A DNA stretch of 35,993 nt from an uncultured Bacilli bacterium (GTDB lineage: Bacteria; Bacillota_I; Bacilli_A; RF39; UBA660): positions 1 through 35,993 of the forward strand of contig CALVUM010000012.1 of assembly GCA_944363605.1 (NCBI GenBank), given 5' to 3'. The notes under the pieces were generated by a model that saw only the letters and a program-made list of their open reading frames with translations, made no database searches and was not told where the DNA came from. A program made the translations under genes and the position numbers. Positions within the stretch are counted from its first letter, which is position 1. Each line of letters begins with the position of its first letter. Positions 1 to 35,993 of this stretch are shown piece after piece.

Positions 1-45
1 TTCGGTAGATTACTTTCAAGAAATTATGGGGGAAAACAATCATGA
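1..45 (+). CDS. C-terminal end of an upstream gene (partial)
   Basis: Frame 1 is open from the window edge for 14 codons and stops at TGA 43-45. Its stop overlaps the speD start as ATGA at 42-45, the usual arrangement of translationally coupled genes, and the speD ribosome binding site (GGGGG at 28-32) lies inside it. The last residues read FGRLLSRNYGGKQS. This is too little to identify the protein, and a chance open frame cannot be ruled out. Confidence 0.4.
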   Translation, partial: FGRLLSRNYGGKQS

Positions 46-401
46 ATAATATTTTAGGTGTACATTATTTAATAGATTTTTATGACTGTGATGAAAATTA
101 TTTGATTTCTGTTTCTAAGATAAAAGATTTGATGATAAATGCTGGGGAAATTGGTAATTTTAATGTTGTAAAAAGTTGTTTCCATCAATTTAAGCCGTAT
201 GGTGTTAGTGGTGTACTTGTCTTGAAAGAGTCCCATTTTACAATTCACACATGGCCAGAACATCAGTACGCTACTGTTGATATATTCTTGTGTGATACAA
301 GTCTTAATGTTGATAAAGTAGTAGAATACTTATGTGAAATATTATCAACGGATAATTATAAAATAAAGAAAATTAATAGAGGTGTATTATGTAATGAATA
401 A
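42..401 (+). CDS. speD: S-adenosylmethionine decarboxylase proenzyme
   Basis: This is a prokaryotic class 1 (SpeD/SpeH type) AdoMet decarboxylase of 119 residues, the usual length for the short Bacillus/Thermotoga form. It makes decarboxylated AdoMet, the aminopropyl donor for spermidine synthesis in the cytoplasm. The self-processing site ESHFTIHTWPE is intact. Cleavage between Glu63 and Ser64 should turn Ser64 into the pyruvoyl cofactor. His69 and Cys84 match the conserved processing/catalytic His and Cys of the family. The start has a GGGGG ribosome binding site and overlaps the stop of the preceding frame, suggesting coupling. No spermidine synthase (speE) is visible downstream, so the partner is either upstream of the window or elsewhere. 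A terminator follows at 541-568. Confidence 0.95.
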   Translation: MNNILGVHYLIDFYDCDENYLISVSKIKDLMINAGEIGNFNVVKSCFHQFKPYGVSGVLVLKESHFTIHTWPEHQYATVDIFLCDTSLNVDKVVEYLCEILSTDNYKIKKINRGVLCNE

Positions 402-425
402 TTTGTTTAATTGGAGGATTGAAAA

Positions 426-524
426 ATGAAAAAGAAAATTAATCAAAAGAAACTTATAAGATTATAAAAGGAATAGATTATGAATATGAAGATTTTAATG
501 TGGCAGTAGGGTTTACTATTGAAT
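426..524 (+). pseudogene. Remnant of a small gene after speD (fragmentary)
   Basis: A good ribosome binding site (GGAGG at 413-417) precedes ATG 426, but that frame stops after 13 codons. In another frame, 441-524 reads protein-like (SKETYKIIKGIDYEYEDF, then NVAVGFTIE and a TAA stop), which looks like the tail of a small gene cut off from its start by a frameshift and an in-frame TAA. I do not recognise the family. It lies between speD and the speD terminator, so it was probably co-transcribed. It may be only a random open frame. Confidence 0.3.
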
Positions 525-540
525 AATAAATTTGCTGATT

Positions 541-568
541 AGATCAACTAAAATAGTTGGTCTTTTTA
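541..568 (+). terminator. Rho-independent terminator after speD
   Basis: A 9-bp stem (AGATCAACT with AGTTGGTCT, one G-U pair) and a 5-nt loop are followed directly by a U run. It ends the speD transcript. Confidence 0.8.
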
Positions 569-1024
569 TATACAACGATTACTTTTTATTTTGGTTTTAT
601 CTGCTCTGAGAGAGCCATTTCTATTTGCAGAGGATAAAATTTTTGATAATTATAGACAAACAAAATTAAAATAGTATTATTTGAACAGTAAAGCGTTTGT
701 GATTTGCTTTTTTATGGAAATAACTATCTAATTTAGTTAAAAAAATCAAAAAAATGCGAAAAAATACTTCACAAATGACTTTAAATGGTTATAATGAATT
801 AGGAAGTTGATTCTTGAGCTTGTAATTTTGTGATTTTTTTTACTAAAAAGTTGTAAACGAGCTCACTAATCGCACCAGATTGATAGGAAACTCTAACTTC
901 TATGGTTAGAGTTTTAATATACTTAAGATTTTGATATAATATTTATATAAACTTGATTAATGATGTCAATTTAGTAAACACACTTGTATACTGTCAAAAA
1001 CAATATACAGATTAGGAGAATTAT
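569..1024. other. Gene-poor intergenic stretch
   Basis: I see no convincing open frame here on either strand. The stretch holds the upstream copy of the 81-bp repeat (872-952), which includes a terminator-like hairpin at 888-914 and a TATAAT at 935-940 preceded by TG (an extended -10, TGATATAAT). That promoter probably serves the SGNH hydrolase gene. The remaining ~300 bp show no recognisable feature. Confidence 0.5.
872..952 (+). repeat. 81-bp direct repeat, copy 1
   Basis: It aligns without gaps to 1664-1744, about 67 of 81 bases identical by hand count. The unit contains a perfect 10-bp inverted repeat (AAACTCTAAC / GTTAGAGTTT, 888-914) followed by a T-rich stretch, then a -10-like TATAAT. 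The two copies flank exactly the SGNH hydrolase gene. Confidence 0.75.
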
Positions 1025-1636
1025 ATGAAAAATATAAATATTTTAATATTTGGTGACTCTATTACTTATGGAGCCTGGGATAAGGAAAATGGTGGATGGG
1101 TAAATAGACTAAGATTAGCTTTGGAAAATAAAAGGGAAACTTATTTTAATATTTATAATTTAGGGATACCGGGAGAAACTACTATAAATTTAAAAAAACG
1201 TTTTGATAATGAGTGCAATTATAGATTTAATACTAATGATAAAACTATTATTATTTTTTCCGTTGGCATTAATGATTCTCAAATAATCAAAGATAAAAAC
1301 CTCGTTTTAATAAAAGATTTTAAGAAAAATGTTATTGATTTAATTGACAAAGCAAAGCAATATACTCTATATATTTTATTTATAGGATTAACTAAAGTTG
1401 ATGAAAATAGAACAAAGCCGGTGCTATGGGATAAAAATATTAATTACTCTAATAAGGAAGTAATGAAGTATAATGAGGTATTAAAAAATATTTGTAAAGA
1501 AAAAGTGATAAATTATTTAGATATATTTAATTTGTTAGATACTAAAGATTTAGATGATGGATTACATCCAAATAATAGTGGACATCAAAAATTGTGTGAA
1601 GAAATTTTAAATTGTTTACAAGATTATTATATTTAG
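1025..1636 (+). CDS. SGNH/GDSL-family hydrolase (esterase/lipase-like)
   Basis: A 203-residue single-domain SGNH hydrolase. Block I is FGDSITYG with nucleophile Ser12. The block II glycine is in GIPGE (47-51). Block III is VGIND with Asn83. Block V is DGLHPNNSGH with Asp178 and His181 completing the triad. There is no signal peptide, so it is probably cytoplasmic, like the small GDSL acyl esterases of Firmicutes. The substrate (acyl ester, thioester or acetylated sugar) cannot be told from sequence. The start has GGAGAA at 1016-1021 just upstream. The gene stands alone between two copies of an 81-bp repeat, each with a terminator-like hairpin, so it resembles a monocistronic inserted unit. 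Confidence 0.88.
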   Translation: MKNINILIFGDSITYGAWDKENGGWVNRLRLALENKRETYFNIYNLGIPGETTINLKKRFDNECNYRFNTNDKTIIIFSVGINDSQIIKDKNLVLIKDFKKNVIDLIDKAKQYTLYILFIGLTKVDENRTKPVLWDKNINYSNKEVMKYNEVLKNICKEKVINYLDIFNLLDTKDLDDGLHPNNSGHQKLCEEILNCLQDYYI

Positions 1637-1663
1637 AAGAGAGTTGTTGCGTCTTCCCTTAGG

Positions 1664-1744
1664 GCACCAGAATGATATTAAACTCTAACTTTTATAGTTG
1701 GAGTTTTAATATGTTTAAAATTATAATAGAATATTGTTATAAAC
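1664..1744 (+). repeat. 81-bp direct repeat, copy 2
   Basis: Second copy of the unit at 872-952. The hairpin is kept through a G-U pair (AAACTCTAAC / GTTGGAGTTT, 1680-1706) and is followed by T-rich sequence. It can act as the terminator of the SGNH gene. The copy lies directly upstream of the T-box promoter. Confidence 0.75.
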
Positions 1745-1758
1745 ATAGCTAAAGTATA

Positions 1759-1787
1759 TTGGTATTTTTGTTAAAATGTGCTACACT
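1759..1787 (+). promoter_or_regulatory. Likely promoter of the T-box / prolyl-tRNA synthetase transcript
   Basis: TTGGTA at 1759-1764, a 17-bp spacer, and TACACT at 1782-1787. Transcription would begin near 1795, just before the first conserved T-box elements. Confidence 0.5.
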
Positions 1788-1799
1788 TATCTTATAAAT

Positions 1800-1993
1800 C
1801 AAAGACGAAGGAATATTTTTTAGTTTGAATATATCAGAGAGCTTATGGTTGGTGAAAATAAGTTATGTAACTAATTAATTCCTACCTTCAGAGTGAAGTG
1901 CAAACACTTTCGGTAATTTCCGTTATCAAAATTAAGCTAATTAGAGGATGGCACCGTCATAAATTGACTCCTTTGTGCTATCCTTTTATTTTT
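1800..1993 (+). promoter_or_regulatory. T-box riboswitch (specifier CCU, proline)
   Basis: The leader has the T-box landmarks in order. Stem I base GAAGG (1807-1811) pairs with CCTTC (1894-1898). The distal arm begins with the conserved AGAGAG and GGTTGGTGAAAA loop sequence. A CCU triplet followed by A sits just above the Stem I base, as in B. subtilis tyrS, and CCU is a proline codon. The T-box core is GATGGCACCG (1947-1956). The intrinsic terminator pairs AGGATGGCAC (1945-1954) with GTGCTATCCT (1975-1984), followed by a U run. Uncharged tRNA-Pro should stabilise the antiterminator and switch on the downstream synthetase gene. One oddity is that the core reads TGGC, which would pair with a G73 discriminator, whereas bacterial tRNA-Pro normally has A73. 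Confidence 0.9.
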
Positions 1994-2005
1994 GGAGGAA
2001 TTAAA

Positions 2006-2056
2006 ATGTATAAACGACCGAAAAGATATAAAAAATTGATAAGAAAGGATGAGTAA
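2006..2056 (+). CDS. 16-residue basic peptide ORF in the T-box leader
   Basis: ATG 2006 has an excellent ribosome binding site (GGAGG, 1994-1998) immediately after the T-box terminator U run. It encodes MYKRPKRYKKLIRKDE and stops four bases before the synthetase start. The synthetase ribosome binding site (AAAGGA, 2045-2050) lies inside its last codons. It may couple translation of the synthetase or be a small real peptide. No homologue is known to me, so function is open. Confidence 0.4.
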   Translation: MYKRPKRYKKLIRKDE

Positions 2057-2059
2057 AAA

Positions 2060-3340
2060 ATGAAATTAAGTAAATTAAATATTAAAAAAATTAATTTTGA
2101 AAATGTTGATATTAATTATTCTGGGCAAGATATTTTAATGAAATTAGGAGAACTCTATCAATTTGAAAGTGGAATATATGGATATGGAAATATTTGGAGT
2201 AAAATTGAAAGAAACATAGAGAATATTATTATTGAGGAACTTGATAAGGCTGATTGTATTCAGGTTGAATTTCCAAAACTTCAACCAAAAAAAATATGGG
2301 AACAATCTAAGAGATGGAATATTTATACCAAAGACAATGATATCATGTTTACATTAGATAATAATTTAGGAGAATATGGATTAGCACCAACTGCAGAAGA
2401 ATGTGCAATTTTATTTGGAGCTAATCGTTTAAGTTCATATAAAAATTTACCTGCAAGTTACTATCAAATTGGTGAAAAATTTAGAAAAGAGATTAGAACA
2501 AGAGGATATTTATTTAGACCTAGAACTTTTGTAATGATGGATGCATATTCATTTGATACTTCAGAGAAAAATATGAAAGAAACTTTTAATAAAATGCATG
2601 ATGTTTATTTAAATATTTTTAATAGAATTGGTATAAATATAATTCCTGTTGTTAGTGATGGTGGAACAATGGGAGGAAAAGTATCAGAAGAATTTCAAGC
2701 AATAACAAAATTAGGTGAAGATTTAATTCTATATGACGAAAAACATAATATAGGAATCAATAAAGAAGTATTAACATTTGAAGATAAAGATGAATTTATG
2801 ACCCATTTAAATAATAGCGATTTAGATTTGATGAAAGAATATAATTCAATAGAATTAGGAAATAACTTCTTATTAGGCACTAAATATTCTGAAGAGATGA
2901 AACTATATTTTAAGGATGAATATGGAGAAGATAAACCATATTATATGGGATGTTATGGTATTGGATTAGGTAGAATAATCGCAACTATAATAGAAAATAA
3001 TGTTGTAATTGAAAATGGTAAAATAAAAGGTATTTCATTACCTTATAATATAGCTCAATATAAGGTTCAAATTATTTACAAGGAGGATAAAGAACAAATT
3101 GCATTAGAATTGTATGAAAATTTACAAAAAAATGGAATTAATGTAATTCTTGATGACAGAACTGAATACTCTATTGGAAATAAAATTAAAGATGTCTATG
3201 CTTTAGGAACTCCATATATTATAGTAATTGGTGATAGATTTAATGGTGAAAAAATAGAAATAGAAAATACTAAAAATAATTTTGTTGAATCTATAAGTAC
3301 TAATGATATTGTTGAATATTTCAAAAAATTATCAGGATAA
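2060..3340 (+). CDS. proS: Prolyl-tRNA synthetase, short form lacking the INS editing domain
   Basis: A class II synthetase of the bacterial ProRS type that charges tRNA-Pro in the cytoplasm. Visible parts are motif 1 around residues 72-86, the TAEE proline/ATP loop (111-114), motif 2 (141-162, FRKEIRTRG then FRPRTFVMMDAYSF), LGTKYSE (272-278), motif 3 YGIGLGR (299-305), and an anticodon-binding domain (about 335-426). At 426 residues it is about 140 shorter than standard bacterial ProRS. The missing part is the ~180-residue insertion (INS) between motifs 2 and 3 that deacylates Ala-tRNA-Pro, here replaced by a linker of ~50 residues (215-265). It may be the only ProRS, or a second copy. The proline T-box upstream supports the assignment. 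A terminator follows at 3364-3404. Confidence 0.9.
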   Translation: MKLSKLNIKKINFENVDINYSGQDILMKLGELYQFESGIYGYGNIWSKIERNIENIIIEELDKADCIQVEFPKLQPKKIWEQSKRWNIYTKDNDIMFTLDNNLGEYGLAPTAEECAILFGANRLSSYKNLPASYYQIGEKFRKEIRTRGYLFRPRTFVMMDAYSFDTSEKNMKETFNKMHDVYLNIFNRIGINIIPVVSDGGTMGGKVSEEFQAITKLGEDLILYDEKHNIGINKEVLTFEDKDEFMTHLNNSDLDLMKEYNSIELGNNFLLGTKYSEEMKLYFKDEYGEDKPYYMGCYGIGLGRIIATIIENNVVIENGKIKGISLPYNIAQYKVQIIYKEDKEQIALELYENLQKNGINVILDDRTEYSIGNKIKDVYALGTPYIIVIGDRFNGEKIEIENTKNNFVESISTNDIVEYFKKLSG

Positions 3341-3363
3341 AAAGTGTAAATTTTTGATAAAAT

Positions 3364-3404
3364 AGTCATCAAATCTAGTAATTACCGGATATTGATGGCT
3401 TTTT
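3364..3404 (+). terminator. Terminator after proS
   Basis: AGTCATCA (3364-3371) pairs with TGATGGCT (3393-3400, one G-U) across a ~21-nt loop, followed by TTTTT. The large loop makes it weaker than others in the window. Confidence 0.6.
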
Positions 3405-3539
3405 AAATGATAAAAACTGATTATTTAATGGCAGATAAATTCTGAAAAAAACTCTTCAAAATTATTGAAAATATGTTTCCGAATTAGCTTTAAACTTTTA
3501 AATAGATATACATTATTAAAAAAGAAAGGGGAAACAAAC

Positions 3540-3568
3540 TTGCGAAAATGATAAAAGTTTAGTATTCT
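3540..3568 (+). promoter_or_regulatory. Likely promoter of the ASCH-HD-HAD-C39 operon
   Basis: TTGCGA at 3540-3545, 17-bp spacer, TATTCT at 3563-3568. It is the best match in the gap between the proS terminator and the first gene. Confidence 0.45.
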
Positions 3569-3594
3569 TAAATAAAGAAAGCTGAGGATAAAAT

Positions 3595-4491
3595 ATGAAA
3601 GTTTTAAGCTTAACAGAGCCATTCGCTACATTAATCAAAAATGGGTTCAAAACTATCGAAACAAGAAGCTGGAAAACGAACTACAGAGGTAGATTATATA
3701 TTCATGCAAGCTCCACTAAAATTTCGAAAGATACATTAAAGAGGCAAAAATTAATGTCTTTAGTTAACGATTTATCATTTCATTTTGGCTATATAATTTG
3801 TGAATGTGAACTAGTAGATTGCATTTATATGACTGAAGAATATGTAGAAAATATGAAAAAAAATCATCCTCAAGAATATTTATGTGGAGAATACAAAGTC
3901 GGAAGATATGCTTGGATTTTAAAAAATATTAAACCGTTGAGTAATCCGATTAAAGCCAAAGGAAATTTAAATATTTGGAATTTTTATAACGAATGTGAAA
4001 TAATGAACCTGATGAGAAATACAGAATATGGTTGGTTAGATAAAAATAATAATAAGCATAGTGTTGTGGATGAAACATATTCAGATAATTACATATTACA
4101 ATCTCCAAAAGAAATTATAAAAAATAAAATTGGCGTATGTTGGGATCAAGTTGAACTTGAAAGATATTTTTTTAAAAATAATGATTGGAATATAAAAACA
4201 ATTTTTTTAGTTCATTATGATGAAAATAAATGTCCTACTCATACATTTTTAACATTTGAAAAAGAGAAGAAAGTATATTGGTTTGAACATGCATGGGAAA
4301 GATTTAGAGGGATTCATGAATATAAAAACTATGAAGAGTTATTTTCTGATATAAAAAATAAATTTATAAAATTTGAATTAAATAATGAATATGAATCTGA
4401 AAATTTGATGCTATATGAATATTCAAAACCAAAGTATCATATTGGTACAAAAGAATTTTATAGTCATTGTGAGTTAGGGAAAAAATTATGA
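3595..4491 (+). CDS. ASCH domain fused to a transglutaminase-like (papain-fold) domain
   Basis: 298 residues with two domains. Residues 1-130 are an ASCH (PUA-fold, RNA- or nucleotide-binding) domain with the hallmark NGFKTIETRSW (16-26). Residues 140-298 look like a transglutaminase-like cysteine domain: a candidate nucleophile Cys182 in GVCWDQ, His216 in PTHTF and an acidic residue in WFEHAWE (229-235). The ASCH fold is linked to RNA binding, and in E. coli YqfB to N4-acetylcytidine hydrolysis. Transglutaminase-like domains are often peptidases or amidases. The combined function is unknown. It is the first gene of a tight operon (32 bp to the HD gene) with a GAGG ribosome binding site at 3583-3586. 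I am confident of both domains but not of the substrate. Confidence 0.8.
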   Translation: MKVLSLTEPFATLIKNGFKTIETRSWKTNYRGRLYIHASSTKISKDTLKRQKLMSLVNDLSFHFGYIICECELVDCIYMTEEYVENMKKNHPQEYLCGEYKVGRYAWILKNIKPLSNPIKAKGNLNIWNFYNECEIMNLMRNTEYGWLDKNNNKHSVVDETYSDNYILQSPKEIIKNKIGVCWDQVELERYFFKNNDWNIKTIFLVHYDENKCPTHTFLTFEKEKKVYWFEHAWERFRGIHEYKNYEELFSDIKNKFIKFELNNEYESENLMLYEYSKPKYHIGTKEFYSHCELGKKL

Positions 4492-4523
4492 TAAAATAGA
4501 AAAAGCTTTTGAGGTGATAGAAC

Positions 4524-5531
4524 TTGAATCAATACTTAAATATTTTTATAGATGAAAATTATCCCAAATTTATAGATAAATATCTTTCCACAAAAACTCT
4601 AAAAAGACTTAAAAATATTACGCAGTTTTGTGGTTGTGATTATACACAATTATATTCTCCATTATTTTACTATACAAGATATGATCATAGTTTAGTAGTT
4701 GCACATATGACATGGCATTTTACTCACGAGAAAAAAGAAACAATTCTAGCATTATTACATGATATTGGAACTCCTTGTTTTGCCCATTGTATAGACTATG
4801 TATTTGGAGATTACTTAAATCAAGAGTCTTCTGAAAAAAGTTTAATGGAAATTATTAATAAAGACAAAGAACTTCAAAAGTATTTAAAAGAAGATGGTGT
4901 AACACTAGATGACTTGAATGATTATTCACATTTTCCTATTTTAGAAAACAAATCACCTAAACTTTGTACAGACAGATTAGATGGGGTATTACATACGTGC
5001 TACATTTGGCTTCATACTCATTCATTAAAAGAAATAAAAGAAGTGTATAACAATTTAACCGTGCTAGAAAATGAAGAGAATAATAAAGAAATCGGCTTTA
5101 AAGATATAGATATAGCCAAAAAATTTGTAGAAATGGTCTACGTTTATGCTAAAGAATTACAAGGAAATAAAGATAAATATGTTATGAAATATATATCTGA
5201 AATAGTAAAAAAGGCTGTAGATCAAGGCGTTTTAACATTAGAAGACTTATATAAGAAAAAAGAAAAAGAACTATGTGAAATATTTGCTTCCAACTTTGCT
5301 TCATGGGAAAAATTTACTCAAACAACGACTATAAATAATACAGATACTGAACCAAAGCAATTTTATATTTCTTTTGCAACAAAAAAAAGAAATGCTATAC
5401 CTCTAGTTAAAACGCCAAATTCTATCAAAAGAATTTCTGAAGTTTCAAAAGAATCTGAAGAGAAATATCAAAAATTAAGCGAATTTAAAGATTCAAAATA
5501 TGCCTATATTAAAGAAATAAAAGAAATATAA
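4524..5531 (+). CDS. HD-domain phosphohydrolase
   Basis: 335 residues, starting at TTG 4524 with GAGGTG (4511-4516) at good spacing. The HD metal-site signature is present: His55 (TRYDHS), His79-Asp80 (LLHDIGTPCF) and a downstream Asp in CTDRLDG near residue 150. HD enzymes hydrolyse nucleotides or other phosphoesters with two metal ions. YDHS...HDIG with a nearby FAH recalls dGTPase/SpoT-like branches, but the substrate cannot be read from sequence. The C-terminal third (about 230-335) is charged and lacks a recognisable domain. Second gene of the operon, 28 bp before the HAD gene. Co-occurrence with ASCH and HAD proteins suggests nucleotide or RNA metabolism, which is inference. Confidence 0.85.
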   Translation: MNQYLNIFIDENYPKFIDKYLSTKTLKRLKNITQFCGCDYTQLYSPLFYYTRYDHSLVVAHMTWHFTHEKKETILALLHDIGTPCFAHCIDYVFGDYLNQESSEKSLMEIINKDKELQKYLKEDGVTLDDLNDYSHFPILENKSPKLCTDRLDGVLHTCYIWLHTHSLKEIKEVYNNLTVLENEENNKEIGFKDIDIAKKFVEMVYVYAKELQGNKDKYVMKYISEIVKKAVDQGVLTLEDLYKKKEKELCEIFASNFASWEKFTQTTTINNTDTEPKQFYISFATKKRNAIPLVKTPNSIKRISEVSKESEEKYQKLSEFKDSKYAYIKEIKEI

Positions 5532-5559
5532 ACTTATTTTTAAGAAAGGAAGAAAAGAA

Positions 5560-6045
5560 ATGGCCAAAAGTAAAATAAAAGAATTATTTAAAGATCCTAA
5601 AACTGTTTATATATTTGATGTCGATGGAGTCTTGGCTCCTATAGAATACGGAGAATATACCCATTACGAATTAGATGATGAAGCTTGGGCTAGGGAGCTT
5701 TTAAAGGAAGATTTTTATCAAGATAGAATGCCTTTTAAAGCTTTTCAAGAATTTTTAAAAGACAAAGAAAAATCTAAAGTTTATGTAGCAACTAAGGTGA
5801 TGAATGAGATAGAAAAACAGCAAAAAATTTGTTTTTTAGAAAAAAACTATGGAATTTTAAAAGAAAACATCTTTGAAGTATATAAAAACGAAGAGAAATT
5901 AGATGTGATAAAAAAAATAAAAGAAGAGTATCCTTTATTAGATGCTAAATATTTTGTTATGATAGATGATTCAATAGAAGTTTTAAATCATATTATGGAA
6001 AACTCAGAATTTTCGACAGTCCATGTAAGTAGTTTTTTAAAATAG
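5560..6045 (+). CDS. Small HAD-superfamily phosphatase-like protein
   Basis: 161 residues. The HAD motif I is FDVDGVLAP with nucleophile Asp20 and general acid Asp22. A lysine-containing region follows, and motif IV is VMIDDS near residues 133-138. It is short for a HAD enzyme, with little room for a cap, so it may act on a macromolecular or large phosphorylated substrate. An AGGAAG ribosome binding site precedes ATG 5560. It is third in the operon, 28 bp upstream of the C39-like gene. A dephosphorylation role on nucleotides or on phosphate ends is plausible but not shown. Confidence 0.82.
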   Translation: MAKSKIKELFKDPKTVYIFDVDGVLAPIEYGEYTHYELDDEAWARELLKEDFYQDRMPFKAFQEFLKDKEKSKVYVATKVMNEIEKQQKICFLEKNYGILKENIFEVYKNEEKLDVIKKIKEEYPLLDAKYFVMIDDSIEVLNHIMENSEFSTVHVSSFLK

Positions 6046-6073
6046 TTAGTATCGGTAAGAAAAGAGGGCAAGG

Positions 6074-6694
6074 ATGCCTAAAAGAGCATATTACTATAAC
6101 CATGATTTTTTTACAATGTCTAATGACGAAGAAATTATTTTATTACCAAATTTTAAAACTTTTCAGCAAAAGGAAAATTATACATGTGGCCCAGTATGTG
6201 TTCAAATGATTTTAGAGTATTATAAAGATACCGTGCCAACTGAAGAAAGTTTAAAAAAGGAATTAAAATCAAAAAAACAAAAAGGAACAGAAATTGCAAA
6301 TATTGTAAAATTTTTTAAGAAAAAAAATTATCTTATAGATAGTAGTTTAAATCGCAAAAGAAATAAAGAAGGGTATATTTTCCCAGATTTCTTTTCTTTT
6401 CAAAAATTTGTAATAGAAAATTTAAAGGTTGGCTATCCCATTTTAGTAGAAAGCTTTTATTATGGCGGACATTATGAAATTATCATTGGCTATGATAAAC
6501 GTTCAAAAGAAAAAGATTTCAAAAAGGATATCTTGATTTTTGCCGATAGCGCAGATGACACGGACGATTATATAGATGGTTATCATTACTTATCGGCATA
6601 TAAATTTTTTTCGATGTGGCGAGATGTCTTATGTTTAAAAAAGAAAAATCGAATTCAACCCTTTATCGTAATTAAGAAGAAAGATGGCTTTTAA
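6074..6694 (+). CDS. C39-like (papain-fold) cysteine peptidase domain protein
   Basis: 206 residues of the peptidase C39_2 type. The catalytic Cys38 lies in NYTCGPVCVQM, His133 in YYGGHYEIIIGYD, and an Asp follows in LIFADSADD (about 155-161). There is no signal peptide or transmembrane segment, so unlike bacteriocin-exporter C39 domains it seems cytoplasmic. Expected chemistry is cleavage of a peptide or isopeptide bond. Last gene of the operon: the stop codon lies within the terminator hairpin at 6684-6707. It is the second papain-fold protein of the operon, after the transglutaminase-like domain of the first gene. Confidence 0.82.
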   Translation: MPKRAYYYNHDFFTMSNDEEIILLPNFKTFQQKENYTCGPVCVQMILEYYKDTVPTEESLKKELKSKKQKGTEIANIVKFFKKKNYLIDSSLNRKRNKEGYIFPDFFSFQKFVIENLKVGYPILVESFYYGGHYEIIIGYDKRSKEKDFKKDILIFADSADDTDDYIDGYHYLSAYKFFSMWRDVLCLKKKNRIQPFIVIKKKDGF

Positions 6695-6707
6695 AAGTCA
6701 TTTTTTT
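6684..6707 (+). terminator. Terminator of the ASCH-HD-HAD-C39 operon
   Basis: ATGGCT / AGTCAT stem (extendable through the TTTAAA loop) followed by seven T. It overlaps the stop codon of the C39-like gene. Confidence 0.65.
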
Positions 6708-6756
6708 GAAACTTTTTTTAAAATTTTAACACTTATTATATAGAAAGAGGTTAGTT

Positions 6757-7224
6757 ATGTCAGAGTTTGAAGAGTTTTATCAAAAAAGTTATACCAAATT
6801 TTATCAATTTTTAATACTTCAAGCATCAAATTTAAATAATATTGATGATATTTTACAAAATGCCTATTTAGCAGTTTATAAAAAAATGAAAAATCAAAAA
6901 ATTGATAATTTAGAATCTTATTTATATAAAGTAGGCTGGAATCTATTAAAAAAAGAACGAAAACTTTCAAAAGAATGCCATTTAGACGAAAATATTCTAA
7001 ATACTTATTGGAGTGTTGAAGAAAAAGTCCTCTTAAATGAAGATTTAAACCTTGTATGGAAATATTTAAAAACAAAAGATTTGTCTATTCAAAAAGCTTT
7101 TTATTTATACTATTTAGGAATGAGCATTAAAGATATTTCAAAAAGTTTGCGAGTAAATGAATCACAAGTTAAAAATTATATTTATCGTACCCGTAAGGAA
7201 TTAAAGGAGATGATGAAAAAATGA
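6757..7224 (+). CDS. ECF-type RNA polymerase sigma factor
   Basis: 155 residues with a sigma-70 region 2-like N-terminus (about 1-75, with the DDILQNAYLAVYKKM helix) and a region 4 HTH (about 105-155, MSIKDISKSLRVNESQV). There is no region 1 or 3, as in ECF factors. The gene overlaps the next, a membrane protein, by 4 bp (ATGA, 7221-7224), the usual arrangement for a sigma factor and its anti-sigma factor. It probably redirects RNA polymerase to an envelope-related regulon. The ribosome binding site is AGAGG (6744-6748). Confidence 0.85.
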   Translation: MSEFEEFYQKSYTKFYQFLILQASNLNNIDDILQNAYLAVYKKMKNQKIDNLESYLYKVGWNLLKKERKLSKECHLDENILNTYWSVEEKVLLNEDLNLVWKYLKTKDLSIQKAFYLYYLGMSIKDISKSLRVNESQVKNYIYRTRKELKEMMKK

Positions 7225-7880
7225 GATTTACCGAAGAAGAAAATTTACAAAAAATAAAGATGAGAATCCGAAGAAAAAGAATAGGATCTATCAGTTGCGC
7301 TTGTTTTCTTGTTCTTGGCATTTTCCTTCTGTTTCAATGTTCTTTTACAATTTATCAAAAAGGGGAAAATGTTATAAATTTTCAAGATGTTACTTTAAAT
7401 ACTAGTTCTTCTGATGTTTCTATAAACATGGTAAAACAGAATATAAAAGAGAAACTATCTTGGTTTCCCGAAGTCGCTTTAGCTAATGAAACCGTCCACG
7501 ATGAACTAGCTTACAAGTGTATTGATAAAGGGTGTATGGAAGAGGGATTTGAACATTACGAACTTTTTTCTTCCTCAAACGAAGCCGATTTATTATTAAG
7601 CATCTCAACCGATAATCGTGGTCCAATTACTTACTGGTGTTTTGGAGAAAATCTAGAAAGTATTCTTCAAGATAAAGAAACTTCTAAAGTAGCAGGGCAT
7701 GAGGTTTGGCTACTAAAAAACAAGAAAACCTATTATCCAACTGAAGAAAAAAATGAATATATAATGTATACCAAAATCAATGGCTATTTTGTTTACTTAG
7801 GCATTGTTGGAGATTATAGTGATTATAGTGAAGAAGAGTTTGTTTCATTTATCACTCAATTTCTCAAAGATATAAAATAA
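7221..7880 (+). CDS. Single-pass membrane protein, probable anti-sigma factor
   Basis: 219 residues. A short basic cytoplasmic N-terminus (1-22), one transmembrane segment (about 24-44, rich in L, F and C) and an extracytoplasmic domain of ~170 residues. It overlaps the ECF sigma gene by 4 bp, so translation is probably coupled and it is the likely anti-sigma partner. No recognised zinc-anti-sigma motif (HxxxCxxC) is visible in the short N-terminus, so it would be a non-canonical type. The extracellular domain contains two pairs of cysteines or near pairs (CIDKGC at about 95-100) that could form a disulfide. Family not recognised. Confidence 0.7.
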   Translation: MRFTEEENLQKIKMRIRRKRIGSISCACFLVLGIFLLFQCSFTIYQKGENVINFQDVTLNTSSSDVSINMVKQNIKEKLSWFPEVALANETVHDELAYKCIDKGCMEEGFEHYELFSSSNEADLLLSISTDNRGPITYWCFGENLESILQDKETSKVAGHEVWLLKNKKTYYPTEEKNEYIMYTKINGYFVYLGIVGDYSDYSEEEFVSFITQFLKDIK

Positions 7881-7913
7881 AAAATTGCTCTTTTCTTTAA
7901 GAACAATTTTTAT
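7881..7913. terminator. Bidirectional terminator between convergent genes
   Basis: A 12-bp imperfect stem (7881-7892 with 7899-7910) flanked by A and T runs. It serves both the sigma/anti-sigma transcript and the vanY-like gene. Confidence 0.7.
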
Positions 7914-8884
7914 TTTGCTATATAAAATGCATAATATTCATCATAAGTAATATTTTCTTCATGCACAACTGTTGCCGCCTCAACCCCTACATAACGCCAG
8001 TGCCAAGATTCAGGACTATAACCAGTCAAATAGGTTTTTCCTTCGGGATATCTTTCAATAAATCCAAATTCATGAGCATGTTCTTTCAGCCATTTATAAG
8101 CTTCACTTTCTGAAAAATCTGTATCTAGGGGTTCTGTTGTACTAGTCATATCCACAACGAGTCCCGTTTGATGTTCAGAATGTCCTGGTCTTGCCGCAGT
8201 TTCATCTGCTTTTCTTTCACCTTGCGTAGCCTTTCGATAATCGTAAATGTCTTTTTGACTAGCATAATCGCGATAGCTAGAAGTAACCATTAAATAAAAA
8301 CCTTCGTCATGAGCGGCTTGCCATAAATCGATAAATTTATCATAAGCATAGTCAATTAATTGATTCGATCCCTCATCTCCATAAGAATAATCTAAAGGAA
8401 TCGAAACAAGATTTTCTGGAGTATACTCTTCACTCAAGGCATAAAATTTATTTACATTCATTTTTTCCTTTAAAGAAATATCCGTTTCCAATTCTTCCTC
8501 ATACCATTTTTTATCAGCACCTACATTGACCACTGCCACAACATCGGTTAAATCTTCTTCTTCCTCATCTAAAATATAAGCTAAATAACGATCTAAATTT
8601 TTTTCTAAAAAGTATTTTTCTTTTACAAGGCCGACAACTGTCTCATCTTTTTCCTTTTCAATTAAAGAAAGAATCGTATCAGCAGAAAGCTTATCTAACA
8701 AGATTTTTGTCTCATCCAAACTGTATCCCTTACTCATTAACTTATACTCATCCGTTTGCTTATAAGTAAAATCATTATAAAAATTTATTCCTAAAATGAT
8801 GCCTACAACGCCAAAAACAAGAATAGCTAAAAGATAATAAGCTTGCTTTTTTAACCGAATTTTTTTCTTTTTCTTCTTAACCAT
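7910..8884 (-). CDS. VanY-type D-alanyl-D-alanine carboxypeptidase (M15)
   Basis: 324 residues. A lysine-rich N-terminus and a transmembrane anchor (about 14-36) place the enzyme outside the membrane. A ~130-residue linker follows, then the M15B peptidase domain (about 175-320). Zinc ligands and catalytic residues are visible: His238 and Asp245 in SEHQTGLVVD, Glu292 and His295 in PESWHWRYVG. It removes the terminal D-Ala of peptidoglycan stem peptides. This family is common in ordinary cell-wall turnover, and nothing here (no vanR/S/H/A/X) suggests vancomycin resistance. It is monocistronic and divergent from the next gene. The serine-type DacA-like enzyme at 15264 has the same activity class. 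Confidence 0.92.
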   Translation of the reverse strand: MVKKKKKKIRLKKQAYYLLAILVFGVVGIILGINFYNDFTYKQTDEYKLMSKGYSLDETKILLDKLSADTILSLIEKEKDETVVGLVKEKYFLEKNLDRYLAYILDEEEEDLTDVVAVVNVGADKKWYEEELETDISLKEKMNVNKFYALSEEYTPENLVSIPLDYSYGDEGSNQLIDYAYDKFIDLWQAAHDEGFYLMVTSSYRDYASQKDIYDYRKATQGERKADETAARPGHSEHQTGLVVDMTSTTEPLDTDFSESEAYKWLKEHAHEFGFIERYPEGKTYLTGYSPESWHWRYVGVEAATVVHEENITYDEYYAFYIAK

Positions 8885-8994
8885 ACTTCACTTCCTATCT
8901 TTCTAAAAATATTATATCACAGATTTGTTTTTCCTTGCGTTTTTTTCCTATATGGTGTATTCTTTTATTAAGAGTAGAAAAGGTAGGGTAACAA

Positions 8995-9354
8995 ATGGAA
9001 GAAAACAAAGAAGTATTAAAATATTGTCCTAATTTTCATAAAATTGTTAATTTTGATTATTTAAAAGAAGATAAAATAACCGCGAAACTTATTCGAATAT
9101 ACAAAGATTATATTTTTGGTGTTGACGTTAAAGATGGAGAAGCCTTAAAAGAAGTAAAAGAATTTGACTACGTTTTAAATCGTTATATAGATGATTATGA
9201 TTTTAGAAAAGAACTAAAAAAAGAAATAGTCAATGTTAAAGTCAAAAAAAGTTGTACCGATATCTTAAAAGCTATTGTCGAAAGTATTCTTCATATTTTT
9301 GACAAATACATCGAAAGCACTACTAGAAAAATTACAATTGCTCGTTGGATTTAA
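8995..9354 (+). CDS. Hypothetical 119-residue protein
   Basis: A soluble-looking, lysine-rich protein with no signal peptide and no domain that I recognise. Predicted features are mixed alpha/beta with a hydrophobic C-terminal helix (about 85-105). An AGGTAGGG ribosome binding site precedes ATG 8995, and a terminator follows the stop directly, so it is expressed as a single gene. Confidence 0.7.
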   Translation: MEENKEVLKYCPNFHKIVNFDYLKEDKITAKLIRIYKDYIFGVDVKDGEALKEVKEFDYVLNRYIDDYDFRKELKKEIVNVKVKKSCTDILKAIVESILHIFDKYIESTTRKITIARWI

Positions 9355-9380
9355 AAAGACTTGTCGAAAGTCTTTTTATT
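9353..9380 (+). terminator. Terminator after the 119-residue gene
   Basis: Stem AAAAAGACT / AGTCTTTTT (9 bp), loop TGTCGAA, then T-rich sequence. Confidence 0.8.
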
Positions 9381-9389
9381 TGCTATAAT
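9361..9389 (+). promoter_or_regulatory. Promoter of the 40-residue gene
   Basis: TTGTCG at 9361-9366, 17-bp spacer, TATAAT at 9384-9389, with TGC before it (extended -10). It overlaps the preceding terminator, so the -35 hexamer is the terminator loop. The leader would be only about 20 nt. Confidence 0.6.
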
Positions 9390-9414
9390 CGTATCAGTTT
9401 GGAGGTTATAAGTT

Positions 9415-9537
9415 ATGAAAGTTTATAAAAAGAATTTACCAGATGGTGTTAAAAAAATGTTTGCATTAGATCGTGGTGTAAAAGTAAAATTAGTAAATAA
9501 AAAATATTGTAAGAAAAACAAAAAAAGCTCAAATTAA
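9415..9537 (+). CDS. Small basic protein, 40 residues
   Basis: ATG 9415 with a perfect GGAGG (9401-9405) and its own promoter and terminator. The product (starting MKVYKKNLPDGVKKMF) carries about 13 lysines and one cysteine and is strongly basic, so nucleic acid or ribosome binding is possible. No family is recognised. The combination of promoter, ribosome binding site and terminator around so short a frame argues that it is a real gene. Confidence 0.65.
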   Translation: MKVYKKNLPDGVKKMFALDRGVKVKLVNKKYCKKNKKSSN

Positions 9538-9550
9538 CTTTGAGTTTTTT
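9521..9550. terminator. Bidirectional terminator
   Basis: CTCAAA / TTTGAG core (9528-9533 with 9539-9544) extended by A6/T6 on either side. It lies between the convergent 40-residue gene and the XRE gene and contains both genes' 3' ends. Confidence 0.7.
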
Positions 9551-10082
9551 AGTTGCAAGAACCTTGATGGTTCAAAAAATATTCTTCAATATTCTCTAAA
9601 GTTTCTAAACTTTTTAATTCGTTTAAAAATGAATCACTGCACTCTGGACAAGAAATATTGTTTTTACTATCTTTGGAAATTGTGTAAGTTTGATTTTCTA
9701 AAGTACAAGAAAAACCTTCGCTTACTTGATTTGTTGTCGTTGTTTTAAAACTTGAAAAACAAAAAATAGCGATAACCATAAAGATTAAATAAAGAATAAA
9801 TAATATTCCAAGAACTTTTAAAATCGTTAAAATAATCCCGGCTAATTTTTCAACATTACTAACTTTTTGAGTTAGGATATTTTTTGAGTCAAAACCTACT
9901 AACTCATCTAGGCTAACCTCAAACAGTTTGGCTAACTCCTTAGCTTGATGTAAATCCGGTGACGTTTCCTCAAGTTCCCAATTAGAGACAGTTTGCCTTG
10001 TCACATTAAGTCTCTCTGCCACTTGTTCTTGACTTAAGTGTTTACTTTTTCTTAGTTCAAATAATTTTTTTCCTAAATTCAT
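9549..10082 (-). CDS. XRE-family regulator with a membrane anchor and a cysteine-rich tail
   Basis: 177 residues. Residues 1-64 are a typical HTH_3 domain (LSQEQVAERLNVTRQTVSNWE). A transmembrane segment follows (about 83-110), then a ~65-residue outer domain with Cys126, Cys145, Cys148 and Cys176, including a CPEC motif. The topology places the DNA-binding part inside and the cysteines outside, a one-component membrane sensor layout. The outer CxxC could sense redox or metal, which is inference. Monocistronic, with a start close to a GGAAT-type site. A similar HTH-TM-ectodomain design recurs at 24551. Confidence 0.85.
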   Translation of the reverse strand: MNLGKKLFELRKSKHLSQEQVAERLNVTRQTVSNWELEETSPDLHQAKELAKLFEVSLDELVGFDSKNILTQKVSNVEKLAGIILTILKVLGILFILYLIFMVIAIFCFSSFKTTTTNQVSEGFSCTLENQTYTISKDSKNNISCPECSDSFLNELKSLETLENIEEYFLNHQGSCN

Positions 10083-10172
10083 AAAATATTCCTTCTTTCT
10101 TCAAGTAATATATCGAAATTAATGAAAAAATTCTATCAAAATTTTTTGGAAAAACCGCAAAAAAAGTTAACA

Positions 10173-10817
10173 TTAACTAATTCGGTAATGACCAACGATT
10201 TTAGAATTTGTTAAAACATCTTCTTCATAACGTAATTGATAAGGGCTTGCATGATGAATTAAAAAAGGAATTCCTTTTGCATTTCTTTTGTCCGAAACAA
10301 GACCAATATGTGTTTCATAAACCACAATATCGCCGCCTTGCCAAGCAGCAATATCTGATGTATCCGTTGTTAAACTTATCAAATGTCTTTGAAAATAATT
10401 TTGTAAATTTCTGACTCTTCGAAAATCGATATTTTTATCAACAAGTTCAATTTGGTAAGCATCACGGTTTTGAATGACATCTTCATGAAGTAAATTCATA
10501 ATATCATAACCAGAGTTAAGTAGGGCAAAAGAAACTACGTCCGTACATACACCATATTCGTCATCAGGGTATCCACTTCCATAATATTGACTTTTGTATT
10601 TAGGCTTTGTCGCTAAATATTCACGAGCACTTTTTAACATATCGGTTTGATCATCGATACCATCATTATCTTTATCAATAGAACTTGTATAAACAGGAAT
10701 ATTAAAATGAGCATTATCGTAAGCCATATGAGGAATGATTTCTAATTTATAAAGAAAAAAAACTAAAAGAAAAACTCCAATGAAAACCGCAATACCAATA
10801 ATCCATTTCTTTTTCAT
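10173..10817 (-). CDS. DUF1287 domain protein, membrane-anchored
   Basis: 214 residues from ATG 10817. A longer frame starts at GTG 10826, but that GTG is part of the AGGTG ribosome binding site, so the ATG is preferred. There is an N-terminal membrane anchor (about 5-23) and then the DUF1287 domain. Visible landmarks are a calcium-loop-like DKDNDGIDD (48-56), YGSGYPDDEYGVCTDVV with Cys91, DFRRVRNL (131-138), GGDIVVYETHIGLVSDKRN with His170, and LIHHA (187-191). The Cys/His pattern resembles the NlpC/P60 fold, so a secreted cysteine hydrolase acting on the cell wall is possible, but the family is uncharacterised. Divergent from the NUDIX operon. Confidence 0.85.
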   Translation of the reverse strand: MKKKWIIGIAVFIGVFLLVFFLYKLEIIPHMAYDNAHFNIPVYTSSIDKDNDGIDDQTDMLKSAREYLATKPKYKSQYYGSGYPDDEYGVCTDVVSFALLNSGYDIMNLLHEDVIQNRDAYQIELVDKNIDFRRVRNLQNYFQRHLISLTTDTSDIAAWQGGDIVVYETHIGLVSDKRNAKGIPFLIHHASPYQLRYEEDVLTNSKIVGHYRIS

Positions 10818-10898
10818 ACAATTCACCTAAATCCATTATAATATAAGAAAAAAGGAAAAAAAAGCACTTTTTATAGTATAATAAAAAGGGTGAAGAAT

Positions 10899-11345
10899 AT
10901 GGCAAAAAGAGTATGTTGTCGAGGAATTATTGTTGATGAAAACACTGTTTTATTAATGTATCGTGAAAAAAAGACTTCAAAAGGGATTCAAAAATATTAT
11001 ACCTATCCAGGTGGTGGTTTAGAGCCAAATGAAACTTTAGAGGAATGCATAAAAAGAGAGATTCAAGAGGAATTTAGTCTCGAAGTAGAAATTTTGAAAC
11101 ATTTAAAAACTGTTGAATATCCTGAAAACATTACTCATTATTTTGCTTGTAGGAAGAAAAAAGGACAGTTAACATTAGGAGGTGAGGAAAAAGAAAGAAA
11201 TCATAGAGAGAATTATTATGAAGTAAGAAAAATTCCCATTTCTAAAATAAAAGATTTAGAATTATATCAAAAAGAATTAATTTTTGAAAGCCAACAAATT
11301 GTTGAAAATCAAAAAAATGAAAATAAAAGAAAGAAGGAAATGTAA
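10899..11345 (+). CDS. NUDIX hydrolase
   Basis: 148 residues from ATG 10899. The longer GTG 10890 start would overlap the GGGTG ribosome binding site. The NUDIX box GGGLEPNETLEEC...REIQEEF is present with all catalytic Glu residues, though the usual Gly after EEx is Ser (EEFSL). It should hydrolyse a nucleoside diphosphate-linked substrate, which is not identifiable. The C-terminal tail is very charged (KNENKRKKEM). The flavodoxin gene starts 2 bp after its stop. A TATAAT at 10877-10882 lies only ~5 nt from the ribosome binding site, so the leader is very short. Confidence 0.85.
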   Translation: MAKRVCCRGIIVDENTVLLMYREKKTSKGIQKYYTYPGGGLEPNETLEECIKREIQEEFSLEVEILKHLKTVEYPENITHYFACRKKKGQLTLGGEEKERNHRENYYEVRKIPISKIKDLELYQKELIFESQQIVENQKNENKRKKEM

Positions 11346-11347
11346 AA

Positions 11348-11812
11348 ATGAACAAAACTTTAGTATGCTATTTTTCAGCAAGTGGGGTAACCAAAATGGT
11401 CGCGCATAACCTTGCCGAAGCAGTTTCTGGTAATCTATTTGAAATAGAGCCTGTAGAAAGATATACAGAAGAAGATCTCGATTGGAACAATGAAAATAGT
11501 CGTTCTTCAAGAGAAATGAAGGATCCAAATTCAAGACCCAAAATTGTAAATAAAATAAATCTAGAAAATTACAATACAATTTTATTAGGATTTCCTATTT
11601 GGTGGGGCGTATGTCCAAAAATCATAAATACTTTTCTTGAAGAGAATGATTTTACCGATAAATCGATATTTGTTTTTGTTACAAGTGGTGGTTCAAGTGA
11701 TCGAGAAAGCTTAGAGGATTTAAGAAAAAAATATCCAAATTTACAGTTTGTAAAAAGCAAGAGATTTTTTGGAACAGAAAAAGATGAGGAATACGCGAAT
11801 TGGATTCGATAA
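11348..11812 (+). CDS. Flavodoxin-family protein
   Basis: 154 residues of the Flavodoxin_4 kind. The FMN phosphate loop is SASGVTK (9-15). GFPIWWGVCP and VTSGGSSDRE contribute the isoalloxazine loops. It carries electrons through FMN in the cytoplasm, and many relatives are annotated as NAD(P)H quinone or nitro reductases. It directly follows the NUDIX gene (AAGGAA ribosome binding site). A paralogue with a membrane anchor is encoded at 26889, sharing the PIWW and TSGGS blocks and the SR...DxxSRP segment. Confidence 0.9.
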   Translation: MNKTLVCYFSASGVTKMVAHNLAEAVSGNLFEIEPVERYTEEDLDWNNENSRSSREMKDPNSRPKIVNKINLENYNTILLGFPIWWGVCPKIINTFLEENDFTDKSIFVFVTSGGSSDRESLEDLRKKYPNLQFVKSKRFFGTEKDEEYANWIR

Positions 11813-11890
11813 TAAAAAAGACAAGCAATATAACAGAATTTGGAAATATATAAATTAATGGAATAAAAAACAAAAAAGGAGAGATAAAAA

Positions 11891-12490
11891 ATGAAATATT
11901 TAGGAAGCAAAACTTTAGAAACGAAAAGATTAACATTAAAAGCACAAACAATGAAAGAACAAAAAAGACTATGGGAAATTTTAATGATTCCAGAAGTAAA
12001 TAAATATTTTTTAACAATTCCGAAAAAGTATAAAAATAATTTAAAGAATTGGGATAAGCAAAAAGAATTTTATGAAGCAGAGATAGAACACGCTAAAGAT
12101 TCTAATGTTTTTCAATGGAGTATCTTTTTAAAAGATACCGATACTTGTATTGGAAGAATAACTTGCTATGAAAAATATGATGAAAGCAAATCTAGAGGGG
12201 ATGAAATTTATGATGTGGGTTGGATAATTGATCCAGCCTATCAAGGTCAAGGTTATGGCAGTGAAGCTGCTAAAGCGATGATAGATTATATGTTTTTTGA
12301 GTGTGAAATTAATGAGATTAGAACAGGAGCAGCTATTTGTAATCCATCTTCTTGGAAAATCATGGAAAAATTAGGTTTTGAAAGACAAAAAGAAACCAAA
12401 ATGATTGAATATACATTTTTAGATGAATTAACAGAAATTTATTTATATCAATTAACAAAAGAAAAGTATATGCTTTTTAAAGAACAGTAA
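11891..12490 (+). CDS. GNAT acetyltransferase, RimJ/RimL-like
   Basis: 199 residues. The N-terminus (LETKRLTLKA) and the acetyl-CoA loop (YQGQGYGSEAAKAMI, about 117-131) followed by ICNPSSWKIMEKLGF are typical of the RimJ/RimL N-terminal or ribosomal-protein acetyltransferase branch. The substrate could equally be a small molecule or antibiotic. AAGGAG ribosome binding site. The gap after the upstream flavodoxin is 78 bp without a clear terminator, so co-transcription is possible. Confidence 0.88.
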   Translation: MKYLGSKTLETKRLTLKAQTMKEQKRLWEILMIPEVNKYFLTIPKKYKNNLKNWDKQKEFYEAEIEHAKDSNVFQWSIFLKDTDTCIGRITCYEKYDESKSRGDEIYDVGWIIDPAYQGQGYGSEAAKAMIDYMFFECEINEIRTGAAICNPSSWKIMEKLGFERQKETKMIEYTFLDELTEIYLYQLTKEKYMLFKEQ

Positions 12491-12625
12491 AAAATTTTAA
12501 ATGAACTTTGGAGCGATAACTATACACGTTTGTGAAAAATTATACTTTCAAGATTGATTAAATTAACTGATAAATAAATTATAGCAGATATTAGGATTTT
12601 TCATATGAAACAATTATTTTAATGA

Positions 12626-12631
12626 TATAAT
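12626..12631 (+). promoter_or_regulatory. Extended -10 promoter of the second GNAT gene
   Basis: TGATATAAT (12623-12631) is an extended -10 with no clear -35. It lies about 7 nt before the AGGTG ribosome binding site, which predicts a nearly absent leader. Confidence 0.45.
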
Positions 12632-12648
12632 TATTGTAGGTGATAACT

Positions 12649-13128
12649 ATGGAAATAATAGATTATTCTAGTAAATATGATGAAGATATTAAAGATTTGC
12701 TTGTTGAGTTACAAGAACACATTGTAGAAATAGACAAAGAAAAATATAATATTTTAACTCCTGATTATAGAGAAAAATATTTTGAAAAAACTATGAGTGA
12801 AATAAAAAAGTATGAAGGAAAAATATTTTTAGCAAAAGAATTAGATTCAATAGTTGGTCTTATCATCGGCGTTATTAATAATGAAGATGAAAAAACTTAT
12901 GACTTTTCTGCTCCAAAAAGAGGGCGAGTAATTGAATTAGTAGTATCAAATAAATGTCGTTCAAATGGTATTGGCAAACAATTATTAAATAAAATGGAGA
13001 ATTATTTTAAGGAAGTTGGATGCAAAGGTGTTTTAATTGATGTTTTTGCTTATAATGAGAATGCTCAAAGATTCTATTATAAAAATGGTTATTTTAATAG
13101 AAATATAGAGATAATGAAGAAAATTTGA
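12649..13128 (+). CDS. GNAT acetyltransferase
   Basis: 159 residues from ATG 12649. The GTG start at 12640 is part of the AGGTG ribosome binding site, which sits 6 nt from the ATG. The acetyl-CoA binding segment is VIELVVSNKCRSNGIGKQLL with RSNGIG as the pyrophosphate loop, and NENAQRFYYKNGY near the C-terminus is the classical motif B. Substrate unknown. It begins a run of closely spaced genes with the ASCH protein, the decayed nuclease, the EEP protein and DUF3781. Confidence 0.88.
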   Translation: MEIIDYSSKYDEDIKDLLVELQEHIVEIDKEKYNILTPDYREKYFEKTMSEIKKYEGKIFLAKELDSIVGLIIGVINNEDEKTYDFSAPKRGRVIELVVSNKCRSNGIGKQLLNKMENYFKEVGCKGVLIDVFAYNENAQRFYYKNGYFNRNIEIMKKI

Positions 13129-13137
13129 TATATTGAT

Positions 13138-13599
13138 ATGTATGATGAAATATTTAATAACTTAGAAAAACAATTACCAAGTAGTGAGTTAAACGAATTA
13201 AGAAGTAAAGCTATCCATTTAGGAATATTTAGTGAGCCTTATTTAACTTATATGTTGGAGGATAAGATAACTATAGAGTCAAGATTTAGTAAAAATAAAA
13301 TGATGCCATATAATCAAATTGCTAAAGATGATATCGTGATTGTAAAAAAATCTAGTGGAGATGTATTGAGTTACTTTACGATTAAAGATGTATTATTTTT
13401 TGATTTAAATACAACGTCAATAGAAGGCATAAAATCAAAGTATAATAAACAACTATGTGTTGATGAAACTTTTTGGATTAATAAGAAGAATAGCAGTTAT
13501 GCAACATTAATCATTATAGATAAGTTGTTCAATTTAAAACCATTTCATGTTAATAAAAAAGGAATGCAAACTTGGATAAAACTTAAAGAAAGCAATTAA
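13138..13599 (+). CDS. ASCH/PUA-like domain protein
   Basis: 153 residues. The segment KITIESRFSKNKMMPY carries the ExR of ASCH domains, followed by a PUA-like barrel (DIVIVKKSSGDVLSYFTIKDV) and a conserved-looking C-terminus (WINKKNSSYATLIIID). It probably binds RNA or a modified nucleotide. It starts 9 bp after the GNAT stop, in the same frame and without a strong ribosome binding site, so it is probably translated by coupling. Next comes a broken YhcG-type nuclease gene, one base after its stop. Confidence in the fold is moderate. Confidence 0.7.
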   Translation: MYDEIFNNLEKQLPSSELNELRSKAIHLGIFSEPYLTYMLEDKITIESRFSKNKMMPYNQIAKDDIVIVKKSSGDVLSYFTIKDVLFFDLNTTSIEGIKSKYNKQLCVDETFWINKKNSSYATLIIIDKLFNLKPFHVNKKGMQTWIKLKESN

Positions 13600-13600
13600 G

Positions 13601-14166
13601 ATGTTGGATGTGAATTTTAAACAAATCATTGAAATGATTGAAAAAAGAAAAAATAATGCTTAAAATGAAAAGTAAATGAAGAAATGATTTTGATTTATTT
13701 GGAAGTTGGTAAGTTTTTATTTGAATTAAAAGAAAATAGTGGTTATGGAGATAAAATTACTAAAAGAAACATTGAAAGAATGATCCGGTTTTATAGCACT
13801 TATAAAAACGATGAGATTGCGACACCACTGGTGACGCAATTGTCATTGACAAATAATCTTCTTATTTTAAGTGGTTCTAAAACAAAAGAAGAAAGGCATC
13901 TTTGTCTATAACTATTAATAGAAAGTAATTATTCCAAAAGAGAATTAGATAGACAACTTACTTCATTATGAAAAATATATGCTATCAGATGGAAAACTAC
14001 TACCAACTACAAATAAAACAATTGATGAAGAGTATTCATTAAGTAAAAATATGTCGCAAACTTTAATATCAGAATATAAATTGAAATTGATAGATAAAAA
14101 ATTATTAGAAAAAAATTAAAAGAGATGAAGTCTTTAATTGAGAACGATTTGGAGGAATTGAAATGA
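13601..14166 (+). pseudogene. Decayed YhcG/DUF1016-type PDDEXK nuclease
   Basis: Pieces of one protein lie in order but in different frames. 13601-13662 gives FKQIIEMIEKRKNNA. 13684-13911 gives EMILIYLEVGKFLFELKENS, KRNIERMIRFY and EIATPLVTQLSLTNNLLILS. About 13912-13968 gives IESNYSKRELDRQLTS. About 13970-14119 gives EEYSLSKNMSQTLISEYKLK. 14125-14166 gives MKSLIENDLEELK. They match the N-terminal HTH-like half and the extreme C-terminus of YhcG (DUF1016) proteins, while the central nuclease core of ~150 residues is missing. At least three frameshifts plus a large internal deletion are needed. The last fragment still overlaps the EEP gene start by ATGA. The lost gene was probably a DNA nuclease, possibly of defence or repair type. 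Confidence 0.8.
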
Positions 14167-14885
14167 AAATAGCTACATGGAATATAGGTGAGGACGAAAG
14201 AAATAAAGATAGAAAACTAAATTTAAGCTCATATGAATATATTGTAAATACTATAAAGAATGAAGAAATTGATATTATTTGTCTGCAAGAAGCAATTACA
14301 GATTCTAAAGATTTGCCATCTATTGCTAAGTATATTAAAGAGAATACGAATTTACATTTTATAGTAGAATTTGAATTATCTGATTCACATATTAATATTG
14401 GCTCTAAAATGGGCGTTGCAATTTGTTCAAAATATGAAATAGAAAAATATACATTTCTTAAATTAGAAAATCCAGAATTAACTTATAAAGAAAGTGAAAA
14501 TAAAACTTATTTTTCTCATGATAAAGGTTTTATTATGGCAAAAATCAATGACTGTATTCTTGCTACCGGGCATTGTTTACCATTTCATATTTTTAAAAAA
14601 AGTCCATTAGATTATTTAGATATTTATGAAAAGATAGAGAAAGAATTTCTTGAGGCTTTAAAAGAAAACAATTCCTTTATTCTTTGTGGAGATTTTAATT
14701 ATGAAAATGTTTCTGATTTATTTCCTGTAATTATGCAAAATTGTATAGATTTAATTGATTGTCCAACTAGAAAAGAGAAACAGTTAGACCATTTTATTAT
14801 TAGTAAAAATTTAGAATGCACATCTAAAAATATTCAAGAAAATATTTTTGATCACAAGTTAGGAATATTTCATATAAATTCGTAA
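14163..14885 (+). CDS. Endonuclease/exonuclease/phosphatase (EEP) family protein
   Basis: 240 residues with the EEP landmarks in order: TWNIG (5-8), ICLQEA (39-44), ATGHCLPFH (metal/catalytic His, about 138), CGDFNYE (DxN, about 179), QLDHFIIS and the terminal DHKLGIF (the SDHxxV equivalent). There is no signal peptide, so it is cytoplasmic, which favours DNA/RNA or nucleotide phosphodiester substrates over secreted sphingomyelinase-type activity. A GGAGG ribosome binding site at 14151-14155 and an ATGA overlap with the decayed YhcG reading frame point to an ancestral operon. DUF3781 follows 17 bp downstream. Confidence 0.88.
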   Translation: MKIATWNIGEDERNKDRKLNLSSYEYIVNTIKNEEIDIICLQEAITDSKDLPSIAKYIKENTNLHFIVEFELSDSHINIGSKMGVAICSKYEIEKYTFLKLENPELTYKESENKTYFSHDKGFIMAKINDCILATGHCLPFHIFKKSPLDYLDIYEKIEKEFLEALKENNSFILCGDFNYENVSDLFPVIMQNCIDLIDCPTRKEKQLDHFIISKNLECTSKNIQENIFDHKLGIFHINS

Positions 14886-14902
14886 AGGAATAGGAAATCA
14901 TT

Positions 14903-15145
14903 ATGTTAGAAAAACAAATTTTGATGGAAAATATAAATAAAATTCATACCACTGAATTAGGGATAGAACGCATTAAAAAAAATTTAAAAATAGACGGAGA
15001 TGTTGTTGATTATTGTCGGAACAAAATATTAAATAAAAAAAGTAAAATTTATAGGCAAGGAAAGAATTGGTATTGTGAAATACACAATATAAAGATTACT
15101 ATAAATTCTTTTAGCTATACAATTATAACTGCCCATATCTTATAA
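14903..15145 (+). CDS. DUF3781 domain protein
   Basis: 80 residues covering the whole DUF3781 pattern: NINKIHTTELGIERIKKNL, VVDYCRNKIL, IYRQGKNWYCEI and SYTIITAHIL. The family is small, cytoplasmic and uncharacterised. It lies 17 bp after the EEP gene. A gap with a separate promoter follows, so it is probably the last gene of the run that starts at 12649. Confidence 0.82.
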   Translation: MLEKQILMENINKIHTTELGIERIKKNLKIDGDVVDYCRNKILNKKSKIYRQGKNWYCEIHNIKITINSFSYTIITAHIL

Positions 15146-15186
15146 CTTTTGTATAAATAAAAATAGATATCATAAAAATTAAATAA

Positions 15187-15215
15187 TTGACAACATTTTA
15201 AAACGAACCTATTCT
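15187..15215 (+). promoter_or_regulatory. Promoter of the DacA-like gene
   Basis: Perfect -35 TTGACA (15187-15192), 17-bp spacer, TATTCT (15210-15215). A second TATAAT at 15233-15238 lies nearer the start but has no -35. Confidence 0.6.
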
Positions 15216-15263
15216 TTTTTTTATAAATAATTTATAATGATATAAAAGGAAGGAAAAGTTCAT

Positions 15264-16202
15264 ATGAAAAAAAAGAAAAAAATTGGTGTAACTATTTTTA
15301 TTATTGTTTTAGTATTAGGAGCTTTTTTCCTTTCCTGGGCCTCTAAACCCGAAAATCTTAGAGAATTAAAAAATCAAATTCGTGAAGTTTTTTCAGAAAC
15401 AAACGTAAAAGAATCTTACAATGCCAAATCTTTAGTTTTGGTAGATTTAAATAGTGAGGAGATTTTTATTTCTAAAAAAGCAAAGTCTAGAGAACTACCG
15501 GCAAGTTTAGCCAAATTATTTGTAATCGAATATGCATCTACATTAGTAGGATTAGAAGATATCGTAAAGGTAAATCAAGAAGCCCTTTCTTTTACGAAAG
15601 AAGGCTCATCCATTGCCAATATTAAAGAAAAAAATTACTATGTAGAAAATCTTTATGCCGCGATGCTCGTGCCATCTGGAAATGATGCAGCGTATGCTCT
15701 TGCAGATTACTGTGGGTCTATTTTATCTCCAAACACAACTTCTAGTGAAGAAAGAATTCGCATTTTTATGAACCATTTAAATGGGTATTTAAAAGAACAA
15801 GGATATAAAGATACGTATTTAAATGACCCGAGTGGTTATGATATGGAAGCTTATACAACAGTATTAGATTTAAAAGAGGTAGTAAAAAAACTTTTGAGCA
15901 AAGACTGGTTTCGAGATATTGTATCTAAATCAACCTATACGGCTATTCTACCAGATGGAACAGCGGAAAATTGGACAAATACAAATACTTTTTTGAATAA
16001 ATCTTCAGAGTATTACAATGAGAATGTTTTTGGAATAAAAACTGGTTCACTCGCTGATGATTATAATTTAGTAGTTTTATATAAAAAACATGATAAAGAG
16101 TTCTTAATCTGTAGTTTGGGCTCTGAGTCAAATTCTAGTAGATACGATGACGTAAATTATATTCTCCAAACAATTGATGAATCAAATTATTTAAAAAACT
16201 AG
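15264..16202 (+). CDS. Serine-type D-alanyl-D-alanine carboxypeptidase (DacA/PBP5-like, S11)
   Basis: 312 residues. An N-terminal lysine run and hydrophobic segment (about 7-25) act as signal or membrane anchor. The penicillin-binding motifs are intact: SxxK at Ser81-Lys84 (PASLAKLF), SxN at Ser138-Asn140 (PSGND), and KTG at 259-261 (GIKTGS). It trims the terminal D-Ala of peptidoglycan pentapeptides outside the membrane. It lacks the long C-terminal beta domain of PBP5. Together with the VanY-type enzyme at 7910 the window encodes two unrelated D,D-carboxypeptidases. Confidence 0.93.
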   Translation: MKKKKKIGVTIFIIVLVLGAFFLSWASKPENLRELKNQIREVFSETNVKESYNAKSLVLVDLNSEEIFISKKAKSRELPASLAKLFVIEYASTLVGLEDIVKVNQEALSFTKEGSSIANIKEKNYYVENLYAAMLVPSGNDAAYALADYCGSILSPNTTSSEERIRIFMNHLNGYLKEQGYKDTYLNDPSGYDMEAYTTVLDLKEVVKKLLSKDWFRDIVSKSTYTAILPDGTAENWTNTNTFLNKSSEYYNENVFGIKTGSLADDYNLVVLYKKHDKEFLICSLGSESNSSRYDDVNYILQTIDESNYLKN

Positions 16203-16285
16203 TTAAAAATACGGGCTAAAATGGAAGATTTATTTGGTAGAAAAAAGAAAGCCATTTTTATACAATAATTTTGGAGGTGTCAAAA

Positions 16286-16732
16286 ATGACTTTAGGAAAA
16301 AGCTTGTTTCAAGCAAGAAAAAAAGTGGGGTTAAGCCAAGAAAATGTCGCGGAAAAAGTAGGAGTGAGTAGGCAAACCATTTCAAAATGGGAGACCGATG
16401 AAACAATTCCCGATATTTATATGGCTAAAAAATTATCTAAAGTTTATAAAATATCTTTAGATGAACTTATTGAATTTGATGTGAATCAAAAGGAAATAGA
16501 AGAAGTGATTAAAAATACAAATGAAGAAAAAGAAGCAAAGATTAATTGGACAAATGCTTGGGGAAAAAAATATCCTATTTTACGTGAGTATCAAAATAAA
16601 GTAAAAATAGGAGAATATAAAAAACAAATTCGTGAAATGTTAGAGCATTTAAAAAAAGAATATTATTTAAACGATTTAGATAGTATGCTTGTTTTAAAAG
16701 ATATTTTATATCACGAGTGGAAAGATAGATAA
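16286..16732 (+). CDS. XRE-family transcriptional regulator
   Basis: 148 residues from ATG 16286. The longer TTG start at 16271 overlaps the GGAGG ribosome binding site. Residues 1-65 form an HTH_3 domain (LSQENVAEKVGVSRQTISKWE). The remainder is a helical, charged region (about 75-148) of unknown function with no transmembrane segment. The next open frame, the ABC-F leader peptide, begins 26 bp downstream without a terminator, so regulator and ABC-F gene are probably one operon. Confidence 0.88.
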   Translation: MTLGKSLFQARKKVGLSQENVAEKVGVSRQTISKWETDETIPDIYMAKKLSKVYKISLDELIEFDVNQKEIEEVIKNTNEEKEAKINWTNAWGKKYPILREYQNKVKIGEYKKQIREMLEHLKKEYYLNDLDSMLVLKDILYHEWKDR

Positions 16733-16758
16733 AAATTAAAAAAATGGAGGTGTGTAAA

Positions 16759-16782
16759 ATGAATAGTTCTACAAATAAGTAG
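16759..16782 (+). CDS. 7-codon upstream ORF (MNSSTNK) of the ABC-F gene
   Basis: ATG 16759 has a perfect GGAGGTG ribosome binding site (16746-16752). It ends at TAG 16780-16782, whose last G is the first base of the leader hairpin. It lies 36 bp before the ABC-F start. Such a well-placed site for a heptapeptide suggests a leader peptide that controls translation of the ABC-F protein. Confidence 0.5.
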   Translation: MNSSTNK

Positions 16783-16818
16783 GCATAAACTTTGATTATG
16801 CCAGATTGGAGGCATAAT
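16782..16818 (+). promoter_or_regulatory. Competing hairpins that can mask the ABC-F ribosome binding site
   Basis: Three short segments can pair in two exclusive ways. A (16782-16788, GGCATAA) pairs with B (16796-16802, TTATGCC): 7 bp, 7-nt loop. B extended (16795-16802, ATTATGCC) pairs with C (16811-16818, GGCATAAT): 8 bp, 8-nt loop. The B-C stem contains half of the ABC-F ribosome binding site GGAGG (16808-16812) and ends at its ATG. A-B leaves that site free. All pairings are exact. That this regulates translation is inference. Confidence 0.55.
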
Positions 16819-18321
16819 ATGTTTGAAATAGAAAATTTGGATATCTATATTTATCCAAGATATCTTATAAAAAATTTATCTTTAACTTTAAATAAAGGAG
16901 ATAAACTAGCCATTATTGGTGAAGAGGGAAACGGAAAAAGTACCTTATTAAAAGCTATTTTAGGAATTGCCAATTATGCATCAGTAACTGGAAAAGTCCA
17001 TTTTCACGGAAATAAAGTTGGGTATCTAGAACAATCATTAGATGAAAATACTTTAATGCAAACAAGTAAAGAGTTTCTTTTTAAAAATGAAAATGATTAT
17101 TATGAAAAAATTGGTACCTTTTATAAGTATTTAGAAATATTTGAGTTAAATGAGAAAATACTAAATCAACCACTTCATACTTTATCTGGTGGAGAAAAAG
17201 TCAAAATAAGAATGTTAAAACTTTTTTTAGAAGAAGTAGATATCTATATTTTAGATGAACCAACCAATGATTTAGATATTGCCTCATTAGAATGGTTAGA
17301 AAAATTTATTAAAGAAACCGATAAGCCAATTATTTATGTATCTCATGATGAAACATTACTTGCAAATACAGCGAATAAAATTCTTCATTTAGAACAGCTT
17401 AAGAAGAAGATGGAGCCTCGGCATACTTTAGAAAAGATAGATTACGATACGTATGTCAAAGAACGGCTACGAAAAATTACACATCAAACACAAATAGCGA
17501 AGTTTGAAAAAAAAGAATTTAAGAAAAAAAGTGCAAAACTAGAAAAAATAAGACAAAAAGTAGAAAGAGAACAAAACACAATTTCTAGAAGCGATCCACA
17601 TGGAGCTAGACTTTTAAAGAAAAAAATGCATAATGTAAAAGCTCAAGAAAAAAAATTAGAAAACACCAATTTAACACCAATTCCAGATATTGAAGAAAGT
17701 ATTTTCTTTGCTTTTGAAAAAGTTGCTATTCCTAAAACAAAAAGAATTCTTAAAATAGATCTTCCAGTACTTGAAGTTCCAAATAAAGTATTAGCTAAAA
17801 ATATTCATTTAGATGTCAGTGGGCCAATGCACTCTTGTATTATAGGAAAAAATGGAAGTGGAAAGACTACTTTATTAAGAAAAATTAAAGAGGAATTAGA
17901 AAATAGAAAAGATATAAAATTAGGTTATATGCCTCAATTTTATGAAGAAGTTTTTAAAGATTATGAAACCGTGTTAGATTTTATTTCTAAAGGAAAAAGT
18001 AAAGAGGAAATAACAAAAGCCAGAATGTATTTAGGAAACATGAATTTTACTAGTGATGAGATGACTGGAAAAATTTCTAATTTAAGTAATGGTACAAAAG
18101 CAAAACTTCTGTTAATGAAGTTTGTCTTAGAAAAATGTGATGTTTTATTATTAGATGAACCGACAAGAAATGTAAGTCCTTTATCAAATCCTGTAATTAG
18201 AAAAGTTTTAAAAGAATTTGATGGAACAATCATTTCTATATCTCATGATCGAAAGTATTTAGAAGAAGTTATAGATAAAGTATATCTTTTAACAGAAAAT
18301 GGGTTAATAGAACAAAGATAA
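16819..18321 (+). CDS. ABC-F family ATPase (ribosome-protection/translation factor type)
   Basis: 500 residues from ATG 16819, which has GGAGG at 16808-16812. A longer TTG start at 16792 is less likely. Two ABC domains lie in one chain without transmembrane segments. Domain 1 has Walker A GEEGNGKST, signature LSGGEKVKI and Walker B ILDEPTNDLD. Domain 2 has Walker A GKNGSGKTT, a degenerate signature LSNGTKAKL and Walker B LLDEPTRNVSPLSNP. A lysine-rich linker of ~90 residues (about 195-290) is the interdomain arm that reaches into the ribosome. Some ABC-F proteins confer resistance to peptidyl-transferase antibiotics, others assist translation. The drug spectrum cannot be predicted here. The leader described upstream would suit an inducible resistance factor. 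Confidence 0.92.
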   Translation: MFEIENLDIYIYPRYLIKNLSLTLNKGDKLAIIGEEGNGKSTLLKAILGIANYASVTGKVHFHGNKVGYLEQSLDENTLMQTSKEFLFKNENDYYEKIGTFYKYLEIFELNEKILNQPLHTLSGGEKVKIRMLKLFLEEVDIYILDEPTNDLDIASLEWLEKFIKETDKPIIYVSHDETLLANTANKILHLEQLKKKMEPRHTLEKIDYDTYVKERLRKITHQTQIAKFEKKEFKKKSAKLEKIRQKVEREQNTISRSDPHGARLLKKKMHNVKAQEKKLENTNLTPIPDIEESIFFAFEKVAIPKTKRILKIDLPVLEVPNKVLAKNIHLDVSGPMHSCIIGKNGSGKTTLLRKIKEELENRKDIKLGYMPQFYEEVFKDYETVLDFISKGKSKEEITKARMYLGNMNFTSDEMTGKISNLSNGTKAKLLLMKFVLEKCDVLLLDEPTRNVSPLSNPVIRKVLKEFDGTIISISHDRKYLEEVIDKVYLLTENGLIEQR

Positions 18322-18330
18322 GTAAATTTT

Positions 18331-18363
18331 AAAAACACTTCAAAAAAATGAAGTGTTTTTTTA
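18331..18363. terminator. Bidirectional terminator after the ABC-F gene
   Basis: 11-bp stem (AAAAACACTTC / GAAGTGTTTTT), 8-nt loop, T run. It serves both the ABC-F operon and the convergent 96-residue gene. Confidence 0.85.
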
Positions 18364-18377
18364 GAAAGTGAAAATAA

Positions 18378-18668
18378 TTATTTATGAAAAGTTTCAATAA
18401 TTTTATCTAGCTCTTGCCATTCTTCTATTAAGATTTTCAAAGCTTTTAATTTTTTTTGGTTCAATTCTATTCTTTTTTTATCCCATTGTTTATGAGCCCT
18501 TTTAAAAAATTTTAATGGTTCATTTTCCATATGTAATTCATATAGTGCTTTAAAACTTTTGTATTCAGTTTCATAAAGTTCTATAAAGCTTTTTGTACTA
18601 CTAAGCAAATAGTCTAAAATACCAAGAAATATTTTATTGTTAGTTTCTATTTCTTCCTCCTTTTTCAT
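18378..18668 (-). CDS. Hypothetical 96-residue helical protein
   Basis: Soluble, rich in Lys and Glu, mostly helical, with a probable amphipathic or coiled-coil C-terminus (about 55-95). No domain is recognised. The start at ATG 18668 has no good ribosome binding site upstream, while an AAGGAGG sits inside its first codons with no standard start codon after it. This start is therefore uncertain. A bidirectional terminator lies at its 3' end. Confidence 0.55.
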   Translation of the reverse strand: MKKEEEIETNNKIFLGILDYLLSSTKSFIELYETEYKSFKALYELHMENEPLKFFKRAHKQWDKKRIELNQKKLKALKILIEEWQELDKIIETFHK

Positions 18669-18823
18669 TATAAATTATGCATCACTTTGCTTTCTAGAAA
18701 TTTCACCTTCTAAGCACCATATCGTCTTTTTGTATATTCTGTACTAACTTGCTACATAGTAACTATGGTTGGAATCTTATAATCTTATTACAATATTAGT
18801 AAGAAATTTAAAGAAAGGATGCG

Positions 18824-19084
18824 ATGTATATCAAATATAAAAAAATTGCTCGTAAAATTTTAGCAAATAACATTACATACTTTCGATTAAAAAGGAACTG
18901 GTCGCAAGAAGATTTTGCAGATGAACTTGGGACAACTCCTACTTATGTTTCAAATTTAGAAAATGCTAAAAGAAATGCGAGAATAGATTATATTGGACAT
19001 ATTGCCGATGTTTTAGGAGTATCATTGGAAGAACTATTTACTGAACGGCCCCTAGTTGAAAACCATCGCATACCAAGACGATAA
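18824..19084 (+). CDS. XRE-family regulator, 86 residues
   Basis: A minimal HTH_3 protein. Residues 12-70 cover the domain (NWSQEDFADELGTTPTYVSNLE), with EELF at the end and a short tail. AAAGG precedes ATG 18824. There is no sensor domain, so it either responds through a partner or acts as a simple repressor. Terminator at 19083-19108. Confidence 0.85.
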   Translation: MYIKYKKIARKILANNITYFRLKRNWSQEDFADELGTTPTYVSNLENAKRNARIDYIGHIADVLGVSLEELFTERPLVENHRIPRR

Positions 19085-19108
19085 GGAATACTTTTGATAT
19101 TCCTTTTT
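19083..19108 (+). terminator. Terminator after the 86-residue XRE gene
   Basis: Stem AAGGAATA / TATTCCTT (8 bp), 7-nt loop, T run. It overlaps the stop codon. Confidence 0.8.
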
Positions 19109-19221
19109 CTGTGCACTTTAATTATACCATTTTTTTTGAGATATGAAACAAAAATATGCGTGGATATGTGGCTAATTTATTTGGAACAAAATGTAATAAT
19201 TATTACAAGAGGTGAGAAAAA

Positions 19222-19542
19222 ATGGTTATTTATGATTTTTCAAAACTTCAAGAAATGGTAAATAAAATAAATAAACAAGAAATGTATATCACCATTTGCA
19301 AGAATATTAAAATGTATCGTTTACAACGTTATAATGAGTTTAAAAAAGAGAATATTCAAAATACAATTAATCCTTTTTCAACAGAAAATATTGCTGCATT
19401 ATTAGAATACAGTCATACACATTATAAAAGATTCGAAAGTGAAAATGACAGTACAAAAATGATACCTTTAGATAAACTTGTAAAATTATCTATTATATTA
19501 GATCAAAAAATAGAGGACTTTTTCAAGAATGAACATGAATAA
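19222..19542 (+). CDS. Divergent XRE-like HTH protein, 106 residues
   Basis: The central part (about 52-103) has the XRE arrangement: ENIAALLEYSHTHYKRFES followed by IPLDKLVKLSIILDQKIEDFF. The N-terminal ~45 residues are extra and contain YITICKNIKMYRLQRY. The HTH insert is not canonical, so DNA recognition may differ. AGAGGTG ribosome binding site. A relic of the ABC-F gene follows immediately after its stop. Confidence 0.72.
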   Translation: MVIYDFSKLQEMVNKINKQEMYITICKNIKMYRLQRYNEFKKENIQNTINPFSTENIAALLEYSHTHYKRFESENDSTKMIPLDKLVKLSIILDQKIEDFFKNEHE

Positions 19543-19548
19543 AAAGTC

Positions 19549-19588
19549 ACAAAAGCAAAACTTTTGCCTATGAAGTTTGTCTTAGAAA
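19549..19588 (+). pseudogene. Relic of the ABC-F gene (about 40 bp)
   Basis: 19549-19588 matches 18094-18133 of the ABC-F gene in all but about five positions. In frame it reads TKAKLLPMKFVLE, corresponding to TKAKLLLMKFVLE after the second signature motif. It has no start and no flanking homology that I can see. It must be a leftover of a duplication or rearrangement. Confidence 0.65.
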
Positions 19589-19598
19589 TTAATAGAAT

Positions 19599-19630
19599 AA
19601 AGATAGAGGAAAAATCTATCTTTTTTTCTT
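19599..19630 (+). terminator. Terminator before the methyltransferase gene
   Basis: AAAGATAG / CTATCTTT stem (8 bp), 9-nt loop, followed by a T run. Confidence 0.8.
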
Positions 19631-19693
19631 AAAATATTTAAAAAATTTCTAGAAAATGATATAGTTAAAATGTAATAGAAAGGACGTGACATA

Positions 19694-20437
19694 ATGGCTC
19701 AACAAAATATATATGATAATGAAATTTTTTTTAAAGGTTATCAAGGTATTCGCGATAATTTAAGTGCAAATGAACTTATTGAAATTCCTCAATTATTTAA
19801 ATTAATTGGAGACGTTAAAGACCTCACTGTTTTAGATTTAGGGTGTGGAACAGGTGGACATGATCGAAAATTAATTGAATTAGGAGCTAAAAGAGTAGTG
19901 GGTATAGATTTATCAAATAAAATGATTAATGAAGCAAAAAAAACTACAAAAGAAAAACAAATTGAATATGAAGTCATGTCAATGGAAGACATTGATATGT
20001 TAAATGAAAAATTTGATTTAGTCATTTCCTCTCTTGCCATGCATTATGTTAAAGATTATGATGAAGTTTGTAAAAAAGTATATAAAATACTTAAAGAAAA
20101 TGGACATTTTATTTTTTCTTATGGGCATCCAATGGATTCATGTGCTATTTTAGAAGAATCTCAAGAAAATTTTGTGATTTTAAATAACAAAAAATACTTC
20201 TTACTCAGTGATTATAATAATGAAGGAAAAAGAGTTAGTCATTGGTTTGTAGATGGCGTAGAAACTTATCATCGAAATATGTCTCATTTAGTTAATGGAT
20301 TAATTGAGGCAGGTTTTGTTTTAAAGCGAATGGAAGAATCTTATGCAACAGATGAAATTATAAAACTAAAACCGAAGTTTAAAGAACAAAAAGATCATTC
20401 TTATTATGTGTATTTTAAATGTAAGAAGGAAAATTAA
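19694..20437 (+). CDS. Class I SAM-dependent methyltransferase
   Basis: 247 residues. The SAM-binding motif I VLDLGCGTGGHDRKL (about 45-59) is followed by VVGIDLSNKMI (motif II acidic residue) and FDLVISSLAMHYV (motif IV region), as in Methyltransf_11/25 small-molecule enzymes. The C-terminal ~100 residues form a substrate region that does not reveal the acceptor. AAAGGACG ribosome binding site. Only 3 bp separate it from the AlkD-like gene, so they are surely co-transcribed. Confidence 0.9.
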   Translation: MAQQNIYDNEIFFKGYQGIRDNLSANELIEIPQLFKLIGDVKDLTVLDLGCGTGGHDRKLIELGAKRVVGIDLSNKMINEAKKTTKEKQIEYEVMSMEDIDMLNEKFDLVISSLAMHYVKDYDEVCKKVYKILKENGHFIFSYGHPMDSCAILEESQENFVILNNKKYFLLSDYNNEGKRVSHWFVDGVETYHRNMSHLVNGLIEAGFVLKRMEESYATDEIIKLKPKFKEQKDHSYYVYFKCKKEN

Positions 20438-20440
20438 GTC

Positions 20441-21112
20441 ATGAAAGATAAGTATAAAACAATTTTAAATCTTTTTGAAGCAAATAAAGATGAAGAAAAA
20501 GCTTTTGAAATGGCTAAATATATGCGAAATAAATTTGTCTTTTATGGAATTCCAACGCCCAAAAGAAAAGCCATTTATAAAGAATTTTTAAAAGAAGAAA
20601 AGAAAACGAAAATAATAGATTGGGAATTTCTAACAGAATGCTATAAAGATAAACATCGAGAATTTCAATATTTTGTTCAAGATTATTTATTTGCAATGAA
20701 AGACTTTTTAACCTATGAAGATATTGATAAAATAAAGAAGTACATAGAGGAAAAAGAATGGTGGGATACTATTGATGCCTTTGATAGAATAATTAGCGAA
20801 ATAGGATTAAGAGATAATAGAGTTGATGAACTTATGATAAAGTGGTCACTCGATGAAGATTTTTGGTTAAGAAGAATAGCAATAGATCATCAATTAAATC
20901 GTAAAGAAAAAACAAATAAAGAACTTTTAGAAAAAATACTCATAAATAATTTAGAAAGTAAGGAATTTTTTATTAATAAAGCTATAGGTTGGAGCTTAAG
21001 AGAATACTCAAAGACGAATCCAAAATGGGTAAAAAGTTTTCTAGAAAAATATCAACCAAAAATGAATAAATTAAGTATCAAAGAAGCTAGTAAATATCTA
21101 GGAATGGAGTAA
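20441..21112 (+). CDS. AlkD-like DNA alkylation repair glycosylase
   Basis: 223 residues made of HEAT-like helical repeats. It matches DNA alkylation repair enzymes of the AlkC/AlkD family, which excise N3- and N7-alkylpurines without base flipping. Equivalents of the B. cereus AlkD residues are visible: WWDTIDAFD (Trp108, Asp112), WLRRIAIDH (Arg144 or Arg145) and GWSLREYSKTNP (Trp184). Length is normal for the family. It lies 3 bp after the methyltransferase and 3 bp before the transglutaminase-like gene. Tag, Ogt and an MGMT-like protein are encoded 5-8 kb away. Confidence 0.92.
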   Translation: MKDKYKTILNLFEANKDEEKAFEMAKYMRNKFVFYGIPTPKRKAIYKEFLKEEKKTKIIDWEFLTECYKDKHREFQYFVQDYLFAMKDFLTYEDIDKIKKYIEEKEWWDTIDAFDRIISEIGLRDNRVDELMIKWSLDEDFWLRRIAIDHQLNRKEKTNKELLEKILINNLESKEFFINKAIGWSLREYSKTNPKWVKSFLEKYQPKMNKLSIKEASKYLGME

Positions 21113-21115
21113 AAA

Positions 21116-22003
21116 ATGAATAAAGAAAAAATACAAGAAACAATTTATGGATTAAAAACTGATGAAGAAATAGTAGAATTTGTTAAAAATAGGTTACAAG
21201 AACTTGAAGAAAATTCAGTAGAAGTTTTTGCTGGTCAAAACTACACAGATACTTTCAAAGAATATATTTCTTCTAAAATTCATTACAAAGCTGGGGTACG
21301 TATTGGAAATGATGAATGCCCAGATTTGGTATTTGATGATATTACACCTTATGTTGAGTTGATAAAAAAAATAAAGCAAGACAATTGGTACAGCGAATTA
21401 ACTCTATTTTCTACTATTTTTTACGTTATATATGCTTATTTGCCGAGTGATGATTTATTAGGTAGAGCTTTCACTTATGTTGCAAATAAAGGGAAAAGGA
21501 TTTCAATTAAAACAATCAAAGAAAATGAATGTGCTTTTTGTTCAGAAAAGGCAGGATTAGCTCATAATATGTTTAAATTTTTGGGTATAGATTCAGAACT
21601 AGCATGTGGTTATAGGAATTCAGAGGCTCATGCATTTAATTTGATTTATCCTCACGGATATGGAAATGAACCTATGGTTATTTATGACCCATCATTTTTT
21701 GTTGACTTTATAAAAGGTTCACAAAAATTTTCTTTAGGATATTTTAAAGCATTGAAAAAAGAAGACTATGAAAAACTAATGCAAGGAAGCCCAATTAAAG
21801 CAGAACTAGCAAAGACTGAAAAACAATATAGAAGAGTATATAATTTTGATGAAAGTTATGAGTTTAAAGGGGATGAACCGATTTATCTTATAGGTTTATC
21901 AAAGAAAAATACAAAACCAACGCCAGATAAAAAGATGCTCGATGATTTATATTATACAACTCATTTAGAAAACGGGATGGAAGAAAATACTTTTCATTTA
22001 TAA
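21116..22003 (+). CDS. Transglutaminase-like cysteine protein
   Basis: 295 residues. A papain-type triad can be read: Cys142 in AFCSEKAGLAHNM, His172 in SEAHAFNLIYP, and Asp191 in VIYDPSFF, in the spacing of the transglutaminase core superfamily. No signal peptide, so a cytoplasmic peptidase/amidase or a protein-modifying enzyme. The first 100 residues are not recognised. It is tightly linked to the AlkD-like gene upstream. It is the third papain-fold protein in the window. Confidence 0.8.
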   Translation: MNKEKIQETIYGLKTDEEIVEFVKNRLQELEENSVEVFAGQNYTDTFKEYISSKIHYKAGVRIGNDECPDLVFDDITPYVELIKKIKQDNWYSELTLFSTIFYVIYAYLPSDDLLGRAFTYVANKGKRISIKTIKENECAFCSEKAGLAHNMFKFLGIDSELACGYRNSEAHAFNLIYPHGYGNEPMVIYDPSFFVDFIKGSQKFSLGYFKALKKEDYEKLMQGSPIKAELAKTEKQYRRVYNFDESYEFKGDEPIYLIGLSKKNTKPTPDKKMLDDLYYTTHLENGMEENTFHL

Positions 22004-22037
22004 ATATTTGAAAAGATAAGAGATAAGGAGATTGAAA

Positions 22038-22544
22038 ATGGAATTTGAAAAAGTAGTTAAAGAAAGAATGTCAACTAGAAAGTTTCAAGATAAGAGAGTA
22101 CCCGAAGAAACTCTCAAAAAAATACTAGAAATAGGAAGATTAGCTCCCACAGCTAAAAATTTACAGCCTCAAAAAATTTATGTTATCCAAAGCAAAGAAG
22201 GACTTTTAAAAATTGATAAATCAAGTCCTTGTAGATACAATGCTCCAACAGTGTTACTTGTTTGTAGTGATAAAAATATTGCGTGGAAAAAAGATGAGTA
22301 TTCGACTTATGAAATGGATGCTTCTATAGTCGCGACACATTTAATGCTCGCTGCAACAAATTATCATGTAGATAATATTTGGATAGAAATGTTTGATAAA
22401 AATATAATCAAAAAAGAGTTTCATTTAGAAGAAAATATAGAACCAATATGTTTAATCCCATTAGGATATAAAATGGATGATTATAAGGCAAGTCCATTAC
22501 ATACGGATAGAAAGCCAATTACCGAAACCGTAGAATTTTTGTAA
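22038..22544 (+). CDS. Nitroreductase-family flavoprotein
   Basis: 168 residues from ATG 22038 (AAGGAG at 22025-22030; the TTG at 22032 is too close). The N-terminus ERMSTRKFQDKRV and IGRLAPTAKNLQPQKIYVI is the FMN-binding signature of the nitroreductase family. It is short, close to the compact branch that reduces nitro compounds or quinones with NAD(P)H and FMN. Its stop is one base away from the next start. Confidence 0.9.
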   Translation: MEFEKVVKERMSTRKFQDKRVPEETLKKILEIGRLAPTAKNLQPQKIYVIQSKEGLLKIDKSSPCRYNAPTVLLVCSDKNIAWKKDEYSTYEMDASIVATHLMLAATNYHVDNIWIEMFDKNIIKKEFHLEENIEPICLIPLGYKMDDYKASPLHTDRKPITETVEFL

Positions 22545-22545
22545 T

Positions 22546-23031
22546 ATGAAAAACTCCAAAATAAAACCATTCATCCTATTTATATTTGGACTTATCCTAG
22601 GAGCACTTGCACGAGTATTTAATTTATACACCCAAAATATTGGAAACATATTTTCAGAAATAGCTATCTGGATTCTTTTAGGAACCCTGATTTCTATTTA
22701 TAGTGCCACAAAAAAACAAGCAATGATAAATGTTTTCGTGTTTTGTCTAGGAATGCTCCTTGCCTACTATTTTATAGCGTGTATTACTGATGGCATTTTT
22801 AGTAAAACCTATATATTTTACTGGTTTTTGTTTTCACTTTTATCTCCTTTTATGGCCTACTTTACATGGATGACAAAAGAACCGGGAATATTTTCAAAAA
22901 TCATAAGTATCGGAATTGTAAGTACCTCCATTTTATCAACTATTGTTTTATTTGATAAACTAAGAATTTATGATTACATTATAAATACAATACTTATCTA
23001 TTTTTTGTTTTTTAAAAAGATCAAAAGATAA
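22546..23031 (+). CDS. Integral membrane protein, DUF6518-like
   Basis: 161 residues with about five transmembrane helices (roughly 8-25, 38-52, 58-80, 88-108, 115-135 and a last one near 140-155). The pattern ILGALARVFNLYTQNIGNIF, AIWILLGTLISIYS and NVFVFCLGMLLAYYF resembles the DUF6518 family, of unknown function. It starts 1 bp after the nitroreductase stop and has no clear ribosome binding site of its own, so it is translationally coupled. Confidence 0.7.
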   Translation: MKNSKIKPFILFIFGLILGALARVFNLYTQNIGNIFSEIAIWILLGTLISIYSATKKQAMINVFVFCLGMLLAYYFIACITDGIFSKTYIFYWFLFSLLSPFMAYFTWMTKEPGIFSKIISIGIVSTSILSTIVLFDKLRIYDYIINTILIYFLFFKKIKR

Positions 23032-23081
23032 TAAATCTTGCTAAAATGAAAACCCAGAATTTAATTAGAGGAGTAGAAATT

Positions 23082-23651
23082 ATGTTTACAAAAGAAAAGG
23101 GATTTGATGAAAAAAGAATTCAAGAACTTGTAAGTCTAAAAAAAGTAAAATCATTTGAAAAAATGAAAGAGTCACTTACAAAAGATTTTCTCATAAGAAA
23201 AAGTGATGTTTTTTATGAAACAGTAGAGATGGATAAAGCAAATATTCTAGATATGTATTTAACTTCTTTTCGAGATAGTCTTATCGGTTTTTCTTTAGAC
23301 GAATTAGAATATATTCAAACAAACCATTTATTTGATTTTAATAAACAGAATCTTGTGGATTATCGATGTCAAAAAATATTGGATGAAATAATTGAAAATT
23401 TTAAAAAGACAATTGAAGATTTAAACGAGTATATAGAAACAGAAAGGATAGAGAGTTATTTTCAAAAATTTGGCGATTTACATAACCAAGTTCAACAAGC
23501 TATGAAAATAGAAATGATCCTTGGGTTAGATAGACAAGATGTTGTACTAACTTTATTAGGAAGAAAACTAAAAAGCTATATCAGAAAAATTCTAAATAAT
23601 TATATAGATTTTTTACAAGCTAAAGGTGATCTTAAATTACAAAGAATTTAA
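23082..23651 (+). CDS. Hypothetical helical protein, 189 residues
   Basis: ATG 23082 with AGAGGAG at 23067-23073 is preferred over an earlier ATG at 23046 that lacks a site. The protein is soluble and highly charged, with long predicted helices. No domain is recognised. It lies in the same-strand run between the membrane protein and the ASCH protein and ends 42 bp before the latter. Confidence 0.65.
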   Translation: MFTKEKGFDEKRIQELVSLKKVKSFEKMKESLTKDFLIRKSDVFYETVEMDKANILDMYLTSFRDSLIGFSLDELEYIQTNHLFDFNKQNLVDYRCQKILDEIIENFKKTIEDLNEYIETERIESYFQKFGDLHNQVQQAMKIEMILGLDRQDVVLTLLGRKLKSYIRKILNNYIDFLQAKGDLKLQRI

Positions 23652-23693
23652 AAGAAAAACGTTGTAGTTTAATAAAATAAAAGAAGGAGTGTT

Positions 23694-24248
23694 ATGAAAG
23701 AAATTTTTTTGAGTCTCAAACCAGAAGCATTTAAGCTGATATTATATGGAATAAAAAAATATGAATATCGTAAAAGATTTTGTGATGAACCAGTAAGGGC
23801 TTATCTATATATAAGTGGTAAATCAAAACAAGTTGTTGGAATTGTCGATTTGGCAAGACCAATAAGATTAGATAAAACAAAAGAAGATTATGTTGATCAT
23901 CCAGAAACACTAAAAAGAGTGGAAAAGTATATTTTAGCTAGAAATGTGAATGCTATACCCATTTTATCTTTAACTTTATTTAAAGAACCACTTCATCTTA
24001 ATGAAATAAGACAAACTCTTCCCAAATTTATGCCTCCTCAAATGTACTATCTTTTAGAAAATAATCCTGCTTTAAAAAAAATAGTAGAAAATCAACCTCT
24101 AGGAAAAAGAGTTTTTACACGGAAACATGAAAAAATTGATTATGAAAATTTAGCAATGTCCAGTACCGATTTAAAAAAATTAGAAGCTTTTAAAAAGTTA
24201 AATACATTGCATACAAAAAACAAAGATTATGATAAGATTATTATGTAA
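23694..24248 (+). CDS. ASCH/YqfB-like domain protein
   Basis: 184 residues. The start IFLSLKPEAFKLILYGIKKYEYRKRF contains the ASCH hallmark (GxKxxExR) and is followed by a barrel-like segment (VRAYLYISGKSKQVVGIVDLA). The rest (about 90-184) is an extra helical region. It probably binds RNA or nucleotides and is the third ASCH protein of the window. AAGGAG ribosome binding site. The short membrane protein gene follows within 20 bp. Confidence 0.78.
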   Translation: MKEIFLSLKPEAFKLILYGIKKYEYRKRFCDEPVRAYLYISGKSKQVVGIVDLARPIRLDKTKEDYVDHPETLKRVEKYILARNVNAIPILSLTLFKEPLHLNEIRQTLPKFMPPQMYYLLENNPALKKIVENQPLGKRVFTRKHEKIDYENLAMSSTDLKKLEAFKKLNTLHTKNKDYDKIIM

Positions 24249-24267
24249 TATAAGAAAGGAAAAAATA

Positions 24268-24477
24268 ATGAAGAAAAAAATTCTTTTAGCAGGAATTATT
24301 ATCGTTTTATTAATTTTACTTGTTCCAATTCCATTTAAAATGAAAGATGGTGGAACTGTGGAATATAGGGCTCTTTTATATACAGTAACAAATTATCATC
24401 GTACTACGCTAGAAGGATATCAAGATGGATTAAAAATCGAAGTTTTAGGATTTGAAATTTTTAATAATTTTGAGTAA
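24268..24477 (+). CDS. Small single-pass membrane or secreted protein, 69 residues
   Basis: ATG 24268 with AAGAAAGG upstream. An earlier in-frame start at 24229 lies within the previous gene and lacks a site. Residues 4-22 form a hydrophobic helix (ILLAGIIIVLLILLVPIPF), followed by a ~45-residue outer part (KDGGTVEYRALLYTVTNYH). Such proteins occur in many Firmicutes without known function. Last gene of the run, followed by a terminator. Confidence 0.75.
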   Translation: MKKKILLAGIIIVLLILLVPIPFKMKDGGTVEYRALLYTVTNYHRTTLEGYQDGLKIEVLGFEIFNNFE

Positions 24478-24485
24478 AAAAATAA

Positions 24486-24512
24486 CTCCACATTTTGTGT
24501 GGATGTTTTTTA
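24486..24512 (+). terminator. Terminator of the 19.7-24.5 kb gene run
   Basis: TCCACA / TGTGGA hairpin with a 5-nt loop, then T-rich sequence. Confidence 0.7.
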
Positions 24513-24550
24513 TAAAATTTCGTTTATAATGGAAAAAAGGAGTGAAAGTT

Positions 24551-25987
24551 ATGGACCAAATTAAAATTGGACTTTTTATAGCTAAATGTCGTAAAGAAAA
24601 AGGATTGACCCAACAAGAACTTGCCGATAAATTGCATGTGACAGACCGAGCTATATCAAATTGGGAGACAGGAAGAAGGATGCCAGATATTTCTTTTTAT
24701 AAACCATTATGTGAAATTTTAGATATTTCTGTCAATGAACTGATTCATGGAGAACACATCGCCAAAGAAAAATTCATTTCAACAACAGATGAGACCCTTA
24801 TTAAAGCTTTGCATCAAAGTGTTGTAGAAAAAAGAAAATCTAGAAATGCTATGATTCTGTTGATTGCTCTTTTATTAATTATTATTTTAGCAATTCTTTC
24901 TTATCACCTTTCTCGTTATCCTAAAATAGATATTCATAATATTGTCTTATCCCCGAGTGACCCAGATAAAAAAGCATCTTTAGAAAAACAATTTTCTTAT
25001 AAACTCGATCAACAAGAATATGATATTTATTACTATGGCATCGAGAATTTTGAACTCTGTGATGAAAAAGGGTGTTATTTTCTTAAAAATGCTTTAGATA
25101 TGGAACAAACAAGTATCAAAAAAATTCAAGCTTTTTTAGATAAAGAATATGCATTAGGAAATATTTCTAGAATGGGCTTATATGACGGTGGGACACTGAT
25201 TTATGAAAATAATCAAAATGCCATGATTTTTTGCAATACATTAGAAGGAAATAAAGATGTGTATTTTGGAACAAAGGAAATGATTCTAAGTTTACAAAAT
25301 TCTTATTGTCAAAAAGAAAGCCTTCCACCAATAAAATTTATTCGAACCTACCATGTAAGTAAAATAACTGAAAATACTGAAGATGAAAATTCCATATATG
25401 TAACTTTAAAACCAAATAATGGAGAAGAGACAACGGTAAAAATTTCTAAAAGGTTTTCCATTACTGTAGGACTTGATTACGAATTTTCTTTTTATACATT
25501 AGAAAAATTTGCAGATACAATTTCTAATATATTTGAATATTCTGTTTTAGTTTCGGTTTATGAAACTTCAAAATCGCCCGAAGAACAAATAAACGAACCA
25601 ATTTATGTAAATGAAAAAATGGAAAGTACAGCTGAATTAAATGAAGCAGAAAATGTTGTAATGGAAATTAAAGAGGGAACATTAACCAATAAAAAAGCCA
25701 CGATTGTAATAACAGATTTAAGTGGCAAAGATCATACTTATGGAGATTATTACCGAATTGACAAATTAAAAGATGGAACTTGGCAAGAAGTAAAAGAAGT
25801 CGCAGATAATGCGATGTGGAATGACATTGGTTACGGCGTGGATAGAGAAGGTAAGTTAGAATTAGAAATAAACTGGGAGTGGCTATACGGTACTCTTCCA
25901 AAAGGGCGTTACCGAATAGTTAAAGATGTCTTAGAAGGACCAGAAAATAAAAAACTCTATTTTTCAACAGAGTTTACGCTTGAATAG
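24551..25987 (+). CDS. XRE regulator with membrane segment and Ig-like extracytoplasmic domain
   Basis: 478 residues from ATG 24551. A GTG at 24542 lies in the AGGAGTG ribosome binding site. Residues 1-65 form a HTH_3 domain (LTQQELADKLHVTDRAISNWE). A transmembrane helix is at about 99-120. The outer ~350 residues end in an Ig-like domain (about 355-478) with the pattern YYRIDKL, WEWLYGTLPKGRYRIVKDV and FSTEFTL, as in the bacterial Ig-like family PF20251. The design fits a one-component membrane sensor that binds an extracellular ligand and DNA. There are several cysteines (about 170-175) in the middle part. The MGMT-like gene follows after 12 bp, so it may be a regulated partner. Confidence 0.88.
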   Translation: MDQIKIGLFIAKCRKEKGLTQQELADKLHVTDRAISNWETGRRMPDISFYKPLCEILDISVNELIHGEHIAKEKFISTTDETLIKALHQSVVEKRKSRNAMILLIALLLIIILAILSYHLSRYPKIDIHNIVLSPSDPDKKASLEKQFSYKLDQQEYDIYYYGIENFELCDEKGCYFLKNALDMEQTSIKKIQAFLDKEYALGNISRMGLYDGGTLIYENNQNAMIFCNTLEGNKDVYFGTKEMILSLQNSYCQKESLPPIKFIRTYHVSKITENTEDENSIYVTLKPNNGEETTVKISKRFSITVGLDYEFSFYTLEKFADTISNIFEYSVLVSVYETSKSPEEQINEPIYVNEKMESTAELNEAENVVMEIKEGTLTNKKATIVITDLSGKDHTYGDYYRIDKLKDGTWQEVKEVADNAMWNDIGYGVDREGKLELEINWEWLYGTLPKGRYRIVKDVLEGPENKKLYFSTEFTLE

Positions 25988-25999
25988 AAAGGATTTTCT

Positions 26000-26308
26000 A
26001 TGAAAAAAGTTTTAAATGAAGAGCTTATCGATTTCGTTCTTTCCATTGTTTTAGAAATTCCCGAAGGAAAAGTGGCAACCTATGGACAAATTGCGGAGTT
26101 GGCAAATCATCCAAAAAACGCTAGGTTAGTCGGCAAAATCCTTAGCATGTCTGAATTTTTTGGCGACTATCCTTGTCATCGGGTAGTAAATCATAATGGT
26201 AGAGTTGCTCCAAATTTTAAAGAACAAAAAAGCCTTTTAGAAATGGAAGGTATTACATTTAAAGATGAAAGCCATGTCGATTTAAAAAAGTTTCAATGGA
26301 AAGTATAA
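26000..26308 (+). CDS. MGMT-family protein (C-terminal domain only, active Cys present)
   Basis: 102 residues with only the DNA-binding/methyl-acceptor half of O6-alkylguanine-DNA alkyltransferase. The winged helix PEGKVATYGQIAELA is followed by YPCHRVVN with Cys59. ATL proteins have Trp or another residue in this position, so unlike them this one could accept alkyl groups. It is distinct from the full-length Ogt at 28508. It follows the XRE sensor by 12 bp. A perfect 11-bp stem terminator lies just after it. Confidence 0.9.
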   Translation: MKKVLNEELIDFVLSIVLEIPEGKVATYGQIAELANHPKNARLVGKILSMSEFFGDYPCHRVVNHNGRVAPNFKEQKSLLEMEGITFKDESHVDLKKFQWKV

Positions 26309-26331
26309 AAGATTTCTAATCTTTTATATTT
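26304..26331. terminator. Bidirectional terminator
   Basis: TATAAAAGATT / AATCTTTTATA is an exact 11-bp stem with a 3-nt loop, between the convergent MGMT-like and MerR genes. Confidence 0.75.
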
Positions 26332-26770
26332 GATGAATTTTTTGATAAATATTTCTTATCTGTTTTGGCATTTTTTCCTGCGGATAGTTTTTTACTTTTT
26401 CTTCTGATTTTTCTTTTGAAGCTGTCTCATAGTACCAACATTTAAATTCAATGAGTTCCAAAGCTTCTTTTAATTCATTTATTTTTTGTAAGACATTTTC
26501 TTTCTGTTTTAAAAATATTTCTTTTCTCTTTAAAATACTTTCATCCCCTAAGGAAGCCAAGTACATAAATTCTTTGATATCTTTAATTTGTAATCCACTC
26601 ATTTTTAGACAGTGAATAACTTTTAAAGTTTCTATATGATTTTCTGTAAATATTCGGTTCCCACTTTTATCCTTTTTCATATTAAGAAAAAGCCCTTCCT
26701 TATCATAATAACGCAAAGTAGAAATAGGAATATTTAAAGATTTTGCTACTTCGCCAATAGAATATTTCAT
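26324..26770 (-). CDS. MerR-family transcriptional regulator
   Basis: 148 residues from ATG 26770 (AGGAG ~10 nt upstream). A longer frame up to 26845 would run across the divergent promoter, so it is rejected. The N-terminus KYSIGEVAKSLNIPISTLRYYDKEGL is the MerR winged HTH, followed by LKMSGLQIKDIKEF and a long coiled coil (about 85-120). There is a single Cys in the C-terminal region (about 116), in line with small-molecule sensing members. It is divergent from the membrane-anchored flavodoxin gene, and the MerR-type promoter lies between them. Confidence 0.9.
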   Translation of the reverse strand: MKYSIGEVAKSLNIPISTLRYYDKEGLFLNMKKDKSGNRIFTENHIETLKVIHCLKMSGLQIKDIKEFMYLASLGDESILKRKEIFLKQKENVLQKINELKEALELIEFKCWYYETASKEKSEEKVKNYPQEKMPKQIRNIYQKIHQI

Positions 26771-26797
26771 AAAATTTTCATCTCCTAAAATTTTTTC

Positions 26798-26828
26798 TTG
26801 ACCTAAAGCTAAGTTTAGGTGATAGAAT
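26798..26828 (+). promoter_or_regulatory. MerR-type promoter and operator of the flavodoxin gene
   Basis: -35 TTGACC (26798-26803) and -10 TAGAAT (26823-26828) are separated by 19 bp, two more than optimal, the hallmark of MerR-activated promoters. The inverted repeat ACCTAAA / TTTAGGT (26801-26807, 26814-26820) lies in the spacer. It drives transcription towards 26889. Confidence 0.8.
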
Positions 26829-26888
26829 GATTTTATCAGGGACAAAAAGAAGAGTCAATAAAAAAATTTAGAAAGAAGGAATAATTTT

Positions 26889-27518
26889 ATGAAACAAAAA
26901 TTATGGATAGGGATAGGAGTCGTTTTGATTTTTCTAATTGGAATTGGAGTCTTTATTTGGTTTAATAAAGAAAACAATGCCTTAGAAAATAATCGAGAAC
27001 CTGAAATAATTGAAGATGAGCCAAACGATAATCAACCTACTATAAACGAACGAAGTGTGGTTATTTATTTTTCAGCAACAGGAAACACAGAACGAATCGC
27101 AAACCTTATAAACGAAGTAACAAATAATGATATTATCGAAATCGTGCCTAAAGTTGCCTACACAAGTGAAGATTTAAATTACAATAATGATGATTCACGA
27201 GCTAACAAAGAACAACAAGATAGCGAAAGTCGCCCTGAAATTGCCGAAGAAATTGATATTACAAATTACGATGTAATTTATTTAGGTTATCCAATTTGGT
27301 GGGAAGACGTACCACATATTATTTTAACTTTCCTAGATAATCAATATATGAGTGAAAAAACAATTATTCCATTTTGTACATCAGGTGGTTCTGGAATATC
27401 TACAAGTGTTGAAACTTTAAAAGAATATTCTAATGGACGGGTTTTAGAAGGAAGAAGATTTAGTGGAAATGCCACGAAAGATGAAGTGGAAAATTGGCTA
27501 AAAAGTTTAAATTTATAA
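26889..27518 (+). CDS. Membrane-anchored flavodoxin
   Basis: 209 residues. An N-terminal transmembrane anchor (about 6-24) and acidic linker (25-52) precede a flavodoxin domain with FMN loop FSATGNTERIA (61-71), GYPIWW (about 136-141) and CTSGGSG. The positive side of the hydrophobic segment is N-terminal, so the flavodoxin domain should be outside the membrane, unusual for an FMN electron carrier. AAGAAGGA ribosome binding site. It is controlled by the divergent MerR through a 19-bp-spacer promoter. Related by sequence blocks to the soluble flavodoxin at 11348. Confidence 0.9.
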   Translation: MKQKLWIGIGVVLIFLIGIGVFIWFNKENNALENNREPEIIEDEPNDNQPTINERSVVIYFSATGNTERIANLINEVTNNDIIEIVPKVAYTSEDLNYNNDDSRANKEQQDSESRPEIAEEIDITNYDVIYLGYPIWWEDVPHIILTFLDNQYMSEKTIIPFCTSGGSGISTSVETLKEYSNGRVLEGRRFSGNATKDEVENWLKSLNL

Positions 27519-27566
27519 AATAAGAAAAATATGGTAAAATAAAAATATAAGAATGGAGACGATATT

Positions 27567-27962
27567 ATGGAAAAAGCAAAAGTTTATTTTATTCGGGAGA
27601 TAACCCCAGAAAACATTATTAAAGCCTATGAAGCTTTAGGAAAAAAATTAGAAGGAAAAATTGCTGTTAAAATGCATTCTGGAGAACAAGGAAATCCTAA
27701 CTACTTAAGACCAGAATTTGTAAAAGATGTTGTTAATTACGTAAATGGAACCGTTGTTGAATGTAATACTGCCTATGAAGGAGCTAGAAATACAACGGAG
27801 AAACATCAAAAATTAATTGAAGAACATGAATGGAATAAATATTTTCCATTTGACTTATTGGATGCTGAAGGCCCAGATATGGTTCTTACTATTCCAGAAG
27901 GAGAAGTTTTAAAAGAAAATTATGTTGAAAAAAATATGTTCAAAATAAAAGAAGAACTCTAA
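27567..27962 (+). CDS. Truncated DUF362-family protein
   Basis: 131 residues matching only the N-terminal third of DUF362 iron-sulphur-associated proteins: KVYFIREITPENIIKAYEAL, VKMHSGEQGNPNYLRPEF, VVECNTAYEGARNTTEKH and DAEGPDMVLTIPEG. Full-length relatives have ~350 residues and continue with a SHFKGH-type segment, which is absent here. The frame ends in EKNMFKIKEEL and is followed at once by a hairpin and the stop region of tag, so the rest has been deleted. GGAGACG ribosome binding site is intact. It is likely a non-functional remnant, or a single-domain version. Confidence 0.8.
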   Translation: MEKAKVYFIREITPENIIKAYEALGKKLEGKIAVKMHSGEQGNPNYLRPEFVKDVVNYVNGTVVECNTAYEGARNTTEKHQKLIEEHEWNKYFPFDLLDAEGPDMVLTIPEGEVLKENYVEKNMFKIKEEL

Positions 27963-27972
27963 CGTTCTTTTT
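27950..27972. terminator. Hairpin at the end of the truncated DUF362 gene
   Basis: AGAAC / GTTCT stem followed by T-rich sequence. Being A/T flanked, it can serve both the DUF362 remnant and tag. Confidence 0.55.
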
Positions 27973-28511
27973 TACTTTTTATATAAAAAACATTCCTTAT
28001 CATGAGAATAGATAACTCCAATAGCTTGCAAATAAGAATAAATAATGACTGTACCCACAAACTTCATCCCTCGACGCTTTAAATCTTTGGAAATACTATC
28101 GGATAGTGAAGAGTGTGTACACCCAATTTCATGATAAACTTTACCCTTAGTAAAAGTTTCTAAATAAGTATAAAAACTACCATATTCTTTGACAATTCCT
28201 TTAAAAATACGTGCATTAGTAATACTAGCATCTATTTTTCTCTTATTTCGAATAATATTTTTGTTTACAGCTAATTCTTTCTTTTTCTTTTCATCATACG
28301 CGCAAACTTTATCGATATCAAAAAAGTCATAAGATTTTCGAAAATCTTCTCTTTTATTTAAAATGCATTCCCAAGAAAGTCCTGCTTGAAAAGATTCTAA
28401 AAGTAACATTTCAAATAAATACGTATCAGAGGTATTTAAAACTCCCCATTCTTCATCATGGTATTTTATATAGGTTGGATTTTTCAGATTACACCAACTA
28501 CATCGTTTCAT
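27972..28511 (-). CDS. tag: DNA-3-methyladenine glycosylase I
   Basis: 179 residues, normal length. The zinc site of the Tag family is visible: Cys4 (KRCSWC), His18 (YHDEEWG), and the C-terminal YSHDKECF pair. LLLESFQAGLSWECILNKRE carries the catalytic Glu and the FQAGLSW signature. It removes 3-methyladenine from DNA. Its ATG overlaps the ogt stop by 4 bp (28508-28511), so the two form a repair operon ogt-tag. Confidence 0.95.
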   Translation of the reverse strand: MKRCSWCNLKNPTYIKYHDEEWGVLNTSDTYLFEMLLLESFQAGLSWECILNKREDFRKSYDFFDIDKVCAYDEKKKKELAVNKNIIRNKRKIDASITNARIFKGIVKEYGSFYTYLETFTKGKVYHEIGCTHSSLSDSISKDLKRRGMKFVGTVIIYSYLQAIGVIYSHDKECFLYKK

Positions 28512-29041
28512 AAAGCAGTTCCTTTGGTAGGGATAGAAAATTTTGAAATATCCACTTTTTCTATTTCTAATAATTTCACTTTATTTTGAATTCCACCACC
28601 ATAACCGGTAAGGCTACCATTTGTCCCGACAACACGGTGGCATGGAATAATAATACATATCGGATTCCAGCCTACAGCCCCGCCAACTGCTTGAGAAGAC
28701 ATTCTGGTTAAACCGCGTTTTTTGGCAATTTCCACAGCAATATCCTTATAAGTAATAACCTTACCATAAGGAATTTTTTTTAGAATCTCAAGTACTTCTT
28801 CTCGAAAAGGAGTTAAACCAGGAATCTTATATTGAAGCGTAAAAGAAGGAATTTCCCCACGAAAATAAATATCTAACCATTTGCAAGTCTCATCAAAAAT
28901 GGGGAGATCCTTCTCTACGTAAGAACCTATATGCTTAGAAGAATCTTTGGATCCTTCAAACCATAAGCCAGTTAAAAATTCGCCATCACTGGTTAAAAAA
29001 ATATTTCCGAGTTTAGAAGCATATACTTTTTGATAATTCAT
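28508..29041 (-). CDS. ogt: Methylated-DNA-protein-cysteine methyltransferase
   Basis: 177 residues from ATG 29041, with AAAGG ~11 nt upstream. The GTG at 29050 is too near that site. It has the N-terminal domain (SKLGNIFLTSDGEFLTGLWF) and the complete C-terminal methyltransferase domain: FREEVLEILKKIPYGKVITY and IIPCHRVVGTNGSLTGYGGG with acceptor Cys134. It transfers methyl from O6-methylguanine to itself in a suicide reaction. It is coupled with tag. It comes after a membrane MutS-like ATPase on the same strand. Confidence 0.95.
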   Translation of the reverse strand: MNYQKVYASKLGNIFLTSDGEFLTGLWFEGSKDSSKHIGSYVEKDLPIFDETCKWLDIYFRGEIPSFTLQYKIPGLTPFREEVLEILKKIPYGKVITYKDIAVEIAKKRGLTRMSSQAVGGAVGWNPICIIIPCHRVVGTNGSLTGYGGGIQNKVKLLEIEKVDISKFSIPTKGTAL

Positions 29042-29104
29042 AAAAATCACAACCTTTTTAATTTTTTTTAGTATAACATCCTTACTTTTAGAAAAAAAGG
29101 ATCT

Positions 29105-30835
29105 TTAGTCAATAATTCCTAATTCCTTCATTAAATATTTCGCGTTCGTAGTCTTACATTGACCTTTCTTAATCTTATAATCAAAAAGAATTTTTCCATT
29201 TTGATAATTTTCAGCAAAATGATAATTTTTAATTTCTTTATTATCCAATTGACATAATTCAAAATCGTGAGTAGTTAAAAGGACAATACAATTAAGTTTT
29301 GAAAATCTTTTTACAATTTCTGTCGCGCCTAGAATACGATCATTATAGTTCGTTCCCTTAAATATTTCATCAATAAAAATAATCATTAAATTTTTAGTCA
29401 ATTCACTATAATTCAAAATCTCTTTAATTTTCTTTAATTCAGCATAAAAAGTGGATATGCCATTTGTGATATCATCTTGAACATTGATTGAAGTAAACAA
29501 TTTTCCAATTGGAGCCTTAAATTCTTTTGCATTTACATAAGACCCGTTATAAGCAAGAAGAAGATTCACAGCAATTGTTTTCATAAAAGTTGTTTTCCCA
29601 CTCATATTTGAACCTGTAATAATGATAATATCTTTTTCTGTTTGAAAATCATTTGCTTGACACGTTTCTTCCTGTAATAAAGGATGTTTCAAAGAAGAAA
29701 AATCCATTTTTACCTCTTTTATAATTTTAGGTATACATATTTCCTTTTTGACTAATCCAATAGTTGTAAAACTAATCAAAGTTTCAAATTCTTCCAAAGA
29801 TAAAATACTTTTCTTAAACGCATCAAAATTTTCTTTAAGTAAATGCGTGTACTGATATAGAAGAATAAAATTTAAAGAACCAAAAATATTAAAAAATAAA
29901 TAAGTCAAAAAGTTTAATCGTAAGGTATCTAAATTAGTAATTCCAATAAGTTTCTTTAAAACTTCTTTTCCTTTTAAAATATCTTCCTTTATTTGCTGAT
30001 TTTTTTTAGCTTTAAATTTTTCTTTTTCAAAAAGTTCAAAAACATTTTTTAAATTTTGAAATTTTCGACAATTTTCACTAATACTTTGAAATTCTGTTTT
30101 ATAAATATGCATATACAAATAAGAAACAATAATTTGAAAAAACAATAAACCAACAAAAATATAAGGTTTAATAATTGTGAGCATAGATAAAACAAAAGTA
30201 CCAATTGTAAGAAAAGAGAAAAGAAGAGAAATATAAAGATTTATATCTTTACAATTTGTTTTTTTATTTAAATCTATTAAATGTTTCTGATAATCAATTT
30301 CTTTTATATGAGCAATTTCGCTCATTCTTTTTTGAAATTCTAAAAGAAAAGGAACTTTTAAAGTAAGTTCTTGAATTGCCTTTTGATTTTCTAAGATTTC
30401 CTCTTCTTGATAATCATTTAAACGAAGTTTCGATAATAACTTCTTTTTTCCATTTAAAGAAAAAGTAAAATCAAGATATTTAAAAAGACCATTTTCCCCA
30501 AAAACATTAATATCTGTTCCATAACTATTGTCTAATTGAATAATTTCTTTTTCTTCTTCTTTCCAGCTATTGTTGGTTCGGTTTTCATATTTTTGAATAA
30601 TCTCAAGATATTTCATTTGTTCTTTCATTTTTTTCTTTATCTTAACATGAAAAATACAAACTACAATAAAAAGGACTATCATAAAATAACCAAAAATATT
30701 AAGGTGCAAGATAACAAAAAGAAGCCAAAGAAAAAAGAGTAGAAGACGGATATTGGCATAGAAATTACTCCGTTTTTGATTTATTTTTATTTTTTTCAAA
30801 CAATCTTCTTTAATCTCTAAAAGTTTTTTATTCAT
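29105..30835 (-). CDS. Membrane-embedded MutS-like ATPase
   Basis: 576 residues. The C-terminal ~200 residues are a MutS domain V ATPase: Walker A TGSNMSGKTTF (407-417), INVQDDITNGISTFYAE (450-466), Walker B MIIFIDEIFKGT (484-495) and TTHD (521-524). The mismatch-recognition domain I is absent. Two hydrophobic pairs (about 31-63 and 198-243) and another segment (about 308-328) predict membrane insertion, unusual for a MutS relative. The helical lever part of MutS is partly recognisable (about 115-200). The role is unknown and mismatch repair is unlikely. GGAGGG ribosome binding site. It lies upstream of ogt-tag, which has its own TATACT-type -10, so it may be independent. Confidence 0.85.
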   Translation of the reverse strand: MNKKLLEIKEDCLKKIKINQKRSNFYANIRLLLFFLWLLFVILHLNIFGYFMIVLFIVVCIFHVKIKKKMKEQMKYLEIIQKYENRTNNSWKEEEKEIIQLDNSYGTDINVFGENGLFKYLDFTFSLNGKKKLLSKLRLNDYQEEEILENQKAIQELTLKVPFLLEFQKRMSEIAHIKEIDYQKHLIDLNKKTNCKDINLYISLLFSFLTIGTFVLSMLTIIKPYIFVGLLFFQIIVSYLYMHIYKTEFQSISENCRKFQNLKNVFELFEKEKFKAKKNQQIKEDILKGKEVLKKLIGITNLDTLRLNFLTYLFFNIFGSLNFILLYQYTHLLKENFDAFKKSILSLEEFETLISFTTIGLVKKEICIPKIIKEVKMDFSSLKHPLLQEETCQANDFQTEKDIIIITGSNMSGKTTFMKTIAVNLLLAYNGSYVNAKEFKAPIGKLFTSINVQDDITNGISTFYAELKKIKEILNYSELTKNLMIIFIDEIFKGTNYNDRILGATEIVKRFSKLNCIVLLTTHDFELCQLDNKEIKNYHFAENYQNGKILFDYKIKKGQCKTTNAKYLMKELGIID

Positions 30836-30943
30836 AAGGATCCCTCCGTTTCATTATAAAAGGATTATAACACACTTAAAGCTAAAGTAGAAAGAGGAGT
30901 TTTAGCGAAATAGAGTAGTATAGATAAAAACTATAAATAGATG

Positions 30944-30973
30944 TATAAAAAACTAGACAAAAGCTGTCCAGTT
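30944..30973 (-). terminator. Terminator of the alpha/beta hydrolase operon
   Basis: On the minus strand AACTGGACA / TGTCTAGTT (9 bp, one G-U), 5-nt loop, then a T run. It lies ~40 bp after the stop at 31016. Confidence 0.8.
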
Positions 30974-31015
30974 AAAATTATTCAGTAAAAAATGTTTTTT
31001 GTTCTGTTATTCTAT

Positions 31016-31933
31016 TTATTCTTCTGATTGAAAATCTTGATATAACGCATTATTTTTCATTTCAGGATTTTCACCAAAAAAAGCGTTAGCTTCATGATCA
31101 TTTTGTAGATAATACATAAACCATGCTGTTACATATCCATCTGCATAGTATAACATTTCTCCATGATCACAGTCATTTCTTCTTGCAAGCACTTTTGAAA
31201 CTCCTTCGATATTATTGTATGTTATCTGCAAATTTTCTAATGGAGAAATCTTTGAATCAGTTTCTCCTGTTGATGAAATTAGCAAAGTATTTGTTTTAAT
31301 AAGGGAAGCATCCGAATCCCATAATAATGCTTTAGCCATATCTGTTTCTGTACTACTTAAAATAACAGCTACTTTATAAAGATTACGATTCTTTTGGGTT
31401 GTAAGTGCGTTTATAACACCAATCCCGCCTTGGGAATGGCCTGTAATCCCAATTTTATCAAAATCGATATGTTCTTTAAATTTAATTTCATTCTTTTCAT
31501 CCTCATATTCATTAACAAATTTTAAATATCTTATACTCATTTCTGCTGAAAATCCAGAGAAAGAGTGTTCTTCTTCAGTGGCAATAGTAATAAATCCCCA
31601 CGATGTTAAATGCTTTTGAAGTGAACTATATTTTGAACCTAAAACTCCCGTTCCATTTACAAATACGACAACTGGTAGTTTGCCCATTTTTTCTATATCT
31701 TTTGGATAATAAACTTCAAATTTTTTTAACGAAGATACCGATTTCGTTTCATAATATTCTACTTCATATTTCCCGTTTGCTAAGTATTTTTTTTCAATAT
31801 CTCCACTTGTTTTTACTTTAGTAACATAATCATTTGGAACCATTGGAATTTTACTTAAGAACAAACCTAATAATTTAATTAGGATAAATCCCACTAAAAA
31901 AATTAGTCCTATAATATTTATCACTTTTTTCAT
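31016..31933 (-). CDS. Membrane-anchored alpha/beta hydrolase
   Basis: 305 residues. An N-terminal hydrophobic segment (about 5-27) is signal or anchor. The core has VVVFVNGTG (oxyanion region), the nucleophile elbow GHSQGG (about 165-170), and a late CDHGEML likely to hold the catalytic His. The fold fits an esterase, dienelactone-hydrolase-like or chlorophyllase-type lipase. AGGTG ribosome binding site. Its start is 9 bp after the frameshifted esterase, so it belongs to the same operon, probably controlled by the divergent TetR. Confidence 0.88.
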   Translation of the reverse strand: MKKVINIIGLIFLVGFILIKLLGLFLSKIPMVPNDYVTKVKTSGDIEKKYLANGKYEVEYYETKSVSSLKKFEVYYPKDIEKMGKLPVVVFVNGTGVLGSKYSSLQKHLTSWGFITIATEEEHSFSGFSAEMSIRYLKFVNEYEDEKNEIKFKEHIDFDKIGITGHSQGGIGVINALTTQKNRNLYKVAVILSSTETDMAKALLWDSDASLIKTNTLLISSTGETDSKISPLENLQITYNNIEGVSKVLARRNDCDHGEMLYYADGYVTAWFMYYLQNDHEANAFFGENPEMKNNALYQDFQSEE

Positions 31934-31942
31934 AACTCACCT

Positions 31943-32913
31943 CTATTTTACAGGCATATATTTATTTAGATACTCTTCTACTGAATCTAAATATTCTTTA
32001 TACACTTTATTATCATTTTGAAGTCCATGCCCTGAATGTTCTAAAACAAAATATTTATGATCTACTCCTGCATTAGTCAATGCTTCATCTAGCCTAACAG
32101 AGCCTTCATAAGGCTGAAAGACATCATGACGTCCATAAGCCATTACAGTTGGAACGGTATTTTCATCTACCCATAATAGTGCTGATACATCTTTCATAAG
32201 TTCATCATATTCTTTTGTACCAAACATATTTTCTGTTATTTTTTTCCAGTCATATAAGAGAATAAATCTGCCGCGACCTTATTATCCTTATCTAGTCTGT
32301 AGCTTTTCCAATCTTCTGGATAAAAACTGGATGGTCCGACTCCTTGGAATACCATTTTTACAGGAACTGGGGCATCAAACGCATCTTTATATGCATAAAG
32401 AAGAGCGAGGCATCCTCCTGCAGAGCCTCCAGCCATAGTTATTCCATCAATAATATAACCCAACTCTTTTGCTTTATTAATTACTACTGGTATAGCATTC
32501 TTTATTTCTTCGGACATGGTTTTAATATTATACCCAGGATTATCATCGGTATTTAAAGTATAGTTTATGCCGGTTGTTACATAACCTTTTGAAGCGTAGT
32601 ATTTTAACGTATCAGCATCATCTTTTTTGGCTCCAGTTCTAAAACCACCAGCATGTAAATAAACAATTAGTCCGTAACTTTCTTTAGAGTTATCTCTTGG
32701 AACATATAAATCGAATTTATTTGATTCTAAATCTCCATAAGAAATATCACTATAAACTTTTCCTATTTCATCAGTCCAATTCACTTTATATTTTCCGTGA
32801 AATGGGTCATAAGTTAGTTTAAAAACAATTCCACCAACAAAAGAAAATATAAATACCACTATACATAAAAATATAAACATACCTTTTTTATTTCCTTTCT
32901 TTTCTTTTTTCAC
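31943..32913 (-). pseudogene. Alpha/beta hydrolase (esterase) split by a frameshift in an A7 tract
   Basis: Two abutting frames are parts of one BD-FAE-type esterase. The first (32236-32913, GTG start overlapping the small membrane peptide's stop) has a membrane anchor (about 12-32), the oxyanion hole HAGGF and the nucleophile GGSAGG. The second (31943-32227) has the catalytic-acid region VMAYGRHDVF and the histidine in EHSGHGL. The frame is lost at a run of seven A on the coding strand (32239-32245): an eighth A would join TGKK to ITENMFGTK and give ~323 residues. It could be a real loss, a sequencing error or phase variation. No codon-level decay is seen elsewhere, so the lesion is recent or an error. 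Confidence 0.85.
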
Positions 32914-33041
32914 AGAAAATTACCCCCAAATAACGTACCACCTATCATTAAGTTGATTATTGCTCGAACTACTAATGCACCTAAATAAAAACCGATAAGC
33001 GCAACAACACCCATAATTGCTATTCTTTTTTTTGTAAACAT
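32910..33041 (-). CDS. Small membrane peptide, 43 residues
   Basis: ATG 33041 with a perfect AGGAGGA (33051-33057). The product (starting MFTKKRIAIMGVVALIGF) has a basic N-terminus and a hydrophobic helix up to about residue 33 and ends GGTLFGGNFL. Its TGA overlaps the GTG start of the esterase by 4 bp, so translation is coupled. The arrangement is that of a genuine first gene of the operon. The function is unknown. It could be a membrane partner for the hydrolases. Confidence 0.75.
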   Translation of the reverse strand: MFTKKRIAIMGVVALIGFYLGALVVRAIINLMIGGTLFGGNFL

Positions 33042-33059
33042 TTTTCTTACTCCTCCTTC

Positions 33060-33088
33060 TTGACAATAGTATTTTTTTGTAATAATAT
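33060..33088 (+). promoter_or_regulatory. Promoter of the tetR-like gene
   Basis: Consensus-like TTGACA (33060-33065), 17-bp spacer, TAATAT (33083-33088). It reads away from the operon and overlaps the leader of the membrane peptide gene. The opposing promoter (TTGATT-17-TACACT on the minus strand, about 33105-33133) lies beside it. An intervening palindrome TCAATATTGA (33130-33139) may be the TetR operator. Confidence 0.55.
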
Positions 33089-33174
33089 TTCTTTAACGCA
33101 ACAAGTGTAGCATATCTATTCCATAGAATCAATATTGAAGCTTGCAAATGCAACAGAAAGAGGGGAATTGTAGT

Positions 33175-33663
33175 ATGAAAGAAAAAATGGCAAAAGGATA
33201 CATTATGGAAGCATTATTAGGATTAATGAATAAAAAGGATTATAACGATATTACTATAACTGATATAACTAAAAAAGCAGGTGTTAATAGAGTTACTTTT
33301 TATCGTAATTTTACTAATAAAGATGATGTTATAATTGAACATTTAAAAAATTGTGATAAACAGTTTGAGAAAAATAGAAATGAAAATGATAAAGGTCTAT
33401 ACCAAATGTTAAGGTACTTTAATGACAATAAAAAATTAATAAGTCTTATATACAAATCAAAATCTCAACATTTATTATTAAAACACCTTTTATCTAACTT
33501 AAATTATAATAAAAATGATGAAAATATTTGGGCATATACGAAATCTGCTTGGGCATATTTTATGTTTGGGTGGGCTCAAGAATGGTATTTAAGAGGGATG
33601 AAAGAATCACCTGAAGAATTGATTGAAATTATAGAAAAAGTTCAAAACCAAAAACAAGAATAA
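33175..33663 (+). CDS. TetR/AcrR-family regulator
   Basis: 162 residues from ATG 33175 (AGAGGGG upstream). The longer start at 33142 has no site. The N-terminal HTH is MEALLGLMNKKDYNDITITD followed by KKAGVNRVTFYRNFTNKDDV, which is the TetR_N pattern. The ligand domain (about 55-162) is of the small C-terminal type seen in TetR regulators of Firmicutes. It is divergent from the peptide/esterase/hydrolase operon and is presumably its repressor. Confidence 0.9.
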   Translation: MKEKMAKGYIMEALLGLMNKKDYNDITITDITKKAGVNRVTFYRNFTNKDDVIIEHLKNCDKQFEKNRNENDKGLYQMLRYFNDNKKLISLIYKSKSQHLLLKHLLSNLNYNKNDENIWAYTKSAWAYFMFGWAQEWYLRGMKESPEELIEIIEKVQNQKQE

Positions 33664-33895
33664 TTTTTTATCTTTGTGTTTTTTATAAAAAAATTGTATT
33701 TTTTGAATTGTTGTTCTAACTATTACTATAATTGCTTCAATTAAACCTAATATAGAAAAAAAGCAATACATAGTTTATTCTCAAAATTAAAAATTAGGTG
33801 TAATACCTAATAAAAAAAACTTATTTAAAATTTAAATAAATTTTTTTAAATTGCTAAAAATTTTCTATGAATGTTTGATAGATAAATTGAATTTA

Positions 33896-34410
33896 TTATT
33901 CACTAAAACTTTTCTTATATGCAGGATATATCTTTTTAATTATCAAGAAAATATTTATAATTGCGATTGTCCCATAAATTAATTGTATGACAATTTCAGG
34001 TATTCCAAACAATACAATTCCGTTCATATCTCCACCACCAAAGAATTTATATATTATTGCTAAATATAATGGGTCTAGTAATAGAAAAGCAAGTGTAGTG
34101 TAAAAACAAATGGCTTTGAATATTTTGTTCTTATTACTCACAATTTTGTTAGTAAATAAAACAAGCAAATATGCTACCAATAATGTGTGCTGATACTTCC
34201 AACAACACAAAATATAGCTGTTTGGAAATCAGTTAAAATTTCTGTGTTTGCAACAACTTGAACACCTAAACCTAGTATTCTTACTTTTTCAAATACTCCA
34301 TAAAGTAATGCAATAATTACATGACTCCCTTCATGAATTATATAATATAAAAGTATTGCACATATAAGTCCAAACCACTTTCTTGAATTTGTTGATAATC
34401 TTTCTTTCAT
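33896..34410 (-). pseudogene. Membrane metalloprotease with HExxH motif (M50-like), frameshifted
   Basis: Two overlapping frames join into one protein. From ATG 34410 the first gives LICAILLYYIIHEGSHVIIA with the zinc-binding HEGSH and stops at TAG 34174-34176. The other continues with LLVAYLLVLFTNKIVSNKN, LLLDPLYLAIIYKFFGGGDM and further membrane helices. The junction lies in GCACACATT (around 34182-34190): removing one CA restores GSISTLLVAYLLV. The combined product would be ~170 residues with four or so transmembrane helices. It resembles site-2-type membrane proteases, but the late DG motif of M50 is only loosely matched (DPLY). Either a broken gene or an assembly error. Confidence 0.7.
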
Positions 34411-34439
34411 AATCACATCTCACTTTCAAATTTGTTATT

Positions 34440-34979
34440 CTAGTCTTTAATAAACTTTTTATTCTCTATTACTAATAATATACTAAATATTAATTCTATT
34501 CCAATCATCATTATTGCAAGAATATAGTTTTCAAAATTCAATCCTATAACTAACGCTAGTATAGGGATGACTATAGATAAAACCATATATGCTTTTGAAT
34601 TGTATAACCAACTATAAGGTAATAAATGTCCACCAAAAATCATTGCTACCACCATTAACAATTTATCTGGTATAGTAGGATATACCCACATGGCTATTAA
34701 AAGATATATTATTTGATTTATAGAAAATAATATTCCTAAAATATTTAACGGATTACTTTTATCTTGAAATTGTATTTTTAATATTTTAGATATTAAAAAT
34801 GCAATTGGTAATAAAGGTGCAGTACAACAAAAAGTCAGAAAATTTTTTGTTAATATTGGTAAATTTGTTAATTGGACTATTAAAACCATACTCCAGATAA
34901 TTACAGAAGCGATGATAAAATGAATGCCCTTTTTTTGCTTTATACTACAATCCTTTTTTAATTCTTCTAAATTCATCAT
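34440..34979 (-). CDS. Integral membrane protein, DUF7010-like
   Basis: 179 residues from ATG 34979. A TTG at 34985 is less likely. The N-terminus is amphipathic (MMNLEELKKDCSIKQKKG), followed by about six transmembrane helices. The segments ILTKNFLTFCCTAPLLPIAF, GILFSINQIIYLLIAMWVYP and FGGHLLPYSWLYNSKAYMV fit the DUF7010 family, of unknown function. It shares an AAAGTGAG upstream sequence with the following protease gene, and the three membrane genes are on the same strand with 30-60 bp gaps. Confidence 0.72.
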   Translation of the reverse strand: MMNLEELKKDCSIKQKKGIHFIIASVIIWSMVLIVQLTNLPILTKNFLTFCCTAPLLPIAFLISKILKIQFQDKSNPLNILGILFSINQIIYLLIAMWVYPTIPDKLLMVVAMIFGGHLLPYSWLYNSKAYMVLSIVIPILALVIGLNFENYILAIMMIGIELIFSILLVIENKKFIKD

Positions 34980-35040
34980 ATTCAACTCACTTTCAAATTA
35001 CTATAAATTTCTAAACAACAAAATTGTAATTTATTGTTTA

Positions 35041-35655
35041 CTAACTTAAAATAGCTTTGCTTTCTATGAAAGCACCTATAAGCATAAATAATATGCCTAT
35101 AATAAAACATATAATTTCGCTCTTTTTCCATTTAATATTTCTTATTTTTCTAGTAGATGTTTTATTTTTATAAGTCATTACAAGATATTTATTAGATACT
35201 GAACAGGTTATGAGTAATTGACCGTATAATTCAATTAAACCGGCTCTTTTAGTTATATTAAACATTGAAACAACTCTTTCAAATAAAGGTACTGATTCAG
35301 CATTGAATGTAAAAGACCAAGTACCTAATGTTATAGCAGATATTGATACTAATATTATAAACACAAAATATGATAATGATAAATATTTTTGTTTATCGTT
35401 GCTTTTCTTACTAAATAAACTACTTATAAATATGGCTACAACACTAATCATATTCCAAGCAAATATTTGAAAAGTGCATATAATAATATTCATTGAAGTA
35501 TCAAAATTAGTTAGATTATTTTTATTTAATAAAAAGCCTTCTGGTAATAAATAATAACTTAATATTGTTATTCCAAAAAATGCTAAAAAGAATATTGATG
35601 TTAAAGTAATTATTTTTTCATATAATTTATCTGATGTTAATTTTTCCCTTATCAT
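35041..35655 (-). CDS. Integral membrane protein, family not recognised
   Basis: 204 residues with about five transmembrane segments (roughly 15-36, 55-80, 92-112, 150-165 and 180-200) and a central non-membrane loop (about 113-140). AGGAGTG ribosome binding site gives a secure start. No motif suggests transport or enzymatic function. It is first in a group of three membrane protein genes on the minus strand. Confidence 0.7.
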   Translation of the reverse strand: MIREKLTSDKLYEKIITLTSIFFLAFFGITILSYYLLPEGFLLNKNNLTNFDTSMNIIICTFQIFAWNMISVVAIFISSLFSKKSNDKQKYLSLSYFVFIILVSISAITLGTWSFTFNAESVPLFERVVSMFNITKRAGLIELYGQLLITCSVSNKYLVMTYKNKTSTRKIRNIKWKKSEIICFIIGILFMLIGAFIESKAILS

Positions 35656-35711
35656 ATTAATTCACTCCTAAATTACTATTTCTCTAACAAATCTAAATTG
35701 CAATTTTTGTC

Positions 35712-35993
35712 TTACATTTCTATCCATTCTAGCAATGGCTGTAAATACTTTTTTTCGGTCCAGTCGCATTTTTGCCCTACCGCACTCATTAATGCTTTTT
35801 GCCAAGGTTCATAAGTTTTTGGATCTTGTTTTGCAACAACTTTTTGCAACATTTTACATAGTGTCCTATCTTTAAATGTCATTTTTTCTTCATCCCAAGC
35901 TCCACGACCATAAAACATAGGAATATCTTTTATATCATTTTTTAAATTATGCTCACAAATTTGTTTAAATGCTTTTTCTTCATAAGGAGATGC
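35712..35993 (-). CDS. C-terminal part of a flavodoxin-like protein (partial)
   Basis: The frame is open through the window edge (93 residues visible). The sequence IPMFYGRGAWDEEKMTF, MLQKVVAKQDPKTYEPW and ALMSAVGQKCDWTEKKYL resembles the C-terminal portion of flavodoxin-domain proteins related to HemG-type FMN enzymes (the RGAWD block corresponds to RGKFD). The FMN loop would be outside the window. It is a third flavodoxin-like protein for this region. The identification rests on memory of family sequences. Confidence 0.6.
   Translation of the reverse strand, partial: ASPYEEKAFKQICEHNLKNDIKDIPMFYGRGAWDEEKMTFKDRTLCKMLQKVVAKQDPKTYEPWQKALMSAVGQKCDWTEKKYLQPLLEWIEM

Follow-up and report, generated by a model that had tools for sequence, protein, structure and literature searches.

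The ABC-F gene of the DNA stretch analysed here (the window, 35,993 nt in length, which is contig C12 of a 1.52-Mb draft genome) is preceded by a short conserved leader that, on balance, probably acts in cis as a purely translational attenuator of this ribosome-protection-type gene, with an inverted logic. In its more detailed version, which we put forward tentatively and at slightly less than even confidence, the element would be a three-segment, terminator-free attenuator with a pseudoknot placed one ribosome footprint from the leader AUG, in which translation of the leader represses the gene, and arrest at the leader start or loss of leader translation induces it. The mechanism is based on conservation, pairing, geometry, calculated energies and the absence of a terminator.

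Organization of the locus

A preliminary description of this DNA had proposed a leader ORF, three segments A, B and C and the ABC-F start. The positions of all of them were borne out on a coordinate check (Table 1), and the sequence gives the 7 bp described for A:B and the 8 bp described for B:C, the latter reaching the base before the ATG. The core of B is TTATGCC (16796–16802), and A16795 brings its pairing with C to 8 bp. Segment A shares its first G (16782) with the leader stop codon, from which the ABC-F start is separated by 36 nt in the window and by a few tens of nt across leaders. The repeat GGCATAA-N3-12-TTATGCC occurs a single time in the 1.52-Mb genome; the window has no Rfam match at gathering score, and there is no Rfam family for the element. 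On the upstream side, an XRE-type regulator gene (16271–16732, + strand) ends 13 nt 5′ of the leader SD. A search of the upstream region found no promoter for the leader of the window; TATAAT boxes lie ~30–45 nt upstream of the leader in a number of homologues, with an overall score barely above that of shuffled sequences.

Table 1. Parts of the leader and the ABC-F gene in the window
Feature	Position	Strand	Basis and remarks
Leader SD, GGAGGTG	16746–16752	+	Sequence; strong SD in all 53 leaders
Leader ORF, ATG..TAG, MNSSTNK-stop	16759–16782	+	Orthologues have 3–9 codons, mostly Met-Arg-
S1 5′ strand, AAGT; proposed partner ACTT 16789–16792 (pseudoknot)	16777–16780	+	43/54 leaders, all four pairs standard in 43/43; persists in leaders with a shifted stop codon
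Segment A, GGCATAA; 5′ strand of A:B	16782–16788	+	Sequence, orthologous leaders
S1 3′ strand, ACTT; 5′ side of the A:B loop	16789–16792	+	Pairing across leaders
Segment B, ATTATGCC; partner of A or C	16795–16802	+	Sequence, orthologous leaders
ABC-F SD, GGAGG	16808–16812	+	Sequence
Segment C, GGCATAAT; overlaps the SD and runs up to the ATG; predicted to close the site with B	16811–16818	+	Sequence, orthologous leaders, energies
ABC-F ATPase gene, 500 aa, ATG at 16819	16819–18321	+	ORF, fold comparison

Two RNA forms are proposed to compete for B. In the open form, A:B (7–9 bp) would leave the ABC-F SD free and would, in most leaders, be stiffened by a 4-bp AAGU:ACUU helix (S1) into an H-type pseudoknot. 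In the closed form, B would pair with C, a segment that takes in the last bases of the SD and continues to the AUG. Which of the two forms prevails would depend on the short leader ORF.

The best NCBIfam match of the gene product is the ribosomal protection-like ABC-F family NF000355, at 294 bits, below the cut-off of 380. Its AlphaFold2 model (pLDDT 92.5) has two ABC domains and a long PtIM helix pair (residues 209–254 and 260–281), and no membrane part. The closest folds are those of VmlR2, VgaL, VgaA-LC, Sal(B), VmlR and LsaA (Z 34.7–36.8), with EttA slightly behind at 34.1, gaps under 1 being read as ties. Since the modelled fold is nearest to those of resistance ABC-F proteins, a role in resistance is plausible.

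Conservation of the element with its gene

Orthologues of the ABC-F protein at 50–66% identity are present in 56 of the 386 genomes of the family, with more in the order and class. A motif parse of their upstream regions gave 66 leaders, 54 of them distinct, and an arrangement equivalent to that of the window stands before the orthologous ABC-F gene in 53–54 distinct leaders from many genera. Position by position, a standard pair is formed in 51–54 of the 54 leaders for A:B and in 50–54 for B:C; leader by leader, 6–7 of the 7 pairs are kept in each of the two helices. In L068 and L070, all three segments are altered jointly (GGTATAA, TTATACC and GGTATA) with pairing intact, and changes in other leaders mostly keep pairing as well, with G-U changes in, e.g., L011, L012, L018, L039 and L050. 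The covariation of A, B and C in homologous leaders, on which the preliminary description had staked its proposal, is thus found where the segments vary. Strong conservation of the sequence leaves few true double changes (for A:B, a single pair position, in L068 and L070); likewise, owing to near invariance of the sequence, MAFFT/RNAalifold on the stop-to-start region recovered only A:B and little covariation. Nearly all leaders that have B retain CATAA between SD and ATG.

Over the 386 family genomes, a covariance model of the element (R1) gives matches above 31 bits solely before this ABC-F gene or fragments of it, and gene and element therefore form a dedicated pair. Candidate occurrences before other genes were rejected, the inspected hits of ~31 bits or less being SD-plus-ATG look-alikes or fragments. 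With the once-per-genome repeat, the conservation and the exclusivity of the R1 matches, the arrangement is far from a chance one.

Six relatives (L042, L046, L051, L069, L079 and L083) lack the leader or the hairpins (A and B). L079 is the only one of the six with GCATAA between SD and ATG; it has kept the C-like spacer alone, and a TATAAT precedes the start by ~20 nt, as though expression had become constitutive. In the close orthologue L083, the GGCATAA switch is gone, and a short leader is followed by a terminator-like hairpin (AATGAGT..ACTCATTTTTTT) with a U-tract, which suggests a change to transcription attenuation. In L149, L153 and L154, the ABC-F gene is apparently broken (deletion, early stop or rearrangement), and the leader element or a remnant of it persists. 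Phage records gave no match, plasmid hits were distant relatives only (the top one Vga-type at ~30% identity), and a search of genome contigs returned one useful distant relative.

Transcription attenuation, or pausing of RNA polymerase at A:B or B:C, could also be the main control: transcription attenuation is established for vmlR, msrD, vgaA and lmrC (PMC9226507, PMC10314930, PMC12421871), and L083, with its hairpin and U-tract, offers an example among the relatives. However, none of the 54 leaders has a U-tract after B, no terminator-like site was found on the + strand of the window, and A:B is the form that is open for the SD; we hold this alternative to be very improbable. B:C is followed by five or more T within 8 nt in three of the 54 leaders. 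A terminator-like call on the − strand (16802–16782) was rejected, as it is the A:B inverted repeat itself. The preliminary description had contrasted a translational switch here with transcription attenuation at ABC-F genes. This contrast was drawn too sharply, the distinguishing traits here being the absence of a terminator and the proposed inverted role of leader translation: msrA, also an ABC-F gene, is controlled by translation attenuation (PMC8615237) and cplR adds a translational layer to transcription attenuation (PMC10201436).

Leader ORF and ribosome geometry

A leader ORF, whose conservation the earlier proposal depended upon, is present in 53 of the 54 leaders. It has 3–9 codons (median 6), a strong SD and an ATG start, with TTG in one leader, and its stop lies at −7 to +5 nt relative to A (53/54 leaders); codon number and frame vary, and the stop remains next to A. 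Of the 53 peptides, 38 have Arg and 5 have Lys as residue 2. Because the peptide is variable beyond this residue, it argues for a putative ruler and start-codon sensor and not for a specific arrest peptide. The uORF consensus of cplR is MR[I/M] (PMC10201436).

The edge of a ribosome on a start codon gives a toeprint at +16 (PMC9226507), and start-stalled ribosomes end at +16 to +18 in Ribo-seq (PMC12121999). We set the edge at +16 for the start codon and, for the stop codon, at the first base of the P-site codon +15, with footprints taken from other species. The first paired base of the open form then lies at +17 or beyond from the leader AUG in 53/53 leaders, the minimum being exactly 17, and a ribosome at the leader stop covers 5–7 of the 7 nt of A, again in 53/53. 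It stays short of B in 52. In the window, S1 is at +19, A at +24 and B at +38, and the edge of the terminating ribosome at +34. The geometry fits both placements envisaged beforehand, namely that a ribosome finishing the peptide covers A and that one at the leader start leaves A free. In the shortest leader, L018 (three codons), S1 is lost and A starts at +18. L057 (MRIIVTSLA) is the only leader with its whole stop codon inside A, and there the terminating ribosome would reach B.

Leader termination might instead be coupled to the ABC-F start, by reinitiation or unfolding, in which case leader translation would activate the gene. The short distance from leader stop to ABC-F start and the strong leader SD speak for this. 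Yet, in 52 of 53 leaders, a terminating ribosome stays short of B and so cannot open B:C, and the mean calculated opening cost is highest with the ribosome at the leader stop (see below), which leaves such coupling distinctly unlikely.

A predicted pseudoknot in the open form

The AAGT that lies at, or overlaps, the leader stop is complementary to the ACTT on the 5′ side of the A:B loop. Together with A:B, the geometry is that of an H-type pseudoknot with S1 of 4 bp, S2 of 7 bp, L1 of 1–2 nt, L2 of 0 nt and L3 of 2–4 nt, and these loops are allowed. The 43 leaders with S1, all forming the four standard pairs, include TAGT:GCTA (L057, with one T-A/A-T swap), AAGT:GCTT (L019) and GAGT:ACTT (L032 and L082). 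Under one criterion, S1 was observed in 40 of the 54 leaders, versus a mean of 8.4 (maximum 15) for upstream shuffles and of 30.9 (maximum 36) for swaps of loops between leaders. AAGT is retained in spite of a moved stop codon in L001, L034, L041, L048, L087 and L088. ACTT is missing too from ten of the 11 leaders without AAGT, and in most of these the A:B stem is 8–9 bp long and not 7. On the protein tree, both strands of S1 change jointly in about five of six changes, the supported branches being too few for a significant sign test. The open form is likely to be an H-type pseudoknot. The preliminary description had drawn it as a simple hairpin: its A:B pairing stands, but with S1 in 43/54 leaders the simple hairpin probably gives way to the pseudoknot.

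The A:B loop is conserved beyond the need of the stem, as would be expected if a protein or small ligand read the hairpins and the short ORF were incidental. S1 pairing accounts for the conservation of the loop, however, and the stop codon stays beside A despite varying codon number and frame. We regard such a reader as extremely improbable, and as the least probable of the alternatives considered.

Folding energies and pairing of the upstream region

The isolated A:B and B:C hairpins are near isoenergetic (means of −8.1 and −8.3 kcal/mol), and in ribosome-free RNA both forms are about equally populated, in calculations made without the pseudoknot, whose inclusion would further favour the open form. 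Averaged over 53 leaders, opening the ABC-F start region costs 5.1 kcal/mol in free RNA, 3.8 kcal/mol with a start-stalled ribosome and 8.8 kcal/mol with a ribosome at the leader stop; in the latter state, the mean probability of B:C is 0.88 and that of A:B 0.006. The energies of both folds, a check suggested in the preliminary description, thus fit the logic proposed there. As the two forms are equally stable without ribosomes, repression must need frequent leader translation or kinetic trapping of B:C; ribosome occupancy in the cell, and such trapping after leader termination, are what we infer here.

By the classical erm/cplR logic, an upstream segment would hold A in drug-free cells, and a stalled leader ribosome would cover that segment, free A and open the SD. 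Known systems are laid out in this way (PMC10201436, PMC9226507); relatives from another family (L095, L097 and L104) have a leader-ORF segment that pairs downstream, and the leader of the window itself can form CUAC/GUAG. Against this, 52–53 leaders show no upstream pairing excess for A or B. The folding free energy of A with the 24 nt before it is the same as that of shuffles (mean z 0.03, n = 52). Neither A nor B shows excess pairing when tested against the leader ORF, the initiation region and the upstream 60 nt (mean z 0.03, 0.02, −0.21, −0.21 and −0.36; 52–53 leaders). For duplexes that A, B or C could form with the initiation region or with the upstream 60 nt, the energies show no appreciable difference from shuffles, in a test in which the controls A-B and C-B gave z of about −3.8. 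Nor was a 5′ hairpin enclosing the uORF found in the upstream-pairing tests. Because there is no such excess, the data do not support a device that would keep A hidden as long as its partner is not covered by a stalled ribosome, and we consider such a device unlikely. A local AAGT...ACTT hairpin that would hide A (an erm-like 1:2) was also rejected, there being no free-energy selection for upstream pairing of A, and was re-read as the pseudoknot.

Proposed mechanism

In the translational attenuator that we favour, a ribosome at the leader stop would cover A, together with S1, and not B, upon which B:C would form and the gene would be off. A ribosome on the leader start, which would end at ~+16 and at least 1 base before the open structure, would allow A:B to form or stay, and the gene would be on; in the absence of leader translation, the site would stay open. 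The expected inducers are drugs that stop initiation or the first peptide bonds (pleuromutilins, lincosamides and streptogramin A); protection against these drugs is known for several of the solved ABC-F proteins that come nearest. If this mechanism is true, mutating the leader start would make expression constitutive, in contrast to the ABC-F and erm leaders that have been tested.

Comparison with known systems

Like cplR of Clostridioides difficile, the element has a very short uORF, often Met-Arg-Ile, before a pleuromutilin-lincosamide-streptogramin A-type ABC-F gene, whose SD is sequestered in the repressed form (PMC10201436). However, the cplR leader includes an intrinsic terminator as well as a 5′ hairpin in which the uORF is held; the window element has neither, and its segment A comes after the leader stop. 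Mutation of the uORF start renders the cplR reporter inactive (PMC10201436), and the opposite is predicted for the window element. vmlR of Bacillus subtilis (uORF MIN) likewise combines a short uORF for drugs that stall initiating ribosomes, a sensing that is predicted here, with an SD-sequestering hairpin; it deploys an anti-antiterminator, a pause hairpin and a terminator over ~219 nt, whereas the window element consists of three segments in ~60 nt, and induction of vmlR needs uORF translation, the inverse of what is predicted here (PMC9226507). With ermC and msrA, the element shares alternative hairpins at the SD and a leader peptide, but in those systems the drug-stalled ribosome covers segment 1 and frees segment 2, and segment-1 pairing was looked for here and not found. 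Among erm-type features, the element has a leader ORF with its own SD and an SD engaged in one of two exclusive hairpins, and lacks the upstream segment 1; among cplR/vmlR-type features, it has the very short uORF suited to start arrest (3–9 codons), and lacks the intrinsic terminator and the uORF-enclosing 5′ hairpin.

In trp-type attenuation, segment 2 is covered once the ribosome has reached the leader stop, and 3:4 forms (off); a ribosome held earlier lets 2:3 form (on). The logic proposed for the window element is alike, but the element would act on the SD and not on a terminator, has no segment 1, and would sense start-codon arrest instead of a scarce amino acid. In repY/repZ of IncI plasmids, leader termination allows the pseudoknot and switches translation on, whereas at the window element it would break the pseudoknot and switch the gene off; in both cases, the next gene is (or, here, would be) translated under the control of leader-peptide termination and an RNA pseudoknot. 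The repY/repZ pseudoknot switch goes back to Asano and Mizobuchi (1998, cited in PMC10724649).

In L095, L097 and L104, the last ~90 nt before the ABC-F start form a four-segment leader, in which a segment within the leader ORF (e.g. ACAAAAGTCTAT) has a downstream pairing partner, followed by GGATATAGA:TCTATATCC and by GATAC:GTATC at the SD. L022 and L105 have a short leader and an AU-rich A:B hairpin followed by a T run, with B complementary to the SD, an equivalent three-part plan in unrelated sequence with a possible weak terminator. L100, L101, L106, L108 and L110, from a further family, have three-codon leaders (MRI, MRF, MKF and MKN) and a CTCAT..ATGAG hairpin over the SD. Because more distant relatives of the ABC-F protein carry such other devices, the element is, as these leader sequences read, a local variant in a protein group with several kinds of uORF control.

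Significance

Among the intrinsic sources of resistance to drugs that act on the peptidyl transferase centre, ABC-F genes are a major one, and the known ABC-F leaders mostly depend on transcription terminators. If the proposed mechanism is true, a conserved ~60-nt switch that works by translation only, in a large uncultured gut group, would be a simpler reading of start-codon arrest. The sharp genetic prediction that a mutation of the leader start would turn the gene on sets the element apart from the ABC-F leaders tested so far, and the element could act as a small sensor of initiation-arresting drugs.
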